In this document: piece by piece, positions 1 through 64,000 of the stretch | How positions within the stretch are numbered: the first letter of the stretch is position 1 | Layout of the letters: the number at the start of each line of letters is the position of its first letter | Source: Nitrospira sp. | GTDB taxonomy: Bacteria; Nitrospirota; Nitrospiria; Nitrospirales; Nitrospiraceae | DNA length: 64,000 nt | Assembly (NCBI GenBank): GCA_029194675.1 | Contig: JARFXP010000001.1 | Span: 434,001 to 498,000, forward strand | Reading direction: 5' to 3' | Translations under genes and position numbers: made by a program | Notes under the pieces: generated by a model | Told to the model about the DNA's origin: nothing | Database searches by the model: none | What the model saw: only the letters and a program-made list of their open reading frames with translations

Positions 1-746
1 CCGTCGCTTGCTTTTTTGAGATGCGTCCAGACATGCATGCGCGTGGTGTTGAACCACATGAAGAACGGCTTGTCGGCCTTCTTGGCTCGCTCCAAATAGT
101 CCACGGCTCCGGCAAAGAATTCCTCGTCCACCGTCTCCATCCGCTTGCGGGTGAGCGGGCCGGTGTCCTGGACCTTGCCGTCCGCCATGATCTTGAGCAC
201 GCCGCGCGGTCCGTACTTCTTTCGAAACTCAGGATCCTTCGGATAGTAGTAGCCCTCCGGCTCCTCTTCTGCATTCAGGTGGTACAGATTGCCGAAGAAT
301 TCGTCGAACCCGTGAGCGGTGGGCAGGTGATTGTCCCGATCACCAAAGTGATTCTTGCCGAATTGCGCGGTCATGTAGCCCTGCTCCTTCATGATGTCGG
401 CGATGGTCGGCGTCCAGTCCGGGATGCCGTGCGGCGAGCCGGGCATTCCGATCGTCAACAGGCCGGTGCGGAACGGGTGTTGGCCGAGCATGAAGGCGGC
501 CCGCCCAGCAGTGCAGGATTGCTCGCCGTAGGCGTCGGTAAACAGCGCCCCTTCTCTGGCGATGCGATCGATGTTCGGTGTGCGATAGCCCATAATGCCG
601 TGGTTGTACGCGCTGATATTGTGGACGCCGATGTCATCACCCCAGATCACGAGGATGTTGGGTTTCTTGGCCAGCTCAGCGCCGACTCCTGTGGGCAACC
701 ACGCCAACAACGCCACGGCTAACCAGATAAATTGCCTGACTCGCAT
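1..746 (-). CDS. Sulfatase (arylsulfatase family), C-terminus beyond the window
   Basis: This is the N-terminal 248 or so residues of an exported alkaline-phosphatase-superfamily sulfatase, which hydrolyses sulfate esters. The ATG at 746 follows an AGGAGGTC ribosome binding site (753-760). Residues 1-23 form a signal peptide. The metal-binding GDD lies near residues 36-38 and the maturation motif CTAGR begins at Cys78, the residue expected to become formylglycine. The GKNHFGDRDNHLPTAHGFDE stretch is typical of the family. The protein is a close paralogue of the complete sulfatase at 10410-11963. The C-terminal half is outside the window, and the substrate cannot be inferred. Confidence 0.9.
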   Translation of the reverse strand, partial: MRVRQFIWLAVALLAWLPTGVGAELAKKPNILVIWGDDIGVHNISAYNHGIMGYRTPNIDRIAREGALFTDAYGEQSCTAGRAAFMLGQHPFRTGLLTIGMPGSPHGIPDWTPTIADIMKEQGYMTAQFGKNHFGDRDNHLPTAHGFDEFFGNLYHLNAEEEPEGYYYPKDPEFRKKYGPRGVLKIMADGKVQDTGPLTRKRMETVDEEFFAGAVDYLERAKKADKPFFMWFNTTRMHVWTHLKKASD

Positions 747-1247
747 AACTTAGACCTCCTTGAGTTCGCACTAATAGACAGCCCCTACTATATCGATCCC
801 GTAACCATTTAGGGAAGTGCCAAAATCGACAGTTCCCTTCGCGCCGGTGGGACAGTCGTATCTCCTCACTTGTATTGTCGTCTCTCTTGAATAGGAAGAA
901 ATTGGGGTCGCGAAAGAAATTGGGGTCGGATCTTGATCTGTGCATCACCTATTAATGAGGCCAGTGGGGCCTGGTTGTTCAAGCGGACCCGCGTCCCAGT
1001 GCGTGCCTTGTTCTAGAACCTCGAAGGCAGGGCCAGCCTGGACCACTTCCTGGAATGGTTTCCCGGTGTCACGCACGAACAGGTCGTTGACGTTTTGGAG
1101 CACGCTGAACACAGTCTGGTCGAGACATGAGCGCGACCCGATAGAAGTTTTCCTCATTCGCCGTCCTCGCCCCTGAAACAACCCGCTCTACCTGCTTCTC
1201 ACTGCCTGCCCGCTGCCCCGTCGCTACCAGGCCATTGGTTCTGGGAT
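747..1247. other. Intergenic region with a short direct repeat
   Basis: About 500 bases without a convincing gene. AAGAAATTGGGGTCG occurs twice in direct orientation (896-910 and 914-928), and the second copy continues into GATCTTGATC. A related GGGTC(A)GATCTTG signature occurs near 15890 on the other strand. This resembles the short repeats often found near Y1/REP-associated transposases, an inference from the motif only. One doubtful minus-strand ORF (945-1181) is listed separately. Confidence 0.4.
945..1181 (-). CDS. Doubtful short ORF, 78 aa
   Basis: An unrecognised 78-residue open frame. An internal ATG at residue 9 (MRKTSIGS) could be the start. It has no signal peptide, membrane segment or known motif, and no convincing ribosome binding site. 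It sits in a repeat-bearing intergenic region between a sulfatase and a SYLF gene, so it may be a remnant or a chance open frame. Confidence 0.2.
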   Translation of the reverse strand: MFQGRGRRMRKTSIGSRSCLDQTVFSVLQNVNDLFVRDTGKPFQEVVQAGPAFEVLEQGTHWDAGPLEQPGPTGLINR

Positions 1248-1833
1248 TTACTCGATTGAATAGGGCTGGGCCCGTAACACGGCTATGGTCGCAGTGGCGG
1301 AAACACCGGCATCGGTTAATACGTAAGAGGTGTAGCCCTTCTTCATGAGGTCGCTTGTGCCCCCACTACCGGCGGCGCCTACATCGCCGGCCTTCGCTGC
1401 TGCTTCAGCATCGACCCCTGCGTACCACTTGCCATCGGCTAGGTCGCGAAGTTTGTCTACATCCTGATGGATCAGCACGGTCTTTAGTGCTCGCCCGCCC
1501 CACCCGACGCCGAATTGCAGTTCCGGGATTCTCAAGTAGGATCGTTTGCCGGTCTCCTTCTCTACGACCACGCCAGCCCCGCCACCAGCGCCGATCCAGG
1601 GACCCTTCCCGACTTTCTGTTCCGCCACTAAGTATCCGACCGATTGCGCCAACTCTTGTTGGACCTTCGGATGCTCCTTGATCAAGCGCGCCAGGGTCTC
1701 CTGTTCGAGACTGTCAAAGTAGGCAAGCTTCTTCTCCTTGCTGCCGATGCCCCCCCGCACAGGCGGTCATAATGACTGCCTGAACAATGACCAGCGCTGC
1801 GACCCTTCGTGATCGTGGTATCGTACAATGCAT
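1248..1833 (-). pseudogene. SYLF-domain (Ysc84-like) lipoprotein, frameshifted at a G7 tract
   Basis: The SYLF domain occurs in lipid-binding proteins. Here it spans most of the frame 1248-1760, with the characteristic GVVVEKETGKRSYL and FGVGWGGRALKT strings. The only start in that frame is a GTG inside the domain lead. Upstream in another frame an ATG at 1833 with a GGAGGACACAT ribosome binding site encodes a lipoprotein signal peptide ending in the lipobox IMTAC and then AGG. The two frames join exactly at a run of seven G on the minus strand (plus 1750-1756). One G fewer would restore a single lipoprotein of about 194 residues. It may be a true frameshift, a slippery tract or a sequencing error. 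Confidence 0.8.
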
Positions 1834-1924
1834 ATGTGTCCTCCCGGTCTTGTACCTTAACGCCACTCCAGCGCTCCGACTCCGGATTCGCCGAGAAATA
1901 CGTACATCAAGCTGATCGTGTGGT

Positions 1925-2965
1925 TCACGGAACCTGGCCCGCTGGCTGCGCGTCGGGAAATTTCCACTTACCGCTCAGGATCTCGGCGCGAGGGCGGTAG
2001 AGGCGCACGGTGTAGTTCCAGCCGGACATGATTGGGAGGCAGTTCGCGATCGAGCCGTCGCAGCCGCCGAACTGGATCGCGATCGAGCCGTTGTCGCTTT
2101 TCTTGGCAGTGACGTTGTTCAACGCATACGCGCCATAGAGATTTTTCTGGTAATAGCCCTCGGCGTTGTAGAGACTGATCGACCAAAAACCATCGACGGG
2201 CACGTCCTTCACGACGAGTTTGTATGCCGTGGCGCCGTCGTTTTTCGGTGGGGTAACGTTGAGATAGGTGGCGTCCCTGTCAGGGTTACCACCCCACCCG
2301 AGCGCCGTGCCGATCAGGTGACGAATCGGGTCGACCTGGCCCTTCGGGCCGAACGCGCTCTTGAAGTCGGGGATCGTCGATCCGAGAATCAGAAGCGCGT
2401 CGCGAACCTTTTTCTGACTGGCCTGATCCCAATTCGGCACCTCGAACTTGCCAGGACTCTTCTGGTCGACCTTGATGGCATCCTGCAGCGCGTGGGCCTG
2501 CTGCACGTCCTTAGGATTCGTCGGATCGACGAACGTGCGGACGGCTGTTACAACGTAACGGGTGCTCACCAGCCTTTGGTCGAGGGTATGGGAACCTTTG
2601 CCGTAGTGCACAGCAGGCGCATAGTGATCCTGGCTGATGATCTGCATGGACATGAAGCGTTGGCCGGCGTCCGGCAACGTGATCGTCACCGGACTGGCAT
2701 CCAGGTCGAACACGGCGGCAGAGTACAGAGTATCACGGTTCAAGCGGATGACGGTCTGATTGTCGATCGCTGCCGGCTCACGCCGGTGAAGAAACTTTCC
2801 GAATGCCCCGTCTTTGACCATATTGCCAAAATACAAATCGGACTCGGCGCGGATGAAATTGTCGACGGTGACCGGCACTGCGTTTGATCCACTGGTCTGC
2901 GCGTGCACTGGCATTGAGCAGCTCAGCAACAGACCGAGCGCAAAGCTTATAAGCTTCGATGTCAT
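1925..2965 (-). CDS. DUF1254/DUF1214 domain protein, exported
   Basis: A 346-residue protein with a cleavable signal peptide (residues 1-22, ending VHA). An N-terminal DUF1254 region contains NRDTLYSAAVFDLDASPVTI and a C-terminal DUF1214 region contains DGFWSISLYNAEGYYQKN. The family is found in many environmental bacteria and has no agreed biochemical function. The gene is full length and directly follows a second, broken family member on the same strand, so the pair is probably an old tandem duplication. Confidence 0.85.
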   Translation of the reverse strand: MTSKLISFALGLLLSCSMPVHAQTSGSNAVPVTVDNFIRAESDLYFGNMVKDGAFGKFLHRREPAAIDNQTVIRLNRDTLYSAAVFDLDASPVTITLPDAGQRFMSMQIISQDHYAPAVHYGKGSHTLDQRLVSTRYVVTAVRTFVDPTNPKDVQQAHALQDAIKVDQKSPGKFEVPNWDQASQKKVRDALLILGSTIPDFKSAFGPKGQVDPIRHLIGTALGWGGNPDRDATYLNVTPPKNDGATAYKLVVKDVPVDGFWSISLYNAEGYYQKNLYGAYALNNVTAKKSDNGSIAIQFGGCDGSIANCLPIMSGWNYTVRLYRPRAEILSGKWKFPDAQPAGQVP

Positions 2966-2993
2966 GATTCGTCCCCTTTCACCAAATGAATTC

Positions 2994-3949
2994 TCACTTC
3001 ACCTGTTCGATGTCGGGTAGCACCCAGGTCTTCTCGAAGAGCGGCTTTTCTGGACCGTAGAAGCGGAACAAGACTTCAAATTTTCCGTCGGCGCTCGTGG
3101 GAATCCAGTTCGATTCCTTGCCAGCGGGCGCAGCCGGGCCGAAATGAAGGTCGACTGAGCCATCGGCGTTCTTTTGGAGTCCTGGTGTATTCGATGAGCG
3201 GCTGGACCAGCGCGTGTCACGGATGAGTGCGTGCGTGGCACCGTCGTAAGCAGTGACGGACCAATAAAGTCGTACCGGAGGATTGGCGGGGATCGTGAGT
3301 CGATAGGTCTTGGCACCGTCGAGTTTTTGCCCTGCCTTGTCCTTGATCGTCATCAAATAGAATTGCCCTGCACCCAGGTGCTTGGCGCTGAATCGGCATC
3401 GCTGCCGCTTTTGAGGTTGGAGCGAAGAATCGCATAACCTTGGTAAGTATCGGACTGAAGTGGGATGTAGCCGTCGGGGATCTTTTCCTTATAGTCCGGA
3501 GGAAGGATCAAGTATTTTCCACCCTTGCCCTGATCCACACCGGCGGGGCCGACATCCTCCAGCGCGTTTTGCCATCCGTCATCGACACTGCCGGTGATTG
3601 AGCCGTCATCGGCTGGCGGAACGTCCAGCACCACGGGGCCGGCCTTCGTGTCGTAGAACGGCATGAAATAGATCGTGTCGGGATTGGGCGTGAGGGTCTG
3701 GTTTTTCCAGTCGAGCGGGCGCGACCAGTAGGCAATTTGATTGGGTCCGCCCTTGATACCCACGAATGCCTGATACATCAGATCGAAATTGACCGCCGGC
3801 ATGCCCCAGATGACGGCCTCGACAGCGCGTCTCTCGACCGTGCGACGCGAGAGGTCCTCAGCGGAGAAGTCCTGCGCCAGGACGGAATCGCCGAGCGCGA
3901 TGAACCCAAACGCGCAGACGATGGCACTAGAAACGAGTTTGTTTCTCAT
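2994..3949 (-). pseudogene. DUF1254/DUF1214 gene with internal deletion and frameshift
   Basis: The frame 3353-3949 gives a signal peptide (to about residue 25) and the DUF1254 N-terminal half, including NPDTIYFMPFYDTKAGPVVL, then stops after SDADSAPSTWVQGNSI. The frame 2994-3356 gives only the C-terminal DUF1214 part (LTIPANPPVRLYWSVTAYD onward). Reading the junction in the downstream frame gives AKHLGAGQFYLMTIKD, the usual lead into DUF1214. An internal block, roughly 150 codons by comparison with intact family members, is therefore missing, and the deletion shifted the frame. A short secreted N-terminal product could still be made. Confidence 0.8.
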
Positions 3950-4105
3950 GTTGTATCCCTTTCGCGCGGAAGAGTTTTCTACCTACACCTCGATATGAGC
4001 ACCTCTTCGATTCGGCCCGGCGCTTGGACGCTGACAATAGCACGCTCCATCGTAAGAGAGAGGGATCGGCTAAGGCTGTCCGATCACAACGAGAAGGTCG
4101 GTGAT

Positions 4106-5461
4106 TCACTCGGGGTTGAGCGGTGCGAGGATCGGTGCACGCTCGGCAGTTGCCTTGCCGCCGCTAATGACTTGTTTGCGCACCCAACGCAACGACCGTG
4201 CAAAGCTCTCGCTGGAAAAGTTCGTCGTCGAAATCTGTGCAGACCCGAACCGCCTTGCCAGCAATGCCTCGGTTCCCTCCTTGTAATGATCATCCTGTGC
4301 AAGGATGGCGGCCTGTTCGGCTCGCGCCGGCGGCTCACCATGCCTGGACCGGTCAAGCCACTCATATAAAAACTGGACAGTCCCCACCTCATCACCGTGA
4401 GCGACGGCAGCTTCAAGCAACGCGAACGCAACCGCCTCCGAGGCCTCGTATCGACGGCGCTGCTCAGCTCGTCGAGACGCCAGTGCGTTCCCGTACCGAC
4501 GGAACTTTGGCCAGAGCAACCAAATGGCAATGGTACCAGCCAGAGCTCCGACTCCCCCTATCGCCCAACGCCACATATCTTCGACGCGGGATCGAGGCAA
4601 TGCCGATTCATCTATTTCAGCCGGCAGCGCAATCTCCGGCCGGGAATCGGGATTGGGCGCGGCATCAAACGCGACCGATGCGACGGTATGTTCGCGAAGT
4701 TTACCGAGCCGAAGATCCCACCACTGCACCGTGACAGCCGGCAGCTCGTAATGCCCAGGCTTCTGGACCACATAGGTGGCAGAGTCGATTCGACGACCGC
4801 CGATAAAGCCTTCCCGGTCTCGCGAAATATTCTCCACTTTTGGTGCATTCGGATAGACGGCAAGACCCTCAACTTCGGCAAAATGAATCGGCGGTAAGAA
4901 CATCGCCTGCGTTCCTTTCGCTGTCGATGTGATGGTGCGGGTAAACGCATCTCCGACATGCAATCCGATCGGCTTATGGTCGAACCGCTGGACCATGTCC
5001 AGACGACTGGTCGAGAGGAAGACCGCGACCCCTTCCGCTCCTGCCGGAACCCGTGCTGTGAACTTTCGCGCAGGAGACCAGACCTTCACCGGACCGGGAG
5101 CCATTCCTGGATGCAGTACGATCTGAAGGCGCGGGATCGCAAATTCGTGCGGCTCCATCGGGGTGACGATATAGGTCTGCGTCAGCCCGAACCACGTGAC
5201 TCCATTGATCTGCTCCGTAAGGTGGGGAGCCTGTTCATCCGACCGGATCACCAGCGCGCCGGGCAGGTCGAAGATAGGAAACTCGGGCGCACTCGTGAAC
5301 CAGGTGGTGACCAACACATCGACGACCAGCTTCACCGGTTGTCCGACGACCACCAGGCCTGCCGGCTCAAGATGCGCTCGCACCATTGAGCGGGCTCCCT
5401 CCTCAGCCATCGCATGGCCGGCCACCAAACAGAACAACAGTGTCGCTAGTGTTTTCATCAC
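4106..5461 (-). CDS. batD: BatD-like membrane protein
   Basis: A 451-residue protein with a signal peptide (about 1-19), a long beta-rich periplasmic region and one transmembrane segment near residues 300-320 (IGGVGALAGTIAIWLLW). A charged cytoplasmic tail follows. The arrangement fits the BatD family of the Bacteroides aerotolerance (Bat) system. The start overlaps the batB stop by four bases (ATGA), implying translational coupling. It ends the minus-strand moxR-bat operon. Its molecular role is unknown; BatD is thought to act with BatA and BatB in an envelope complex. Confidence 0.8.
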   Translation of the reverse strand: MMKTLATLLFCLVAGHAMAEEGARSMVRAHLEPAGLVVVGQPVKLVVDVLVTTWFTSAPEFPIFDLPGALVIRSDEQAPHLTEQINGVTWFGLTQTYIVTPMEPHEFAIPRLQIVLHPGMAPGPVKVWSPARKFTARVPAGAEGVAVFLSTSRLDMVQRFDHKPIGLHVGDAFTRTITSTAKGTQAMFLPPIHFAEVEGLAVYPNAPKVENISRDREGFIGGRRIDSATYVVQKPGHYELPAVTVQWWDLRLGKLREHTVASVAFDAAPNPDSRPEIALPAEIDESALPRSRVEDMWRWAIGGVGALAGTIAIWLLWPKFRRYGNALASRRAEQRRRYEASEAVAFALLEAAVAHGDEVGTVQFLYEWLDRSRHGEPPARAEQAAILAQDDHYKEGTEALLARRFGSAQISTTNFSSESFARSLRWVRKQVISGGKATAERAPILAPLNPE

Positions 5462-7188
5462 AGCCTGTCTTGTGGACGCTTCAACTCCTCAGCCTGCACG
5501 CGGAATTTCTCTCGTAGAAAATCCGCCGGCGAGACTTTGAGATTACGCATCCACAGCTCCGCCATTTGCTCGGGCTTGACCTTCACCTGTGGCACGGCTC
5601 CATACTTGCCACGTTTGCCTTTCTTGTCGAACTTGATGTCATCGGGATCGAGATTCGGATCCGCTTCCCCTTGATCATCGTGTGACTTCTTGGGAATGAG
5701 CGACGCAACAAGCGTGCGATTCTGGATCGCCTCTCGGAACGCCGGACGTCCCTTGAGTGCATGGTCATAGGCTCCCACGGCGGCCGGAAATTCCTTCATG
5801 CGAGCGTAACAATTGCCCATGAGAAAGAACGCCTCCGGCGTATCGAGGCGCGCAAACTGCGTCAGCGCCGTCGCATAGTCGCCGCTTCGATAGTAGGCCA
5901 GCCCCTTCCACATCGGATCGTTGAATCGCTCCGCGGCCGTGGAGTAATCGCCTTGGTCGAAGTACCAACGACCCTGTTGGTCGAGAGTCAAGAACCAACT
6001 CTCGACAAGCTCCAAAATCCAAGCACCAAATTCCAAACCTCTGTTTGAGATTTGTGATTTGTGATTTGGGATTTCATTCGCATGATTTGGGATTTCATTC
6101 AAATTTGGTGCTTCGGATTTGGTGCTTGATGCTTCCTGTGCATTGGCATACCCTGGACCTGTCACTCCCATTAATATTGCCAGTGCGATGACTCCCATCC
6201 ATCGGACGGTCCATCCTCGCCGGAACCAGAGTGCAGCCAGCAGGACCAGAGGAAAGGTGCCGTAGTAGCCGAACTCCTTCCACCGAACCTCCGCGGTGCG
6301 CTCGTTGACGACTTGCAGATAGTGCAGGGCCTTGCGCTGGACCCATTCGACATCGGCTTCGTCCAATGTCACGCTCATCACCGGCATGTCCGCCTCGGAA
6401 CTCATTCGTGTGAAGGTCTCGCGGTCGAAACGCGCCTGCACCGGCACTCCACGAGCATCGAGGGCGACCCTTCCGTTCTGGCTTCGAATGGGTCCGCCTT
6501 GGGATGTCCCCACAGCGAGTGCGAGTATTTGATCCCGCGATTTCCGTTGATGCTCGGAAAGTAACGGGATCTGTGCATCGTCGAATGCATCTGTGATGAA
6601 GAGCACCGTTCCGGCAGCCGATTCCTTTTCCAGGAGACGGTCGGCCAGGGCCAACGCTGCCACAGCATTTCTTCCCGCTACCGGCATCAGATCCGTTTCG
6701 AGTGCGGCAAGGAAAATCTCCAGGAGCGCGGGATCTTCGGTCGGAGGCAGCACGAGATGCGCCGTCCCCGCATAGACGACCAGTCCCGTCCGTGATCCGG
6801 ATCGCAGTGCGGCAAGATCACGCACCTTTTGCTTTGCCCGTTCAAGCCTCGTCGGCGGGACATCGACGGCATCCATCGTGCGCGAGAGGTCGATTGCCAC
6901 GACCATCGGAGCCTTGTCCTCGGTGAATGGCGGCGGTTCTCTCTCCCAAACAGGCCCGGCTGCCGCGATGCCTGCAAGGATGACCGCCACGGTGATCATA
7001 TGCATCGGGCGCAACCGAAACCCCTGCTTAGCTCCAATAATGAGATGATCGAGCAGATGCGGCGCGATGATGCCGGCCCATTGTCGGCGCTGGTCTGTAT
7101 GCCTCTGCCAGATCCAGACAAGCCACAAGGCAGCCGGGATACAGAGCAGCCACAAGGGACGCAGAAAATGGAAAGTGTCAAATCTCAA
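5458..7188 (-). CDS. batB: BatB/BatC fusion: vWA domain plus TPR domain
   Basis: A 576-residue protein with two N-terminal membrane segments and a von Willebrand A domain whose metal site begins DLSRT (DxSxT). Two further hydrophobic segments follow near residue 310-345, then a C-terminal TPR region (FNDPMWKGLAYYRSGDYATA and following). It combines the parts usually called BatB and BatC. Two oddities are visible. The only start is a TTG at 7188 that lies inside an AAATC-type repeat tract. The linker between membrane and TPR parts (encoded about 6013-6130) is repeat-derived, with NEIPNHANEIPNHKSQISN. The neighbours are batA, batD and a four-helix-bundle ORF. Confidence 0.85.
   Translation of the reverse strand: MRFDTFHFLRPLWLLCIPAALWLVWIWQRHTDQRRQWAGIIAPHLLDHLIIGAKQGFRLRPMHMITVAVILAGIAAAGPVWEREPPPFTEDKAPMVVAIDLSRTMDAVDVPPTRLERAKQKVRDLAALRSGSRTGLVVYAGTAHLVLPPTEDPALLEIFLAALETDLMPVAGRNAVAALALADRLLEKESAAGTVLFITDAFDDAQIPLLSEHQRKSRDQILALAVGTSQGGPIRSQNGRVALDARGVPVQARFDRETFTRMSSEADMPVMSVTLDEADVEWVQRKALHYLQVVNERTAEVRWKEFGYYGTFPLVLLAALWFRRGWTVRWMGVIALAILMGVTGPGYANAQEASSTKSEAPNLNEIPNHANEIPNHKSQISNRGLEFGAWILELVESWFLTLDQQGRWYFDQGDYSTAAERFNDPMWKGLAYYRSGDYATALTQFARLDTPEAFFLMGNCYARMKEFPAAVGAYDHALKGRPAFREAIQNRTLVASLIPKKSHDDQGEADPNLDPDDIKFDKKGKRGKYGAVPQVKVKPEQMAELWMRNLKVSPADFLREKFRVQAEELKRPQDRL
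6013..6130. repeat. AAATC-rich palindromic repeat tract inserted in frame in batB
   Basis: On the minus strand this tract contains repeated AAATCCCAAATC and AAATCACAAATC units. They are bordered by AAGCACCAAAT on one side and ATTTGGTGCTTGG on the other, so its ends are inverted copies. The same vocabulary flanks the four-helix-bundle ORF at 7204-7506. It is translated in frame as a low-complexity linker in BatB. It looks like an ORF-less relative of the unit between batA and batB. Confidence 0.7.
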
Positions 7189-7211
7189 ATCACAACTTCC
7201 AAATCACAAGG
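7179..7211. repeat. AAATC-type repeat, downstream flank of the four-helix-bundle ORF
   Basis: The plus strand reads CAAATCTCAAATCACAA followed by a second CCAAATCACAAGG unit. It is the inverted counterpart of the tract at 7570-7634. It contains the TTG used as the batB start codon (7186-7188). Confidence 0.7.
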
Positions 7212-7506
7212 TCGATTTCAACGCGATCGAGGACAATATCCTGGTTAGTTCTTCAGCCTCGCGAATCAGATCATTCAGTTCGTCTATTCGTTCGAACTCG
7301 TTCGTATCACGGATGAGTCGCAGCCAATAGGCGCTTTCTTTGGCTTCCTTCCGGCTGATCCGGATTCTCATCAAGAAATCCTTCCGGCTCAGCGCTTCGT
7401 TCGCTTCTCTGTAGTTGGCTCCGACGGAACCGGATGCCCTTATGAGCTGTTTACTGTCTTCAATGATCCAAATGTTCCTAGGCAAAGTCTTGACGAATAT
7501 CCTCAC
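7204..7506 (-). CDS. Four-helix-bundle protein (23S rRNA intervening-sequence protein family)
   Basis: A 100-residue helical protein with SVGANYREANEALSRKDF and RISRKEAKESAYWLRLI, hallmarks of the family found in 23S rRNA intervening sequences and as free-standing genes. Its function is unknown. The family-like coding sequence continues about 29 codons upstream of the GTG at 7506 (reading KFGYDEKPVYDLEERTFQFA) back to a stop at 7594-7596, with no ATG, GTG or TTG. The normal start therefore seems lost or non-standard. The ORF sits between batA and batB, bounded by inverted AAATC-rich tracts. Confidence 0.75.
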   Translation of the reverse strand: MRIFVKTLPRNIWIIEDSKQLIRASGSVGANYREANEALSRKDFLMRIRISRKEAKESAYWLRLIRDTNEFERIDELNDLIREAEELTRILSSIALKSTL

Positions 7507-7558
7507 AGCCTTCGCGAACTGGAACGTTCTCTCTTCCAGATCGTAGACCGGTTTTTCA

Positions 7559-8602
7559 TCATATCCGAACTTGTTTTTTGTGATTTGAGATTTTCATCCA
7601 CGTTGGAACTTGGTGCTTGTGATTTGGAATTTGCCCCCATGTCAAAAACATCATCACCAGATGGTAGCCAAGCAGCAATGCGATTGCGGCCCCCAATGGA
7701 TAGTAGAAGAGCGCTCTTTTGGGCCTGTAGATGGAACGGGTCACCTTTTCCGGAGTAGTGTCGTCGATGGTGCGGTAAATCCCCTCCAGACCATGCCGGT
7801 CTTCTCCTCGGAATGAACGACCGCCTGTTGCCGCAGCGATACTCCTGAGCGCGTTGAGATCAACCCGCTGTTCACCTTGGGCTCGCGGGTCGCCGATGCC
7901 GATCGTGTGGATGGTGATGCCTCGCTGCTTGGCAATTTCCGCCGCCTTGTGTGGCGGCAGATTGCTGGCGGTGTCGTTCCCGTCTGTGAGGAGTACCAGC
8001 AGCCGTTCTTTCGATTTGGAATGCTCCGTCATTTTGATCGCGACACCGATCGCGTCGCCGATGCTGGTCTGGGGTCCGGCCATGCCGATCCTGACTTCGT
8101 TCAGCAACAACCGCACGCTTTCGTGGTCCATGGTGAGCGGCGCCTGCGGGAATGCCGCCTGGCCGAACACGATCAATCCGATCCGATCGCCTTTCCTCCG
8201 GCGGATGAAATCGTCGACGACCTGCTTGACCGCCCTCAGCCGATCCACGCGGCGCCCGCCCGCATCGACAAAGTCACGCGCTTCCATCGATTGGGAGAGA
8301 TCAATGGCCAACATCAGATCCCGCGCCGATTCAATTCGTTCGAGAGGCGGCTCGATCCACTGCGGGTCAGCCGCAGCTGTGACGATGAGCCCCCAGGCGA
8401 TCGGAGCAAGAATTTTCTGCGCCCAGTTTGACTGGATGACGACTGCGCCGGGCGCCGGCTTGAGTCCCGCCGCCTGCGCAGCCTCTTCGAAAAACGGAAT
8501 ACGGACGGCGTGACTGACTTCACGATAGGGCGGTAACAACCGCCACACGAGCAACGGCAGCGGGAGCGCGGCAAAGGCCCATGGGACATCAAACGCGAGC
8601 AT
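7559..8602 (-). CDS. batA: BatA-like vWA membrane protein
   Basis: A 347-residue protein with N-terminal membrane segments (about 8-24 and 63-78) and a von Willebrand A domain with an intact metal site (Asp101-Leu-Ser103-Gln-Ser105). A second conserved LLTDGNDT motif is present, and a C-terminal membrane helix near residue 305-325. Its start overlaps the DUF4381 gene by 14 bases. The last 25 or so residues (GQIPNHKHQVPTWMKISN...) are encoded by the AAATC-type repeat, so the native C-terminus was probably replaced when the neighbouring unit inserted. Confidence 0.85.
   Translation of the reverse strand: MLAFDVPWAFAALPLPLLVWRLLPPYREVSHAVRIPFFEEAAQAAGLKPAPGAVVIQSNWAQKILAPIAWGLIVTAAADPQWIEPPLERIESARDLMLAIDLSQSMEARDFVDAGGRRVDRLRAVKQVVDDFIRRRKGDRIGLIVFGQAAFPQAPLTMDHESVRLLLNEVRIGMAGPQTSIGDAIGVAIKMTEHSKSKERLLVLLTDGNDTASNLPPHKAAEIAKQRGITIHTIGIGDPRAQGEQRVDLNALRSIAAATGGRSFRGEDRHGLEGIYRTIDDTTPEKVTRSIYRPKRALFYYPLGAAIALLLGYHLVMMFLTWGQIPNHKHQVPTWMKISNHKKQVRI
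7570..7634. repeat. AAATC-type repeat, upstream flank of the four-helix-bundle ORF
   Basis: On the minus strand it contains TTCCAAATCACAAGCACCAA and then AAATCTCAAATCACAAA. It is inverted relative to the tract at 7179-7211. It encodes the C-terminal tail of BatA. Confidence 0.7.
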
Positions 8603-9092
8603 GGTGATGGGTGATCCAGCGCCGCACCAGGGAGAGGAGATCCGTCACCTCAGAGATCGGAATCAGGGCCAGATCCGCCGGTGCGCCGTAAGCCAATCGC
8701 GGAAGCAGCCGACCGGGACCCCGTGCGAAGCCACCGGGTGGGTAGGTCCGGTCCAGAAAGACGAGCCATTCGTTGTTTGAGAGACCGGCGATCTCCGGTC
8801 GCGGTAGAAATGAAAGCGCCGTCTGTTTCACGAGTGGCGGGATGGCCGCAAGCGCATCGCCTCGCCTGGCTGGATCAGCGAGCAACGCCTCCAACGTCCG
8901 CAATTGGGCGGCGGCGGCCCGGCGATACCGGTTGCTGGCCCACCATCGACGCCACCGCCATGCGCCATAAGAGATCGCCGTCACGAGAAACAGGCCGAGA
9001 AACACCCACCCGACCGTCTGGGGTGTGTAAGGAACCGGGGGAGGAAGGGAGATTTCCAGAAGACCAGATAAGGCCTGTTCAGTCGTCCTCAT
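8589..9092 (-). CDS. DUF4381 protein of the bat operon
   Basis: A 167-residue protein with one transmembrane segment near residues 27-43 (TVGWVFLGLFLVTAISYGAW) and a cytoplasmic domain of the DUF4381 type. The family is encoded almost only in moxR-DUF58-bat operons, as here. Its biochemical role is not known. It overlaps batA by 14 bases. Confidence 0.8.
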   Translation of the reverse strand: MRTTEQALSGLLEISLPPPVPYTPQTVGWVFLGLFLVTAISYGAWRWRRWWASNRYRRAAAAQLRTLEALLADPARRGDALAAIPPLVKQTALSFLPRPEIAGLSNNEWLVFLDRTYPPGGFARGPGRLLPRLAYGAPADLALIPISEVTDLLSLVRRWITHHHARV

Positions 9093-9104
9093 CGGCTAAT
9101 TCCC

Positions 9105-9231
9105 AACAGGATGTTGAAAAATGCCTTCAGCTTTGTTCTCGCGGCGCTCAGAAGCTCGACGTACAGAAAAGAGTACGCCTCGCCTCCTCGCTAGCTGCGG
9201 CCTTGCTGGAAGACCTTTTTGAACATCCTGT
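9105..9231. repeat. Palindromic dispersed repeat, about 127 bp, copy 1
   Basis: It begins AACAGGATGTTGAAAAA and ends TTTTTGAACATCCTGT, so the ends are inverted copies. The arms remain complementary with mismatches for over 30 bases, and the centre is also palindromic around GTAC. A second copy lies at 62624-62749. No ORF is present. It lies between the DUF58 and DUF4381 genes, inside the bat operon. Confidence 0.8.
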
Positions 9232-9248
9232 GTGCTGTTCTCCCAGTT

Positions 9249-10184
9249 TTAAGGCCGCGTACGGTGGCCGAGCAGGTGCCGCACCTGATTGACGACATCG
9301 TCCGCCGTGTTGACCATCATGAGCGGCACGCCGCTGCGACGAAGCAATTCTGCAACCTGACGCAGCCGGCCGGTCGAAAAGGTTTCGATCGGTTCCCGGA
9401 CTGTTCTCTCGCCAAGGTTCAACTCGATCTGAAGCCGGCCTTCAGTCACCACGATTCGTCCACCCTGATGTCCCGTTTGGGCCAGCGGATCGAAAACCAG
9501 CGCCGCAATGACATCATTGTGAGCGGCAAGCTGCCGCAGCAACTGTTGCGTCCGCTCGCCCGCGCCCGCAAAGTCGCTCGCGATCATGATCAAATGATCG
9601 TGGCCGGCAAGCGCGAGAGCTTCTTCGAGGGCCCGGTCGAGCTGGGCCTGGTTCGGCTGCACGGAACTGTCGGCGTGAAGCGATTGATTCATGACGACCA
9701 CAGCGGCGAAGATCGCTTCTATCCGACTGCGGCTGCGGTGTGGACGGAATCTATGAATTTCGTCGTCGTTAAAGACGATCCCACCGACCCGATCGCCGGC
9801 GCGGAAGACCATCCAGGCGCCCAGTGCGGTCAGGTGAGCCGCTGTTACCGATTTCAATGCGCGCCGCGACCCAAAGAACATCGACAGTCGTTGATCGACG
9901 ATGAACAGGGCCGGTCGATCTCGCTCTTCGCTGTAGGCCCGCACGTGCGGCGTGCCCAATCGCATGGTCACTTTCCAATCGATCGTGCGAATGTCGTCGC
10001 CGGGGAAATAGTCGCGGATCTCCTCGAAATTGAGCCCACGGCCGCGCACTCTGAATGCATGACGTCCGGCAAGGACGCTCCCGCTCCGCCGTCGAGGCAA
10101 CAACGACAGACCGGCGGCCTTGAACTCGAACGCCATCAGCTCGTGGAGCGACACATAGACGCCGGGAACAGATCGTCCTTCCAT
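9249..10184 (-). CDS. DUF58 protein of the moxR/bat operon
   Basis: A 311-residue cytoplasmic DUF58 protein. It shows the hallmark stretch GRGLNFEEIRDYFPGDDIRT followed by DWKVTMR, and a vWA-like C-terminal half. DUF58 proteins are encoded next to MoxR ATPases and are thought to be their partners in envelope-associated chaperone systems. The gene is separated from moxR by an inserted sulfatase gene and a moxR fragment. No strong ribosome binding site is visible, perhaps because the upstream sequence was replaced. Confidence 0.85.
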   Translation of the reverse strand: MEGRSVPGVYVSLHELMAFEFKAAGLSLLPRRRSGSVLAGRHAFRVRGRGLNFEEIRDYFPGDDIRTIDWKVTMRLGTPHVRAYSEERDRPALFIVDQRLSMFFGSRRALKSVTAAHLTALGAWMVFRAGDRVGGIVFNDDEIHRFRPHRSRSRIEAIFAAVVVMNQSLHADSSVQPNQAQLDRALEEALALAGHDHLIMIASDFAGAGERTQQLLRQLAAHNDVIAALVFDPLAQTGHQGGRIVVTEGRLQIELNLGERTVREPIETFSTGRLRQVAELLRRSGVPLMMVNTADDVVNQVRHLLGHRTRP

Positions 10185-10199
10185 GATTCAAACTTTGTG

Positions 10200-10390
10200 C
10201 TAGGCCGGTACCGCGACAGCTTCGACTAATTTGTCGATCGCCTGGTCTGTGCTGATACCGTCCGCATTCGCGTCGTACGAGAGAATCAGCCGATGACGCC
10301 ATGCACCATCGCCCGCACGTCTTCGGGCGTGACATGGCTGCGGCCCTCAAGCCAGGCGTTGGTGCTGGCGGCATCCTCCAAGCCGATGCC
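10200..10390 (-). pseudogene. 3'-terminal fragment of moxR
   Basis: About 190 bases match the 3' end of the complete moxR (12064-12260). They include the closing EVVAVPA-like codons and a stop (TAG at 10200-10202). The copies differ at many positions, and the fragment lacks about seven bases near 10297, which breaks its frame. No 5' part is present. The fragment and the intact moxR bracket the sulfatase gene, so the sulfatase interrupts a former moxR-DUF58 junction. Confidence 0.85.
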
Positions 10391-10409
10391 CTATTACTTA
10401 CCCAATCGA

Positions 10410-11963
10410 TTACTGCCCCATATTCTGTTTCATCTTTTCCACAATCTGATCGATACTGAACGACGCGGCACGCTGTCGGGGCGGAAAATCCTTGAATGTC
10501 GCCAAGAACCTTGCTGTCTCGCTCTGCGCGGCAAAAATAAGATACGGCTGAGAAAGGAACCAGTCGTAGTACGTGTTGGACGTGATATCAGCACGCTCAT
10601 AGGGATCCGCATGCAGATCGAACAGTTTCGGGACGCGCAGAGGTGTGAAAGGCTCGGCCCATACCCGCATCGTCCCCGGAGCACGCTGTTCTTCGAATAC
10701 CACTTTCCAATTTTCATAGCGCATGGCGACGAGGTCGCCGTCATCGTTGAAGTAGAAGAATTCCTTCCTCGGACTCGTCTCCTCTTTGCCCGTGAGGTAA
10801 CCCAGCAGATTGTAGCCGTCGAGATGAACTTTGAAGGTTGTGTTCCCTACTTTATGACCCTTGAGCAGTTTGTCTTTGATATCTACCTCTCCGACGACCG
10901 CCATTAACGTCGGCAGCCAATCCAGCCCGCTCACGATTGCATTGGAAACCGATCCAGGCTTGATGTGTCCCGGCCAGCGAATCATGGCCGGGACTCGGAA
11001 CGCGCCTTCCCAGTTGGTGTTCTTCTCGCTCCGGAACGGCGTCATCGCAGCATCGGGCCATGAATTCATATGTGGTCCATTGTCGGTCGTGTAAATCACG
11101 ATCGTACTGTCCGCGATCCCGAGTTGATCCAGCTTCTTGAGCAGCAATCCAATATGCCCGTCGTGTTCGACCATGCCGTCGGCGTATTCCGTGAGCGCCG
11201 TGAGCCCAGGTGGACTACGACGGTCTTCTCGTACATGGGTACGGAAGTGCATGCGTGTACTGTTGAACCAGCAGAAAAACGGCTTGCCGGCTTTATGCTG
11301 CCGTTCGATGAAGTCGATGGCCGCCGCGGAGGTTTCATCGTCGATGGACTCCATGCGTTTTTTGGTCAAGGGACCGGTATCTTCGATCTTGCCGTCCGCG
11401 AACGATCTGATCACCCCCCGGGGACCAAAGGCCTTTCTAAACCGGGGATCGCGAGGATATGTCCGCTGTTCCGGCTCTTCTTCGGCATTGAGGTGATACA
11501 GATTGCCGAAGAACTCGTCGAATCCGTGCGCCGTCGGTAAGAATTCATCTTTGTCACCCAGGTGATTTTTTCCGAACTGTCCTGTGGCATATCCATGGGG
11601 TTTGATCAGCTCAGCAATGGTCGCGTCTTCCTTCTGAAGCCCGACAGGAGCGGCTGGGACCCCGACCTTGCTCAATCCGGTTCGTAACGTCACCTGTCCG
11701 GTTATGAATGTCGAGCGCCCCGCGGTGCAGCTTTGTTCCGCATAGTAATCTGTGAACATCATGCCTTCTTTGGCGATCCGGTCGATGTGAGGCGTTTTGT
11801 AGCCCATTAACCCATGCGTATAGGCGCTGATGTTGCTCTGTCCGATGTCGTCGCCGAAGATGACGAGGATATTCGGCTTTTTCTGGTCTGCCTGCGCCGG
11901 GGATGCAGCCAGAACGGCCAATCCGACGAGAAGAATCGCGCATGACCTTAGGCAAAAAGACAT
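10410..11963 (-). CDS. Sulfatase (arylsulfatase family), exported
   Basis: A 517-residue sulfatase starting at the ATG at 11963 behind AAGGAGGTG. A longer frame to 12032 exists but has no such site. It has a signal peptide ending AQA near residue 25, the metal-binding GDD at about 37-39, and the maturation motif CTAGR at Cys79. A GFDEFFGNLYHLNAEEEPE region is nearly identical in the paralogue at 1-746. It is predicted to hydrolyse sulfate esters in the periplasm. It is inserted between moxR and DUF58 and is flanked by a moxR 3' duplication, so it is a late arrival in this operon. Confidence 0.9.
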   Translation of the reverse strand: MSFCLRSCAILLVGLAVLAASPAQADQKKPNILVIFGDDIGQSNISAYTHGLMGYKTPHIDRIAKEGMMFTDYYAEQSCTAGRSTFITGQVTLRTGLSKVGVPAAPVGLQKEDATIAELIKPHGYATGQFGKNHLGDKDEFLPTAHGFDEFFGNLYHLNAEEEPEQRTYPRDPRFRKAFGPRGVIRSFADGKIEDTGPLTKKRMESIDDETSAAAIDFIERQHKAGKPFFCWFNSTRMHFRTHVREDRRSPPGLTALTEYADGMVEHDGHIGLLLKKLDQLGIADSTIVIYTTDNGPHMNSWPDAAMTPFRSEKNTNWEGAFRVPAMIRWPGHIKPGSVSNAIVSGLDWLPTLMAVVGEVDIKDKLLKGHKVGNTTFKVHLDGYNLLGYLTGKEETSPRKEFFYFNDDGDLVAMRYENWKVVFEEQRAPGTMRVWAEPFTPLRVPKLFDLHADPYERADITSNTYYDWFLSQPYLIFAAQSETARFLATFKDFPPRQRAASFSIDQIVEKMKQNMGQ

Positions 11964-12063
11964 TCCACACCTCCTTATCGAAACAACCGAGCGAGGGTCG
12001 GTGTATGGACAGGTTAACTGGTGTAACTTCACCAGATCACGCTTCTACTTCACGAGACCTTTC

Positions 12064-13065
12064 TCACGCTGGCACGGCCACGACTTCGACCAATTTGTCG
12101 ATCGTCTGGTCCGCGCTGATGCCGTCTGCGTTCGCGTCGTAGGAGAGAATCAGCCGGTGACGCAAGACGCCGTGCACCATCGCCCGCACGTCATCGGGCG
12201 TGACGTAATCGCGGCCTTCGAGCCAGGCATTGGTGCGGGCGGTATGTTCCAAACTGATGCCGCCACGGGGGCTGGCGCCGTATTGAATCCACTTGCCAAG
12301 CGAGTCGTCGTACTTCTTCGGCATGCGGGTCGCATCGATCAAATCGATGATGTACCGCTCGATCGCTTCCGCTACGTAGATCGCGTGGATTTCCTTTCTC
12401 GCTTGAAACACCCTGTCCTGCGGCAGCTTGTCGTCTGCCTTGGCCGGCTGTGACGCAGTCGCACCGACCTGCGACTCTGTCTTGCCGATTTCCTCGCTGC
12501 GGACCAATTGCAGGACTCCCCGCTCGCTGTCCGCGTCGGGATAGGTGATCAGCACCTTCATCAAGAACCGGTCCAGCTGCGCTTCCGGCAGCGGATAGGT
12601 GCCTTCTTGCTCGATGGGATTTTGTGTGGCCAGCACCATGAACAAGTCGGGCATCTTGTGTGTCGTCCCAGCAACCGTGATTTGCCGCTCTTCCATGGCT
12701 TCAAGCAATGCCGCCTGGACCTTGGCCGGCGCCCGATTGATCTCGTCGGCCAGAATGATGTTCCCGAAGATCGGTCCAGGCTGGAATTGGAACAGATTCT
12801 TGCCGTCTTCCTGGTGCAACACTTCGGTGCCGGTGATGTCGGAGGGCAGCAGATCCGGCGTGAATTGAATGCGGCGCATGCCTGCATCCAAATTCTTGGC
12901 CAGGCTCTTCACCGCTCGAGTCTTGGCCAGACCCGGCAAGCTCTCAAGCAGCAGATGCCCATTCGCAAGCAAGCCGACAAGCATCTGCCGGATCACGTCA
13001 CGCTGCCCGATGATCGAGGCTTCCATTCGTCGCTGGAGGTCAGCGATCGCGTCCCGCGCTGTCAT
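12064..13065 (-). CDS. moxR: MoxR-type AAA+ ATPase
   Basis: A 333-residue MoxR ATPase with a Walker A LPGLAKT near residue 43-49, Walker B ILADEINRAP and sensor region VLATQNPIEQEGTYPLPEAQ. The lid domain is conserved (QYGASPRGGISLEH). MoxR proteins act with DUF58 and vWA partners as chaperones for metalloproteins or envelope stress factors. The ATG at 13065 follows an AAGGATCGGGATAC region. It is the first gene of the bat operon. Its 3' end is partly duplicated at 10200-10390. Confidence 0.9.
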   Translation of the reverse strand: MTARDAIADLQRRMEASIIGQRDVIRQMLVGLLANGHLLLESLPGLAKTRAVKSLAKNLDAGMRRIQFTPDLLPSDITGTEVLHQEDGKNLFQFQPGPIFGNIILADEINRAPAKVQAALLEAMEERQITVAGTTHKMPDLFMVLATQNPIEQEGTYPLPEAQLDRFLMKVLITYPDADSERGVLQLVRSEEIGKTESQVGATASQPAKADDKLPQDRVFQARKEIHAIYVAEAIERYIIDLIDATRMPKKYDDSLGKWIQYGASPRGGISLEHTARTNAWLEGRDYVTPDDVRAMVHGVLRHRLILSYDANADGISADQTIDKLVEVVAVPA

Positions 13066-13120
13066 GTATCCCGATCCTTTTGTAGACCTCTTGTAGACCT
13101 CGCCAGATCGTCATGATTGC

Positions 13121-13702
13121 TCATGAGCCTGCGCGGCCTTGAAGCTCAGCACGGTTTAGCAGCTTCTTCAGCCGGAAGCCAAGCGCGATCAGCAACAGAC
13201 CGAAGGCAATCGAGTAAGCGGCAATCATCCACACGACCGCGAGCGCCCCGGCGCCTGGGCTCGCGATCATGAACAGGCCGAACAGCACCGACAGGGCGCC
13301 GGATGCTCCCAGCAACCATTCCTTGTCGATCTCCTTGCGGAGCCGGATCGCAGCGGCAATCTGGAAAATCCCGATGGACAGTGCCCATACCGCCATGAAC
13401 AGGAGCAGCGCCAATGCCGTCATCTCCGGCCAGAGAAAGGTTCCGACTCCCGCTGCAACTCCGAGCACACCGACCAGCACGAGCGGCCACACCGCTTTGT
13501 GACCCTCACGTCTCCGATAGGCCGCAACCAGGGCGAAGACTCCATCGGTAAATGCGTAGGCGCCGAAGAACAGCGTCAAGATCACGAGCGTGATGCCCGG
13601 CCAGGCAAAGGCCAAAACGCCGAAGATCACCGCCGCTGCTCCGCGCAGAGCGATCCAACCCCAGTTCTTTGCCAGGTGATCCAGCAGATGCCTATGCTCC
13701 AT
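13121..13702 (-). CDS. HdeD/DUF308 family membrane protein
   Basis: A 193-residue integral membrane protein with six predicted helices in three similar pairs. GVLAFAWPGITLVILTLFFG is the typical DUF308 repeat signature. HdeD of E. coli is linked to acid resistance, but the molecular function is unknown. It ends about 55 bases before moxR on the same strand and may be co-transcribed with it. Confidence 0.85.
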   Translation of the reverse strand: MEHRHLLDHLAKNWGWIALRGAAAVIFGVLAFAWPGITLVILTLFFGAYAFTDGVFALVAAYRRREGHKAVWPLVLVGVLGVAAGVGTFLWPEMTALALLLFMAVWALSIGIFQIAAAIRLRKEIDKEWLLGASGALSVLFGLFMIASPGAGALAVVWMIAAYSIAFGLLLIALGFRLKKLLNRAELQGRAGS

Positions 13703-14243
13703 GGTTTGCCCCTCCCGCCGTATTCCTGATCCACCGGTCTACGGTTCAACCGCAAACTTTGCGGCTTGGCTGATCGTATACCCTCGTCCTCTCATGCAGA
13801 CCGAACACGCGCGCTTATAGCCGGCGAGCTGGTTTCGTACTGCTGCTCCGCTTGTTGCTCGGCAGCCTCGACTGAGCCGCGCCCCCTCTCTTATGCTCGG
13901 GGGTCGAGTCCCTCCGTGACATCGGACCTGTCCGCATCGAAACCCTTCCTTCCTCCCGAATGCGCAGCATCAATCTGCTCCGACATTCTTTCAGTTCCGC
14001 CTCAGCATGGGTCGTCCCACTGCGCTTCCTCACGTTCTGCAAGCCGTCTTGCATCACCCGATGAATCGTAAGGGGGATATTCTAGGCTTAACTGTTGCCG
14101 CTGTGCCCGATGGTGCTGAGCAGGTCTGACATGAATATCCAACGGTGGGAAGGACTGTCAAGGCCTGTGTAAATGGATCATCCTACGTTCGAGCTTGTCT
14201 TTACCCGTGATGCCATTGAGCCGATAGTCATCAGTGTTCCGAA
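13703..14243. other. Intergenic region without a convincing gene
   Basis: About 540 bases. Open frames exist on both strands (about 80-100 codons) but show no motif, no convincing start and biased compositions. I see no promoter, RNA gene or strong terminator here. Confidence 0.4.
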
Positions 14244-14801
14244 CTACTTCGCCTTGGACGGCGGATAATTTTCGAACGCCTTTTTAATCGCTTTCTCGGT
14301 CAGTTCGATGTTCTTTTTCGTGCCATCTTTCAGCTCGGCCACTATTGTGGCTCGCCACACCAATGTATTGTTTGCCGGCTCGACCAAATCCGTAATCAAC
14401 GTCCCTTCTCGATACTCATACGCCGAGACCCCGCTGTAGCTGGTACTCCAGCCATATCTTTCTCCCCAGCTGAACCTCTCGTCGCCAGCCCTGCTTTGCA
14501 GTTGCTCCTTGTCTTTCACACCCACCCGGTAATGCACCAATAAATCCGGGTGCTGGTCGAGGCTGGTCTGCGTCAATCCTTTCTGCCGAAGTTCCCTGTC
14601 GATCATCCTTTCCAATCGATGACGCATCAGAGAGTTGTCCAGAACCCCGGTTTGATTCAGGTCCGTCATTCCGGTAAAGGCGAATGTCTTGAACCGGCTG
14701 AAATCGACTGTCGGATCGAAGTCGGTCTTGACATCAATCGAAGTACACCCTACGGTGCAGGCCACGAACATGGCCACCACTCCGTTCAACCACCCCCTCA
14801 T
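14244..14801 (-). CDS. DUF4136 lipoprotein
   Basis: A 185-residue lipoprotein. The ATG at 14801 follows AAAAGGAG and begins a signal peptide with the lipobox VGC (Cys18). The remaining sequence fits DUF4136: DFDPTVDFSRFKTFAF early, a DLLVHYRVGVKD strand and a final NYPPSK. Such proteins are membrane-anchored in the envelope and of unknown function. Upstream in-frame sequence to 14891 is rejected because the lipoprotein start has the better ribosome binding site. Confidence 0.85.
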   Translation of the reverse strand: MRGWLNGVVAMFVACTVGCTSIDVKTDFDPTVDFSRFKTFAFTGMTDLNQTGVLDNSLMRHRLERMIDRELRQKGLTQTSLDQHPDLLVHYRVGVKDKEQLQSRAGDERFSWGERYGWSTSYSGVSAYEYREGTLITDLVEPANNTLVWRATIVAELKDGTKKNIELTEKAIKKAFENYPPSKAK

Positions 14802-15228
14802 AGCGCAACTCCTTTTCTCGGATTCGACCGGCTCCTTCGAGCATGTGCCGGGATCTTCCTGAGCCTCCGCCATCGTACACAGGGGCAGCATCGACGGGCC
14901 GCCTTGAACACCACTCAGTCCGCGACGGAGGCCTTCTGTATAGGCTGGAATCGCTTGATAGTCAACTGCAGGGCGGGGGAGATATTTGAAAAATTCCGCA
15001 AGGACAGATTCAGATAGCCGTCACGGGACTCGCTTCGAGTGGTTGCTGAAGTTTGTTCCAGTTGCCGATCTTTGCCCGCTTTGAAGGTATTAGCCATCGC
15101 TCGCCCCCTAGGACAAGAACGAATCGCCAAGCCCGGACTGTTCCATGAGGTCTGCCGGAGGCGTCTACGGTCGTCTGCGGTGATTCCGAGGCCAGGTCAA
15201 GATTGGGATTAAGCTTTCAGAGCTACGG
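14802..15228. other. Intergenic region between the lipoprotein and the antitoxin remnant
   Basis: About 430 bases. A 71-codon minus-strand frame (14915-15130) has no recognisable motif. In-frame codons upstream of the antitoxin TTG start extend to a stop at 15181-15183 without another start codon. Confidence 0.35.
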
Positions 15229-15417
15229 TTGGGTTTTGGAACCGATGAACAAGGGCGTCCAGTCGGAGTTCTGATTCCCTATGAGGAATGGTTGCGCATC
15301 GAACAACAGTTAGGAATGACAAGCGGTGCCGATGGGAGCGCGCAGCTTCAGCGCCATGAGGGCGTGATCCACTTGGCGGAAGATCCTGTCGTCTACCAGC
15401 GTCGCATTACGAGATGA
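15229..15417 (+). CDS. Antitoxin-like protein of a decayed type II pair
   Basis: A 62-residue protein beginning at TTG with DEQGRPVGVLIPYEEWLRIE, a pattern seen in short antitoxins that pair with PIN-domain toxins. It is directly followed by a broken PIN gene. The start is weak and the upstream DNA may be rearranged. It probably has no active toxin to neutralise here. Confidence 0.5.
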   Translation: MGFGTDEQGRPVGVLIPYEEWLRIEQQLGMTSGADGSAQLQRHEGVIHLAEDPVVYQRRITR

Positions 15418-15782
15418 GTGGACCTGACCGTGATCCGCTTTGTTCGCGATACCAATATCATTCTCTATTTTCTCGGTGGTCGCCTTGCCGAGCCGCTTCC
15501 TGCCTGACCTCATACCATTTCGGTGATCTCTGAGTTGGGGCTCTTGGCCTAGCCGGGCTGGTTTCATCAGAAGAACAGCGAGTGCGAGCGTTCTTTGCGG
15601 ATATCGCTGTGCGGGAATTGACCCAGGCAATCAAAAATCACTCAGTGGATCTTCGAAAACGATATGGCCTGAAGCTTCCCGATGCGATCGTTGCCGCCAC
15701 AGCACTATTGACGAACGATCAGCGACTGCTTGCCTTGACGGAAGTGCCAACACAGATGCTTCCGATCAAAGTCCTGTCGTAA
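15418..15782 (+). pseudogene. PIN-domain (VapC-like) toxin, inactivated
   Basis: The frame starting GTG at 15418 gives the PIN N-terminus with the first acidic residue (RDTNIILYFLGG). It then meets an in-frame TGA after LAEPLPA and a TAG after SELGLLA. A frame change then continues with LAGLVSSEEQRVRAFFADIA and the C-terminal PIN motif LPDAIVAATALL to a stop at 15782. PIN toxins are ribonucleases; this copy cannot make a full protein. Confidence 0.75.
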
Positions 15783-16063
15783 GGCTCGCTTTTGAGTTGA
15801 GCTTGTCTGGAATTCTCGCTGACGTGGGTCACATCTTAACATGTGCATCATGTCAGTAGCCTCATGCCTTGGTGATGCGCAGAACAAGATCTGACCCTTA
15901 TCTTCCTCAATTGCCATCAGACCCTAACATCATCGTTCGTGAAGCGCTGTGATCCGGGGTCTCAGGTTTCATGTTCAAAGTTTCACGGCATGCGAAACCA
16001 AAAACCCGAAACCTGAAGGTATGGCTTCTTGTTTCAGCAACTGTCGAGTGGTGAAAAACAAAA

Positions 16064-16098
16064 CCCGGTGACGATGGCGACTAGCCATCGTCACCGGG
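16064..16098 (-). terminator. Rho-independent terminator of the copper-protein operon
   Basis: A perfect 15-base-pair stem (CCCGGTGACGATGGC at 16064-16078, complement at 16084-16098) with a five-base loop. On the minus strand it is followed by TTTTGTTTTT. It lies 40 bases past the stop of the gene ending at 16139. Confidence 0.9.
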
Positions 16099-16138
16099 CC
16101 TTCATTGTGCAACTATACGAGATTGCCGTTTCTACTTA

Positions 16139-18274
16139 TTAGTGGTTCCCTTTACCAGGTTTCTGGTTAGGGACCGTCCCTGGATTTTTCTGCGCGTCAG
16201 TCAGCTGGCCTTTCCAGGTTTTACAGTCCTTGGTGTTGCAGTTTTGCACCCATTGCTGCACCCAGCCGTTGTAGGCAACCGGAACCGCCAGGACACCCTG
16301 CCCGCCCATGCCCTTATTGCCGATTACCGTATCGTCCTGGACAGCCGACGCCGATCCAGCTAGCAACACGCGCCCGACTACCACAGCATCACTCGGATCG
16401 CCGTCCCCATTGGGATCCGGATCCACGACGATCATCGCGTTGCTGAACTTATTGGCAACATAGGCGTAGTACCCGCCCCCTGCCTTGGCGCCATATTGCA
16501 CACCATGGCAACCTGGATCACAATCCAACGTTTTCACGACCGTGTCTTCCTTTTGATTGACACTACCGTTCGGCAGTTTATGCCGGGTATCGACCACCGT
16601 AATGGTGGCGGTCAAGGTATTGGCCGTCACCATATTGGTTCCCTCCGGACTGACAGGCGTCTGAATCGGTAGGGCGCCGACAAACGAACAATCACGACCC
16701 GGTACCCCTGGCGCTTGGTACAATGGGCCGCCAGGGCAACCTCCAACTGGATCGTACTTTTCGATCAAATTAATCTTCTTAATCTCCATGTTAGTGGCCA
16801 TATCTATAACCGATATGGTGTTATCAAGAAAATTGGCCACATAATATTTGCTCGAATCCGGCATCATGCCCGTGGCAATTGGGACAGCTCCCGTATTAAT
16901 TGTTTTCTCGATTGCCCCGCCTGGAAAATTATACACCGTTGAGGTGCCCACATTTTCATTGGGCGTCACCATTTTGTTTCCGTCAGCGCTCATCCAATGC
17001 CCATGAGGATGCGTGGAGTGAACAATGTCTCCGTCTGGAACCAACATGTCGTTTCTCATCGGGATGTCAGTAATGAAGACATTCTTATTTGCGAGCGTGT
17101 CAAACTCCCGCACGTTATTGCCACCGTTCTGTGCCACATGCACGAGATCGTTGTTAGTTCTCGTCATCACATGTGAGGGAGCGGGCCCCGCGTTCAGTTC
17201 ACGGATGAACGCGCCGGTCGTTCTATCAAACACCGCCAATCTCTCGTCGAACCATTGGGTCTGATAGATGACTTCTTGATTTTTATCCGTCCACATGTTG
17301 TGAGGATGGTTCATATTGCGCGCTGGGAGTGCAATCTTCTTCGTGAGCGTCCAATCCGTTCCGTTGACAGCCGTCGCCATCCCCGGCTTCGACTTCCCCG
17401 CCGTCAATTCAAACTGGGTGTTAACCCAGATTTCACCCACCGCTGGTGTGGTTGGGTTATGCAATTGAGTCTTTGGATTGACTGGGGCCGACTGCAGGAG
17501 CGTATTGAGATTCGGAACCGGGACCTTAGGTGGAGGACTATTCGGATTCGGCCTCGCAGCGTACGCAATCACCGGGACAGGAGGATACTTTGGTTGCCAG
17601 TTGGAGCTATTGTAATCCTTCCAATTACCCGGGTTCGTGATCATGAAGTCGGTTTTCACCAGGCGAAGCGCCAAATCGCTGGCTGTCGGAATCTCAATGC
17701 CGTTCACCAGCGTAATCGTTTTACCGAGATCCAATCCTATGGGCCCCAAGCCTATTTGCTGCAAGACATTATTCGGGTCATCCAATGTCGTAGCGGGATC
17801 ATCCACGATGACGGTCGCAAACATGTAGACATGGATGTCACAGATGAAGACATACAGGCCTGGCGTATTCAATTGCACTTCGTTTTTCCCATCCGTTACC
17901 GGGTGGAGAAAATCGATAGCGGTCTTGAATGGGTGGGAAGGTGAAAATGGTATGTCCTTATCGTGTGTGGCACCCGTGGGCCACAGCAAGCTCAACGCCG
18001 TATGGATCGTGCTGGCTTCTCCGCCCACCGAGGAAAACCCCACCGTTTCTCCAGGGGCAATGACGGCGAGGGATCGCTGTTCAAGTGTGTTGAGGGCTGC
18101 GACTCGCGGCACACACCCGATTGATGCCGAGTTGGCAGTGTTCGAACAGGTAAAAAAGTTTCCCGGTCTGTCTCCGGCCTCGAATGTGATGGTCGGTGCT
18201 GCTTGGGCCACGCCGGCCGTTCCCCATCCCACCAGCATACTGAGTATCGCCAATAAGAGCAGTCGCATGTTCAT
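16139..18274 (-). CDS. Cupredoxin-domain plus beta-propeller secreted protein
   Basis: A 711-residue exported protein. The ATG at 18274 follows AAGGAAGGCGTT, and a signal peptide ends near VAQA. An N-terminal cupredoxin domain shows a STIHTAL histidine and the type-1 copper loop ICDIHVYM (C-x2-H-x2-M). The rest is a YncE-like seven-bladed propeller with blades such as YYVANFLDNTISVIDMATN and TPNENVGTSTVYNF. It is downstream of, and probably co-transcribed with, a multicopper oxidase. Electron transfer to or from that oxidase is a reasonable inference; the substrate is unknown. Confidence 0.8.
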   Translation of the reverse strand: MNMRLLLLAILSMLVGWGTAGVAQAAPTITFEAGDRPGNFFTCSNTANSASIGCVPRVAALNTLEQRSLAVIAPGETVGFSSVGGEASTIHTALSLLWPTGATHDKDIPFSPSHPFKTAIDFLHPVTDGKNEVQLNTPGLYVFICDIHVYMFATVIVDDPATTLDDPNNVLQQIGLGPIGLDLGKTITLVNGIEIPTASDLALRLVKTDFMITNPGNWKDYNSSNWQPKYPPVPVIAYAARPNPNSPPPKVPVPNLNTLLQSAPVNPKTQLHNPTTPAVGEIWVNTQFELTAGKSKPGMATAVNGTDWTLTKKIALPARNMNHPHNMWTDKNQEVIYQTQWFDERLAVFDRTTGAFIRELNAGPAPSHVMTRTNNDLVHVAQNGGNNVREFDTLANKNVFITDIPMRNDMLVPDGDIVHSTHPHGHWMSADGNKMVTPNENVGTSTVYNFPGGAIEKTINTGAVPIATGMMPDSSKYYVANFLDNTISVIDMATNMEIKKINLIEKYDPVGGCPGGPLYQAPGVPGRDCSFVGALPIQTPVSPEGTNMVTANTLTATITVVDTRHKLPNGSVNQKEDTVVKTLDCDPGCHGVQYGAKAGGGYYAYVANKFSNAMIVVDPDPNGDGDPSDAVVVGRVLLAGSASAVQDDTVIGNKGMGGQGVLAVPVAYNGWVQQWVQNCNTKDCKTWKGQLTDAQKNPGTVPNQKPGKGNH

Positions 18275-18297
18275 AACGCCTTCCTTTACGGTTTTGC

Positions 18298-18326
18298 CCT
18301 GTGTGAACAGCTGCTGTTCACACAGG
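18298..18326 (-). other. Perfect intercistronic hairpin
   Basis: CCTGTGTGAACAG, a three-base loop, and the exact complement make a 13-base-pair stem between the multicopper oxidase stop and the ribosome binding site of the next gene. No T run follows on the minus strand, so it is more likely an mRNA processing or stability element, or a weak attenuator, than a full terminator. Confidence 0.6.
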
Positions 18327-18345
18327 ACCTTCGTTTCCATGAATT

Positions 18346-20349
18346 CTACTTCTTGTGGACGTGAAGCTCCGACATCATGCCGAACGTGGCATGAGGAAGG
18401 ATGTGGCAATGGAACAGCCACCGACCCAGCCCTCCCCCTGCAGACTTGTTCATCGTCGGCCGGTCGACCAAGGAGACCCGGAACGTGAGGGTAGAAAACG
18501 CAGGCACATCCAGGATGTCCAGAAACTCATTATACGGGAAGCTGTAGGATCCTCCTCCTATTGAGGATGTCAGGCTCTTCGGCTGAAACGAAAACCCGTG
18601 CAAATGAAACGGATGGTGCGCCCCCGTCGTATTGGTCACCATCAGCTCCATCGTATTGGCGAGGGCTGCATGACGGGCTGATGCCAGATAAAAAGGATTG
18701 CCGGAGCTTTGCATACCATCTTTCCCGAGGCCTGTGAAGTCACGCGGCATCGGAACCCCGTCAATAGACCCCTCAAACGCACCGCTGTTGGCCCAGAACG
18801 TCAGCTGGATATCTGGATTCGTTGACCCGTTTTCACTGCCTTTAAGGTCAAGATTACCCGTTAATGTATCGAGCGGCAGGACAGCCCCCCCAGTGCCCGC
18901 AAGCAGAGCCCTACCGGCCCAAATGGAGTACGCAGGGTTCAAAGAATCAATCACGTTCAGATGCATCACCGGCACCGTCGGAGTCCACGACCATGTGTCG
19001 AGCACTCGCTGATAATCCTGCTGCCAGAGGGTGAGCACGCCCGAGGCGTCCGGCGGAATTGCCGCCACCACATCCGCACGACCTGCGGGCGGAACCAGAA
19101 TTTCGCCCTGCCCATATTTCGTATCGAAACCACTCACAGTGCCCCCCTCCACAATCGCGTTGTTGAGCAGCCCCCCTTGTCCACCGATTCGAACCAGATT
19201 GATTTGCGTCGTCCCAGCACCGCTGCCAGCCGTCAACCGAAGACGCATGTACCGGACCGGCGAGGGATTCACAATCTGCAGCCGCAGTCCCTGACCGGCC
19301 TTGACGTCAAGCGTCTTCGCGTCGCTATCAAGATCACCTACGGTCCATACGCCTGACTCATCAATCGTCAGGCTCCTCCCACCGACATTGACGCCGTTGG
19401 TCAGGACCGTAAACCCTTCACTCATACGACCAGTCAAACTGGGAGATTGAATGTTCGGAACGTCTCCGGCACCGTATAAATACGGTGTATACACTCCATT
19501 TGCATTAAGCGGATAGTCCTCGCAGAGAATGCTGGGGGATTGAGTCAAATCATGATTTGAGTAGTTGATCTGCCACTTGTTCAAGCCAGTCGAGTCTATG
19601 CCACTGACGTGCGGCAGACCGTCAGCATAAGTGGCCGGGTTGTACCCAGCAGCTTTACAGACCGTGATGTCGCTGAGCACCAGCGTCTTGGTTTGATCTG
19701 CCGATGGGATGACCCCACCCCGGAGGCCTTGCTCATATCCCTTATTATCTTCAATAATGATCGACCCGTAGAGCCCTTTGGCCACTTGGTTAGTCGACGA
19801 GTGGTGATGGGGGTGGTACCAGAAGATCCCCGGCCGGCTGACGATGAAATCGTAATCGAACGTACCCCCTGGAGCCACTGCATGCTGTGTCACTTCCGTG
19901 CCATCGCTTTGATTGTTCAACTCGATGCCATGCCAGTGAATACCTGACACATTCGCCTCTGGCGTCAAACCTGACTTATTGAGGTTATTCACAAAATGCA
20001 CGATGACCCGGTTTCCTACCTTGAGCCGAAACTCCGGACCAGGTATGGCGGCCTGAGTACAATTGGTTAAGCCAGCGTTTGAACAGCTCTTAAACGCCAT
20101 CGCGTTCGCCGTCACCCCATTGCCAATATTGACAGTTGCCTCGTCTGCCACAATATATGTCTCGACGATGTTGGGATCGGGGTTACCGTCGAGCACCTGC
20201 GGAACCTCATACGGCCCAACTCCCGTTGTGGCCTGCGCCGATTCGTTGCCGGACAGGCACAGCATGATCCCCAAGACCCCGGCGAGACATGTTTTCCAAC
20301 TGCTACACATCACGTTTTTCGCAAAACTGCCCGATACATCTTGCGCCAT
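18346..20349 (-). CDS. Multicopper oxidase
   Basis: A 667-residue exported three-domain multicopper oxidase. All four copper-binding strings are present: HWHG, WYHPHHH, HPFHLHG and HCHILPHATFGMM, the last holding the type-1 Cys, His and Met ligands. The ATG at 20349 with GGGAGATG upstream is chosen over a TTG at 20376. Such enzymes oxidise phenols or metal ions (Cu+, Fe2+, Mn2+) with O2. The partner gene downstream encodes a cupredoxin/propeller protein. The natural substrate cannot be read from the sequence. Confidence 0.9.
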   Translation of the reverse strand: MAQDVSGSFAKNVMCSSWKTCLAGVLGIMLCLSGNESAQATTGVGPYEVPQVLDGNPDPNIVETYIVADEATVNIGNGVTANAMAFKSCSNAGLTNCTQAAIPGPEFRLKVGNRVIVHFVNNLNKSGLTPEANVSGIHWHGIELNNQSDGTEVTQHAVAPGGTFDYDFIVSRPGIFWYHPHHHSSTNQVAKGLYGSIIIEDNKGYEQGLRGGVIPSADQTKTLVLSDITVCKAAGYNPATYADGLPHVSGIDSTGLNKWQINYSNHDLTQSPSILCEDYPLNANGVYTPYLYGAGDVPNIQSPSLTGRMSEGFTVLTNGVNVGGRSLTIDESGVWTVGDLDSDAKTLDVKAGQGLRLQIVNPSPVRYMRLRLTAGSGAGTTQINLVRIGGQGGLLNNAIVEGGTVSGFDTKYGQGEILVPPAGRADVVAAIPPDASGVLTLWQQDYQRVLDTWSWTPTVPVMHLNVIDSLNPAYSIWAGRALLAGTGGAVLPLDTLTGNLDLKGSENGSTNPDIQLTFWANSGAFEGSIDGVPMPRDFTGLGKDGMQSSGNPFYLASARHAALANTMELMVTNTTGAHHPFHLHGFSFQPKSLTSSIGGGSYSFPYNEFLDILDVPAFSTLTFRVSLVDRPTMNKSAGGGLGRWLFHCHILPHATFGMMSELHVHKK

Positions 20350-20901
20350 AGTACATCTCCCTAGTGTTATGACCAACGATCCGCATGATATTGCAAATAA
20401 ACTTTAAGCTCTCAAGCGTCGCCCACATCAAATCAGTGACCCGGCTTATCGCTGACGCTGAACCGCACGATGGGTCAGCGCAAAAGTCATTCAGAAACCT
20501 TGTTGCTTGAAGTGATGACCAATGGGGGGCTTGTCTATCCTGATTCGATCCTGAGGTTGATTGATCGGCGTCGATACGATGCCAGTTTCATTCCAGGAAT
20601 CTTCAGTTGAACTGGGAGCGCCTTCCCTCAATGCATGAATTGCAAAAAGTGAACGTAGACGCGATGGGAAAAGCTCTCTGAGGCACTAAGTAGTCAATGG
20701 GCTGGTCACTTCCAACGAGGGTAAACACACCTCATCAAGAAAATGTATCTAAATAGATTCAGTATCTAATTCGATTCACGTCATCAGGACAGGAGGCTTG
20801 TGTATAGAGAGTGCGAGAAAGAAAGGGCACTAGAAAATATTCGTAATCGTCATGGAAAATCGGCTAACATAGCCCGGCGGTTGCCTAGGGGAAGGCCCTT
20901 C
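20350..20901. other. Divergent intergenic region
   Basis: About 550 bases between the divergent multicopper oxidase and binding-protein genes. It should carry the promoters of both. A tandem 17-base repeat lies at 20745-20778. An open frame from 20800 leads in frame into the binding-protein gene but is probably leader sequence. Confidence 0.5.
20745..20778. promoter_or_regulatory. Tandem 17-bp repeat, candidate operator
   Basis: GTATCTAAATAGATTCA is followed at once by GTATCTAATTCGATTCA (15 of 17 identical). The first copy contains the inverted repeat ATCTA-AA-TAGAT. The site lies about 125 bases upstream of the binding-protein/kinase operon. Adjacent phased copies suggest cooperative binding by a regulator, which is not identified. 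Confidence 0.45.
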
Positions 20902-21675
20902 ATGCGGCCAACTTTCTTCGTTCTCTCTCTCTTCTTGTTCACAAGCCTATCCGGCACCGCGGGCGCCACAGAAATTGCCGTCCTCAAATCGGCCGGTCTC
21001 CTATACTCTGAACAACCCGTGGTCGGGTTTAAGGCGGGACTCCCTGCAACCACATCGATCAAGGAATATAACCTCAACGGCCAACTTGCAGAAGGACGGC
21101 AAATCGCCAAGTCTTTGCGAGCCTCTCCCCCCGATTTGATCTTCCCCGTCGGTCTGAAGGCTGCGATGGCCGCCAAGCTGGAGATTTTCGATCAGCCGGT
21201 GGTGTTCTGCATGGTGCTCAACCCGGAAGCCCATGGGCTCCCTGCCCCTAACATGATAGGAATTGCTGTCCAGCTGCCTGCAGCGACACAACTCGCGGCG
21301 CTTCGCGCCGTCATACCGAATCGCAATCGCGTCGGGGTTCTCTATGACGAAGAGCGAAACGGTGACTTTATCCGTCAGGCACATCGGGCAGCCGAACAAC
21401 AGGGGTTGGAGCTCCTCGCGGTCGCAGTTCAGCGCCAAGCAGTGGGACAGCAGGCGGCTCATATTGCGCTCGCTCGTCTTAGCGGACAACACGCGTTAGT
21501 CGGTGTGCTCCAGACTCCCAAGAGCTCTCAATTGGCGCTGAACTTGAACTCCGCAGAGCACGTCGGCCTCGCTCTGCCCCCAGAGGTGATAGGTATGGCC
21601 GGTCACCTGTTCGAAGGGCCGGGAGCACCGGCCCAAGAATCGGGCCAAGAGGGCCATTCCGATTTGATCCCCTAG
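20902..21675 (+). CDS. ABC-type periplasmic binding protein, shortened
   Basis: A 257-residue exported protein of the ABC_sub_bind type (YSEQPVVGFKAGL, LIFPVGLKAAMAAK, VGVLYDEERNGDF). The ATG at 20902 begins a clear signal peptide. The family is usually about 310-330 residues. Here the sequence passes from SGQHALVGVLQTP straight to LALNLNSAEHVGLALPPEVI, which is normally the far C-terminal end, so the middle of the second lobe appears deleted in frame. It lies five bases before a histidine kinase gene and probably serves, or served, as its periplasmic sensor. Confidence 0.75.
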   Translation: MRPTFFVLSLFLFTSLSGTAGATEIAVLKSAGLLYSEQPVVGFKAGLPATTSIKEYNLNGQLAEGRQIAKSLRASPPDLIFPVGLKAAMAAKLEIFDQPVVFCMVLNPEAHGLPAPNMIGIAVQLPAATQLAALRAVIPNRNRVGVLYDEERNGDFIRQAHRAAEQQGLELLAVAVQRQAVGQQAAHIALARLSGQHALVGVLQTPKSSQLALNLNSAEHVGLALPPEVIGMAGHLFEGPGAPAQESGQEGHSDLIP

Positions 21676-21680
21676 ACAGC

Positions 21681-23486
21681 ATGGCTTTCCCAACGGTTGA
21701 TACGGCTATGGTTGAACCGGCACAGACATCCCTACCATTCTCGATCACGCTCGGAGCGAAGCTCACCCTCAGTACGGCCTCCATTCTGGTTGCCGCCGGC
21801 CTCTTGTTAGGCTGGTTGTTTATCCAACAACAAGTGCGATCGGCTGCTGAAAACTTGGTGCAAAGTGGAACGCTGCTCGCGCAACATCTGGCAGGCATGG
21901 GGCGATTCAGTATCGTTGCCGGCGATACCCATCGGCTGGATCAACTCATCCAGGAGATTCTCGTCGTCAGACCGGTGGCGTATGTGGCGATCGTGTCTTG
22001 GGGCGGTGAGCTCCAAGCCGGCTCGGGAAAAGACGAGTGGCAACAGCAATTTTTCGCTCAACCGGCAGGCAAGCACCAGTTTTCGGTGACGAAATTGGTC
22101 CAGCCCCGCCGGCTCGCCGCCGCTATGAACGAGCCGCTCGTCACCGGGATTTGGCTCGCCGGCACCGGACCGGTTCTTCGATCGACCATCGAATTTACCC
22201 CGGGAGAATTGCTGAGCCTCATGGGAGGTTCGGACCTCCCGATCTTTTACGACCTGCTGGTCCAGATGCCGCGTCACCCTCGCGCAACCGTATGGGATCC
22301 TGCCCTGCACCTCACGCTGGAGGAGCAGTCGGATATGCCGGAAGGCCCCGCCGTTCTTCAGTCTGTGGCTCCCGCACTTGTGCAGATCGGGCTTTCGACG
22401 TCAGACCTTCAGCATGTCCTGCGTCGGTTGTTGTGGCAAACGATGCTCATTAGGCTGAGCACACTGGCAGGGGTATTAGGTATCATCGCCCTGCTGGCGC
22501 GCCGAATTACCATTCCATTGCAAGGGCTCACCGCCGCAGCGACCAAACTTGCCGATGGGGAACCGGTACCGACTCTGGCCATACGCACACACGATGAAAT
22601 CGGAACCCTGATACAGGTCTTCAACACCATGACCGCGACGTTGCAATCCCGCGAGCACGAGTTGCGCGAACTGACTCACACCCTGGAAGACCGCGTTGAA
22701 ACCCGCACAATGGAGCTTGCCGCCGCCAACGTCAAACTGCGGGAGCTCGACCGACGCAAGTCGATTTTCGTCTCCACGGCCTCACACGAATTGCGTACGC
22801 CTTTGACGTCGATGAAAGTCGACCTGGCCAATCTGCGGGATGGGATAGATGGAGCCGTCACCGACGATCAGCGACGATCGCTTGTGCGCGTGGAAGCCAA
22901 CCTCTCACGCCTTCGGACCTTGATCGATGACCTGCTGGATCTCTCCCAAATCGAGATGGGCCGAACCACTGTCCGCTTGGAACCGGTGGCGCTCGGGAAC
23001 GTGATCTCCAAAACCGTCGAAGAGCTTCGCCCCTTCAGTTCCGAACGCCGCGTGAGCTTCGCGATCTCGCTCCCGTCCGATCTGCCCCTGGTCCGTGCCG
23101 ACCCCGACAAATTGCGACAGATCCTCCTCAATCTCCTCCACAATGCGGTCAAATTCGCACCGGTAGACACGATCGTCGATCTGACCGTCACGAGAATATT
23201 CGCCGATGAAATCCGGGTCTCCGTGTGCGATGTCGGGCCCGGCATCGCCCCGGAAGATGCGGACAAGATTTTCCAGCCGTTCTATCGCGCGCCCACCATA
23301 CGCAAGCGGACCAAGGGAGCAGGGCTTGGACTGGGCATCGCCAAGTTATTGGTCGAGCTGCATCAAGGGCGCCTGTGGGTTGAGACAAAACTGAACCGAG
23401 GCAGCTGTTTTTCGTTTACGCTGCACGCGGTCACACCGCCACGATTGGCCTCGGCAGAGCTCCCATCAGACCATCAACTTGCCTAA
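21681..23486 (+). CDS. Membrane sensor histidine kinase
   Basis: A 601-residue kinase. A first membrane helix lies near residues 30-50 (STASILVAAGLLLGWLFI), followed by a periplasmic sensor region and a second helix near 250-270. Next come a HAMP domain (ITIPLQGLTAAATKLADGE), HisKA with SHELRTPLTSMK, and an ATPase domain with N-box LLNLLHNAVKFAP and glycine boxes DVGPGI and GAGLGLG. Its translation is probably coupled to the preceding binding protein. The convergent NtrC-type regulator at 23695 is the likely partner. Confidence 0.9.
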   Translation: MAFPTVDTAMVEPAQTSLPFSITLGAKLTLSTASILVAAGLLLGWLFIQQQVRSAAENLVQSGTLLAQHLAGMGRFSIVAGDTHRLDQLIQEILVVRPVAYVAIVSWGGELQAGSGKDEWQQQFFAQPAGKHQFSVTKLVQPRRLAAAMNEPLVTGIWLAGTGPVLRSTIEFTPGELLSLMGGSDLPIFYDLLVQMPRHPRATVWDPALHLTLEEQSDMPEGPAVLQSVAPALVQIGLSTSDLQHVLRRLLWQTMLIRLSTLAGVLGIIALLARRITIPLQGLTAAATKLADGEPVPTLAIRTHDEIGTLIQVFNTMTATLQSREHELRELTHTLEDRVETRTMELAAANVKLRELDRRKSIFVSTASHELRTPLTSMKVDLANLRDGIDGAVTDDQRRSLVRVEANLSRLRTLIDDLLDLSQIEMGRTTVRLEPVALGNVISKTVEELRPFSSERRVSFAISLPSDLPLVRADPDKLRQILLNLLHNAVKFAPVDTIVDLTVTRIFADEIRVSVCDVGPGIAPEDADKIFQPFYRAPTIRKRTKGAGLGLGIAKLLVELHQGRLWVETKLNRGSCFSFTLHAVTPPRLASAELPSDHQLA

Positions 23487-23551
23487 ATTCTCAGCGTTGC
23501 ATAACCGTCAATTTGAGAACATCACATTCTAGCAGGTTGCAGAGAACCCCT

Positions 23552-23640
23552 CCGTTCACCCTTCGACCGGCTCAGGGCGATCGGATATGCCGCTAAAAAC
23601 ATCTTACTTCTCGTTCGTGCTGAGCTTGTCGAAGCACGGT
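23552..23640. repeat. Inverted intergenic repeat between convergent genes
   Basis: The arms CCCTTCGACCGGCTCAGGG and GCTGAGCTTGTCGAAGCACGG are imperfect inverted copies separated by about 30 bases. It resembles a widespread family of intergenic hairpins with CTTCGAC...GCTCAG arms. It may act as a bidirectional terminator between the kinase and regulator genes. Confidence 0.6.
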
Positions 23641-23694
23641 CATAGGGGGGTGAAATGACTTTAGAAGAAAAGGTCTCAGCAGCTCTCTGCGCAG

Positions 23695-25086
23695 TTATAT
23701 GGAAGGAGGCTTGGCAGATACACCTCTCTGCCTGATGAGCCTCGTTAGATAGGTGCGTTGCAGCCCGAGAAGTTCGGCTGCCTTGGTTTGATTCCATCCC
23801 GCTCGGCGCAACCCTTCCTCAATAACTTTCCGGCTGTACTGCTCCATCACCGCATGGTAGTTCAGACTATCGTCTTCCGCAAAGTCCGCTTCCACCGGCA
23901 GCTTTCGCCTGACCTTGATCCCGAGATGTTCCGGTTCAATACAGTCATCGGGGCAGAGTGCGATGGCCCGCACCAGAACGTTTTCCAACTCACGCACGTT
24001 TCCAGGCCAGTGATACTCGCGAATCAGCTCCAGGGCATCTTCGCTCACCGCGAAAGGACGACGACCCATGGTAGCCCCATGTCGCCGAACAAAATGATCC
24101 ACCAATCCCGGCAGATCCTCCGGTCGTTTCCGCAAAGGAGGCAACGTAAGCGAGATGACATTCAGGCGATAGAACAAATCCTGCCGGAACAGTCCCTCCT
24201 GAATGGCCTCTTTCAGATCCTTGTTCGTCGCCGCGACAAAACGCACATTGGTGCGTATGGGTTGAACGCCGCCGACACGGTAGAATTCCTGATCCTGCAG
24301 CAGGCGAAGCAGACGGGTCTGAAGTCCCGCCGGCATGTCGCCGATCTCATCGAGAAACACGGTGCCGCCTTCCGCTGATTCGATTTTGCCCGGTTCGCGC
24401 CTCACCGCTCCGGTGTAGGCGCCTTTCTCGTGTCCGAATAGCTCGTTTTCCAATAAGCTCTCGGGTAAAGCCCCGCAGTGCACGACGACAAACGGCTTCG
24501 AGGCTCGTGGGCTCCACCGATGCAGCGCGCGTGCTATCACCTCTTTGCCCACCCCTGTTTCACCCAGTAACAGCACCGTGGCGGAAGAGTCGGCTACTCG
24601 CCGCGCTGTCTCAAGTAGTTCAATCATGCGTGGGCTCTGTCCGATCACATGCTCATACCGTCCTCCCACTTCCGTTTGTAGGAGACCAATCTGACGCGTG
24701 AGAGCCATCTGTGCCGTGGCCTTCTCAATCACGATGGAGAGGTAATCGGGCTCAAACGGCTTCGTCAGAAAATCGCACGCCCCAAGCCGCATCGCCTCCA
24801 CAGCCCGATCGATCGTCCCGAACGCCGTGATGACGATCACTTCCGGGACAATCTGAGGTGGAATGCCGGAACGTTTCTCAGCAAGCTGTTTGAGGACATC
24901 GAGTCCGCTGAGATCCGGCAATTCGATGTCGAGCAGCATCAGATCAGGAGCCTCCTCCGTCGCCAGTCTGAGCGCCCGTTCGCCATCCTCGGCCGTGAGC
25001 ACCTCATGCCCCATCCAGGTCAAACGCTTCTTGAGGGCGTTGAGAATATCTTGATCATCATCGACAATGAGGATACGTGCCTGCAT
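23695..25086 (-). CDS. NtrC-family sigma-54-dependent response regulator
   Basis: A 463-residue regulator starting at ATG 25086. The receiver domain has phospho-acceptor Asp53 (LMLLDIELPD) and conserved Lys (FLTKPF). The AAA+ domain has Walker A GETGVGKE, the sigma-54 contact loop as GAYTGA, Walker B VFLDEIGDM and GNVRELEN. A Fis-type helix-turn-helix ends the protein (NQTKAAELLGLQRTYLTRLI). It is convergent with the sensor kinase gene, its likely partner. Targets would have -24/-12 promoters; none was identified confidently here. Confidence 0.92.
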   Translation of the reverse strand: MQARILIVDDDQDILNALKKRLTWMGHEVLTAEDGERALRLATEEAPDLMLLDIELPDLSGLDVLKQLAEKRSGIPPQIVPEVIVITAFGTIDRAVEAMRLGACDFLTKPFEPDYLSIVIEKATAQMALTRQIGLLQTEVGGRYEHVIGQSPRMIELLETARRVADSSATVLLLGETGVGKEVIARALHRWSPRASKPFVVVHCGALPESLLENELFGHEKGAYTGAVRREPGKIESAEGGTVFLDEIGDMPAGLQTRLLRLLQDQEFYRVGGVQPIRTNVRFVAATNKDLKEAIQEGLFRQDLFYRLNVISLTLPPLRKRPEDLPGLVDHFVRRHGATMGRRPFAVSEDALELIREYHWPGNVRELENVLVRAIALCPDDCIEPEHLGIKVRRKLPVEADFAEDDSLNYHAVMEQYSRKVIEEGLRRAGWNQTKAAELLGLQRTYLTRLIRQRGVSAKPPSI

Positions 25087-25177
25087 CAGACACCCTGAGG
25101 GAGGATTCGTGACTGGTAATTGTAGTGGAAGACGGGACTGAAGCGAAAGTGCGCTGGTTACCGGCCTCAAGCAAACA

Positions 25178-28100
25178 TCATTGAGGCTCGTAATTCAAAT
25201 TGGGCGAGAGCCAGCGTTCGACGGTGCGGAGATCCATTCCCTTTCGGCGGGCATAGTCTTCGACCTGATCTTTCCCGATTTTACCCACGGCAAAGTACTT
25301 GGCGTCCGGATGGGCGAAATAGAATCCACTCACGGCCGCAGCCGGCAACATCGCAAAACTTTCCGTCAATGTGATACCGGTATTTTTCTCAACTTCCAGG
25401 AGATCAAACAGCAGTTTTTTCTCTGTGTGGTCCGGACAGGCCGGATATCCCGGCGCTGGACGGATTCCACGGTATCGTTCCCGGATCAGATCGTCATTCG
25501 TGAGCTGTTCATTCTTGCCGTATCCCCATTCTTCTCTGACCCGTTTATGGAGAAACTCGGCGAAAGCTTCAGCCAGCCGATCGGCAAGAGCCTTGGCCAT
25601 GATCGAATTATAGTCGTCATGGTCTTTATCAAATCGTTTGCACAGTTCATCCAATCCAAGACCGGCTGTGACGGCGAACGCTCCGATGTAATCCTGCCGA
25701 CCCGATTCTTTCGGCGCAACATAATCGGCCAGCGAAAGATTGGGCTGGCCCGCCGGCTTCTCTGATTGCTGACGAAGATGATGGGTCGTCGTGAGTACGG
25801 TTTTTCTGGACAGCTCCAAGTAGAGTTCAATGTCGTCACCGACAGTCGCTGCGGGGAAGAATCCATAGACCCCCTTGGCTTTGAGCTGTCGCTTCTGGAC
25901 GATCTCATCGAGGAGACGTCGTGCATCGTCGTACAGTTCCTTCGCTTTCGGTCCCACGGTTGGATCATCAAAAATCGTCGGATAGCGTCCTCTCAATTCC
26001 CACGTGTGGAAGAAGGGTGACCAGTCGATATAAGGAATCAGTTCGACCAACGATTGATCGGAAATCGTCCGAGCGCCTAGTGACGCCGGTGTGGGAATAT
26101 CAATCCTCTCCCAATCCGGTCTGAACCGATTGGCGCGCGCTTGAGTGATCGAGATGAGCGGCTTCGCACCGCGATCCTGGTGCGACTGTCTCACGCGCTC
26201 ATAGTCGTCCCTCACTTGCTTGACGAAGCCTTGCTTCTGCGTATGGCTGACCAGACTTCCCACGACACCCACTGCACGTGAGGCGTCCAATACGTGGACC
26301 ACGCCCGGCTGGTAGGAGGGTGCGATCTTGACGGCCGTATGAGCCTTGCTGGTGGTGGCACCACCGATCAAGAGCGGCAGGTCGAAACCCTCGCGCGTCA
26401 TTTCCTTGGCCACATGGACCATCTCGTCCAATGAAGGAGTAATGAGCCCGCTCAAGCCGATGATGTCCGGTTTGTTCTCTCGAGCAGCGGCCAGAATCTT
26501 CTCGCAGGGTACCATCACGCCCAGATCGATGACTTCATAGTTGTTGCAGCCAAGCACGACTCCGACGATGTTTTTTCCGATGTCATGGACATCACCTTTG
26601 ACGGTCGCGAGCAAGACCTTCCCCTGCGCCTGGAAGTTGCCGGACCGCTTCTTCTCTTCTTCCATGAAGGGCATGAGATAGGCCACAGCCTTCTTCATCA
26701 CGCGGGCACTCTTAACGACCTGCGGCAAGAACATCTTGCCTGAGCCGAACAGGTCACCGACGACATTCATGCCGGCCATCAACGGTCCCTCGATCACTTC
26801 CAAAGGCTTGGAATATTTTTGTCGCGCCTCCTCCGTATCCTGATCGATGTAGTCCGTGATGCCCTTGATGAGCGCATGGGACAACCGTTCTTCAACCGTC
26901 CCTTTGCGCCATTCATCGTCCTTGACAACCGCTTTCCCCTTCGCCTTCACGGTTTCCGCGAACGTCACCAGACGTTCGGTGGCGTCCGGCCGTCGGTTGA
27001 GCAATACATCCTCGACAAGCTCGAGCAAGTCTTTGGGCACTTCCTCGTAAACAGCCAGCTGTCCCGCATTCACAATGCCCATATCGAGACCGGCCTTGAT
27101 GGCGTGATACAAGAAGGCCGCGTGCATGGCTTCTCGAACCACATTGTTCCCTCGGAACGAAAAAGAAATATTGCTGATACCCCCGCTGACCTTCGCACCC
27201 GGCAGATTCTGTTTGATCCATCGCGTCGCTTCGATGAAATTGACGGCGTAATTGTTGTGCTCCTCAATCCCCGTTGCGACGGTCAAAATGTTTGGATCGA
27301 AGATGATGTCTTGCGGGGGAAAGCCGACTTGCTCTGTGAGGATCTTGTATGAGCGGGCACAGATCTCTTTCTTTCGTTCCAGCGTGTCGGCCTGCCCCTT
27401 CTCGTCGAAGGCCATGACAACAACCGCGGCGCCGTAGCGACGGACGAGCGCCGCCTGGTCGATGAATTTCTGTTCGCCCTCCTTGAGACTGATGCTGTTG
27501 ACGACGGCCTTGCCTTGAATATTTCTGAGGCCGGTCTCCAGCACCTCCCACTTGGAACTGTCCACCATGAGAGGCACTTTGCAGATATCCGGCTCCGACG
27601 CAACAAGGCGAAGAAACTTCTCCATCGCAGCCTTGGAGTCCAGCATCCCCTCGTCCATGTTCACATCGACAATTTGGGCGCCCCCCTCGACCTGTTGCCG
27701 CGCCACCGACAATGCCGCCTCATAATCGCCGGCCAGAATCAGCTTCGCAAAGGCCGGTGAGCCGGTCACGTTCGTCCGTTCGCCGATATTGACGAAGTTC
27801 GAGTCGGGTCGGATGGTCACGGCTTCAAGACCGCTCAAGCGTGTGTATGGCTCGACTATCGACAGGACATGCGGTTTCACCCCGCTCACGGCTTCGGCAA
27901 TGCGCTTGATATGTGCCGGCATCGTGCCGCAACAACCGCCGACGATGTTCAACCATCCGCGTTCCGCCCATTCGCGTAGTTGAGGCGCTAAGGATTCCGG
28001 CGTCTCAGGAAACCCGGTCGGCAACAACGGATTCGGCAGGCCGGCATTGGGATGGGCGCTGATGTAGATCGGTGCGAGCTGCGACAATTCTTCGATCAGC

Positions 28101-28873
28101 GGACGCATTTCTTTCGGACCGAGCGCACAGTTCATCCCTACGCTTAGCAGCGGCACATGGGAGATGGAATTCCAAAACGCTTCGACTGTCTGGCCTGTCA
28201 CTCCACGATTGCTGCCGGCTTGAATAAACGTGACCGACGCCATGATCGGAACTTGGCGCGCGCCGGACGCGAACGTCTGCTGGATCGCAAAGAATGCGGC
28301 CTTCGCATTCAAGGTGTCGAAGATCGTCTCCACCAGCAGAAGATCGACGCCGCCGTCGAGCAAGCCCTGAACTTGCTCGCCATAGGCCTTGACCAGCTCT
28401 TCATAGGTCGTCCCGCGAGCTGCGGGGCTGTTGACATCGGTGGAAATCGACGAGGTCTTTGTCGTCGGTCCGATCGCCCCGGCGACAAAACATCGCCGTC
28501 CTGGCTGCGCCTTCTGTACCGCCCCCACCGCTCGCTTGGCACATTCTGCCCCGGCCTTGGACAGTTCATAGCCCAGGGTCTCCATCTTGTAATCGGCGAG
28601 CGAAATCGCCTGCGAATTGAACGTATTGGTTTCAATGATGTCCGCACCGGCTTCAAGATACTGTCGATGAATCTCTTCGATGATAGCCGGCTGTGAGACA
28701 TTCAACAGATCGTTATGGCCTTTGAGATCCTTCGACCAGTCCTTGAACTGCTGTCCCCGAAAGGCAGCCTCATCCAGCTTTCGCTGCTGGATCATTGTCC
28801 CCATGGCACCGTCAAGGATAAGGATGCGTTCGTGCAAAAGCGCCGCAATGGAACTCTCATGCGATATCGTCAT
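25178..28873 (-). CDS. metH: Cobalamin-dependent methionine synthase
   Basis: A 1231-residue MetH, normal length for the four-module enzyme that methylates homocysteine from methyltetrahydrofolate. In order: the homocysteine-binding barrel with the zinc cysteines in [11 protein letters not shown]; the pterin-binding barrel ([13 protein letters not shown]); the B12 domain with the base-off histidine in DVHDIGKN; and the reactivation domain with [12 protein letters not shown]. The ATG at 28873 is chosen; a GTG at 28891 is in frame. No cobalamin or SAM riboswitch fits in the short upstream region. It would consume homocysteine, a possible product of the cluster at 58-63 kb. Confidence 0.96.
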
Positions 28874-28964
28874 AATCACCCTATCGATCACCGGGATAGT
28901 TACGATTTACTATTTGGCGATCATACTGGAAGGCCTTCAGATCGGGCAAGCGTGCGACCCTTCC

Positions 28965-28994
28965 TTGACATAAAATTCGGGCTCTGACTACGAT
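28965..28994 (+). promoter_or_regulatory. Candidate sigma-70 promoter, possibly leaderless
   Basis: TTGACA (28965-28970), an 18-base spacer, and TACGAT (28989-28994). Transcription would start near 29001, at the ATG of the next gene, which has no ribosome binding site. This suggests a leaderless message or a different start. Confidence 0.4.
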
Positions 28995-28999
28995 GAAAC

Positions 29000-29788
29000 A
29001 TGAGACATGTTCCGGTCCTCTTGCGAATCACGGCATTGATCCCTCTGCTCTACGTTGTCTTATTTTTCCCAAGACCTTCTCTCGCCTTCGCTGCACCCTA
29101 TTTTGAAGACGGTTTTTTAGGACTTACTCAGAAAGAACTCCATGAGAAGCTCGGCATGCCGGGGGCCGTGCGGGACCGAAAATCTGCGCTGCGTGTCTTC
29201 ACCTATTATCCGATCAACGATTGGCTGAGGTACTTCAGCAAACTCGTGTCGCCTGAAAACGGCGAAGATGTGTACACCTTCAAGCGTGAGGGCATCGATG
29301 TCCGCTATTCCTTCGGCTACACGGTCGACCCGAATGATGAAAGTGACAACCGACCACTGACTGTACGGCTGGTAGACATCGAATTTTCCCAAGCAATGCC
29401 GATCAGTCGGCTCCCGGCTTTGATTCCGGAATTTCGTCCTTCAACTGATCCGACCAGCCCCGCCTTTCGATCAAACACGTGGGTGCTGTTGTTCAAAGGC
29501 TCCCCTTCGTCTGATGCCCGTTTCATCGTGCGAGAGAAGGGAAAAGAACAGCTCGATTGGAGTCTTTGCTACCAATTATTCTCGCTTCAAGGACTTCCCG
29601 ATCAATTGACGACCGAGGCATTGATAGACCGCGTGGAAATCAGCGCACAGAGCCTGCAGTTGGTGACCCTCCGACAACGGCACACCCATGAACCAGTCAT
29701 CAATCCCTACTCTGACCAACTCGACCGGCAACTTGCTCCTGCCAAGCCACGCGCCAGGACCATTCCAGTTCCAAAATATTCGGAGTGA
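29000..29788 (+). CDS. Exported hypothetical protein
   Basis: A 262-residue protein with a signal peptide (about 1-30, ending AFA). An early FLGLTQKELHEKLGMPGAVRD segment resembles the substrate-like motif of SmpA/OmlA-type outer-membrane assembly lipoproteins. The rest is not recognised. It lies between metH and a convergent DUF4124 gene. It is a plausible conserved envelope protein of unknown function. Confidence 0.7.
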   Translation: MRHVPVLLRITALIPLLYVVLFFPRPSLAFAAPYFEDGFLGLTQKELHEKLGMPGAVRDRKSALRVFTYYPINDWLRYFSKLVSPENGEDVYTFKREGIDVRYSFGYTVDPNDESDNRPLTVRLVDIEFSQAMPISRLPALIPEFRPSTDPTSPAFRSNTWVLLFKGSPSSDARFIVREKGKEQLDWSLCYQLFSLQGLPDQLTTEALIDRVEISAQSLQLVTLRQRHTHEPVINPYSDQLDRQLAPAKPRARTIPVPKYSE

Positions 29789-29817
29789 TCGAGAGAATTC
29801 TGTGTGCGGAGCGAGCC

Positions 29818-30378
29818 TCACTGCGGAACTTGCTGAAGACGATCCTGTTGAGCTTGTCCCGAGGCAGTGGCTTTTTTCTTCATGTTGTCCATCGGACCAC
29901 CATCGCTCGTATACATGAGCACGGGAGTCCCGATCGCAAGGACAATCAGCAGACCCATGGCCAACAACCGGATCATGGGACTGTCCTTGCTGAAATACAT
30001 AATCAACAGCAGGACAATCGCCGCAATGACGGCATAGGTCAGAATGGGTGACTGTGCCGAGCTGAAATTCTTCATGTCGAGTTGAAGCGACGGCACCTGA
30101 AACCCGAGACTCTTGACCTGTTCTTTGACTGTATCACGCACCCTGTCCGCCACCGAGGGCGACTTTTTCGCCGAATCGGGACGTTCGTGTGTCTTGACCT
30201 TGGCGCGATACTTTTCAGGAATCGTCTCCGGCGAGTCGGTAAAGACCGGGTTCCCTTGATCGTCGATGTAGGAATACACAGTGGTGGCGCGGGCCTCGAC
30301 GGCGCCCCATTGCCAGGCGGCCAAGACAGCAACGATCAAACAGAGTGAAACGATCGTCCGGCATTCGCAATAGGACAT
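29818..30378 (-). CDS. DUF4124 domain membrane protein
   Basis: A 186-residue protein with a signal peptide and then the DUF4124 signature TVYSYIDDQGNPVFTDSPET at about residues 33-52. A charged linker and two adjacent membrane helices follow near residues 110-155 (ILTYAVIAAIVLLLIMYF and LLAMGLLIVLAIGTPVLM). It is an envelope protein of unknown function. It is convergent with the preceding gene with a 29-base gap. Confidence 0.8.
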   Translation of the reverse strand: MSYCECRTIVSLCLIVAVLAAWQWGAVEARATTVYSYIDDQGNPVFTDSPETIPEKYRAKVKTHERPDSAKKSPSVADRVRDTVKEQVKSLGFQVPSLQLDMKNFSSAQSPILTYAVIAAIVLLLIMYFSKDSPMIRLLAMGLLIVLAIGTPVLMYTSDGGPMDNMKKKATASGQAQQDRLQQVPQ

Positions 30379-30438
30379 GGGTGGAAGTATATCGCGATGC
30401 CTGTTATATGGAATTGATTACTGAAAACAGGCCGTTCC

Positions 30439-30467
30439 TTGACTCCATCACACTCCATTGTTAGCAT
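30439..30467 (+). promoter_or_regulatory. Candidate sigma-70 promoter
   Basis: TTGACT (30439-30444), a 17-base spacer, and TAGCAT (30462-30467), placed about 20 bases upstream of the ATG at 30489. Confidence 0.4.
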
Positions 30468-30488
30468 GCGCGGCTTCTGCGTGACATC

Positions 30489-30932
30489 ATGACCACCGAC
30501 CTTCAGCCGGCTTCGCCAGAATCACAGCCCGAAGAACCGTCGTTCATTCGTCGCCGCCCGGTGAGAATGATCATTTATGCCGGGCTTGCGCTGTTTGTCC
30601 TCATGATGGTGGTATGGCCGATGGTCGTTCAGCTTGACGATCCGGATTTCCAAAAACACATCGAACAACACCGTGTCATGGTGGGGATGACCAAAGAACA
30701 AGTTCTGAAATCTTGGGGAGGTCCGCAGACGATCAACACCACGTTCACCAAGGACGGCATACGGCAGGAGGAATGGATTTTCGAAGATTGGGAAAGCTCG
30801 GCGGTTGTCCGTCACCGCTATCTCTATTTCGAGGAAGGGATACTGATGGGAGGATGGTACGAAGGATCACGCGAGCGCCGCGCCGGCGACTTCCCTGCGG
30901 ATAAACCTCACCCCAAACTTCAGCCGCAATGA
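30489..30932 (+). CDS. Single-pass membrane protein with SmpA/OmlA-like motif
   Basis: A 147-residue protein with one transmembrane helix (about 27-46, MIIYAGLALFVLMMVVWPMV). A small outer domain contains VMVGMTKEQVLKSWGGPQTI and EEWIF, the pattern of SmpA/OmlA (BamE-like) folds. It has no lipobox, so it is inner-membrane anchored and not an outer-membrane lipoprotein. The function is unknown. Confidence 0.7.
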   Translation: MTTDLQPASPESQPEEPSFIRRRPVRMIIYAGLALFVLMMVVWPMVVQLDDPDFQKHIEQHRVMVGMTKEQVLKSWGGPQTINTTFTKDGIRQEEWIFEDWESSAVVRHRYLYFEEGILMGGWYEGSRERRAGDFPADKPHPKLQPQ

Positions 30933-30960
30933 TGGCTCTCGTCGTCGTTGAACGGAAAAT

Positions 30961-31191
30961 TTAGGCCGAGGCTTCGCGAATCGAGAGCCTGAGTCGGCTC
31001 AGAAGCACTTCGGCACGAACCTGATCGGACACGTCGACCATGACGCGGCTGACAAAGTAGGGCACACCCGGATAGAGGCTGCTGACATGTTCTCCATGGA
31101 CGACGTAGGCGATGCGGTTGCCATCGAGCAAGCTTTTGATCATCGCGAGTTCGCCGACGTCCTGCGCGTTGGTGAGATGAATCATCCGCAT
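30961..31191 (-). CDS. DUF2007 protein
   Basis: A 76-residue protein starting at ATG 31191. MIHLTNAQDVGELAMIKSLL and YVVHGEHVSSLYPG are typical of DUF2007, small proteins that often have a putative signal-transducing annotation without experiment. The longer frame to 31497 overlaps another gene and has a composition unlike protein, so it is rejected. Confidence 0.8.
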   Translation of the reverse strand: MRMIHLTNAQDVGELAMIKSLLDGNRIAYVVHGEHVSSLYPGVPYFVSRVMVDVSDQVRAEVLLSRLRLSIREASA

Positions 31192-31276
31192 GAGGTATCC
31201 ACCGGTCAATCGTTCACGCGTAAAAATCGCCCATCGGTTGCACTTCGCCGTCTCTCGCTTTACACTCGAATACGAG

Positions 31277-31561
31277 TTACGGAGTTTCCGTAATTCGCGC
31301 ACGCCGTTCCTGGCCCGGACCTCCCGAGATGGTGAGCACGCGCTTCCACTCACGGACCTGGTAAATGGCCCATGCATTCGGTTGGCCTTTGAAGAACGCA
31401 GTGGGATCTTCGCCGCTGGCATTGAGGAAAATCGGCTCGGTAAATCCCTCTTCCAACACGTAATCGAGCAACGATTCGGTCGTAAAACCAGCCCCACGAA
31501 GGGTCACGTCGGCCAGCATATTGAGGATTTCGTCAGGATTCTGAATCGTTATTGGATTCAT
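31277..31561 (-). CDS. Hypothetical protein, 94 aa
   Basis: Not recognised. MNPITIQNPDEILNMLADVT opens a soluble-looking protein without signal or membrane segments. It lies upstream of the DUF2007 gene on the same strand and divergent from the di-metal protein gene at 31620. Confidence 0.6.
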   Translation of the reverse strand: MNPITIQNPDEILNMLADVTLRGAGFTTESLLDYVLEEGFTEPIFLNASGEDPTAFFKGQPNAWAIYQVREWKRVLTISGGPGQERRARITETP

Positions 31562-31619
31562 CGGCTGTTCCTCTGTATTCCGAATTGTAGCGAGGGTTCA
31601 CCCGAGAAGGCAAGGTATC

Positions 31620-32366
31620 GTGTCCATTCACATGAAGAAATCCGCGTTTCTTGAAGCGCTCCTGCGGATCATGGACGATAAGCATCACTGGGCTTGGGAA
31701 CATTTTTCTTCCGGCCGACTCAGCAAAGCCCAGCTCAAAATCCACTTTCAGCACGAGTACGCCGTCTACGTACGAGACTTTCCCGTCTTCTTATCACGGA
31801 TCCTCGGAACCAACCCTCCGCTTTCAGTCCGCCATATGTTGGCTGAGAATATCTATGAGGAAGAAACCGGAGGACTCTCGTTGGGAAAATCTCATCCCGA
31901 GCTTTTCTTGACGATGATGGAAGGGTTGGGCTTCCGCCGACGGGATTTCGAACGTGACCATCTGTTGCCTGCCGCCCGAACCTATCGCACCTGGCTTGAG
32001 CACATATCGCGCCACCGTCATTGGGTGATGGCCGCTGCAAGCTTGACCATATTCGTTGAAGGCAGCGTGAAGGATCGCAAGGAAATTCTCGCTCCTCCTG
32101 AGAAGAAACGCCCGGAAGATATCGAATCCATCATCAGCCTTCATCCCTTGGTCCGATATCATGGGGTTTCGCCGAGCCGAATGGACTTGATTCGAGCCCA
32201 CCAGCTGGTCGAAGCAGGCCATCGGCACGATGCCTATGACATGGTCGTCAATTACACCGCGCCCGGGCTTCGGCAATCGGTTCTCACATGTGTAAAGAGG
32301 AGCTTGTCGCTGTGGCTGAACTATCGCGATGCGGTCGCCAGGGCTTGTGGTATCAAAGCTCCGTAA
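31620..32366 (+). CDS. Heme-oxygenase-like di-metal protein (CADD/TENA/PqqC fold)
   Basis: A 248-residue all-helical protein. The GTG at 31620 has AAGG upstream; an ATG at 31632 is possible. Ligand-like motifs match the CADD group: NIYEEETGG followed by SHPELF, an IFVEGS glutamate, and H-x3-E-x2-H in AHQLVEAGH. CADD of Chlamydia and a Nitrosomonas homologue replace the standard pathway to p-aminobenzoate, so a folate-precursor role is possible here. That is an inference from fold and motifs. It overlaps the next gene by one base (TAATG). Confidence 0.7.
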   Translation: MSIHMKKSAFLEALLRIMDDKHHWAWEHFSSGRLSKAQLKIHFQHEYAVYVRDFPVFLSRILGTNPPLSVRHMLAENIYEEETGGLSLGKSHPELFLTMMEGLGFRRRDFERDHLLPAARTYRTWLEHISRHRHWVMAAASLTIFVEGSVKDRKEILAPPEKKRPEDIESIISLHPLVRYHGVSPSRMDLIRAHQLVEAGHRHDAYDMVVNYTAPGLRQSVLTCVKRSLSLWLNYRDAVARACGIKAP

Positions 32367-33247
32367 TGGCCCGATCCTTCCTCTCCTGTGTCCTCCTCCT
32401 TGCCATCAGCCATTCCCCTTCGGCTATCGGCGCTGACATTACGACAGGCATGGCTCTGATTCCTCCCGGAGAGTTCACGATGGGGAGTCCTGAGGGAAGC
32501 GACGGCTTCCCTGACGAACGTCCGGAACGACGTGTCTACCTGAGTGGCTACTTTCTTGACCGTTTTGAGGTGACCAACCAGGCCTATACCGCCTTCGTGC
32601 AAGCAACGGGACATCGCGCTCCTGCGAATGCAAGCCAAGCCGCAACTCTCTGGACGAACGATCGACCCATCCCGGGCATCGAACAACATCCCGTCGTCAA
32701 TGTAAGCTGGGAGGATGCCGACGCCTACTGCCGTTGGGCCGGAAAACGCCTCCCGACCGAAGCGGAATGGGAAAAGGCCGCACGCGGAACCGATGGCCGG
32801 CGGTACCCCTGGGGGAACACCTGGGACTTTACCATGGCGAATAGCGCCAGTTACTGGGCGCAACGGACAATTGAGTTCCATAGCGGAGCGGATTGGGATG
32901 CCTTCTGGGTCAGAGGAGAGGGCGCTCATCTGGCCAAGGAGAAAGGCATACTGGGAGAAGTCCTGACGATGTCGGTCGACAGCTTTCCGCAAGGAATAAG
33001 CCCATACGGTCTCTACGGGATGGCTGGCAATGCCGCAGAATGGGTACAAGATTGGTACGATCCGAATTACTATAAGCATGCTCCACTGACAGATCCCACG
33101 GGTCCAATTCGCGGTGCGATCAAAGCCATGCGTGGCGGGTCATGGCTCAAACCGGCTGCCAGCCTCCGCACAACTGATCGCGATTGGGGCACGATGGACA
33201 GCCGTCCGAGCGGCACCGGCTTTCGTTGCGCAAAAGACGCGTATTAA
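32366..33247 (+). CDS. FGE-sulfatase (SUMF1) domain protein, exported, probably not a formylglycine generator
   Basis: A 293-residue protein with a signal peptide (about 1-23) and a complete FGE-sulfatase domain: MALIPPGEFTMGSPEGSDG, VTNQAYTAFV, VNVSWEDADAYCRWAGKRLP, YGLYGMAGNAAEWVQDW, GFRCAKD. The two active-site cysteines of true formylglycine-generating enzymes, in a SYCxRYRC-like segment, are replaced here by an AASLRTTDRDW segment. Despite two sulfatases in the window it is therefore unlikely to be their maturase. The gene overlaps the CADD-like gene by one base. Confidence 0.85.
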   Translation: MARSFLSCVLLLAISHSPSAIGADITTGMALIPPGEFTMGSPEGSDGFPDERPERRVYLSGYFLDRFEVTNQAYTAFVQATGHRAPANASQAATLWTNDRPIPGIEQHPVVNVSWEDADAYCRWAGKRLPTEAEWEKAARGTDGRRYPWGNTWDFTMANSASYWAQRTIEFHSGADWDAFWVRGEGAHLAKEKGILGEVLTMSVDSFPQGISPYGLYGMAGNAAEWVQDWYDPNYYKHAPLTDPTGPIRGAIKAMRGGSWLKPAASLRTTDRDWGTMDSRPSGTGFRCAKDAY

Positions 33248-33319
33248 CCAGCGGCAGCAATCTAGCCCCTCGCACCGCGCCAACTCATACCTGCGCAATG
33301 GACCAGCGCTTCAGTGGAA

Positions 33320-34030
33320 TCAGGGCCTTTGCGCCCCTTTGAAAAGCACCTCCACCTGTTCAACCCTCACCACAGGCATGATGAGCCCAACCCCTTCCTC
33401 CTCGTGCGAAAAATCATAGATGATCGACTCGGAGGGAATCAGCACACCGGCCATCACGACCAACAGACGTGATTTTTCCCCTTTGGCGAGACTCCGACTG
33501 ATCCGACCGGCGAGTTTCTTGTCCGGCCTCACGCGCAGATTGTTTGGGAACTCCTCGGGCTTGAATCGGACCATCCCCCAACGGGTTGAATTGAACTCCG
33601 GCCCAACCGCCACCGCATAGCTCTTGGTTTCGGGATCGAATTGCGACAATTCTCCAGGCCAGACGAAGGCCACACGCCGGTTCAGAACGGGGTTCCCCGC
33701 TCGTGCAGTATCCCGCTCGCGGTTCAGGCTGAATAGCCGCTCATCATGTCCCGGATCGTGATGACCGTGACCATAGACGGTGGCCCAATCGGGAGGCGTC
33801 CCTTCCAGCGCCGTCAGGAACGCTTCGATGGCGCTCCGCTCGATCAGGACATGCGTATCAGAGGGAAGAATCGAGCCAAGCTCGGCGGGTGGAATCGTTC
33901 TCAGAGGCCGAAGTCCGACTTCATCCTCCGCCTGTATTATGGCCGGCAAGATGATCGCGCCGGACAGACAGAAGAGAGAAATGAGGGGTGCGAGCAACCT
34001 ATCCAGCGGGAGCACGAGCCAGCAGTTCAT
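33320..34030 (-). CDS. Exported hypothetical protein, 236 aa
   Basis: Not recognised. It has a signal peptide (about 1-34, ending IQA) and a mature region rich in short beta strands, with LVVMAGVLIPSESIIYDFSH near the end. It overlaps the upstream gene by 32 bases, has GAGGG upstream of its ATG, and belongs to a three-gene minus-strand operon with the FmdB-like gene. Confidence 0.6.
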   Translation of the reverse strand: MNCWLVLPLDRLLAPLISLFCLSGAIILPAIIQAEDEVGLRPLRTIPPAELGSILPSDTHVLIERSAIEAFLTALEGTPPDWATVYGHGHHDPGHDERLFSLNRERDTARAGNPVLNRRVAFVWPGELSQFDPETKSYAVAVGPEFNSTRWGMVRFKPEEFPNNLRVRPDKKLAGRISRSLAKGEKSRLLVVMAGVLIPSESIIYDFSHEEEGVGLIMPVVRVEQVEVLFKGAQRP

Positions 34031-34325
34031 CGTAAACGGCCCTCAGGGCAGTCACGCCCGAGTGATCGTCGGTGAGTACTTCGGTCTCGATAAGGACCGC
34101 TAGCCGAGGGGCGGGATTGAGTCGGCGCAGGCGGGATTGAGTCAAACCGTCCGTGGCCAAGGCCTTCTCGTAGGTGCCAAGCCAGGACTCCGTCACAGCG
34201 CGCAAGCCCGTATCAGTCGGCTTCATACGGCCCAATCGCACTTGCTGCAGCAGCTTGATCAGCGGATCGGATTGAGCGATGCTCGAGATCGCGCGTTGCA
34301 CCGCCTGTTCATCCTGAGTGCCCAT
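33999..34325 (-). CDS. Hypothetical protein, 108 aa
   Basis: Not recognised. A soluble helical protein (RAISSIAQSDPLIKLLQQVR) between fmdB-like and the secreted hypothetical gene, seven bases after the former and overlapping the latter. The tight spacing supports that it is real. Confidence 0.6.
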   Translation of the reverse strand: MGTQDEQAVQRAISSIAQSDPLIKLLQQVRLGRMKPTDTGLRAVTESWLGTYEKALATDGLTQSRLRRLNPAPRLAVLIETEVLTDDHSGVTALRAVYDELLARAPAG

Positions 34326-34332
34326 CGGCTAT

Positions 34333-34557
34333 TCAATTCATCGAGCAAGCGCCCGGCCCGCGAGGATCACCGCAACTGCCGCACGCGCCAGGACCGGCTG
34401 AGGACGCCCAGCCGGTCGTGGCCCCGACTCCAAAGGCGGAGAACTGTTTATCGAGCTTGGTCGTCTTGCACTGCGGACAAGCCGCCTCCGTCGATCCTTG
34501 GATCAGCAGCTCAAAACGGTGATTGCATTCACGGCACACATATTCGAAGATAGGCAT
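34333..34557 (-). CDS. FmdB-family zinc-ribbon protein
   Basis: A 74-residue protein opening MPIFEYVCRECNHRFELLI, with a second CPQC pair, the classic FmdB zinc ribbon. The tail is rich in Gly and Cys (ACGSCGDPRGPGAC). The family is suspected of regulatory or nucleic-acid roles without firm evidence. It is the first gene of a minus-strand operon. Confidence 0.9.
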   Translation of the reverse strand: MPIFEYVCRECNHRFELLIQGSTEAACPQCKTTKLDKQFSAFGVGATTGWASSAGPGACGSCGDPRGPGACSMN

Positions 34558-34628
34558 GGCTGGGGACTCCTTCGGTTGCCGAGAGCATTATAAAATCACC
34601 CCGAGTGAATCGCAACGACAGGGGTTGC

Positions 34629-34901
34629 ATGTACCAGGAAGACAAAACGTTTACCATTCGCTTCACGCTGGAAGCCTCGTTTCCGGACGACTATACAGGG
34701 GACGAAGATGAACGACATTGGCTGAACGAGTGGGAAGCTCGGATCAAACCGCAACTGCTCAAATCCATCTTTGAGTCGCTCCGCAGGCATGACGGATGGG
34801 CATCGCACATCCGCAACCGAGGCATTTCGCCGGCCGACGAAATCGAAATCGTAATGGCTAAGGATTTCTCACAACCTCCTCCCTTCTCGCTGAAACGATG
34901 A
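34629..34901 (+). CDS. Hypothetical protein upstream of hemW
   Basis: A 90-residue soluble protein (MYQEDKTFTIRFTLEASFPD). Its ATG at 34629 follows AGGGG. It overlaps the hemW start by four bases, so the two are translationally coupled. It is acidic and has no known motif. Confidence 0.7.
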   Translation: MYQEDKTFTIRFTLEASFPDDYTGDEDERHWLNEWEARIKPQLLKSIFESLRRHDGWASHIRNRGISPADEIEIVMAKDFSQPPPFSLKR

Positions 34902-36031
34902 GCCCTTCGAACGAAGACCTCGGTCTGTATATTCATGTCCCATTTTGTCGCCGCCGTTGTCACTTTTGCGCCTTCTATCTCGAAATCGCGCAACCCGATC
35001 CGATGGCGCTGTTTCAGTCGGCCCTCACCCAAGAAATTTCACTCCATCGTCGGCAAGAGTCCCTGGATGGCCGCGCCTTGCAGAGCATCTATTTCGGCGG
35101 AGGAACGCCGACCTCCCTCCCCGCCGATCAGTTGGCCGCGCTTCTGAGGCTGATTCGAGCCACCTGGTCGACCGAGGGCACGGCGGAGGTCACAGTGGAG
35201 GCACATCCCTCTTCTGTCACCGCACGAGATCTCACCGTCTTGGCTGATGCCGGATTCAATCGGATCAGCTTTGGAGCGGAGTCCATGGTGGACAAGGATT
35301 TCGCCTCCATTGGTCGATTTGGACGAGTGCAGGATACGGCGAGCGCCGTCCAGGCTGCGCGCCTCGCTGGATTCAGAAACATCAACCTCGATCTGATGTA
35401 CGGGCTGCCGGGCCAGTCGTTACAGGATTGGTTACACACCTTGGAATCGATCCTCATGCTCACCCCATCGCATATCTCCTGTTATGCGCTGACTATTGAG
35501 GAGGGCACCAGGCTCGCTCAGGACATCGCTCGAAATCTTATCCTACCACCTGACGACATGCTTCAGATCGATATGGAATCAGCGGCGGAACGCTTCCTTG
35601 CAGACGCTGGATTTTCCCGCTACGAAATTTCCAACTATGCCAAACCCGGCTATGTTTGTCGCCATAATGCACTCTACTGGACCGGTGGTGAGTATCTTGG
35701 ATTGGGTCCAAGCGCGCAGTCCTATCTTGATGGAACCAGGTTTGGGAATGTCGCAGACCTGACCACCTATGCGGCGGAAATCCTGAACGAGTCCCGTCTA
35801 CCTATTCGAGATCAGGTCACGCTCTCGGCATCCGAGCGCCAGCGCGATGCCCTCGTGTTCGGCTTGCGTCTTCTTCGTGGTGTCCCCAGAAATACCATCA
35901 CCGCCGCGGAACGAGATCATCAGATCGACGGCCTTATCGCGAAGGGCCTGCTCGATGCCGATCACGATTTGGTACGACTGACTTCCTTGGGTCGACGTTA
36001 CGCTGATACGGTGGCAGAGCAGCTCTTCTGA
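34898..36031 (+). CDS. hemW: HemW-like radical SAM protein
   Basis: A 377-residue radical-SAM enzyme of the coproporphyrinogen-dehydrogenase-like group. The iron-sulfur motif is C-x3-C-x2-C at Cys17, Cys21 and Cys24. FGGGTPTSL binds SAM, followed by MYGLPGQSLQDW, and a C-terminal HemN-type domain completes it. HemW proteins are heme chaperones and not HemN enzymes; the missing N-terminal HemN extension supports HemW. Confidence 0.92.
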   Translation: MSPSNEDLGLYIHVPFCRRRCHFCAFYLEIAQPDPMALFQSALTQEISLHRRQESLDGRALQSIYFGGGTPTSLPADQLAALLRLIRATWSTEGTAEVTVEAHPSSVTARDLTVLADAGFNRISFGAESMVDKDFASIGRFGRVQDTASAVQAARLAGFRNINLDLMYGLPGQSLQDWLHTLESILMLTPSHISCYALTIEEGTRLAQDIARNLILPPDDMLQIDMESAAERFLADAGFSRYEISNYAKPGYVCRHNALYWTGGEYLGLGPSAQSYLDGTRFGNVADLTTYAAEILNESRLPIRDQVTLSASERQRDALVFGLRLLRGVPRNTITAAERDHQIDGLIAKGLLDADHDLVRLTSLGRRYADTVAEQLF

Positions 36032-36169
36032 GTGGGCCACGAGAACCGGCACATCGAACAGACAGCAAGGCGGTAACGCTCATCCTGATTCCATCCATCA
36101 AGCGTATTTCGCCGATTGACAAGACGGTTACAATTAGAGAAGACTACAAGAGTTCTTGGGAGGAACCTC

Positions 36170-36382
36170 ATGCCGGTCAACATGGATCCGTCAAAGAAAC
36201 GGCGCCGCCCCCAGACCACCACCGCATCGGCCGCCGAGGACAGACACACCGATACCATATCGACCGCTCCGCAACAGTCGTTTGGAGAAGAAACTGACGC
36301 GGATCGCGAGAAGGATTTGGCTGATGCCGAGTCGAAAAACTTATGGGATGCAACCGAAGTGATTGATATGGATAGAGTGTAA
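36170..36382 (+). CDS. Hypothetical small charged protein
   Basis: A 70-residue, mostly disordered, highly charged protein. Its ATG at 36170 follows GGGAGGAACCTC, a strong ribosome binding site, which is the main reason to accept it. There is no known domain. Confidence 0.6.
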   Translation: MPVNMDPSKKRRRPQTTTASAAEDRHTDTISTAPQQSFGEETDADREKDLADAESKNLWDATEVIDMDRV

Positions 36383-36449
36383 GCCTTGCATGACATCCAG
36401 CGACCCAGCGCTGAACCCTTTTCGCCTGATCTGCTAGAAGCCCCGCTCC

Positions 36450-36746
36450 ATGCCGACACCTTCCACGCCACAGACAATTCCCGAAACCACAGAAGAGGTG
36501 CAAATCGGTTCGGGAACCGCGTTTGAGTCCCGTGTCGTCGTCTACAACTGCGACTGTCACACCTACCAACAAGTAATCGAGCTATTTTGCCGGTTTATTC
36601 CCGCGATGACTTCGACCAAGGCGTTTGAGTTGGCCTATCGGATCGATCATGAGGGGGAAGCCATCGTCTACACCGGATCGACAGAACAGGCGGATGATAT
36701 TGCAGCAAAACTGGCAGGAGGTGGACTCAGAGTGGCCGTGCAGTAA
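36450..36746 (+). CDS. clpS: ClpS-like adaptor of the ClpAP protease
   Basis: A 98-residue protein with a flexible N-terminus and a ClpS core beginning RVVVYNCDCHTYQQVIELF. The canonical ND/DD substrate-pocket residues read NCDCHT here. TKAFELAYRIDHEGEAIVY aligns with the helix that binds ClpA. ClpS delivers N-degron substrates to the protease. The altered loop (NCDC for NDDY) could change specificity. No clp ATPase gene is in the window. Confidence 0.8.
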   Translation: MPTPSTPQTIPETTEEVQIGSGTAFESRVVVYNCDCHTYQQVIELFCRFIPAMTSTKAFELAYRIDHEGEAIVYTGSTEQADDIAAKLAGGGLRVAVQ

Positions 36747-36758
36747 TCCACTTTCTAT

Positions 36759-37082
36759 TTATTTATGTTTGGATGGGCCTTTGGCCGATTTTTTGGTGAT
36801 GCTTGGCGGATCCTTTTTGACAGCCATTTTCTTCGCTGCCTTCGAAGCGCTCGATTTTTCGCTTTTCTCCGCAGCCTTTGACTTGCTGCTCTGCTTCACG
36901 GGAACCATGTAGGTAGAGGTGCGGTTGACCTTGGCCAATTGGTCTCCGCTGAGCACACGTACTTGATAGAGCTCAAACAGCTTGCTGATGGCTTTCGTGT
37001 CACCGCGTCTCGCCGCGTTCAAAAGTTTGCGGCGTTGATTCATCTCTTCTTCTTCGGTATGCGAAGCGGCTCGTCGTTCCAT
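36759..37082 (-). CDS. Hypothetical protein with lysine-rich tail
   Basis: A 107-residue protein starting at ATG 37082, six bases after GAGGAAGG. The N-terminal half is a helix (NQRRKLLNAARRGDTKAISK) of the kind seen in small repeat-type domains. The C-terminal half is a Lys/Ser/Ala-rich tail similar to histone-H1-like bacterial tails, suggesting nucleic-acid binding. Confidence 0.6.
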   Translation of the reverse strand: MERRAASHTEEEEMNQRRKLLNAARRGDTKAISKLFELYQVRVLSGDQLAKVNRTSTYMVPVKQSSKSKAAEKSEKSSASKAAKKMAVKKDPPSITKKSAKGPSKHK

Positions 37083-37346
37083 GCCCATCCTTCCTCAACA
37101 CAGGCTGACCGGCTGACCAGGGCGGATGCGGTCCAACACCCCAGCAAAAAATCATTGAAGTATATCAGAATTATGATGATTTTTGGAACATCGAATGTTG
37201 CTCGACTGTGCGATGCATCAGAAAGCTATCGAGTAAGCTCTCGCAGAAGCAGCCTCCGGTCCAAGGGATTTCACTATTGAGTGCGACCACAGGCACCGGT
37301 ATAAGTATAGAACGTCGATACGTTCCTTAATAAGAGGAGATCCATC

Positions 37347-38018
37347 ATGGAGCATACACAAGAATCTTCGACTGTCACCGATGACCCTCAAGCGCGCGAT
37401 CTACTGCGCCGAGCGTTCGAAGGGACCGCACGGTGGCAAAAAGACTTTAAAGGGTTTACGGCCGACCTCACCGTAAATGTGAATGGGAAAGAAACCAGCG
37501 GCCCCGTCATCGTCAAGGGCCCCCGCGAAGTATCCGTTCAGCTCGGCGATGGCGAGACCTCAAAATGGGCGCAAGAGCAATTGAGCATGATCGCGGTCCA
37601 TCGGGGACCACGGAGCTTCGAAGAGTCCGACGGGAAGTACACCTTGACGATGGAGGAAGACGGCCATCCGTTCGGCACGAAACTGAACATCCATGGTTCT
37701 CATTCCTTCTACCGGATCAAGGACAACCGGATCACACAGATCAACCGCAAAATGGCCCATCCCGGCATGAACCCGTTCGCCTTTACGATCAACGTTGAGG
37801 AGAGCGCCATCACACAGGACCAGAAGAATCTCACGACCAAGTACACGGTCTATTACTATTCGCCGACCGACGGCAAACTGACCAACGTCGAAAGCTTCAC
37901 CGACACCCATGTCCGCGTCGGCTCGTCGGACCTTCCTGCGACCAGGCGGATTATTACCTACGAAGGCGGCCAGGTCGTCGTGAAGAGCCTGACATTCAAG
38001 AACCACAAGTTGCTCTAA
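37347..38018 (+). CDS. DUF3386 protein
   Basis: A 223-residue soluble protein of the DUF3386 family, first described in cyanobacteria (DLLRRAFEGTARWQKDFKGF, then GPREVSVQLGD, and a closing GGQVVVKSLTFKNHKLL). It has no signal peptide. It has a strong AGAGGAGATCC ribosome binding site and lies two bases before the DUF5069 gene, so the two form an operon. The function is unknown. Confidence 0.85.
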   Translation: MEHTQESSTVTDDPQARDLLRRAFEGTARWQKDFKGFTADLTVNVNGKETSGPVIVKGPREVSVQLGDGETSKWAQEQLSMIAVHRGPRSFEESDGKYTLTMEEDGHPFGTKLNIHGSHSFYRIKDNRITQINRKMAHPGMNPFAFTINVEESAITQDQKNLTTKYTVYYYSPTDGKLTNVESFTDTHVRVGSSDLPATRRIITYEGGQVVVKSLTFKNHKLL

Positions 38019-38020
38019 CG

Positions 38021-38452
38021 ATGGATTTGCGCAAAGACTTCCCTCGCAGCATGCGATTCAAGCTGGCGGGCTATGCTCACCTCGCCCGCATGATCGACAA
38101 ATGCCGGGCAGTGCTTGCCGGAACCGAAGGCGAGTATATCTATCCCTGTCCACTGGACGAACGGCTGATGGCGTTTGCGGGCATCACCAGCGACCAGTTC
38201 ACGGCCACGGTTCAGGCCAACTTGACCGATGAGGGAGTCGTGAAGTGGCTTGAGCAAACGGCAAAACCACACCAGCCCGCCGAGGTGGAGGAATGGAATC
38301 AGAAGCTGTTGGCACGCGAACCAAGTTCTCCTGAAAGCGCGGCCAAGTTCAAAAAATACCTGACAGCCATCGATCCATCACGGACCGACATCGCCGCTTG
38401 GTCGGATTTGCAAGACTTGGAAGAAGGACGGGTCGTTCCGAGACGAGGGTGA
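38021..38452 (+). CDS. DUF5069 protein
   Basis: A 143-residue DUF5069 protein (DFPRSMRFKLAGYAHLARMI, YIYPCPLDERLMAFAGI, IDPSRTDIAAWSDLQDLEEG). The function is unknown. The C-terminal third is duplicated, with divergence, at about 40127-40317 on the other side of a GDSL hydrolase gene. Confidence 0.85.
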   Translation: MDLRKDFPRSMRFKLAGYAHLARMIDKCRAVLAGTEGEYIYPCPLDERLMAFAGITSDQFTATVQANLTDEGVVKWLEQTAKPHQPAEVEEWNQKLLAREPSSPESAAKFKKYLTAIDPSRTDIAAWSDLQDLEEGRVVPRRG

Positions 38453-38610
38453 ACGTTTCAATCCACCAGTGATAGGAAACTCTTCCCCTTATTGCTGTAC
38501 CAAGGTTGCTGATCCCGGACTCTCACCGTGAACACATACCGCCATCCTCTTAGACTAACTGATAAGCACTAGGTTCAGCGGCGCAGTTTATTCGCATCCT
38601 CTGCAACGCC

Positions 38611-39864
38611 TCATTTAGCTTGAGATGTCTTTGAGGATTCTAGATGCTGAGCTAGGAGTTTGGCGATGGCCCTATGTCCATGTTCGTTTGGGTGGCCGTC
38701 ATGCGAAACCTGATAGGGCTGAACTCCCGTCATGAGTTGTTCTTGCAACGCTGGCAACACATCCAGATATTCAATGCCGTTATGTCTAAGAAAGTCCTTT
38801 GTAATGCTCAGAGCACGCTCCTCATTTTCTATATTGCGGCGAAAACTCTCCGAGGGATTCTTCCAAAGTTGGCGAAATACTGTCTCCTTGGTAGGGATCA
38901 GCACAACAAAGAACCTGATTCTTCTTGCGGCAGCCAACTCCTGCATTCTCTCTATGGCCCTCAATGAAATCTGCAGCCCTTCCGCGATTCTGGGATCGCC
39001 AAGATCAAGGGCTGCGAGACGATATGCGCTTGTAAAAATGGTCTTGAACGGTCCATCGCTAAACACCTCGCAGTATGCTGGATTTGCTTCTGCAAATGCC
39101 TTTGCCTTTGCCCATTTGTCTTGATGAGTGTTGCGTTGATTCATCACACGTGTCTTCTCATAAACTCTCTGGAAAAGTCCGTAAAGCCTCGAGTGTTGGG
39201 AAAGTACCTCTAGCAGGGAAAACCCATCGCGCGTAGCCTTCGTCGTTTCCTTATCGTGAGCCGCAGGTTGATGACCCATGTTGAACATTCGTGACACACG
39301 CGGTCCAATGGGATCGGACTGCTCTGCTTCTCGTACACTCGTTTGCACCTGTGGATCAGAACTTTTGAGCTCAATCAGCTGGCCATTGTTGTATACAAAG
39401 TTGAATGAGTCATAGAGATCATTGCCAAAATAAAAAGCCTCGATAACAATCGTTGGTGATAAGGCAATAGCCTCATCCCACAGTGCAAGGCTGTGTGTAG
39501 GGCCATAACCACCGAAGGCCATGCTATACACAATTTCTCCTGTCAGTGATTCCAATTGCTTCGGCCACGCGTCTTCTGGATTCACACCCGTGCCATATGT
39601 CTGAGAATCACCCAGCGCAACAATATGCGCCTTGGCTGGCATGTCCAGGTTGCGAAACCCCTGACGGTCGTGTCCTGGATAGGCGGGATTAGGTCGACGA
39701 TCGAGACGAGCATCAGGAACAAAGGGGGGAATCTGAGGTGATGTAAGGACCCTATTAACCCTTGGAGACACGAACGCAAATAGCCCCAAAATTGCCTCAA
39801 GAAATCCAACGACTATAAGGACTAAAACTACGACAAAGAGAGCCTGTCTTTTCTTGTGCTTCAT
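38611..39864 (-). CDS. SGNH/GDSL-type hydrolase, membrane anchored
   Basis: A 417-residue protein with an N-terminal membrane helix (about 6-28) and a periplasmic SGNH fold. The catalytic serine motif is VALGDSQTYG and the Asp/His pair is in DGHPNEHGH near the C-terminus. Such proteins often modify exported polysaccharides. It lies between the complete DUF5069 gene and its 3' fragment, and its base composition looks poorer in GC than its neighbours, both signs of insertion. Confidence 0.8.
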   Translation of the reverse strand: MKHKKRQALFVVVLVLIVVGFLEAILGLFAFVSPRVNRVLTSPQIPPFVPDARLDRRPNPAYPGHDRQGFRNLDMPAKAHIVALGDSQTYGTGVNPEDAWPKQLESLTGEIVYSMAFGGYGPTHSLALWDEAIALSPTIVIEAFYFGNDLYDSFNFVYNNGQLIELKSSDPQVQTSVREAEQSDPIGPRVSRMFNMGHQPAAHDKETTKATRDGFSLLEVLSQHSRLYGLFQRVYEKTRVMNQRNTHQDKWAKAKAFAEANPAYCEVFSDGPFKTIFTSAYRLAALDLGDPRIAEGLQISLRAIERMQELAAARRIRFFVVLIPTKETVFRQLWKNPSESFRRNIENEERALSITKDFLRHNGIEYLDVLPALQEQLMTGVQPYQVSHDGHPNEHGHRAIAKLLAQHLESSKTSQAK

Positions 39865-40126
39865 GCACCATCCGTAGTTATGGATAAACGCGTCTTGGGC
39901 GGTGAAGCCGAACAATGTTCCGACAAAACCCGCGCAGGCTGCGAATTATCGAATTATGGCGTATTTTTAGCCAGTCCAGGGACTCCGTCAAGTGCCTCTG
40001 AGACGATCGGCACTCCAGATTGGTACTATTTTCTGATCAGGACAAGCACTGATCTTTCTACGCCTGCTGCCCGAGCAGTGTCATACTCAACTTATTTCCA
40101 ACCAGAGGGCCAATTCGCTTGGCCAG
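39865..40126. other. Unassigned sequence between GDSL gene and DUF5069 fragment
   Basis: An open frame from 39856 runs in frame into the DUF5069 fragment, but its first 90 or so codons match nothing I recognise. It is probably part of the inserted segment. Confidence 0.35.
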
Positions 40127-40317
40127 GGAAGCCGGAGGTCTGGAAACGAACACTCTTGCTACGAGGCCTGATCTCTCCCGAAAGCATGGAACGATTCGAG
40201 AAGTACAGTGACGCCATCGATCCATCACGAACCGACATCACCGCTTGGTCGGATTTGCAAGACTTGGAGGAAGGGCGGGTCGTTCCGAAACGAGAGCCGG
40301 CACATCGTTGTCAGTAG
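40127..40317 (+). pseudogene. 3'-terminal fragment of a DUF5069 gene
   Basis: The fragment encodes PEVWKRTLLLRGLISPESME and DAIDPSRTDITAW, matching AEVEEWNQKLLAREPSSPES and TAIDPSRTDIAAW of the intact gene. The last 80 or so bases are very similar (roughly 93 percent by eye). The final residues and stop differ. No 5' half is present. Confidence 0.8.
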
Positions 40318-40937
40318 GTGATCGCAACAGACTTGCCGAGGTATGTCGGCTGCTCCGCCTGTGCCACCATGAAATGCGCCACATCAGAACGGGAAATGGC
40401 ACCCACCCTCATTCCTTCCACAAGATTGTCCAGTACGCGATAATGGCCCGTCATGGTGCCGTTGGTTAACCGGCCTGGGCGCACGATTTCCCAGCGTGGA
40501 TACCCACTGGCTATCACACGTTCCTGTTCACTTTTGTCTGCATAAACTTTCTTGAGAAGCAGCGTGAACATGAGCTTCATGGGGAATGGATTGTAGCTCC
40601 AGCTGTCGCCTGTACCGAAACCCGTTAGCACGATGAGCGTTGAGGAGGAACCGGTCTCCTGTTGCACCTGTAGCAGGAGGCGCGCAGAGTCGGAAAACAG
40701 TGTGGTGGCAAAGGGACTTTTGACACCGAGGGTCACAAGAATGGCGTCTGCTCCATCCACTGCGGCCCGCACATCACTTGGGTTTGTCGCACTACCCTGC
40801 ACCCTTTTGAGCTTAGCGTGACCTGGAAGGGGAACGCTGCGGCGCGATAGGCTGATAACCTCGTGCCCCTTTTCAAGCGCGAGCTGTGTGGCTTGGAGTC
40901 CCACACCGGCCGAAGCTCCGATTACGGTGATCTTCAT
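40311..40937 (-). CDS. NAD(P)-binding oxidoreductase (atypical SDR)
   Basis: A 208-residue Rossmann protein with the dinucleotide motif VIGASAGVGLQATQLA at residues 4-19. It has GADAILVTLG and the NAD(P)H-binding family ending (WEIVRPGRLTNG). It lacks the classical YxxxK dyad. The substrate is unknown. Its 3' end overlaps the DUF5069 fragment by seven bases. Confidence 0.85.
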   Translation of the reverse strand: MKITVIGASAGVGLQATQLALEKGHEVISLSRRSVPLPGHAKLKRVQGSATNPSDVRAAVDGADAILVTLGVKSPFATTLFSDSARLLLQVQQETGSSSTLIVLTGFGTGDSWSYNPFPMKLMFTLLLKKVYADKSEQERVIASGYPRWEIVRPGRLTNGTMTGHYRVLDNLVEGMRVGAISRSDVAHFMVAQAEQPTYLGKSVAITY

Positions 40938-41067
40938 GTTCCCTGTGTTTGATGTCAGAGCCTAACCACGTTAAGCTGGACCGGCTTCAGTTACGAATCT
41001 TCGACTTGAGGCACATTCTCAACCTGTTCGTAGGCTCCGGTCAAGCGCCGCTGAAGTGGCCGTCATT

Positions 41068-42027
41068 CTATATGGGATCCCTATCAGATCTGTCAGCGTG
41101 AGCCAAGATGAACTGCCTGACTTCTGTCTGAATAGCTGACTGCTCGACCGCCAGCAGCAGGTGCCCACCCCGATTGAAAGCAATCAAGCGGGACCCAGAA
41201 ATGTGGGCCGCCGCATACTCCGCGTTGTGAAAAAGCTGAAGGCTATCGTCCGTCGCATGAACAATGAGTGTCGGGGTTCGAATGGCCGCCACCCGCTCAT
41301 TTGGCATCGCGGCCTTGTTGTCAAGAGCGACACCAGCGTACCGATGGAATACCGGCGCCATGTAGTCGATCACCTGATTGACCAAGGTTCGCTGCTCTGC
41401 AGTGAGGTTCTCGATCACCCTGTCGCTAACACCCATCAACCGCATCAGCCACTTACGCAGAAACTTCCTGACAACCCAGTAGAAAATCTCGAACTTGAAG
41501 ATCGTCGTCAGTGCGTCGCCCTTTTGGTTCGCCTCAGCCTGATTTGCATCTAATGGAGTGGCTACCCCGCACGACACAAGCGTCAGCGAGGATACGCGTT
41601 CTGGATAGCGTGCTGCAAATAGAAGGGCAGATGGGCCGCCGTGTGACAAGGCAACGACGGCCACCTTTGAGAGGCCTAGACGGTCAAGAAGATGGGCATA
41701 GGCCTCCGCCTGGTCATCAAACGTCGCGCCTTGACGGAAAGTCGAGCAGAGATAGCCAAAACGAGAGGGCGCGATCCAGTCGAAACGTTCGTCTAGGATT
41801 GCCTTTGCAATGAGCTCACCTTGGTCGTAGCCTCCTCCACTTCCATGGACAACCAGAACCGGAACACCCGTCCCTCCTCGCTTGAACTCAACATCTCCCA
41901 ACGGCGAGGGAAAGAGCGCACTGTTGCCTGTAATTCGTGCGTATGCACGTCTGGTATCAATTCCAAACCAGATCGCGATGCCGGCACCGCTCACCACAAG
42001 GAGTAGAAGCAGGAGAACCAAGGACAT
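41068..42027 (-). CDS. Alpha/beta hydrolase, membrane anchored
   Basis: A 319-residue hydrolase with an N-terminal membrane helix (about 2-20). The oxyanion region is LVVHGSGGGYDQGE, the nucleophile motif VALSHGGPSAL carries the Ser, an aspartate is in HATDDS, and the catalytic His is in NRGGHLLL. The substrate is unknown. It is in the same orientation as its neighbours but over 100 bases apart. Confidence 0.85.
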   Translation of the reverse strand: MSLVLLLLLLVVSGAGIAIWFGIDTRRAYARITGNSALFPSPLGDVEFKRGGTGVPVLVVHGSGGGYDQGELIAKAILDERFDWIAPSRFGYLCSTFRQGATFDDQAEAYAHLLDRLGLSKVAVVALSHGGPSALLFAARYPERVSSLTLVSCGVATPLDANQAEANQKGDALTTIFKFEIFYWVVRKFLRKWLMRLMGVSDRVIENLTAEQRTLVNQVIDYMAPVFHRYAGVALDNKAAMPNERVAAIRTPTLIVHATDDSLQLFHNAEYAAAHISGSRLIAFNRGGHLLLAVEQSAIQTEVRQFILAHADRSDRDPI

Positions 42028-42157
42028 GGTAGGTCGCGCAATCAGCCAACCCTAAGACACCGAGTCTTGGATATGTGAGGAAGATTGCTCTATCCGATGG
42101 ACCTGTGAACCGCTCCAGCCTTCCTGTGAATGGTTCAAGGACGGAGGTCGTTTTGGA

Positions 42158-42889
42158 TCATGACGGTGAGCCGAGGACCTCGCGCCAAACAGTAGCCAAG
42201 TCGTGGAGCGCTTTACTTCCATCGCCGACATAGACCGATCCATGCATCGTGGCCAGACGCCTCGGCTGCAGTGCCGCCAGTCGATGCAGCGTCGCCTCCG
42301 TCCAGGAACAATATGGCACATAGTTCGCCAAGGGGCCTTGCTGATAGTCCACCAGCGTCTTTCGACAACGGTCGATCACGTCTGACTCCGTCATCGGTTC
42401 GACGTCCCCGTTTTGGTGAAAGAGATCCGAACACAGGAGTGTCCGTTCCGTCTCTTCGAACAGCAGTCCCGCTTCCCAGCAATGGGGCACATGCGGCGTC
42501 GATAGAAAGCGGAAGCGGTACCTTCCGGTCTCGATTACCTCACCATCAGCCATACCTTTGGCGGGACGAAGCGCCAGGCAATCATCGACGCTGACCATCT
42601 TGCCCACCACACTGCACACTGCATCCGAATGCGGAGCCAGTTGTTGCCACTCCGGCACCGTCGCGCATTCGTCGGACTCAAAATGGCTGAACCCGATCCA
42701 GCGCAAAGCCTGTGGATCGATCAGCGAGGCCACAGCGGCTTTGACCTCGGGAAAGAGTGCCCGCGGGCCGGTATGGAACAGCAGCGGCTGATCGTCGCGC
42801 ATCAAGAACTGACTGAACTGAATATTGAACGGAGCAACGAACGTGGTAATGCGGAATAGGTCCGGAGCGATCTCGGTGATCTTCGCCAT
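42158..42889 (-). CDS. Metallo-beta-lactamase fold protein, flavodiiron-like
   Basis: A 243-residue MBL-fold protein. The metal motif is SHFESDE (H-x-E-x-D), as in flavodiiron proteins and related oxygen-binding domains, and not the H-x-H-x-D-H of hydrolases. Later ligands are in [20 protein letters not shown] and [11 protein letters not shown]. No flavodoxin domain is fused. It could bind a di-iron centre and act in oxygen or nitric-oxide handling, or be a sensor; this is inferred from the motif. Confidence 0.8.
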
Positions 42890-43031
42890 AGAACCTCCTC
42901 AAGAATTAAACCGTGCGATCATACGCACCACTAAGCCGTGGTGCAATACTGATAGATTAGATCGGGATGATCAAACAATGGCGGCAGGCTACTGACTCAC
43001 CGAGGTCCTACCAAGGAACAGTCCCGAAGCC

Positions 43032-43283
43032 TCATATCATTCGGTTATATGAGAGCAGGATGAGCGCGCCTGTTTCTCGGAATTGCGCTTCAAGGAAGGA
43101 TCGATCCTCAGTATGACGCCGGTCGAGATGCATCTGAAATCCTTCGGCAATGAGCTGAACTTCCTGACGAAGCCCTTCCGCCAGCACACCAGCGTGTCGT
43201 TTGGAGTCCGCGATGTCTCCTCGAAGGGTGTCGGTCGCGGTAGCGATGAGTTGCTGGATCTGTGCGAGTGATTCTTGGTCCAT
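43032..43283 (-). CDS. Hypothetical coiled-coil protein
   Basis: An 83-residue protein made almost wholly of helix (ESLAQIQQLIATATDTLRGD). There is no known domain. Part of a family of small proteins that look like cell-surface or sensor coiled coils. Confidence 0.5.
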   Translation of the reverse strand: MDQESLAQIQQLIATATDTLRGDIADSKRHAGVLAEGLRQEVQLIAEGFQMHLDRRHTEDRSFLEAQFRETGALILLSYNRMI

Positions 43284-43422
43284 GATCTCTGTGGAAGACC
43301 GTCGGAGTCTAGAAAGCCGACAAAGAATAAGTCAATTAGGCTATTCGATGATAAGGATTGTAGAACAGAGCGGTGTTAATAAGTCCAGAAGTGATCACGC
43401 AGCAGCCCATTTGACTCGTGTG

Positions 43423-44181
43423 TTAAAAGTCATTTTCATCATGAATCTCTATAAAATATGGAATCTTGACAGTTTGCGAATCAGGTGCACCTTCAATTTC
43501 GATTGTCTTGGCGCCCAAGTCATATAGGCTTCCGCCGAAGTGTTTTTCGAAACAGAGGGCCATTATGGTGCCTATTACTGTTTGCATATGATTGACAGCT
43601 AGCAACGTTTCCTGAAGAAGCGCTTCGTACCCTTCTTGATGGGCACCTGGCTTGATACTCTCTAGCATTGCACGCCCGGCAATCGTGTCACCAAAAGCGT
43701 ACAAGGTATTGGTCACAGATTTCGCGAGGTAGATATCAAGCGCGTCCCCTTCTGCAAGAGTGGCAAAGCCGCCGTCAACTTGATCGAGCGAGTAATGGAA
43801 GGCATGCTTGTTCCTAACTGTCGCAATGACGTTGTCGCGGCCAAAGTACTTCTTCAGCCAGGAGAGCGATGCCGACCCTTCGGCATCGAATTTCTGTTCA
43901 TAATCCTTCGACAACGCTTTCCCGAAAAAGGCGGATGTCAAAAGCTTCCAGCACTCGTAGATCTTCCCAGTAAGAAGCCGCCCCATGACCAATGCCTGCA
44001 TATTTTCCGCTTGCATGAGCATTGCGACATTAGGACTAGCACCTGCCATAAAGTGAAAAAGTTTCGATAGGACGCTAAGCTCATTGGCGGCATGGGCTAC
44101 CAATGCAAGCAGCCGCCGTTCTGATTGCGGGATCAAATTCAGTTGTTCCGGAGAGAGGGCAATGTGATGAATGCGTAGCAT
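43423..44181 (-). CDS. Hypothetical protein, 252 aa
   Basis: Not recognised. A mostly helical soluble protein (LLALVAHAANELSVLSKLFH, NKHAFHYSLDQVDGGF). It sits at the left edge of the accessory region, just before the first DsbA fragment, and may have arrived with it. Confidence 0.6.
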   Translation of the reverse strand: MLRIHHIALSPEQLNLIPQSERRLLALVAHAANELSVLSKLFHFMAGASPNVAMLMQAENMQALVMGRLLTGKIYECWKLLTSAFFGKALSKDYEQKFDAEGSASLSWLKKYFGRDNVIATVRNKHAFHYSLDQVDGGFATLAEGDALDIYLAKSVTNTLYAFGDTIAGRAMLESIKPGAHQEGYEALLQETLLAVNHMQTVIGTIMALCFEKHFGGSLYDLGAKTIEIEGAPDSQTVKIPYFIEIHDENDF

Positions 44182-44294
44182 GAACTGAGATGCCTAACAA
44201 TGTGTAGATGCCTTCATAGACAGTTGATCGCAGGTTTCCAACCTGTATCACACATCTTCATGTCTCCCGCTGGCACCTATGAATTCCAACAATC

Positions 44295-44450
44295 CGTCAT
44301 TTCCCCTGTCCCGCTGGGCAATGAATTCCTTGAGCCCATTCAAATCCAACCATCCAGCCACCAGCTCGTTGCCGACGATGAAGCCGGGAGTTCCCGAGAT
44401 GCCGAGTTCATGGGCGAGGGCAGAATTCTTGGCAATGACGGCTGCCACCT
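44295..44450 (-). pseudogene. DsbA-like gene, 3' fragment 1
   Basis: It encodes AKNSALAHELGISGTPGFIV and then GNELVAGWLDLNGLKEFIAQ, matching the C-terminal 50 residues of the intact protein at 49873-50631. It has no CxxC part. It is the most diverged of the copies. Confidence 0.8.
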
Positions 44451-44510
44451 GAAGGTGACGGACACGCCAATGCAACTGTTCTACTCGTTTAACATCAATT
44501 CACGCGAGCG

Positions 44511-44750
44511 CTAGGCGACACATTGCATCTTGTTGGCAAAGTCCCGCCCTGAGGTGGCGGGAGGCAGCGGTTTGCCGTCTTTCCGATACAAAACGATCGC
44601 TTCTTCGACGATCTGACACAACTCGTCGAACACCGCCTTCTCATCCTTGCCATGACATCCGCCAAGCACCAGACCAGGGGCGCTCCCTACGTAACACTGA
44701 TCTTCTTCAGACCATTCCACGATTTTTGCGTACCTGGCACTCTCTTTCAT
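44511..44750 (-). CDS. hicB: HicB antitoxin
   Basis: A 79-residue HicB domain (YAKIVEWSEEDQCYVGSAPG, then GCHGKDEKAVFDELCQIVEE). It neutralises the HicA mRNA interferase encoded just upstream and likely represses the operon. It overlaps hicA by four bases. It lacks a clear C-terminal DNA-binding domain, as is common in short HicB forms. A truncated copy lies at 49643-49807. Confidence 0.88.
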   Translation of the reverse strand: MKESARYAKIVEWSEEDQCYVGSAPGLVLGGCHGKDEKAVFDELCQIVEEAIVLYRKDGKPLPPATSGRDFANKMQCVA

Positions 44751-44944
44751 TTTTTGGTCTCCTCTATGGCTGACCGGACAGCGCGGAGCTGGTACTGCTT
44801 GGCATCGTCGCCAGCCTTTCCCGATAAGGTAACCGGTTTCGTCACTCGTGGATGAACAAAGTTTCGATGACTTCCTTTACCTCCCCGATCTCTGAATCCT
44901 GCCTTCGCCAGCTCAGCTATCAGCTCCCTAATTTTCGGGGGCAC
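44747..44944 (-). CDS. hicA: HicA mRNA interferase toxin
   Basis: A 65-residue HicA (YcfA) protein. The catalytic-site motif is KGSHRNFVHP, with the active histidine in GSH. It precedes hicB on the same strand with a four-base overlap, the classic hicAB order. Confidence 0.88.
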   Translation of the reverse strand: MPPKIRELIAELAKAGFRDRGGKGSHRNFVHPRVTKPVTLSGKAGDDAKQYQLRAVRSAIEETKK

Positions 44945-45097
44945 CTAGTTTTCCGCTCCGAGATAACTAAGCCATCTCATATGCGATCCATGGTCTCGTC
45001 ACTGTATATCCGGGCTCCCGCCCACTGATTGAGCCAGCTATTCACAGTTGCATAGTGTACTCTGAGATGTGTGTCAATTTCAGCCAGCCGGTATTTG

Positions 45098-45228
45098 TCA
45101 TTTTCCCTGTCCCGCCCGGGACATTAACTCCTTCAGCCCCTTCAAATCCGGAACCAATTCGTCGCTCACGATGAAGCCTGGTGTCCCCGAGATGCCGAGT
45201 TCCCTCGCGAGGGCCCGATTCTTGTCAA
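45098..45228 (-). pseudogene. DsbA-like gene, 3' fragment 2
   Basis: It encodes DKNRALARELGISGTPGFIV, then SDELVPDLKGLKELMSRAGQ and the same GK stop. Relative to the intact gene it lacks four codons (the GALD of VPGALDL). The sequence just after the stop (about 45050-45098) matches that after the intact gene (49820-49873). Confidence 0.85.
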
Positions 45229-45242
45229 ACAGATTTCCAGGG

Positions 45243-45479
45243 TCAGCTCTTGGTATGTGCATCTATCGAGGCTGGGACATTCACGATGCGGCTGATGGAA
45301 GAATCATCCATCAGGCAGTAGGTGTGCAGCATGAGATGAGAGCGGGCGACGACAGGCTCCAGCACCCTGAGGAATCGATGTCGGTCCTCATCCTCCAGGA
45401 AGATGTCCTGCCGTGCAGTGCCCCTGGCGATCACGTGATAGAAGGCCCCAGCAAATTCGATACGGAGTGGCCTGGCCAT
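45243..45479 (-). pseudogene. Y1 (REP-associated, IS200-like) transposase, N-terminal fragment
   Basis: The open frame begins MARPLRIEFAGAFYHVIARG and continues to YCLMDD, the normal start of a RAYT transposase up to the point where the HUH motif (NHxH) should follow. It then runs into unrelated sequence. The catalytic half is missing. The cut lies 15 bases from DsbA fragment 2. Confidence 0.85.
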
Positions 45480-45938
45480 GGGAGCTAAGTTACCTAACGA
45501 TTATGCATAGGGCAAGGTCTGCCCCCTTACGTTGAACCCATTGACTGACGTACCGAACCACAGAAGCTCTTCCCCCGCCACAGATTACACACCGTTCGCG
45601 GCGAGGAAAGCAACCAGCGTCAGGTTGAATTCCCATGCGCACTGGACGGCGAGACCTACAGGTGTTGATGCCTTCCTTGGAACAGAGTCTCGGTAGGAAG
45701 AGGCACGGCCTTTTGCCTCCTCTCTTCGGATCGGGATTGCATTTGTTTGTTCAAATGAGAGAAGCTTTCACACGATCCAATTACGTTATCTAGGCCGATG
45801 GTGAGTGATCGGATGAGGGAGCAGGATGTTGCTTTATATTCTATCGGACGGAGGGGAACCGGCGAGCTGCGCCGCGTTGCCGCAACCAACCGTGTCGTCG
45901 TTGAAGGTGGACAGCTGAAGGCTGACGCGAAGTTTCGC
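45480..45938. other. Unassigned region
   Basis: About 460 bases between the transposase fragment and the lipoprotein gene. I see no gene. A long minus-strand frame here (45656-46162) mostly covers the antisense of the lipoprotein. Confidence 0.35.
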
Positions 45939-46601
45939 ATGGAACGATACATCGCCACCGGTCCTGTCATCATCGGTCTCTGTCTATGCTTCTCTGCATG
46001 CGCAAGCGTGGATACCATCCTGCTCACCAACGACACCTTTCCCCCCAAGGGATCTGCGGAGGAGGTCGCCGTATTGAGACAGACCCCGACGAGGCCGCAT
46101 CGCGACCTCGCGGAGTTACGGATCGACGACACCTGGCTCAGTTTCGGGAGCATGCAACACAAGATCCTGAATCGAGCCGCTACCCTCGGCGCCGATGCCG
46201 TGGTGTTTACACAACCACAAACTCGGACGATACGCAGGGAGACCTATCAACCCATCTATGGCCCGTGGGGCTACAATAGCCCATACTACGGAGGCCCCTG
46301 GGGATATGGCATGTATGGCGGTCTTTACGGAGGCTGGGGTCCTTGGGGTGGGGTTCCATTCGGCAGCATGGCAGTTCCGTATGAGTATCATGAAACCGTG
46401 CGAATCCTCACGGGAACGGCAATCCGATATACCGATGGATCCGGCCCGCAGAGCGGCATCACATCCAACGAACCGGGGTCACAGGCCCTCTCCTCCATTG
46501 AGGAAGAAGAGACAGTGAGGAGCAGCAACCAGCTGGACGTTCGACATGAATCGTTAGGACATCATGTTGGCCGGCAGACGGATGCGATGGGTCGTTCGTA
46601 A
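45939..46601 (+). CDS. Lipoprotein with Gly/Tyr/Pro-rich segment
   Basis: A 220-residue lipoprotein. The ATG at 45939 starts a signal peptide with the lipobox FSAC (Cys21). An N-terminal domain reads LRIDDTWLSFGSMQHKILNR and GADAVVF, similar to small heavy-metal-binding-like (YbjQ) stress lipoproteins. A low-complexity region follows (YYGGPWGYGMYGGLYGGWGP). The function is unknown. It is ten bases from the next lipoprotein gene. Confidence 0.7.
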   Translation: MERYIATGPVIIGLCLCFSACASVDTILLTNDTFPPKGSAEEVAVLRQTPTRPHRDLAELRIDDTWLSFGSMQHKILNRAATLGADAVVFTQPQTRTIRRETYQPIYGPWGYNSPYYGGPWGYGMYGGLYGGWGPWGGVPFGSMAVPYEYHETVRILTGTAIRYTDGSGPQSGITSNEPGSQALSSIEEEETVRSSNQLDVRHESLGHHVGRQTDAMGRS

Positions 46602-46611
46602 GGGAGGATAA

Positions 46612-47097
46612 ATGAACAGACGTGGTCTAAGAGTACTTGCCGGAAGTGTGCTTGCCATCAGTGTCGCTGCTTGTGCCGACACCGGTCAGATACAGGGTGA
46701 GCTTGCCCCTCCCGATGATCCGGTCCTCGACCTCTTGAGCAATGGCATCACGCAATTGAACGTCAACATCAATATGGTGTCGAAGCGCATGAACGATGTT
46801 CAGCAGTCGCCGGCAGGGACCGATCCAGCCTTGCAGGAACTGCGGGCATTGGACCTGTCCGGCTGGCAACTTCAGCAGCAGCAATGGATACTGCAGCGCA
46901 ACCATCTTGTCTTGACGCGCGATACCCTTCAACAGGTCCAGATGAACCGGGAGGAGAAGACTCAGGTCCTCGCTCAGTGGCAACAGCACCGCAGCCGGTA
47001 TGTGAAGGCAATGGAGAACCTTCGTCAACAGCGACACCAGTTGGAGAGCAAACATTTGGAGGCAGAGGCTCGCTTGATCGAGCGCAGGCTTCAGTGA
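46612..47097 (+). CDS. Coiled-coil lipoprotein
   Basis: A 161-residue lipoprotein with a GGGAGGATAA ribosome binding site and lipobox VAAC (Cys21). The long C-terminal helix is rich in Gln (LQQQQWILQRNHLVLTRDTL) and forms a coiled coil. It is probably co-transcribed with the preceding lipoprotein gene. The function is unknown. Confidence 0.7.
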   Translation: MNRRGLRVLAGSVLAISVAACADTGQIQGELAPPDDPVLDLLSNGITQLNVNINMVSKRMNDVQQSPAGTDPALQELRALDLSGWQLQQQQWILQRNHLVLTRDTLQQVQMNREEKTQVLAQWQQHRSRYVKAMENLRQQRHQLESKHLEAEARLIERRLQ

Positions 47098-47179
47098 CAG
47101 CGTCACCTGTCGCGAGGTTCCTCGTCACAATGCATGGTTCCGAACCACTCTCGTCGCTCATCCGGAACCCTCCGGCTTC

Positions 47180-47326
47180 ATGAGGCTGATGGAGCACATC
47201 ATCGTCTTTGCAACGCTGTTTCCCATCCTATTCTTTTTGCTTTCGTGCTTCCGACCCCGCCAAATCTCTGCTCATGGACGATCTGTGGCTGTATTTAACC
47301 AGGAGTTCCCAGGAGAGGTGAGTTAG
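47180..47326 (+). CDS. Possible small lipoprotein, 48 aa
   Basis: An open frame of 48 codons starting at ATG 47180, with a hydrophobic stretch and a lipobox-like LLSC at residue 22 (PILFFLLSC). There is no ribosome binding site, so confidence is low. Confidence 0.25.
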   Translation: MRLMEHIIVFATLFPILFFLLSCFRPRQISAHGRSVAVFNQEFPGEVS

Positions 47327-47468
47327 GGGGAGACCCCGGTACTCTGGGGCGACGGTCTGACGGTGGGAACGAAGGCACGCAGGGCGCGAGCGAAGGCGTG
47401 ATCAGTGTCGGGGGCCGTACTGAGCTCTCAGGCCAACTGCGCCGCAATCGGCACTGTCCAACGACCCG

Positions 47469-47684
47469 TCATTTTCCCTGTCCCGCCCGCGCAATTAACT
47501 CCTTGAGTACATTCAAATCCAACGCCCCAGGCACCAGTTCGTTGCCCACGATGAAGCCGGGCGTGCCAGAGATACCAAGCTCGCGGGCGAGGGCCCGATT
47601 CTTGTCAATGACGGTCTGCCACTTGGGATCGGCCATATCGGTTTCCATGCGTTTGGCATCGAGGCCGACAGTGATATCGTTGAA
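47469..47684 (-). pseudogene. DsbA-like gene, 3' fragment 3
   Basis: The longest fragment. It encodes VGLDAKRMETDMADPKWQTV, then DKNRALARELGISGTPGFIV and the end LKELIARAGQGK with stop. It matches the last 70 or so residues of the intact protein and joins unrelated sequence near 47684. Confidence 0.88.
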
Positions 47685-47724
47685 GCTTAGCGAAGGAATA
47701 TTAATGGAGCCCGCTGGGGAGTTG

Positions 47725-47982
47725 TTAGGCAGTTCTCTGTTGGGCCACGTTCCCAACAACCTGCCACCGTGGCTCAATCGTGTCCGCTGACAAATCAGCA
47801 CCACCATCCCATTCGACAAAGTACCCGCCATTAGCCACCTTGACAAATTCGTTCTGGTCTCTAAGCGCCTCGAACGCCTCATACCGAAGATAAGGGATCA
47901 CATCAAACCGGCCAACGTGACCGTCATCTGCCACAATGGAGAGTACCCAGTTTGGTTTTGCCTGCAGTTCCGTAATTCTCAT
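47725..47982 (-). CDS. DUF2442 protein of a DUF4160/DUF2442 pair
   Basis: An 85-residue DUF2442 protein (VLSIVADDGHVGRFDVIPYL and ADLSADTIEPRWQV). These proteins are usually encoded next to DUF4160, as here, and are suspected antitoxin-type partners. It overlaps the DUF4160 gene by four bases. Confidence 0.8.
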   Translation of the reverse strand: MRITELQAKPNWVLSIVADDGHVGRFDVIPYLRYEAFEALRDQNEFVKVANGGYFVEWDGGADLSADTIEPRWQVVGNVAQQRTA

Positions 47983-48269
47983 TGGTCAAATCCTTTGATC
48001 GGAAAGAGTTTCTTACCATTGACAGCCAAGTCCCAGTCAGCAAGTAAATCTTCTTGATGAATCTCGATCCATGCGACGACCAGCTTGTGCTTATTCGGAG
48101 GCAGATCGCCGACCAAAAGTGTTCCGTCAGGAATCGAATAGACTGCCACCTTCCCTTGGTAATCGGCATGTATGTGTGGCACATGATGTTTCTCAATGTC
48201 TCGAAAGAGAGGTATAAACAACAGATGTGGAAATAGGAAGAGGGCGGTGGCAACCTTTCGGGTGACCAA
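47979..48269 (-). CDS. DUF4160 protein, N-terminus altered next to an IS remnant
   Basis: A 96-residue DUF4160 protein with the family core HHVPHIHADYQGKVAVYSIP and KHKLVVAWIEIHQEDLLADW. The usual short start (a methionine just before the first strand) is missing. The open frame instead runs from a TTG at 48269 into sequence next to the IS256-like remnant, so the native start was probably lost on insertion. It is a suspected toxin of the pair. Confidence 0.7.
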   Translation of the reverse strand: MVTRKVATALFLFPHLLFIPLFRDIEKHHVPHIHADYQGKVAVYSIPDGTLLVGDLPPNKHKLVVAWIEIHQEDLLADWDLAVNGKKLFPIKGFDQ

Positions 48270-48310
48270 ACCCCGCCGGGGGAATCCCGGCCATGAAAGG
48301 AGACACCGCC

Positions 48311-49060
48311 ATGCAGAAGCAGATCACAGCAGTTGAGGCCTGGTCAAGCCGTGAGTGGTGGGACCACCTGGAGATATTTGTGCGTGACCACATTCAGCAG
48401 TTTGTCCAGCGGCTGTTAGTGGAAGAGGTCACGCTGCGGCTGGGCCGAGCGAAGTCGGTGCGCCGTGTTGCGGGATCTGCGGACACGGGGGCTCAGGCCC
48501 GGGCGCTGCACCAGCGCCGATGGTCATCTGGGGATCTGGGCCGCGCTGGCTGAGCAGCAGCCCACTGCCGCCGAACAGCGGTGCTGGAACCATCGGATCG
48601 TCAATGTGCTGGATGCCATCCCCACAACACATCAGACAGACGCACGCACCTGGGTGAAGACCATGCCGTATGCCGAGCCCCAGGTCGAGTGCGAACGGCT
48701 CTGGACCAGTTCAGTCATCGTTAGCGGATGTTGGCGCCGAAGGCCGTCGACCGGTTACACCACGATTGGGAGCGGCTCGTCACCTTTTATCAGTTCCCGA
48801 AGGAGCACTGGCGCCATCTGCGCACCACCAATGGGGTGGAGTCGCCGTTCGCGGCGGTCCGACTCCGGACCACGGCGGGCAAGCGGTTCAAACGTGTGGA
48901 GTCCGCCACGGCCCTGATCTGGAAACTGCTGCAGGTCGCCGAGCAGACCTTTCGACGCCTGAACGCACCAGAGTTATTGCCCCTGGTCTATGCCGGGGCC
49001 CCATTTCTCGACGGAAAGAAGCAGATACCCGAGGTCATCCAACAGGAGGTTGCCGCCTGA
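48311..49060 (+). pseudogene. IS256-family transposase remnant
   Basis: An ATG at 48311 with AAGGAG upstream begins an IS256-type protein (MQKQITAVEAWSSREWWDHL). It jumps by a large internal deletion near 48450 into the core DGHLGIWAALAEQQPTAAEQ followed by RCWNHRIVNVLD. It changes frame again near 48725 and ends FYQFPKEHWRHLRTTNGVES with a stop at 49060. At least one deletion and two frame changes make it inactive. Clear terminal inverted repeats were not found. Confidence 0.85.
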
Positions 49061-49233
49061 TTCCATTAACACACCTATTGACAGGACCTCGCCGTCCGGA
49101 GCACCATGGTTCATACTTACTAAGCGGGGGTGAAAGATGTCGTCAGTCAGCTTGAGGTCGAGGAAGGTACAGAATAGGGATGCACTTTAATTAAATTCTA
49201 ATGCGGTTCGAGTGAATCGCAAGGAGTTATCCG

Positions 49234-49599
49234 ATGAAATTTAAATATCTATGTCCTTGTTTGCTGTTGATGGGTGTCTGCTTAGTCGCGCCGTTCACGG
49301 CTTCAAGCGAAGCCCAGTTCCAGGAGCAGGGATTGACATCCGTTCCTCGTTTTTCATCACCTGCGCCGAGTGGAGAAGACAGACTACAAGACACTATCAA
49401 CCGGAAGACGCAGGATCAGAGCACGCCTCTCGGTCGTTATCCAGATCAGTCGCTGGACAGTGCCAATGGCTATACAGGAAGCCCCAGCGTATTGCCAAGC
49501 ATTGGAGATGGAGGAGATCCGCAGGTGAAGGATCTGAGCAACATGGATACCGGCATTTCAGGACCCAGCACTCCCGATGGTTCTTCTCTCGGAAGATAA
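49234..49599 (+). CDS. Exported hypothetical protein
   Basis: A 121-residue protein with an AAGGAG ribosome binding site and a signal peptide (about 1-26, VAPFTASSEA). The mature part is low-complexity and rich in Ser, Asp, Gly and Pro, without a known domain. Confidence 0.55.
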   Translation: MKFKYLCPCLLLMGVCLVAPFTASSEAQFQEQGLTSVPRFSSPAPSGEDRLQDTINRKTQDQSTPLGRYPDQSLDSANGYTGSPSVLPSIGDGGDPQVKDLSNMDTGISGPSTPDGSSLGR

Positions 49600-49642
49600 A
49601 CGTGAGGGAGGCCTGTTGGCTGAAGCGTTGGAGAGATCACAC

Positions 49643-49807
49643 CTAGAGAGCGATTGCTTCTTCGACGATCTGACATAACTCGTCGAACACCGTCTTCTTG
49701 TCCTTGCCATGGCATCCACCAGGCACCAAGCCAGGGGCGCTCCCTACGTAACATTGATCTACTTCGGACCATGCAACGATTTTTGCGTATCCGGCGCTCG
49801 CTTTCAT
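49643..49807 (-). pseudogene. Truncated hicB copy
   Basis: It encodes MKASAGYAKIVAWSEVDQCY and GGCHGKDKKTVFDELC, then stops early after EEAIAL. It matches the intact hicB at 44511-44750 and lies between the secreted gene and the intact DsbA-like gene. No hicA accompanies it. Confidence 0.85.
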
Positions 49808-49872
49808 TTTCTGCACTCACCGTCGCATAGTGCACTCTGAGCTGTGTGTCGATTTCAGCCGGCCGGTATTTG

Positions 49873-50631
49873 TCATTTTCCCTGTCCGGCCCTGGCAATT
49901 AACTCCTTCAGTCCATTCAAATCCAACGCCCCAGGAACCAGTTCTTTTCCCACGATGAAGCCTGGTGTCCCAGTGATGCCGAGTTCGCGGGCCAGTGCTC
50001 GATTCTTGTCAATGACGGTCTGCCACTTCGGATTGGCCATGTCAGCTTCCAGGCGTTTCGCGTCGAGGCCGACGGCGACGGCGATCTTCAAGATTGATTC
50101 CTTACTCATATCGGCGCGGGAGGCGAGCAGCGCCTCATGGAAGGCTTGGTGCTTGCCTTGAGATTGAGACGCGAGCGCTGCCTTGGCCGCAAGCTCCGAC
50201 GGTTCGCCCAGAATGGGAAAGTCCTTGTAGACCACTCGCACCCGGGAATCAACTTTCTGGAGTTCCGTGACCGCCGAAGCCGCCTTCTTGCAGAACCCGC
50301 AGCGGTAGTCATAGAACTCCACCAAGGTGATCTCGCCATTCGGATTGCCGCTGACCGGTGATGCCGGATCGTGCAGCAGTTCATTTTGCTTCGTCGCAAG
50401 GGCAGCTTTGTGATGCTCCTTCAGTTCCGCTTCACGTTTGGCCAGCAATCCCTGCAGTGATTGTTCGATCACTTCCGGATGGGCACGGATGTAGCGCTCG
50501 ATCACTGTATCGGTAAGATCTTGAGAGGGGGCCGCCGCGCTCTTGGTCTCGTTGGCCGTGGTTGAGCAACCAGACAGAAAGACAACGAGCGTAGCGAGGA
50601 CAACTGGCGCCGGCGTGTTTTCTATCTTCAT
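49873..50631 (-). CDS. DsbA-like thioredoxin-fold lipoprotein
   Basis: A 252-residue lipoprotein (lipobox LSGC, Cys22) with an N-terminal helical extension and a DsbA-type domain. The active site is CGFC (Cys111-Cys114) and the cis-proline is in GTPGF. It is expected to be a periplasmic thiol oxidoreductase or isomerase. It starts four bases inside the TPM gene and ends the operon. Its 3' part is repeated as three broken copies at 44.3, 45.1 and 47.5 kb. Confidence 0.9.
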   Translation of the reverse strand: MKIENTPAPVVLATLVVFLSGCSTTANETKSAAAPSQDLTDTVIERYIRAHPEVIEQSLQGLLAKREAELKEHHKAALATKQNELLHDPASPVSGNPNGEITLVEFYDYRCGFCKKAASAVTELQKVDSRVRVVYKDFPILGEPSELAAKAALASQSQGKHQAFHEALLASRADMSKESILKIAVAVGLDAKRLEADMANPKWQTVIDKNRALARELGITGTPGFIVGKELVPGALDLNGLKELIARAGQGK

Positions 50632-51380
50632 CGATACCCCTCCCCGCTTGTTCCGCCGCCGAAGCCGCCCCAGTTGCCGCCGAACCCGCCTTGGCCGGTT
50701 CCCCAGTATTCACCTTTCTGGATGCGTCGATAGGGGTGTCGCAGATCGGGACGGCTGATCCACCAAAAAAACAACACGACGGCGATGGTCGTGCCAAGTG
50801 TAATCCAAATTCCGAGTCCCTTGATTCGAGGCCGTGAGGGGGTATCAAGCCTCACCTCTTGCGCCGGTGTCGCCAAGGCGACCGCCGTTCGATACAACCC
50901 TTCCCCGAAATGCCCTCGTTCGATCGCAGGCTGAAGATAGTCGCGACTGACCTCGCTCCTGACGGTCGGTGTGATGACCGGAAACATTTTGCGCCCCAAA
51001 GCCATCGCCGCCTGCCGTTCCTGCACTGCTACGAGGACCATCAACCCATGTTCCTGTTGCGTCGAACCGATTTGCCATTTTTCATACAACGCGTCTGCAT
51101 AGTGCTTGGCCGACGGATATGGCTTGATGCTGGGTACCGTCACAATCACCATCTCTACGCCACTTTTCTTCTCCAGGTCGATGCAGACGGAACGGATACG
51201 GTCCTTCCACTGCTGCTCCACCACTTGTGCATGATCGCTGACATACCCAATCGGACTGGGAAGCGGTATACGTTCTTTGGGCCTCTCATAGAGCGCTGCT
51301 TGTGTGTCGGCAGTCCACAGTATGAGTATCAGGCTGAAGAAGGCAATTCCGATGGTGGGCCTCTCTCCTCGAGTCATCAT
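50628..51380 (-). CDS. TPM-domain membrane protein
   Basis: A 250-residue protein with a signal peptide and a TPM domain at about 40-160 (GYVSDHAQVVEQQWKDRIRS, VIVTVPSI). One membrane helix lies near 190-212 and the tail is Gly-rich (GGFGGNWGGFGGGTSG). TPM proteins are linked to photosystem II repair in plants and to envelope functions in bacteria. It overlaps both neighbours by four bases. Confidence 0.85.
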   Translation of the reverse strand: MMTRGERPTIGIAFFSLILILWTADTQAALYERPKERIPLPSPIGYVSDHAQVVEQQWKDRIRSVCIDLEKKSGVEMVIVTVPSIKPYPSAKHYADALYEKWQIGSTQQEHGLMVLVAVQERQAAMALGRKMFPVITPTVRSEVSRDYLQPAIERGHFGEGLYRTAVALATPAQEVRLDTPSRPRIKGLGIWITLGTTIAVVLFFWWISRPDLRHPYRRIQKGEYWGTGQGGFGGNWGGFGGGTSGEGYR

Positions 51381-52132
51381 CGGGTGATCCGCAGTTCGGC
51401 GGCAGTCACGAGCTTCGTCAGGCTTTCAAGATATCGGTCCATGAGTCTTGGGATCTCCTTCTGCCCCGGAGAGATGCGCCCACGTTTGAGCAAAAGCGCA
51501 TCGCGAGGCCCGGCAAGGTCGATCTCCAGATGAGATTCGAGATCGTTCAGAAGTTGGTCCCCATGAGCCAGCACGGGGCGATCCAACAATCGTTGCAGAC
51601 CGCGAAGCGCCGGCAGAAGCGCGGTGATGGAGAGCGACAAGAGGATGGTCATGGCCTCTTCTGTACTTCGTCCTTCCACGAGTCGCTGGCGAAGCCGGAG
51701 CAGATTCCCTCGCAACGTTTGTAGAACTTCTGCAGCCAAGTACCGGGCATCGATCTTGAGGCCGACGAAGGGATCTTGCCCCCACAGCAGCCGGTGACAT
51801 TCGAGGATGTCTTGGTATTCCAGAGGAAAGGCGAACGAAGCGGATTGGAGATCGGCCGTCGTCAGGAACAGGGGTACCACCACCTGCTCCTTACTCCAGC
51901 GGTTGTGAATGCTGTCGTACTGTTTCAGTGCCGCAAGGTCATAGGAAGACATCACCAACAGCAGATTGAGATTGGAGCGGCCCGGCAAAAATTCTCCCCG
52001 CACAGCACTGCCATACAGAATGACTCCCTCCAGCTCATTTCCATAGACTTTTGTGATATCCTTCACGTACGACTTTAATATTTTTTGTGTCTCCTCAGGT
52101 AATCCATCTATCGTCCAGTCTACCGACTGCAT
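51377..52132 (-). CDS. Nucleotidyltransferase-like protein with altered metal site
   Basis: A 251-residue protein with a MNT-type N-terminal motif VILYGSAVRGEFLPGRSNLN. In active nucleotidyltransferases the final part is D-x-D; here it reads NLN, so both metal-binding aspartates appear replaced by asparagine. The rest is a helical HEPN-like region. It is likely a non-catalytic binding protein or has a different activity. It sits in an operon with the FAD and TPM genes. Confidence 0.7.
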   Translation of the reverse strand: MQSVDWTIDGLPEETQKILKSYVKDITKVYGNELEGVILYGSAVRGEFLPGRSNLNLLLVMSSYDLAALKQYDSIHNRWSKEQVVVPLFLTTADLQSASFAFPLEYQDILECHRLLWGQDPFVGLKIDARYLAAEVLQTLRGNLLRLRQRLVEGRSTEEAMTILLSLSITALLPALRGLQRLLDRPVLAHGDQLLNDLESHLEIDLAGPRDALLLKRGRISPGQKEIPRLMDRYLESLTKLVTAAELRITR

Positions 52133-52136
52133 GGGG

Positions 52137-53408
52137 TTACTGAATGCCTCTCACTGCCTGATCGCTGGCTGAAGAATCCGGTAACAATCCGGCCGCCATC
52201 AGTCGATCCATCAAGCCAAACGGAGGCTCCTCGCGGAGTCCGGCTGTCGTCGTTAAGACACGATACCGGAGCCGTGCATTGCCGTCCAACGTACGGAAGA
52301 CGCGGTCGCGGAGGAAGGCGATGATCGGATTCGCCGTGTTCCAGAACAGCACCTGCTCATCAGCCAACTTTTGCAGCATTGTGACGTGAGGCCGGCGCGA
52401 ATCTTCGTATCTCTTGAGCTTTGCAGCGGAGAAGTCGTTCGTCGCCAGACATTCAGGTAAGAGATCGGCCAACGTCATCGCATCCACCATCGCCTGCATG
52501 CGGCCCTGCGACGCATGAGGATTCATCGCATGCGCCGCATCCCCGATCAGCACCGCCCCGTCAGCTACCCACATTGGGGTGCGAACACGCCCGGTCGGCA
52601 TGAAGGCGGTTTGCTTCCAATCGGTCAATGTACGGAAGATGGCCGCATCGGTCGGATCGATCGCGATCCAAGATTCTTGTAGCGCTGCGATGCCTCTCTC
52701 CTTCACACGGTCATATGAACCGGCCTTGATCATGTAAAAAACATAGACTTTGTTTCCGGCAGCGGGAAACATCCCGAGGATCGTTCGCTGACCGACAAAA
52801 TACTTCGCTTCGTCCATGGGAAGCGCCGCCTCCAACATGGCAATCAAATAGCCCTGCGGGTAGAGATGAAGATCGGCCGGGATCTGCAATGCCTCTCGAA
52901 CTTTTGAAAATGCTCCATCGGCCCCAACAACCACCTTCGCCTTCACGGTCACGCTGTCTTCACCTTGCTTCGCGGTCAACCCAATGACTCGCCCATTCTC
53001 ACGAAGCAAACCCGTGAAGGTCGATCGATACCGCAATGAGACCGAGGATTCGCGCTCGATCGCGCTCAGAATGGCATGGTGCGCCACATTCGGCAGTGTG
53101 ACCACGGCTCGATTGTAGGGTGGAGGCAGTTCGCTATAGTCAACCGTGCACAGCCGCTCGCCACCGACACGGCAAAAATGAAACTTGTGCACCGTCCGCG
53201 TGGATTCAATCGGCAATCGACCCAGGAGACCCAGGCGATCGAGGACCTGTTGCCCGTTCGGTTGCAAGATCTCGCCGCGCAATCCCTGTGGTGGTCCTGG
53301 TGCCTGCTCGAAGAGGATTGTTTTGATCCCCTTCTGAGCCAGTGCAAGTGCCAGCACAGCCCCTCCTCCACCGGCTCCAACGACCGCAATGTCGGTTTCT
53401 TCGACCAT
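52137..53408 (-). CDS. FAD-dependent monooxygenase (UbiH/PHBH type)
   Basis: A 423-residue flavoprotein: dinucleotide motif DIAVVGAGGGGAVLALALAQ at residues 6-25, NADPH/FAD motif VVVGADGAFSKVR, and FAD motif VLIGDAAHAMNPHASQG. The group hydroxylates aromatic or quinone substrates. The substrate is unknown. It lies five bases upstream of the nucleotidyltransferase-like gene. Confidence 0.88.
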   Translation of the reverse strand: MVEETDIAVVGAGGGGAVLALALAQKGIKTILFEQAPGPPQGLRGEILQPNGQQVLDRLGLLGRLPIESTRTVHKFHFCRVGGERLCTVDYSELPPPYNRAVVTLPNVAHHAILSAIERESSVSLRYRSTFTGLLRENGRVIGLTAKQGEDSVTVKAKVVVGADGAFSKVREALQIPADLHLYPQGYLIAMLEAALPMDEAKYFVGQRTILGMFPAAGNKVYVFYMIKAGSYDRVKERGIAALQESWIAIDPTDAAIFRTLTDWKQTAFMPTGRVRTPMWVADGAVLIGDAAHAMNPHASQGRMQAMVDAMTLADLLPECLATNDFSAAKLKRYEDSRRPHVTMLQKLADEQVLFWNTANPIIAFLRDRVFRTLDGNARLRYRVLTTTAGLREEPPFGLMDRLMAAGLLPDSSASDQAVRGIQ

Positions 53409-53464
53409 TGTTCCTCAGGCTGCCTCAGCCATGGCGGTGCGTTGCCACCTTACCCTCAACATTC

Positions 53465-54031
53465 CTACCTTTTCCACTCCTGGAATCGCTCGTGATCGTT
53501 CCAGAGCGAAAGAAATTTTTCACGCGCTTTGGCGGCAATCGCATGGTCCCTGATGATATCCAGCCGCTCATCATTGTAACGGTTTCCACTGGTCGTCTGA
53601 TTCATGGACCCGTTGGTATTGATCTCGTCGTCGATCACCGCCTGTTTCAAATGCATTAGAGCATCATGCCGGTTGATCTTGATCGGAATCCCGGCTTCGC
53701 GCAACGTCGACAGGGCCGTCTGCTGCTTCACATCCTCAAGGCGTTCGCGATCCGTCACGATGCGAACATCCACACCACGCCGTTTCGCCTCGACCAGCGC
53801 TTTCACCGTGAGCGGCGACGTTAAGCCATATACGGCCACAAAAATGTATCGTTGGGCACGATCATACATCCGTACGAGATGTTCGAGCGGTCTATCCTCC
53901 GGGCCATACCAGACTTCTACCGATGCAGCTGAGACCTCCAAGCTTCGCCCAAGCAGAACTGCGGCAAGTAGCCAGGTGACGATCCGTCGGTCGCGCTGCG
54001 TGGATAATTGAAACGGTGAAGGCCGGATCAT
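53465..54031 (-). CDS. Phospholipase-D-like protein, exported
   Basis: A 188-residue protein with a signal peptide and a single PLD domain. The active-site motif appears as HLKQAVIDDEINTNGSMNQ (HxK then N-x-GS). The size and single HKD copy resemble Nuc-type endonucleases that work as dimers. It overlaps the upstream gene by four bases. Confidence 0.85.
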   Translation of the reverse strand: MIRPSPFQLSTQRDRRIVTWLLAAVLLGRSLEVSAASVEVWYGPEDRPLEHLVRMYDRAQRYIFVAVYGLTSPLTVKALVEAKRRGVDVRIVTDRERLEDVKQQTALSTLREAGIPIKINRHDALMHLKQAVIDDEINTNGSMNQTTSGNRYNDERLDIIRDHAIAAKAREKFLSLWNDHERFQEWKR

Positions 54032-54666
54032 TCCAGTTCGAAGAGGTCGCGAAAGTGGTCCTCAGACGATTCCCAGGCCTGTGGGGCATGCACCTGAAGC
54101 CATTGTCGGAGAAACTGTTTCTGCTCCTTTGTGAGCAGTTGCTTAATCTGATGTGAGCGACCTTGAAGCGGCTGGAGCAGACTCACGTGCTTCCCCACGT
54201 CCAGCATTGCCGTTCGGACATAGAGGTTCGTAAAAGTCGACGGCTTTTCTTCCGTTCCTTCGCCTTGCACCCAAACTGAGAGAAACTTGTCCAGGACTAG
54301 ACCTGCACTATCCAGCGCCGGTTCCGTATCATGGAACAGCTCGTTCTCGGACTCAGTCAACGGTGACGATTCAGCAGCGCGAAAGAGAAAGTTCTTTTTC
54401 CACATGCAGGCGGCATAGTGGCGGCGGGCCGGATCAAAGTCAAGGCTACTTTTCTTGCGTCCCGACTCCCGTCGAGACTCCGGCCAACTGGCTCTCCTGA
54501 ATCGATCAGCCGCTCTTCGATCATGAACTCATCGCCCTGCGGACCGGCAAACGCGTGGAGCTGCTCCTCTTGCGTCGACTGCCCAAGCGGCACCAAAAGC
54601 TCAATACTTCCTCCACTCCATGCGTCGGGCTCTGTGAACAGAGGAGGATTGCTGACGGTCAGCTAA
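54028..54666 (-). pseudogene. Hypothetical gene with frameshift and lost start
   Basis: The frame 54028-54405 (125 residues, from ATG) is open upstream as LDFDPARRHYAAC, while an overlapping frame carries IELLVPLGQSTQEEQLHAFA and PQGDEFMIEERLID. Both look like parts of one protein, and they meet near 54505 after LID. The upstream part has no ATG before a stop near 54670. The downstream ORF may still be expressed and overlaps the PLD gene by four bases. The protein is not recognised. Confidence 0.55.
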
Positions 54667-54724
54667 CCTGTGGCGTACGTTTCGAACAGTTCCTACCGCC
54701 AGGTTCAGCCGAGTGTTAGGCAGG

Positions 54725-54922
54725 CTACTGCTCACCGCCGATCTCAGGTATAGACAAACCCCGACAGATTTTCTGAGTCAGCTTGTTGGGAATCTCGGTG
54801 TGCCGCGGCACAGCCTCAACTGCGCCAGTCGCTGGGTTTATCCATAGCGAATGCGCTCGCCCTTCCCGCTTGAGCTGGCAGCCGTATCGCCTGAGATGGC
54901 GAAGCAGATCACCCCGTTTCAC
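54725..54922 (-). CDS. hicA: HicA-family toxin
   Basis: A 65-residue YcfA/HicA protein (MKRGDLLRHLRRYGCQLKRE, then AHSLWINP and a closing ICRGLSIP). The GxH catalytic region reads GRAHSLW. It follows hicB with a four-base overlap, the reverse order of the pair at 44.5-44.9 kb. Confidence 0.85.
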   Translation of the reverse strand: MKRGDLLRHLRRYGCQLKREGRAHSLWINPATGAVEAVPRHTEIPNKLTQKICRGLSIPEIGGEQ

Positions 54923-55134
54923 CTGACCGTGACCTTCTCACGCACCGCGTCCCGTGGCGCACCGCGCAGGCCATCTTTGCGCCTATCCTCAAGGATCAGG
55001 GAAATGGCCTCCGCTAGGCTTTTCCGGACTTCCGCCTTGGTCCGGCCCTGTCCATTTGCCCCTGGGATTTCTGGGCAGTAGGCGATGTACCATTCTCCTT
55101 CGCGTTCGATGATCGCCGTGAATTCGTTCTTCAT
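54919..55134 (-). CDS. hicB: HicB-family antitoxin
   Basis: A 71-residue HicB protein (FTAIIEREGEWYIAYCPEIP then GANGQGRTKAEVRKSLAEAI). The ATG at 55134 follows GAGGTGACG; the longer frame to 55209 is less likely. It is paired with the hicA immediately downstream. Confidence 0.85.
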   Translation of the reverse strand: MKNEFTAIIEREGEWYIAYCPEIPGANGQGRTKAEVRKSLAEAISLILEDRRKDGLRGAPRDAVREKVTVR

Positions 55135-55443
55135 CGTCACCTCTTCATTTTCCTCGACGGTAGCTTTCAGTCGGATCCCAACCGTCTCCAAGATCTGCCT
55201 AACGCTCAAGTTGAGGAGCCGGCGAGGAGCTTGGCTTCCTCCACTACCAGAACGGAAATGTAGATCTCATAGCGCCCTCTCGCCTCATTCCCCCACTCCT
55301 GAGTGATGGTTTGCCGAGCCGCAGTAACAATATCCCGGCTCGGTCTGGCCACATGAGTAGCTAATCACGAACGTTTCTACGTAAACTGAAAATGCCATGA
55401 CATGCTCAGTCTAGCAGGAATAGCAGGAATAGGGGTCAGAGTG

Positions 55444-56956
55444 GAATGGCACTTACTTAAGCTTCTTGGGGTGGCCATATTTTCGGGCGTCCTTTCTGGC
55501 GATCGCACGGGGCTTGATGAGCAGTGGGGAGGGTTTTGGCCGTTGCGTGATGGCCCTGGGTTCGATGCGGCCGGGCCGGTCGCCTACTCGCTGTTGAGCG
55601 ATCAAGACCACCAGGCCATACCACGTCTCATCGCAGTCGATGTCATAGCCATGATGATCCCAGGCGCTCCAGAGTTGCAGGGTGTGTTTGAAACTGAGCT
55701 GGCGCGGCAGCCAGTCGGTGCGCCGCGCCGCCTCAGCCATCATCAGCCGAATGAGATGGTATGCCAATAGAGAGACCCACATCTCCTTGAGAGCCATAGT
55801 CGGGGTCTGACAGCTTAACTTCTCCATGCCCAAGGTGCTTTTGATGTTGCGCAGATCCAGTTCGACATGCCATCGGCTTCGAAACAAGGCCTTCAAGGCA
55901 GACTTGTGCGTGTCCTTGGGGCAAAGCCGCGTCGTCACCAGCGTCTTGCCGCCGGTGCGCAGTTCCCGTGCCATCAGAGTAGCGGGCGCCTGATCGTCGT
56001 CAGCCTGAGTCATCCAGTCAGGTTTCTTGGTCGGCTTGTGTAGCACGATCAGATGGTCGCGTGGGCCCAACCGCTGACCGCACCGAAAGTCGGTCCGGCG
56101 CTGGCGGGCCCCCTATTGCTCAAATACCGCATCAATGCCCAGCTCGCGCAAAGTGCACAGTAGAACATACGTGGCGTAAAATGCATCGCCCACGAGCAGG
56201 TCCCCACGCTCCAACGTATCGAGTATCGAACGGAGGAGGGTCTGTTCATCGCCGCCCTTCCCCTGATATCGGCCGATAGCCGCATTGAGCATCGCCCCAC
56301 TCCCGAAACACAGAATGCCCACCATGCGGCACAAGGGAACCCCCAAGCCGGGCTTCTGACTACGCGGTTGTGGATAGGCGGTCTGATTGGCTGGCGTGTC
56401 CGGCATCACCACGGTCGTGCCGTCCACCAGCCGTCCCGGACGACCCCGCCAACGCCATGGCTCAGGAGCCTGCGCGGTGGCCTGTCGCCCCGTGTGTCGC
56501 ACCAAGGTAGCGAGCATCTCCATCGGTACGCGTTGTCGCGCACGACCATACGCCCCAGTATGCGTACGGCACAGCGGCAGACCTCTGGCCAAGCGTTTGA
56601 CAGCTGTGTCGTTCACCACCTTCTGGCACGAGCGATCCGCACTGAGTGCCTGTGCGAGAAACATCGACAGCGTCTCGGTTGGGGGGAACAACCGTTTCCG
56701 ATGCGGCGGTACCAGTGACTCGACCTCGTCTAACAACTCTGGGCGTGTCAGCAGGTTGAAGAACGTATATGCATCGCTGTTGTGGACATGATGGCGAATC
56801 CGTCGTTGTTGCTGGGTGCACAGGCTATGCTTCGGACGCATTGAGGCTCGCTCTTCGGGTGATAGATCGATGATGGTTTGGCAACCCCACCGTATCACTG
56901 AACGCAGCCTTTTTGTACGTCACATCAGCCACGTAGCCTTTAAGTAAGTGCCATTC
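55444..56956. mobile_element. IS4-family insertion sequence
   Basis: About 1.5 kb bounded by perfect 17-bp inverted repeats, GAATGGCACTTACTTAA at 55444-55460 and its complement at 56940-56956. The single transposase frame is interrupted by one stop. No clear target-site duplication is visible. The right-hand flank is a Y1 transposase remnant. Confidence 0.85.
55453..56898 (-). pseudogene. IS4-family transposase with one in-frame amber codon
   Basis: The frame from 56898 gives the N-terminal and middle parts with DDE residues in LVDGTTVVMPDTPANQ and LLVGDAFYATYVLL. It reaches TAG at 56113-56115 after GIDAVFEQ, and continues in the same frame to 55453 with the C-terminal signature FRSRWHVELDLRNIKSTLGM. 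Only this codon breaks the 481-codon frame. Without read-through the element is inactive; a suppressible stop or a sequencing error is also possible. Confidence 0.85.
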
Positions 56957-57127
56957 GGGGCAGCCCCGTTGTTTTCCCCACGGGCTGAGCCGTTGCGCCA
57001 CTGTCGTGACCAGCCGGCTCACCGCGCTGTAGCTCACCCCCATCCGCCGCGCAATCGTGGTCAACCCCTCTCCGGCCCACCAGCGTAACCCATACAGCGC
57101 CCCCTGCCGGGCCTTGCTCGGTCAACG
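56957..57127 (-). pseudogene. Y1/REP-associated transposase C-terminal remnant
   Basis: The minus strand encodes ALYGLRWWAGEGLTTIARRM then GVSYSAVSRLVTTVAQRLSP, typical of the C-terminal helix-turn-helix of larger Y1 transposases. The IS4 element interrupts it. The rest is absent. Confidence 0.6.
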
Positions 57128-57199
57128 CGTGGGCGTCACAAAATCCGCAGCTGGATTTCCTTTCTTGCGTCGGCTACACTTCCTGACAAGGAGTGCCTC

Positions 57200-57436
57200 A
57201 TGACCGCATACGACCGGATCACCTTCGACCCTCAGATACTCGGCGGACGAGCCTGTATTCGCGGAATGCGAGTGAGCGTCTCGTTACTCGTAAATCTTGT
57301 GGCCAACGGCATGTCCGCCGAAGAGATTTTGAAAGAATACCCCCTCCTTGAGGCGGATGATATCCGTCAAGCCCTGCAATACGCCGCAGCCCTAACCAAC
57401 GAGGAACTGCATCCGCTCACGGAAACTCCCTTGTAA
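57200..57436 (+). CDS. DUF433 antitoxin
   Basis: A 78-residue DUF433 protein (ITFDPQILGGRACIRGMRVS, SAEEILKEYPLLEADDIRQA), the usual antitoxin partner of PIN-like DUF5615 toxins. It has an AAGGAG ribosome binding site. The DUF5615 gene follows after four bases. Confidence 0.9.
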   Translation: MTAYDRITFDPQILGGRACIRGMRVSVSLLVNLVANGMSAEEILKEYPLLEADDIRQALQYAAALTNEELHPLTETPL

Positions 57437-57440
57437 GGGT

Positions 57441-57809
57441 TTGGCTGATATGGGCCCTGCATTGAGCACGGCACATGCCCTCCGCCAGCATGGTCACGAT
57501 GTTCGACATTTGAGTGAAGAGGGCCTTCAGCGTTTATCTGACCCGCTCATTCTCGAGAAGGCCCGACGCGAAGAGCGTCTGGTCATTACGTCCGATCTCG
57601 ACTTTGCCGACCTTCTGGCGCTGGGCGCCTATGCGTTGCCCAGTGTGATCCTTCTCCGACTCCAAAACCAAACGCCTGCTTCTGTCATCCCTCGCTTGCT
57701 GCAGGTGCTCACTGAATGCCGTGAGGCCTTGACCACCGGTGCGATTGTCACCGTAGAAGAAACCCGGTACCGACTACGTCGACTTTCCATTACGCCAAGC
57801 ACTCAGTAG
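57441..57809 (+). CDS. DUF5615 PIN-like toxin
   Basis: A 122-residue DUF5615 (PIN-like) protein (LADMGPALSTAHALRQHGHD, EERLVITSDLDFADLLALG). The start is a TTG at 57441; the usual MxFLADM start appears partly lost. It is the likely ribonuclease toxin of the pair. The acidic residues of the fold are kept. Confidence 0.85.
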   Translation: MADMGPALSTAHALRQHGHDVRHLSEEGLQRLSDPLILEKARREERLVITSDLDFADLLALGAYALPSVILLRLQNQTPASVIPRLLQVLTECREALTTGAIVTVEETRYRLRRLSITPSTQ

Positions 57810-57902
57810 ACGTCCGATCCTCTGTGACAGGATCCGCCCCTGCATGCCGGGCGGAATGAATCCAATCTTCAGCCCATGACTCTAACAGCCCACACGATCG
57901 CC

Positions 57903-57932
57903 TTGACAAGCAGAGCATGCCTTTGCTAGTTT
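57903..57932 (+). promoter_or_regulatory. Candidate sigma-70 promoter of the sulfur-carrier cluster
   Basis: TTGACA (57903-57908), an 18-base spacer and TAGTTT (57927-57932), about 40 bases upstream of the first gene of the cluster. Confidence 0.45.
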
Positions 57933-57970
57933 CAAAATTCTTTAATCTCTAAGCCAACTTGGGAGAAGCT

Positions 57971-58171
57971 GTGCAGGTCAAGATCAATGGAAAGCCTGAG
58001 GAGATCCAGAGCGGAACCGTCCTCGATTTGCTGAAGACAAAAGCCATCGAGCCGCAGATGGTCGCCGTCGAGGTCAACGACAAGGTGCTGGATCGGGACC
58101 ATCTTGCCACGACCCATCTCAATGAAGGAGACCATGTGGAGTTCCTCTTCTATATGGGAGGGGGGCGGTGA
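57971..58171 (+). CDS. ThiS/CysO-like sulfur-carrier protein
   Basis: A 66-residue ubiquitin-fold protein (QVKINGKPEEIQSGTVLDLL, LNEGDHVEFLFYMGGGR). The GTG at 57971 follows GGGAGAA; a TTG at 57959 is less likely. The carrier's Gly-Gly is followed by one Arg, so a protease must trim it before the C-terminal glycine can be activated. A JAMM protease is encoded in the same cluster. Its stop overlaps the next start (GTGA). It is likely the sulfur donor of the adjacent cysteine synthase. Confidence 0.88.
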   Translation: MQVKINGKPEEIQSGTVLDLLKTKAIEPQMVAVEVNDKVLDRDHLATTHLNEGDHVEFLFYMGGGR

Positions 58172-59097
58172 GTACGGCGCGGCACAACGATATCACCGAG
58201 CTGATCGGCAAGACTCCGCTTGTTCGGTTGAACCGGCTTTCAAAACCAGGCTCGGCAACCATTTACGGGAAAGTCGAGTTTTTCAACCCCGGCGGCAGCG
58301 TCAAGGATCGGATCTGCCTCAATATGATCAACGAGGCTGAACGCCAGGGCAAGCTCAAGCCTGGAGGAACCATCATCGAGCCGACCAGCGGTAACACGGG
58401 TATCGGACTGGCCTTGGTCGCGGCAGTGCGCGGATACAAGCTGGTCCTCGTCATGCCGGAAAGCATGAGTATGGAACGGGCCAGCCTGCTGTCCTCATAT
58501 GGAGCACAGCTCGTGTTGACGCCAGCCTGGGAGGGCATGAAAGGCTCCATTAAGGAGGCGGAAAGTATCTTGGCCCAAAATCCGTCGTATTTTATGCCGG
58601 ATCAATTCTCGAATACTGCTAACCCCGCCACGCACCGGATGACGACGGGACCGGAGATCTGGGATGCCCTCGAAGGGAAGATCGATGCCTTTGTGGCCGC
58701 CGTCGGAACCGGTGGGACCATCACGGGATGCGGTGAAGTCTTCAAGGAAAAGAACCCGCAGATCAAGGTGATCGCCGTCGAACCGGCGACCTCACCAGTC
58801 TTGTCCGGCGGCGATCCAGGACCGCATAAGATTCAAGGGATCGGTGCTGGCTTTATTCCCAAGGTTCTCAATCAAAAAATTCTCGACCGCGTGATCACCG
58901 TGACGGACGACGAGGCCTATCAGACCGCGAAACAGCTCTCGAAGAAGGAAGGCCTGCTGGTGGGAATCTCCGCCGGCGCCAATGTGTTCGCTGCCCAAAG
59001 GATCGCCGATGAACTGGGACCCGGCAAGAATGTCGTCACGATCCTGTGCGACACAGGCGAGCGCTACATCAGCATTGAGAAGTATTTCAATATCTGA
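58168..59097 (+). CDS. cysM: Cysteine synthase (PLP-dependent)
   Basis: A 309-residue beta-family PLP enzyme with the lysine in GGSVKDR, the substrate loop TSGNTG, the phosphate loop GTGGTITG and GISAGAN. By length and HKIQGIGAGFIP it is close to the CysK/CysM group. Coupling to a ThiS-like carrier suggests a thiocarboxylate-using CysM, but sulfide use as in CysK remains possible. It starts at GTG overlapping the carrier stop by four bases. Confidence 0.92.
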   Translation: MSTARHNDITELIGKTPLVRLNRLSKPGSATIYGKVEFFNPGGSVKDRICLNMINEAERQGKLKPGGTIIEPTSGNTGIGLALVAAVRGYKLVLVMPESMSMERASLLSSYGAQLVLTPAWEGMKGSIKEAESILAQNPSYFMPDQFSNTANPATHRMTTGPEIWDALEGKIDAFVAAVGTGGTITGCGEVFKEKNPQIKVIAVEPATSPVLSGGDPGPHKIQGIGAGFIPKVLNQKILDRVITVTDDEAYQTAKQLSKKEGLLVGISAGANVFAAQRIADELGPGKNVVTILCDTGERYISIEKYFNI

Positions 59098-59186
59098 TGA
59101 TCACCAGTATTAGGAGGGACGATCAAAATGGTCGCCAGCGAGGCCGAGAATAGAGCTGGAGGTCATTTTCAGCATCCCTGACTGAC

Positions 59187-60005
59187 ATGGATTTTACTGA
59201 AGAACAGATCAACCGGTACAGCCGACATATCCTGTTGCCTGAGGTCGGCGGCAAGGGGCAGAAGAAAATCGCCAAGTCCAGGATCCTGCTCGTCGGTGCC
59301 GGTGGTCTCGGCTCCCCTGCCGCACTATATTTGTCTGCAGCAGGAGTCGGCACCATTGGGTTGATCGACAGTGATGTGGTGGATCTGACTAACCTCCAAC
59401 GTCAAATTCTTCACCATACTCCCGACGTGGGTCGCCCCAAGGTCCTTTCGGGCAAGGAAAAGATCCAGGCGTTGAACCCCGACGTCTCCGTGTCGATGTA
59501 CGAAGAACGGCTCACGGCCGGAAACGCGCTCAAGATCTTCGGCGATTACGATGTCGTGATCGACGGAGTCGATAATTTCACGGCGAAGTTTCTGATCAAC
59601 GACGCCTGTTTCTTCGCGGGGAAACCGCTGGTCCATGGCGGCATTCTGCGATTCGACGGACGTGTCACGACCATCATCCCGAAGAAATCGGCTTGCTATC
59701 GTTGTGTGTTCAAGGCGCCTCCGCCGGCTGGTTTCGTTGCTTCTTGCCAGGAGGCCGGAGTTATCGGGGTCCTGGCGGGGATTGTCGGAACGATTCAGGC
59801 GACGGAGGCATTAAAGCTTGTCCTCGGGATCGGGCGGCCGCTGACGGACCGTCTGCTCGACTTCGATGCGCGCAAAACTCAATTCCGAGAAATCAAGGTC
59901 CGCCGGAACCCGAATTGTGCGCTCTGCGGGGACCATCCGACGATTACCGAGCTGTTCGACGATGGGGACCCCTATGCCGGATGCGCCATGCGTCCATCAG
60001 CATAG
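59187..60005 (+). CDS. moeB: MoeB/ThiF-type adenylyltransferase 1
   Basis: A 272-residue E1-like enzyme that adenylates sulfur-carrier C-termini: ATP motif VGAGGLGSPAALYL, conserved DGVDNF, the catalytic Cys in ASCQEAGVIG, and zinc pairs CYRC and CALC. No rhodanese domain is fused. A second such enzyme follows at 61822, and the two probably serve the two carriers. Confidence 0.92.
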   Translation: MDFTEEQINRYSRHILLPEVGGKGQKKIAKSRILLVGAGGLGSPAALYLSAAGVGTIGLIDSDVVDLTNLQRQILHHTPDVGRPKVLSGKEKIQALNPDVSVSMYEERLTAGNALKIFGDYDVVIDGVDNFTAKFLINDACFFAGKPLVHGGILRFDGRVTTIIPKKSACYRCVFKAPPPAGFVASCQEAGVIGVLAGIVGTIQATEALKLVLGIGRPLTDRLLDFDARKTQFREIKVRRNPNCALCGDHPTITELFDDGDPYAGCAMRPSA

Positions 60006-60027
60006 GGTTTGATAAGGTGGTGCGACG

Positions 60028-61275
60028 ATGAACAAAATGAAAGCGCTGGTCTGCCGCGAGTGCGGCAAGGAATACCCGACGAAGGCGATCCACGTCTGCG
60101 AAATGTGCTTCGGTCCCCTTGAGGTGAAGTACAACTACGACGAGATCAAGAAGACCATTTCCCGCAAGAAAATCGAAGACGGCCCGCGCAGCATGTGGCG
60201 TTACCTCGACCTGCTGCCGGTCGAAGGAACGAACTTCGTGGGGCCGCATGCCGGGTTCACCCCGCTCGTACGGGCGAAGAACCTTGGCGCGTATCTTGGG
60301 CTCGATGAGCTTTACATCAAGAACGACACGGTCAATCATCCGACTCTGTCGTTTAAGGACCGTGTCGTGGCCGTGGCCCTCACACGAGCGCGCGAGCTCG
60401 GCTTTGAAACAGTAGCCTGCGCGTCGACCGGCAACCTGGCGAACTCGGTCGCTGCCCATGCCGCATCCGCCAATCTGCACTGTTACGTGTTCATCCCCGG
60501 CGACCTTGAGGCCGCGAAGGTGCTCGGTAATTTGATTTATAAGCCGCACGTCGTCGAGATAGAAGGAAACTATGACGACGTCAACCGCCTCTGCAGCGAG
60601 ATCGCGGGGGAACATGGCTGGGCATTCGTGAACATCAACATTCGTCCCTACTATGCCGAAGGCTCCAAGACCCTCGCCTTTGAGACGGTGGAACAACTGG
60701 GATGGAAAACACCGGATCAAGTCGTCATTCCAATGGCCTCCGGCTCACTCCTGACCAAGATTTGGAAAGGTCTGCATGAGATGAAGGCCTTGGGCCTCAT
60801 CGACAACGTTCGCACAAAGATTAACGGCGCCCAAGCAGAAGGCTGCTCACCAATTTCTACCGCGTTCAAGGCGGGACGGGATTTCTTCAAGCCGGTGAAA
60901 CCACAGACGATCGCTAAATCTCTTGCGATCGGGAATCCGGCCGATGGCTACTATGCACTCAAAGCCACCGCCGAGAGTCATGGGTCCATGGACATGGTGA
61001 CGGATGAGGAAGTCGTGGAAGGCATTCAGCTGCTGGCCCAAACCGAAGGCATCTTCGCGGAAACAGCCGGAGGTGTCACGATTGGTGTACTCAAGAAGCT
61101 CGTCAAGCAAGGCGTGATCAAAAAAGATGAGGTGACGGTGGCCTATGTCACCGGCAATGGATTGAAGACACAGGAAGCGGTGATCGATTCCGTCGGTCGC
61201 CCAGTACGCATTCAGCCTAGCCTGGTGGACTTCGAAAAGACGTTTAAAATGGGAAAGAATGGTGGTGACGCATGA
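60028..61275 (+). CDS. thrC: Threonine-synthase-like PLP enzyme
   Basis: A 415-residue enzyme. An N-terminal zinc ribbon ([19 protein letters not shown]) precedes the catalytic fold, with the PLP lysine in HPTLSFKDR and ASTGNLANS as the phosphate-binding loop. It may be the true threonine synthase. Its position between two sulfur-carrier/E1 units, overlapping a MoaD-like gene by four bases, raises a second option: use of the same O-phosphohomoserine to make homocysteine from a thiocarboxylate. Confidence 0.88.
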
Positions 61276-61544
61276 TTAAGGTTCGTATTCCGACTCCACT
61301 TCGCCCCCTGACCAAAGGCCAGGGCGAGGTCGAGACCAAAGCCGGCAGCGTAACGGAGATGATCGAGGTGTTGAATAGCACACATCCCGGCATCAAAGAT
61401 CGTCTGTGCGATGAAACGGGAGAGCTCCGTCGCTTCGTGAACATTTATGTCAACGAAGAAGACATTCGTTTTCTTAAAGGGAAAGACACCTCCCTCAAAG
61501 ATGGCGATGAGGTTTCCATCGTCCCGGCAATCGCGGGAGGATAG
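61272..61544 (+). CDS. MoaD-like sulfur-carrier protein
   Basis: A 90-residue ubiquitin-fold carrier ([20 protein letters not shown]) ending exactly in GG (VPAIAGG), so it needs no trimming. It is coupled to thrC by ATGA overlap. Because no moaE or other molybdopterin gene is nearby, it probably serves sulfur transfer for amino acids. Confidence 0.88.
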
Positions 61545-61546
61545 CC

Positions 61547-61786
61547 ATGTCACATCTGCGTTTCCATATTCGTTTTCCTGAAGACAAGATAAGAGAGCCG
61601 ATTATTTATCAGATCGGGCGCGAGTATAACGTCGTGACAGATGTCAGACGAGCTGATGTTCGTGACACCACAGGCTGGGCGGATGTGGAGCTTTCCGGTG
61701 ACACGGTGGAGATTGAACGAGCCGTCGCTGGGCTGCGAGCCAAAGGCTGTGTCGTCGATCCGATTGAATTGAACGTGGTCGAGTAG
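61547..61786 (+). CDS. NIL-domain protein
   Basis: A 79-residue stand-alone NIL domain (LRFHIRFPEDKIREPIIYQI, with the C-terminal ERAVAGLRAKGCVV). NIL domains occur in the methionine transporter ATPase and in proteins of the archaeal homocysteine pathway, so binding of methionine-related ligands is a reasonable inference. It lies two bases after the MoaD-like gene. Confidence 0.85.
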   Translation: MSHLRFHIRFPEDKIREPIIYQIGREYNVVTDVRRADVRDTTGWADVELSGDTVEIERAVAGLRAKGCVVDPIELNVVE

Positions 61787-61821
61787 CAAATCACCTATCG
61801 TTTGACGAGCGACGGTTTCAC

Positions 61822-62625
61822 ATGGAACTGACCGAACAACAAATCGAACGGTACAGCCGGCACATCATCCTTCAGGATGTCGGAGGAAAAGGCCAGCTAA
61901 AACTGAACAAGGCCAAGGTCCTGCTGATTGGCGCAGGTGGACTAGGCTCTCCGGCTGGGCTGTACCTCGCTGCCGCCGGTATTGGGACAATCGGCCTGGT
62001 CGATGGGGATGTCGTTGACCTCTCGAATTTGCAACGGCAGATCATGCACTCGACCGCGACGCTTGGGCAACCAAAGGTTGAGTCCGGCCGGAAGACCTTG
62101 TCGGCCATTAACCCTGAAATTACGATCAAGCCCTATCACCAGTTGGTCGATGCAGAAAATATCCTCCCCCTCGTCTCGCAATATGACATCGTGCTGGACG
62201 GATCAGACAACTTCACGACAAGATTTCTGGTGAACGACGCCTGTTTCTTTGCCAAGAAAACATTGATCTCCGCCAGCATGTTTCGGTTCGAGGGGCAACT
62301 GACGACGATCAAGCCACACCAAGGCTATCCTTGCTACCGATGTCTGTATCCTGAGCCTCCACCGGCCGGGTTGGTTCCTAATTGCCAGGAAGCCGGTGTG
62401 CTTGGCGTCTTAGCCGGCACAATGGGAATCCTCCAGGCGTCGGAAGCGATCAAAGAAATTCTCGGCATCGGCGAGACGATCGCCGATAAGTTGCTGATCT
62501 ACGATGCGCTCGAGATGAAGTTCAGAAAAGTTGGTCGCCCGAAAGATCCGGCCTGTCCGCTGTGCGGACCAAATCCCAAGATCAAAGATCTGAGTCTGGA
62601 CTATACCGTCACTTGCACAATTTAA
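61822..62625 (+). CDS. moeB: MoeB/ThiF-type adenylyltransferase 2
   Basis: A 267-residue paralogue of the enzyme at 59187 (LIGAGGLGSPAGLYL, LDGSDNF, catalytic Cys in PNCQEAGVLG, zinc pairs CYRC and CPLC). It probably adenylates one of the two carriers. The stop is followed at once by the palindromic repeat at 62624. Confidence 0.92.
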   Translation: MELTEQQIERYSRHIILQDVGGKGQLKLNKAKVLLIGAGGLGSPAGLYLAAAGIGTIGLVDGDVVDLSNLQRQIMHSTATLGQPKVESGRKTLSAINPEITIKPYHQLVDAENILPLVSQYDIVLDGSDNFTTRFLVNDACFFAKKTLISASMFRFEGQLTTIKPHQGYPCYRCLYPEPPPAGLVPNCQEAGVLGVLAGTMGILQASEAIKEILGIGETIADKLLIYDALEMKFRKVGRPKDPACPLCGPNPKIKDLSLDYTVTCTI

Positions 62626-62749
62626 CAGGATGTTGAAAACGACCGCCAGCTTCGTTCTCGCATCGCTCAGGCCCTCAACGTACCTCGAACTGTACGCCTC
62701 GGCCCTTCGCTCGCTGCGGCCTTGCTGGACAGCCGTTTTGACCATCCTG
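62624..62749. repeat. Palindromic dispersed repeat, about 126 bp, copy 2
   Basis: It begins AACAGGATGTTGAAAA and ends TTTTGACCATCCTG. Internal stretches (CTTCGTTCTCGC, GCTGCGGCCTTGCTGGA) match copy 1 at 9105-9231. It sits between moeB and the JAMM gene. Confidence 0.8.
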
Positions 62750-62829
62750 CACACGCATCAACCAATATTCCTCCAATCCCCTCCACCACTGACTCAAGAT
62801 CGTTTCAGCTACATGAGGATCGACTGATC

Positions 62830-63339
62830 GTGGCCGACCTCATTATTTCCCGACAGATTCTCGACAACATCATCGTCCATGCCAAGGAACTCACTCCGTA
62901 CGAATGTTGTGGGCTCCTGGCTGGAACCAATGGGGTGGTCAGCCGTCTCTATCGCATTAAGAACATTGTCGCGATGGAAGGCGCACAAAACCTGTCGTCA
63001 TTCGATTCGGCCAAAGCTGCACATCTTGAACGGCTCTCCCCCGCTGAACGGGCAGAAATCGCCTTCGTGATGGACATGCAGGACTTCTCCACCGCGAAGA
63101 AAGACATGCGCACCCAAGGACTCGAACTCCAAGTCGTCTACCACTCGCACCCCCACGATCCAGCCCGTCCGTCGGTCACCGACATAAAAATTGCCACCGA
63201 CTACGAGGAGATTTGGCCCAAGATCAACCTGCCCCTCCCCGCCTATCTCCTGGTCTCGCTCATGAATCCGGAACCGGACGTAAAGACCTATTGGATCAAA
63301 TCCGGTCGCGTCACTCCCGCCGACGTGCTCATCCGCTAG
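62830..63339 (+). CDS. JAMM (Mov34/MPN) zinc metalloprotease
   Basis: A 169-residue JAMM protease with all metal-site residues: Glu25 and the H-x-H-x7-S-x2-D motif at His105, His107, Ser115, Asp118. GTG at 62830 is chosen; the open frame upstream runs into the repeat. Mec of Mycobacterium cleaves cysteine from CysO, and HcyD of Wolinella trims its carrier. Here it could remove the Arg from the carrier at 57971 or release the new amino acid. Confidence 0.9.
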   Translation: MADLIISRQILDNIIVHAKELTPYECCGLLAGTNGVVSRLYRIKNIVAMEGAQNLSSFDSAKAAHLERLSPAERAEIAFVMDMQDFSTAKKDMRTQGLELQVVYHSHPHDPARPSVTDIKIATDYEEIWPKINLPLPAYLLVSLMNPEPDVKTYWIKSGRVTPADVLIR

Positions 63340-63397
63340 GCTAAATTTTACGGTTCACATCGTCGTCAGAATATACTAATCTGCCCTTGCAGCTTGC

Positions 63398-63754
63398 ATG
63401 AGGAGCGGTGCGGTGGGCGTTCAACGACGATTGTTCAGTTATGGTTTTTCCATCGTGCTGTACGTGACCGTCTCAATGGCGGCTGCGGTCTTTGCCGAAG
63501 ACCGTAGCTTTTACAGCCCCGTCATTTACGTCGACAAAGAGAACGATCAAATTCTAATTTCCACGAGCGGACGCGTGTTCTACATCGAAGTACCGGAAGC
63601 CGCGAAGCCACACATGGAAAAACTTCCCATTTCCGGCCTTGTGGATTTCGTCGTTGAGATGCGGGGTGAGGATCAACGTCCGCTGATCAAAACCTGGAAG
63701 GTCAAATCAGGCGAATCGACCTGTATGTACTTCAATGGGGAAGAGTGCAAATAG
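63398..63754 (+). CDS. Exported hypothetical protein
   Basis: A 118-residue protein with a signal peptide (about 1-33, ending VFA) and a small beta-rich mature part with a final CMYFNGEECK Cys pair. It is not recognised. It lies outside the sulfur cluster's tight spacing. Confidence 0.65.
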   Translation: MRSGAVGVQRRLFSYGFSIVLYVTVSMAAAVFAEDRSFYSPVIYVDKENDQILISTSGRVFYIEVPEAAKPHMEKLPISGLVDFVVEMRGEDQRPLIKTWKVKSGESTCMYFNGEECK

Positions 63755-63784
63755 GGCAATTACTCTCATGGGAGATAAAACGTT

Positions 63785-64000
63785 CTACTTTTCAAACATG
63801 CGCTCCAATCTCGCGACTCGTTCTTTAAGATCCCCGCTCGACTCAACCTCCAGAAGCTTCTCAATCTGACCTAGGTGTTGGTTAGCTGCCTGCTCGTTTT
63901 TCGCTTTGTAACCCTCAGAATCCTCGGCCAAAGCAAGTGTTGCTCGTTTCTCCCACTGCTCAAGTGTCCAACCATCATGCAGAACAACAAACTTGGCACG
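63785..64000 (-). CDS. C-terminal part of a coiled-coil protein
   Basis: The minus strand is open from the window edge to a TAG at 63785-63787, encoding 71 residues. The end is a coiled coil (NQHLGQIEKLLEVE, LKERVARLERMFEK). The start is outside the window and no function is visible. Confidence 0.65.
   Translation of the reverse strand, partial: RAKFVVLHDGWTLEQWEKRATLALAEDSEGYKAKNEQAANQHLGQIEKLLEVESSGDLKERVARLERMFEK

Follow-up and report, generated by a model that had tools for sequence, protein, structure and literature searches.

An S23-family gene between heptanucleotide arrays in the bat operon of a Nitrospira genome: a probable copy of a transposase-less mobile element

The 64-kb stretch of Nitrospira DNA analyzed here, referred to in the following as the window, carries a gene of the S23/23S_rRNA_IVP family between its BatA and BatB genes. 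In our assessment, this gene is probably (at odds of about two to one) one copy of a widespread, transposase-less mobile element that resembles the intervening sequences (IVSs) of rRNA genes and resides in mRNA operons; its movement and the role of the S23 protein are inferred. The protein family and its rRNA form are already known, whereas no account of the heptad-bounded form that resides in operons could be located: a search of the open-access literature yielded no description of S23 genes together with heptad arrays, with subscription papers and preprints lying outside its scope.

The S23 frame is located on the minus strand; its stop lies at 7204, and it is open up to about position 7593. 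The gene itself is placed at 7204..7562 by profile matches, a structural model and comparison with a sister genome. It scores 58.8 and 63.3 bits against PF05635 (cut-off 33.8) and 77.2 and 80.9 bits against TIGR02436 (cut-off 24), and the AF2 model of the sister's S23 protein predicts four helices with a pLDDT of 91, the closest PDB entries being 2rld, then 2gsc and Avd, a protein of diversity-generating retroelements (DGRs). Scores above the curated cut-offs and a four-helix-bundle fold, the two properties that we demanded of a family member, are hence both present. Inverted repeats surround the frame (16 nt perfect, 7180-7195 and 7578-7593; 18 nt at 94%; 38 nt at 74%). They are built from a degenerate word of 7 nt (AAATCNC/GNGATTT) that forms inverted arrays on both sides, and a unit of 7 nt describes them better than one of 9 nt. 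The 5' array (7569..7633, minus strand) contains AAATTCC, AAATCAC, AAGCACC, AAGTTCC and, further along, AAATCTC and AAATCAC, and is translated as the C-terminal tail of BatA; the 3' array (7179..7206, minus strand) consists of inverse words (GATTTGG, AAGTTGT, GATTTGA, GATTTG) and contributes the TTG start of BatB at 7188-7186. When the entire window was scanned for a period of 7, only these flanks and a tract within BatB emerged, and none was seen in five shuffles. The 5.2-Mb genome contains the word AAATCNCAAATCNCAA at just five positions, one on either side of the S23 ORF and three in the BatB tract. The original prediction had recognized an S23-family ORF between inverted repeats, for which the profile scores, the repeat search and the rarity of AAATCNCAAATCNCAA now provide support; its description of the repeat unit as something other than a heptad had to be corrected.

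The S23 frame is the only one found between the arrays, and no transposase or recombinase is encoded within the unit. Searches with PHROGs returned nothing, Rfam gave no real match, and a scan for promoters and terminators was likewise without result. Of the properties of an rRNA IVS, the window copy possesses the complementary terminal sequences around its S23 ORF; it does not possess the location in 23S rRNA, since it sits between batA and batB. These two neighbors do belong to a bat operon, as had been proposed, but their labels had been interchanged: the supposed batA, downstream (5458..7188, minus strand), is by order and content a BatB-type gene with vWA and TPR domains, and the supposed batB, upstream (7559..8602, minus strand), is a BatA-type vWA gene. 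The bat operons of outgroups have no insertion at the batA-batB junction. Their BatA stops and their BatB begins with M..FHFLRPWWL, whereas BatA of the window runs on into the 5' array and BatB takes an array-word TTG in place of its start codon; the claim that the ends of both neighbors were altered is thus confirmed.

The BatB gene of the window also contains an ORF-less heptad tract (about 6006..6135, minus strand) that had previously been overlooked. Forward words are followed in it by inverse ones, all in frame, and it adds approximately 41-44 residues that are absent from outgroup BatB proteins where these can be aligned, and present in the sister. The best explanation for this tract is that it is an ORF-less derivative of the same word vocabulary from which the S23 arrays are built.

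Among the genomes of the genus (n=79), just one other (G085, the sister) possesses the same bat operon. It carries the same S23 insertion with an intact ATGATG start, and its BatB likewise contains an ORF-less tract, the words of which have drifted. The arrays of the sister copy are far longer than those of the window, extending over about 195 nt upstream, where they are organized in higher-order units of about 39 nt, and over about 165 nt downstream. Between the two S23 genes, dS is 0.37 and dN 0.026, yielding a dN/dS of 0.07 (BatA, 0.12; BatB, 0.13); judged by these substitution rates, the S23 gene is under strong purifying selection. In the window, ATGATG is present at 7562-7557 but shifted by 1 nt relative to the frame, and the first common start codon in frame is a GTG at 7506. 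The normal start is missing because, relative to the sister, one base has been deleted directly after ATGATG, and since the frame is otherwise conserved, this deletion would seem to be either a recent loss or an assembly error. The absence of a normal start codon had therefore been correctly noted, but the unusual mode of expression read from it is not upheld for a gene with a single such indel and purifying selection on its product.

Matches to PF05635 were present in 33 of 59 genomes of relatives. A test of the S23 flanks in the genus with a fixed AAATC vocabulary was negative at first, because most copies in the genus use other words. It was replaced by a word-free test in which inverted 7-mers shared between the two flanks of a copy (matched) are compared with those shared between mismatched pairs. 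The flanks of the relatives' S23 genes carry short period-7 words in left-right inverted arrangement, most copies with words of their own. In the genus and order, matched flanks share 7.0 inverted 7-mers, as opposed to 2.3 both for mismatched pairs and for far flanks; the corresponding values across the phylum (28 loci) are 12.8 and 3.0, with 3.3 for 262 control ORFs, and in the global set 16.0 and 9.6, with 4.0 for far flanks. The same holds within single genomes (7.4 versus 2.7; p 1e-14), where arrays match only inside their own copy, and host base composition is therefore ruled out as the cause. In 75% of the 194 S23 loci, the inverted arms score above the 99th percentile seen in far flanks, and significantly inverted flanks were found in 96% of the loci across the phylum and in 87% across more than 15 phyla. 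The units, arrays and ORF together, measure 0.45-0.73 kb.

A scan of a genome collection with the S23 subfamily of the window retrieved 504 relatives, the best 80 of which stem from more than 15 phyla; it should be noted that these 80 loci of the global set are the top scorers of a single conserved-motif search and were not drawn at random. Nearly all of the best 80 of 504 carry AAATC-type words like those of the window; these are direct on the upstream side and inverse on the downstream side, and there are 5.1 and 5.4 period-7 runs per flank as compared to 0.6-0.7 far away. In the DLEERT subfamily, the S23 start codon itself lies inside a conserved word, CAATGACC. Word similarity tracks protein identity (r 0.69; the best of 500 permutations reached 0.11), and does so in the global set alone (0.32 versus a permutation maximum of 0.18). 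The S23 copies are not independent samples, and these statistics describe the set rather than exact probabilities. The original prediction had proposed to inspect the flanks of other family members, and these do carry such repeats: AAATC-type words in the DLEERT subfamily in more than 15 phyla, and clade-specific heptads in the other subfamilies. Sequence comparison shows that left and right arrays match within a copy, and that their words follow the clade of the protein. The same unit is found in isolate genomes, for instance of Flavobacterium, and on complete plasmids; on those of Nostoc, Planktothrix and Euhalothece, S23 genes lie between heptads, CGTAATT and ACTGGTC among them. Viral contigs yielded no S23 relatives in two scans, and phage records only two weak matches.

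The suggestion that the window holds a candidate mobile unit gains support from near-identical S23 units at unrelated places in three Desulfobacterales. One of these (L177) lies in an apparent type II secretion operon, a second (L178) follows an ABC transporter gene, and the third (L180) has regulator genes on both sides. The latter two share 88% identity across 466 nt, and this homology, which ends within the arrays, breaks off 61 nt upstream and 63 nt downstream of the S23 gene. Altogether, 17 pairs were found in which homology is confined to the unit, the pattern that we had set as evidence for movement of a bounded unit. In the S23 tree, the relatives nearest to the window copy belong to the Desulfobacteraceae and Calditrichota and not to its own phylum; this tree, based on 115 columns, has few supported forks and is poorly resolved, and counts of phylum labels on it are of only weak resolution.

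Empty sites, for which the original prediction had also asked, exist in the outgroup bat operons and at the junction of thiC and thi4. In 30 genomes of the genus, this junction is empty (12-13 nt) in 14, including the genome of the window itself, holds an S23 gene in 3, an ORF-less heptad hairpin in 4 and a short gap in 2, and is occupied by an unrelated sequence of 142-187 nt in the remaining 7. No target-site duplication was evident by eye at thiC-thi4, where close pairs of empty and filled sites are few. Two other genera have S23 genes at the same junction with different words that are matched within each copy. Because the hemE and thiC-thi4 sites are common to several genera, and the hemE placement is conserved across families, S23 copies can also be old and vertically inherited.

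In simple gene calling, S23 genes are co-directional with both neighbors in 155 of 183 cases and opposite to both in none, while 71% of ordinary adjacent genes are co-directional; exceptions are two copies on cyanobacterial plasmids of Nostocales (L287 and L288), which lie antisense between cas2 and cas1. This sense bias fits a dependence on transcription by the host. By analogy with rRNA IVSs, the arrays might pair with each other in the polycistronic host mRNA, forming a long, imperfect stem that leaves the S23 ORF in the loop, and such a stem would allow the segment to be excised or insulated with little harm to the host, RNase III being the obvious agent. The RNA fold predicted for the sister copy agrees with an array stem, but folding alone is no proof; the excess of G-U over A-C mismatches in the array pairing (343 versus 283) does not differ from mismatched controls (p 0.16) and does not tell pairing in RNA from pairing in DNA. 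The association between clade and words leads us to infer that S23 proteins recognize the arrays, and an S23 oligomer may bind the stem, or the DNA form of the stem, and so drive the persistence and movement of the unit.

No mobility enzyme was found for the S23 unit. The RVT_1 domain was not detected in G005 and G020, genomes with 10 S23 matches each, and the Y1 transposase domain was not detected in G005 and G016 (10 and 5 matches). Reverse transcriptase and Y1 transposase were consequently rejected as universal partners in trans, although the genome of the window itself possesses both kinds of domain. The original prediction had inferred from the lack of a transposase that movement depends on something elsewhere: none is indeed encoded, but neither of these two enzymes is a necessary partner.

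Could the heptad arrays instead form an independent repeat class into which S23 genes insert, or in which they are retained, so that existing arrays serve as landing sites or safe havens? ORF-less arrays are certainly much commoner than S23 genes (in a sample of 30 array loci, 29 lack an S23 gene within 1.5 kb), ORF-less hairpins occupy the very thiC-thi4 site at which S23 is also found, and the BatB tract has no ORF either. Genomes with the S23 subfamily of the window carry arrays more often (odds ratio 5.3, with relatedness not controlled). Arrays and ORF are, however, conserved jointly in unrelated places, where homology stops beyond the arrays, the words follow the S23 protein clade, the DLEERT start codon lies within an array word, and the arrays of one genome match solely within their own copy; we thus consider such an independent origin unlikely, without dismissing it. 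Still less convincing to us is the notion of S23 as an ordinary operon gene that is shared horizontally but lacks any mobility as an element, its arrays being a mutational or regulatory by-product that stems from slippage and palindrome correction or represents an autoregulatory hairpin. Strong purifying selection, the conserved hemE placement and the sense orientation of S23 would all accord with this notion, as would the gain and loss of units by which the heptad hairpins of the Nostoc trnL intron evolve (PMC4476775); it fails to account for element-limited homology at unrelated sites, clean empty sites of 12 nt, a phylum-crossing distribution that is far from vertical, and words common to subfamily members in other phyla.

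A DGR-type retroelement with an Avd-like S23 protein and a reverse transcriptase acting in trans might be invoked on the grounds that S23 shares the fold of Avd, including that in the DGR ribonucleoprotein 8ub7, that this relationship has been pointed out before (PMC10053308), and that reverse transcriptase domains are present in the genome of the window. With no such domain detected in G005 and G020, both of which harbor 10 S23 copies, we regard this as very improbable; Avd has the four-helix fold and the superfamily in common with S23, yet neither a reverse transcriptase nor a template or variable repeat stands beside the S23 gene of the window. The genome of the window and many of the others are draft or metagenome assemblies, and one might suspect low-complexity chance or an assembly artefact, but the unit recurs with consistent statistics in isolate genomes and complete plasmids, and the array words are rare in 5.2 Mb; this suspicion is already contradicted and merits practically no credence.

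The transposase-less element that we favor finds its closest counterpart in the IVSs of 23S rRNA with an S23p ORF, as in Coxiella burnetii and Leptospira. The terminal stems of rRNA IVSs are cut by RNase III, and the S23 ORF lies in the loop (PMC4990558). Both types share terminal inverted repeats around the S23 ORF (inferred to form a stem in the operon units), patchy spread, horizontal transfer and the lack of a recombinase. Units of the window type, however, reside in protein-coding operons instead of rRNA and have a far wider range of sites; their ends are degenerate heptad arrays and not one 28-bp stem, and purifying selection on their S23 gene is strong, in contrast to the ORF of Coxiella, which has been reported to be in reductive evolution. 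The rRNA insertions of CPR bacteria likewise have 23S_rRNA_IVP genes at several sites, with ORF-containing and ORF-less forms at the same sites (PMC11270868), but are located in 16S and 23S genes and mostly accompanied by homing endonucleases. REPIN/RAYT systems and MITEs are also short inverted-repeat DNAs without a recombinase of their own; the ends of the S23 unit differ from them in being tandem degenerate heptads, and no Y1 transposase was detected in two S23-rich genomes.

Descriptions of S23/IVP proteins still call them functionally uncharacterized and "found in rRNA intervening sequences"; heptanucleotide repeats, for their part, have come to notice time and again without an agent. The S23 gene and heptad arrays are now tied together, and direct tests follow from this, namely whether S23 binds its own words, and whether it makes or moves them. 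If the proposal is true, a very common small mobile unit without a known mobility enzyme exists in uncultivated bacteria, in operons and mostly between genes. One may go further and speculate that the word arrays are the work of the S23 protein, which would build or copy them, that S23 and its cognate arrays constitute one unrecognized class of transposase-less elements, and that scattered heptanucleotide repeats and hairpins (the cyanobacterial repeats, P6b of the Nostoc trnL intron and the BatB tract) are ORF-less derivatives thereof; we advance this extension only tentatively and think it somewhat doubtful. The heptamer repeats known from cyanobacteria and the Beggiatoaceae, TAACTGA among them, resemble the arrays in their 7-nt unit and their scattered, mostly intergenic location, but are mostly direct repeats of one word, with S23 unmentioned; horizontal transfer has been suspected for them, without a mechanism (PMC4679880). 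A link to these repeats is suggestive. The P6b hairpins of the Nostoc trnL(UAA) intron consist of class I (TDNGATT) or class II (NNTGAGT) heptads, and whole classes have been replaced (PMC4476775). No S23 gene is present in this intron as described, nor have its hairpins been presented as termini of an element that carries a gene, but the design of the stem, in comparison with the published motif only, is the same: heptad words of one class run direct in one arm and inverse in the opposite arm. The words TGTGATT and TGGGATT of the window match class I.

The placement of the S23 four-helix-bundle gene next to what appears to be hemE, with a radical-SAM-like gene as its other neighbor, is old and conserved; it recurs at four of the compared loci (L126, L128, L130 and L131), which belong to several genera and two families and have the word AACTGAGAACTAAG in common. 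Besides the copy in the window, the genome under study contains a single further S23 gene (locus L001; G000:C2:1048923-1052243), which is neighbored by a transposase-like frame on one side and, on the other, by what looks like the gene of a type I restriction methylase. The words at this locus (CTGAAATCTGAAGTTTG...) are unlike those of the window copy, and are placed within the ORF and immediately after it.

On cyanobacterial plasmids of Nostoc, Anabaena and Pseudanabaena (L287, L288, L292), S23 genes adjoin cas1/cas2, and that of Planktothrix (L289) lies between the DISARM gene drmD and the BREX gene pglX. A figure legend in PMC10910872 also includes the 23S rRNA IVP among CRISPR-linked proteins. 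The cyanobacterial S23 genes are possibly biased towards defence loci, or they may merely reside in plastic regions.

Seven genomes of the genus carry, at the thiC-thi4 junction, a sequence of 142-187 nt with the ends AAGGCTGCTCAAAATGG...GGCCATTTTCAGCAGCC (L150, L159, L164-L166, L174, L176); this looks like a MITE-like element that is unrelated to the S23 unit and uses the same site. AAATNTC arrays without an ORF (L277, L280 and others) appear to lie within coding genes, in one example seemingly in the same gene, and at the same place in it, in two genomes.

The bat operon (window 4106-10184) is found in only 2 of the 79 genus genomes, yet several genera elsewhere in the order also have it (about 40-47% identity), and it may therefore have been acquired or lost widely. 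The end of the bat cluster (window about 9110-9250; TGTTGAAAAATGCCTTCAGCTTTGTTCTCGCGGCGCTC...) resembles, by eye only, a dispersed repeat.

Follow-up and report, generated by a model that had tools for sequence, protein, structure and literature searches.

In rhs/CDI loci with orphan 3' ends and in T6SS effector-immunity arrays, as described in the available portions of Koskiniemi 2014 (PMC3967940) and Kirchberger 2017 (PMC5361080), an intact gene is followed by displaced 3' ends with linked genes, and the newer ends adjoin the intact gene. Homologous, possibly homology-facilitated illegitimate, recombination is the route proposed in those portions. Neisseria minimal mobile elements (PMC3082526) and integrase-less hotspots (Oliveira 2017; PMC5635113) are presented, in the available text, as strain-specific cargo between two conserved genes, with cargo entry by homologous recombination in the flanks. 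The same text of PMC5635113 describes hotspots without integrases as common. How they gain genes yet spare the flanking gene has so far been largely inferred. Finally, the available part of Amarir-Bouhram 2011 (PMC3240628) describes a recircularised molecule that integrates by a single crossover, giving an insertion with partial gene duplication.

We analyzed a window of 64,000 nucleotides of Nitrospira sp. DNA. It encodes an intact dsbA-like gene (49873..50631, minus strand; 252 aa) with a DSBA domain (Pfam PF01323; E, 1.5e-27). The original prediction was that three copies of only the 3' end of this gene lie downstream in the same orientation, and repeat finding together with BLAST, including a whole-genome search, confirmed it. 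Tail 1 (47468..47674, minus strand) runs from -200 to the stop codon and is 86-87% identical to the gene. Tail 2 (45042..45228, minus strand) is 79-83% identical over 45097-45228 and continues through the stop codon, having 56 bp past it in common with the intact dsbA. Tail 3 (44295..44450, minus strand; 79-82%) is joined to hicB at -153. Their E-values in the whole-genome search were 1.2e-65, 1.0e-52, and 7.6e-30, respectively, and the only other matches in this genome were a hicB stretch and two long matches elsewhere (65-67%), which we take as putative dsbA paralogues. None of the tails reaches back beyond about the last 75 codons, and therefore none contains the CxxC half, also as predicted. 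The displaced end corresponds to the C-terminal part of the DSBA domain, not to a toxin domain (Pfam). A plasmid search with the DsbA protein matched 2189 records, all at less than 60% identity.

The DNA between these ends is varied. A hicB remnant (49644..49818, minus strand; 86% identical to 44587-44761) lies immediately behind the intact dsbA, and so both dsbA and tail 2 precede hicAB-type sequence. It is followed by a small cargo ORF on the opposite strand (49234..49599, plus strand; 121 aa, secreted as judged by eye), an IS256/Mutator transposase fragment (48728..49060, plus strand; PF00872; E, 2.7e-08), and a two-gene unit of DUF4160 (47979..48269, minus strand; PF13711; E, 3.8e-19) and then DUF2442 (47725..47982, minus strand; PF10387; E, 4.3e-11). 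The sequence at the DUF2442 stop codon resembles, as judged by eye, half of an integron attC site. The cargo behind tail 1 is a lipoprotein-like ORF (46612..47097, plus strand; named by eye) paired with an ORF without a Pfam match (45798..46601, plus strand). A homologue of the former begins approximately 100 bp behind the intact dsbA in G021. Joined to tail 2 is a remnant that we named by eye as Y1/RAYT-like transposase (45243..45479, minus strand); a Pfam search with it gave no match at an E-value of 0.001, and its junction with tail 2, at -139, is common to G055. Behind tail 2 are hicA (44747..44944, minus strand; PF07927; E, 1.2e-10) and a hicB-like partner recognized by eye (44511..44750, minus strand; without a Pfam match). 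In G009 and G075, hicAB is within 80 bp behind the intact dsbA. Beyond the array is a conserved flank gene of the ODP family beta-lactamase fold (42158..42889, minus strand; PF19583; E, 1.9e-10), a homologue of which is downstream of dsbA in 33 of the 52 Nitrospira loci described below, at its nearest 318 bp away. The dsbA locus has conserved flanking genes, with cargo between them that varies by genome.

The comparison set was 52 Nitrospira loci in which dsbA is full length; loci without the full-length gene were left out. Fourteen loci had a total of 21 dsbA tails (60-208 bp), every one downstream and on the same strand. (This count leaves out weak HMM matches in G064 and G065 and a minus-strand match within G013's own dsbA.) An assembly artefact was ruled out, with tails in 14 separate genomes, including the single-contig G001. 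In G050, a 3.87-kb insertion replaced the last 40 to 50 bp of dsbA, and no tail was left. Tails that are decayed and all point one way might be what is left of full-length tandem dsbA duplicates eroded from the 5' side. However, no extra dsbA copy, 5'-only or full-length and decaying, was seen in the 52 loci (some with less than 1 kb of downstream sequence), the 21 tails included no intermediate, the intervening DNA is cargo rather than dsbA 5' sequence, and the same picture occurs at moxR, ribE, trpA, and other genes (see below). We consider this origin extremely unlikely.

We also compared the cargo behind tails with the sequence behind intact genes, without scoring matches to the conserved flank genes as cargo. 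A linked gene was recognized for 7 of the 21 tails, being found close behind the intact dsbA of another genome. G035 tail 1 and G033 are 85% identical across 413 bp, beginning with the first bases past both stop codons; in some of the seven, the match begins 100 to 700 bp past the tail. The others were G072 with G034, G000 tail 1 with G021, G000 tail 2 and G055 (both against G009/G075), G056 with G055, and G023 with G067. Furthermore, the G077 tail is continued, as judged by eye, by the sequence found behind dsbA in G013 and G050, which have no tails. These matches support the proposal, made from the window alone, of sequential insertions that each regenerate the gene's end.

When the breakpoints were aligned, they did not scatter at random, as they might have, but neither did they share one core. 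Instead, the 5' breakpoint was near-constant within a module type and differed between types (about -200, -155, and -139). Tails behind DUF2442 broke at -196 to -201 in 8 of 10 cases (the other two at -160 and -182), three tails behind hicB broke at -153 to -155, and two behind the Y1-like remnant broke at -139.

Exchange at the dsbA end was examined with synonymous codons in 16 of the 18 closest pairs, ranked by 5' identity. (The two omitted are G032/G005 and the nearly identical G064/G065; the 16 pairs share members and are therefore not independent.) Synonymous-codon identity was 0.821 in the body of dsbA, 0.765 in the 70 codons before the last 16, and 0.576 in the last 16, versus 0.833, 0.826, and 0.801 in the corresponding parts of control genes from the same loci. 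The 3' end was incongruent in all 16 pairs, and identity switched near -250 in G021/G055, near -200 in G018/G013, near -150 in G078/G059, and in the last 50 bp in G050/G048. The near-identical pair G064/G065 had no identity drop at the dsbA end. Judged from these comparisons, the dsbA end is a recombination hotspot.

The units themselves also appear to have moved. Unit identity exceeded dsbA 5' identity in G058/G062 (0.86 versus 0.74), G035/G058 (0.96 versus 0.87), and G063/G077 (0.91 versus 0.80), and G035 has tandem unit copies that are 98-99% identical. Crossovers could be placed for one unit only, the sole one recent enough. In this G058/G035 unit, identity extends past the breakpoint into the tail. 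With the unit included, switches were placed at -137 and -161 (G058 versus G035) and at -99 (the two G035 copies), with p values of 0.005-0.010; on the tail alone, none was significant (p = 0.070, 0.154, and 0.075). This suggests, with weak resolution, that the unit's identity ends at two or more points. These values come from an alignment that stops short of a truncation of copy 2 near -41, which confounds a further switch estimate at -57. When dsbA was compared with its own tail, 11 of 15 comparisons had no significant switch.

These data bear on whether the tails might be relics of one or a few ancient events (insertions or partial duplications) that were passed on vertically and have since disappeared from most species, with nothing mobile now. 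The junctions common to each module type would fit, as would the many other pairs in which unit identity is near dsbA identity. However, the three pairs with unit identity well above that of dsbA look horizontal, one cargo lies behind a tail here and behind the intact gene in another genome, and neither the incongruent ends of all the close pairs nor the tandem copy in G035 is expected of relics. We regard a purely ancient origin as improbable.

Other genes of this genome show the same arrangement as dsbA. Within the window, a moxR-type AAA ATPase gene (12064..13065, minus strand; PF07726; E, 1.9e-63) is followed by a sulfatase gene as cargo (10410..12032, minus strand; PF00884; E, 3.4e-50) and then by a displaced moxR 3' end (10204..10390, minus strand; 80%). 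The latter lies 20 bp before a DUF58 gene (9249..10184, minus strand; PF01882; E, 2e-32), which we take to be the usual moxR partner. Similarly, a DUF5069 gene (38021..38452, plus strand; PF16798; E, 1.1e-47) is separated from its displaced 3' end (40174..40294, plus strand; 84%) by a GDSL/SGNH-hydrolase-like gene (38611..39915, minus strand; PF13472; E, 6.8e-09). In 864 kb of this genome, nine unrelated genes had such tails, including ribE and trpA. The nine come from manual curation of fragment scans, one of which also counts non-gene ORFs, some of them sitting on the tails themselves. Four further 3'-downstream ORFs (scan coordinates 250569, 296246, 516055, and 532599) were excluded as doubtful, and for trpA and one methyltransferase, a set of alignments that matched the gene itself was not used. 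The two lumazine domains of ribE led the scan with non-gene ORFs to discard it as a paralogue, but another scan detected it. In 400 kb of G063, the pattern was scarce (one gene of the 3'-downstream type, three 5'-upstream, and one 5'-downstream). DUF2442 loci away from dsbA, inspected for the ends of other genes, were ambiguous and were kept out of the evidence.

Tails of ribE were present in 13 of 79 genomes searched, and 7 of 14 tails start at query position 82-86. (The count leaves out G073, whose second match is on a separate contig, as well as G060 and G061, each with two long matches on different contigs; it includes G018, although its first match spans only positions 1-182.) The same cargo was directly behind ribE in five genomes and directly behind its tail in two, not counting matches in G055, G009, G036, G021, and G052 that were short or farther away.

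Integrative elements insert in the 3' ends of tRNA genes and some protein genes. Likewise, a site-specific recombinase, acting in trans or since lost, might insert cassettes at a core site in the gene end, making the tails displaced right halves. Because the 5' breakpoints cluster, at dsbA by module type and in half of the ribE tails, such an agent stays a rival, and the polarity of the arrays also agrees with it. Tyrosine recombinase matches occur somewhere in all 14 tail-bearing genomes, and in G055 an integrase gene lies 0.8 kb past the ribE tail. However, among the Phage_integrase matches (PF00589) listed, which omit the weakest, none was within 20 kb of dsbA in any of the 14 genomes, on contigs of which some are short; the window alone had likewise revealed no integrase. 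Also, breakpoints in one gene vary with the cargo, the gene ends of close pairs switch at differing points, the recent unit's identity passes the breakpoint into the tail, and nine unrelated genes are affected in 864 kb. Of the site-specific integration originally predicted, the regenerated end and the displaced old end are supported. A common insertion point is less well supported, with breakpoints differing by module type but near-constant within one, gene-end switches differing by pair, and the recent unit's switches differing at weak resolution. We view a recombinase of this kind as possible but rather unlikely.

An integron-type array was also considered, in which attC was replaced by, or captured, the dsbA end and an integron integrase inserts the cassettes. 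A DUF4160-DUF2442 unit away from dsbA in G078 ends in an attC-like site, and the units behind dsbA retain a TAACAA half after the DUF2442 stop codon (both by eye, against the attC consensus). Against this, no complete attC was recognized by eye between dsbA tails, the hicAB junctions had no attC-like half site by eye, and the breakpoints fall inside coding sequence. An integron origin seems very improbable.

The explanation that we favor, and consider somewhat probable, is sequential displacement of gene ends by homologous recombination at housekeeping genes. DNA from a relative would enter bearing the 3' end of a core gene and then cargo, such as hicAB, DUF4160-DUF2442, or other small genes. 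Homologous recombination in the shared 3' end, presumably involving RecA, would splice it in, and so the resident gene would keep its 5' part and gain the incoming end. The sequence comparisons show such replacement at dsbA. The resident end would be pushed downstream as an untranslated tail, with the old cargo or native neighbour still behind it, as the comparisons show for some of the tails. Each module type probably acquired its far junction, at which cargo abuts internal sequence of the displaced gene, in a single event, either illegitimate joining or recircularisation followed by a single crossover. A finished module, with the same gene end on both sides, could then spread between species and amplify by homologous recombination, and an integrase on the module would not be required. 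The comparisons show spread and amplification for one unit, for which the crossover points are weakly resolved.

We think it unlikely that Nitrospira has dedicated cassette-stacking behind core genes, with the host gene's 3' end as the recognition and joining module. If it does, then many core genes could serve as platforms in the manner of an integron, and their arrays would list acquired genes, toxin-antitoxin genes among them, in order of arrival. The loci keep their displaced ends, and therefore their sequences reveal the order and direction of arrivals and, given enough strains, where the crossovers fell. Because several unrelated core genes share this polarity, one-sided gene-end insertion becomes testable as a general acquisition route. 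It is also a warning for annotation, since an apparent "truncated paralogue" behind a core gene may be a displaced end that marks an insertion.

As far as the available portions of the cited papers describe them, the known systems each resemble this one in part. Like the PMC3240628 event, foreign DNA with one homologous gene end appears to integrate and leave a partial duplication. However, that product was a rare laboratory event at E. coli lacZ, whereas the same kind recurs in natural Nitrospira genomes. The dsbA locus shares conserved flanks, varying cargo, and raised flank-gene recombination with minimal mobile elements and integrase-less hotspots. Those exchange the interval, whereas Nitrospira dsbA keeps and stacks older intervals, with a copy of the gene end marking each one. 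As in rhs/CDI and T6SS arrays, dsbA is followed by displaced 3' ends with linked genes. In those arrays, however, the variable 3' end is the toxin itself and is under selection, whereas the dsbA end is conserved housekeeping sequence that serves only as the joint, the cargo is unrelated to it, and several core genes are hit. Displaced-end arrays are known at Rhs and T6SS loci; on our best reading, here they occur at housekeeping genes.

The dsbA gene in the window, part of a 5.2-Mb Nitrospira genome (G000), is intact at 49873-50631 on the minus strand. Comparison of the window and its own genome bore out the original prediction that three copies of the gene's 3' end lie downstream in the orientation of dsbA. 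Copy 1 is 87% identical and is preceded by a DUF4160-DUF2442 gene pair (hereafter the unit), copy 2 has a Y1-like remnant before it and hicAB after it, and copy 3 is preceded by hicB. A hicB remnant adjoins the 3' side of the intact gene. Therefore, intact dsbA and copy 2 both lead into hicAB-type sequence. By eye, another hicA/hicB-like pair lies upstream of dsbA, at 54725-55209.

The dsbA region was matched in 59 of the 79 genus genomes searched (handles beginning with G), and 57 stretches plus the window provided 52 loci whose dsbA is full length. The search of these loci for further cassettes bounded by the dsbA 3' end was productive, with nhmmer detecting 21 extra copies distributed over 14 of the loci. 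The alternative, full-length copies in relatives that had decayed independently, found no counterpart in the 52 loci, where all 21 extra copies held the 3' end alone (tails). All were on dsbA's own strand and downstream, a placement that partly reflects sampling because the median length of sequence covered was about 3.5 kb on the upstream side and 14 kb on the downstream side, with less than 1 kb downstream in some loci. When whole genomes were queried with the final 201 bp of dsbA, 56 of 79 had a match, with few places beyond the known loci; these included one in G058 (contig 32) and one in G075. The G075 match encodes residues 130-247 at 50% and was taken as a paralogue. Weak tails were present in 2 of 18 additional loci from named records (L165 and L168).

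The gap from dsbA to the next conserved gene is as small as 86 bp, and its contents vary in nearly every genome. Recurrent cargo included hicAB and the DUF4160-DUF2442 unit. In a Pfam scan of ten cargo proteins, three were above the cut-off (a deaminase, a TIR protein, and a SEC-C protein), one had a sub-cut-off match, and six had none. Seven of the 21 tails are followed by cargo that was also found close behind the intact dsbA of another genome. The match of G035 tail 1 to G033 begins with the first bases past the stop codon and covers 413 bp at 85%. Other such matches were G072/G034, G000 tail 1/G021, G056/G055, and G023/G067, and the cargo of G000 tail 2 and of G055 each matched G009/G075; in some of these, similarity begins 100 to 700 bp behind the tail. 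The G077 tail continues, by eye, into the post-dsbA sequence of G013 and G050. Because tail cargo recurs behind intact dsbA elsewhere and the G077 tail continues in this way, sequence comparison indicates that part of the tails are displaced dsbA ends still with their old neighbor. In G056 (L038), fragments of the ODP-family flank gene (42158-42889 in the window) lie ahead of its intact copy, at +5032 to +9827 past the dsbA stop codon. The 3' part comes first and then the 5' part, so rearrangement has affected the other flank too.

Synonymous-codon identity, compared in 16 close pairs, was 0.821 in the body of dsbA, 0.765 in a 70-codon segment immediately preceding the final 16 codons, and 0.576 in those final 16, which were lower than the body in all 16 pairs. 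The same segments of control genes from these loci gave 0.833, 0.826, and 0.801, and a drop of at least 0.25 occurred in 16 of 139 control gene pairs. The start of the drop varies by pair, from about -250 (bases before the stop codon) in G021/G055 to about -200 in G018/G013 and -150 in G078/G059, and in G050/G048 it is confined to the last 50 bp. Identity recovers past the variable interval, as in G050/G048, which share 95.0% across 4.2 kb. These patterns show that the dsbA 3' end recombines and that gene ends are replaced at differing points. The proposal that successive insertions regenerate the dsbA end agrees with the replaced ends and with the displaced ends carrying old cargo (7 of 21 tails). 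A site-specific crossover at one shared core is less well supported, given ends that change at different points between pairs.

Crossover points of one unit could be placed, though weakly. Behind the stop codon, the units of G058 and G035 are 90 to 100% identical, mostly at least 95%, versus 80 to 90% in the gene (40-base windows). The two G035 copies are 98 to 99% alike, and identity extends through the unit into the tail. Because unit identity exceeds dsbA 5' identity in three pairs (G058/G062, 0.86 versus 0.74; G035/G058, 0.96 versus 0.87; G063/G077, 0.91 versus 0.80), the unit must have spread horizontally. With the unit included and alignments cut ahead of the copy 2 truncation near -41, the best switch points were -137 (G058/copy 1, P = 0.005), -161 (G058/copy 2, P = 0.010), and -99 (copy 1/copy 2, P = 0.005). 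Tail-only tests of these comparisons were not significant (P = 0.070, 0.154, and 0.075), nor was any switch in 11 of 15 comparisons of a gene with its own tail. An earlier estimate of -57 was discarded as confounded by the copy 2 truncation. G035 tail 1 has patchy similarity, resembling other unit tails to about -100, its own gene from -60 to -31 (97%), and G033 past the stop codon. A unit in G078 (L111:1501-1860) ends, by eye, in an integron-type attC-like site.

Self-comparison of the window revealed two further cases. The 3' end of moxR (12064-13065) is copied at 10204-10390, 20 bp ahead of a DUF58 gene (9249-10184), and a sulfatase gene lies between moxR and this copy, separating moxR from DUF58. 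A copy of the end of a DUF5069 gene (38021-38452) lies at 40174-40294, and a hydrolase-like gene on the other strand separates the two. The final 41 bp of moxR also recur 5.5 kb downstream in G056. In G000, 864 kb were scanned automatically; the counts, which contain spurious and reciprocal open reading frames (ORFs), were 17 downstream same-strand 3'-end copies of 13 ORFs, 7 upstream 3' copies of 7, 3 downstream 5' copies of 2, and 2 upstream 5' copies of 2, and no opposite-strand copies. Curation left nine genes: dsbA, moxR, DUF5069, ribE and trpA (both Pfam confirmed), and, named by eye, two methyltransferase-like genes, an M48-like gene, and a hypothetical gene. Several genes, not dsbA alone, are affected. 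Control scans of 200 kb each of G096 and G091 and of 50 kb of Escherichia coli contained no case, and 400 kb of G063 had one 3'-downstream, three 5'-upstream, and one 5'-downstream gene. Across the genus, the pattern is unevenly distributed, as judged from a small control set.

A second recurrent site is ribE (L213:536-1189, equivalent to G000:C1:658536-659189). Its last 243 bp matched 71 of 79 genomes, where scoring was limited to nine candidates in each. Thirteen genomes had one or two further 3'-part matches downstream on the same contig and strand (14 tails), and no upstream same-contig matches were among those listed. The G000 ribE cargo also lies directly behind the gene in G033, G031, G063, and G034, whereas in G018 and G059 it directly follows a displaced end. 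It also has matches on the dsbA-bearing contigs of G041, G024, G048, G023, and G030. Seven of the 14 tails start at query positions 82 to 86, which may reflect common descent or a preferred site.

A site-specific recombinase is the main rival to homologous recombination. A tyrosine recombinase (integrase) gene lies 0.8 kb past the ribE tail of G055 (G055:C2:248382-248981). At dsbA, the statement that no integrase is visible held more widely, with none within 20 kb among the matches listed for the 14 tail-bearing genomes. Under homologous recombination, incoming DNA would bring a gene end plus cargo, and RecA would replace the resident end; an illegitimate event or recircularization might first have linked cargo to the interior of the gene. 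G000 encodes a ComEC-family protein (PF03772), which would permit DNA uptake.

We found no description of such displaced ends in Nitrospira or behind housekeeping genes among the titles and abstracts listed from one open-access library. CALINs have been reported in Nitrospira inopinata (PMC9024848), and merodiploid formation by transformation is a further route to duplications (PMC3784515). Among the nearest published cases are rhs and T6SS effector genes with displaced 3' ends (PMC3967940, PMC5361080), minimal mobile elements (PMC3082526), integrase-free hotspots with recombining flanks (PMC5635113), and single-crossover insertions in E. coli that duplicate part of a gene (PMC3240628).
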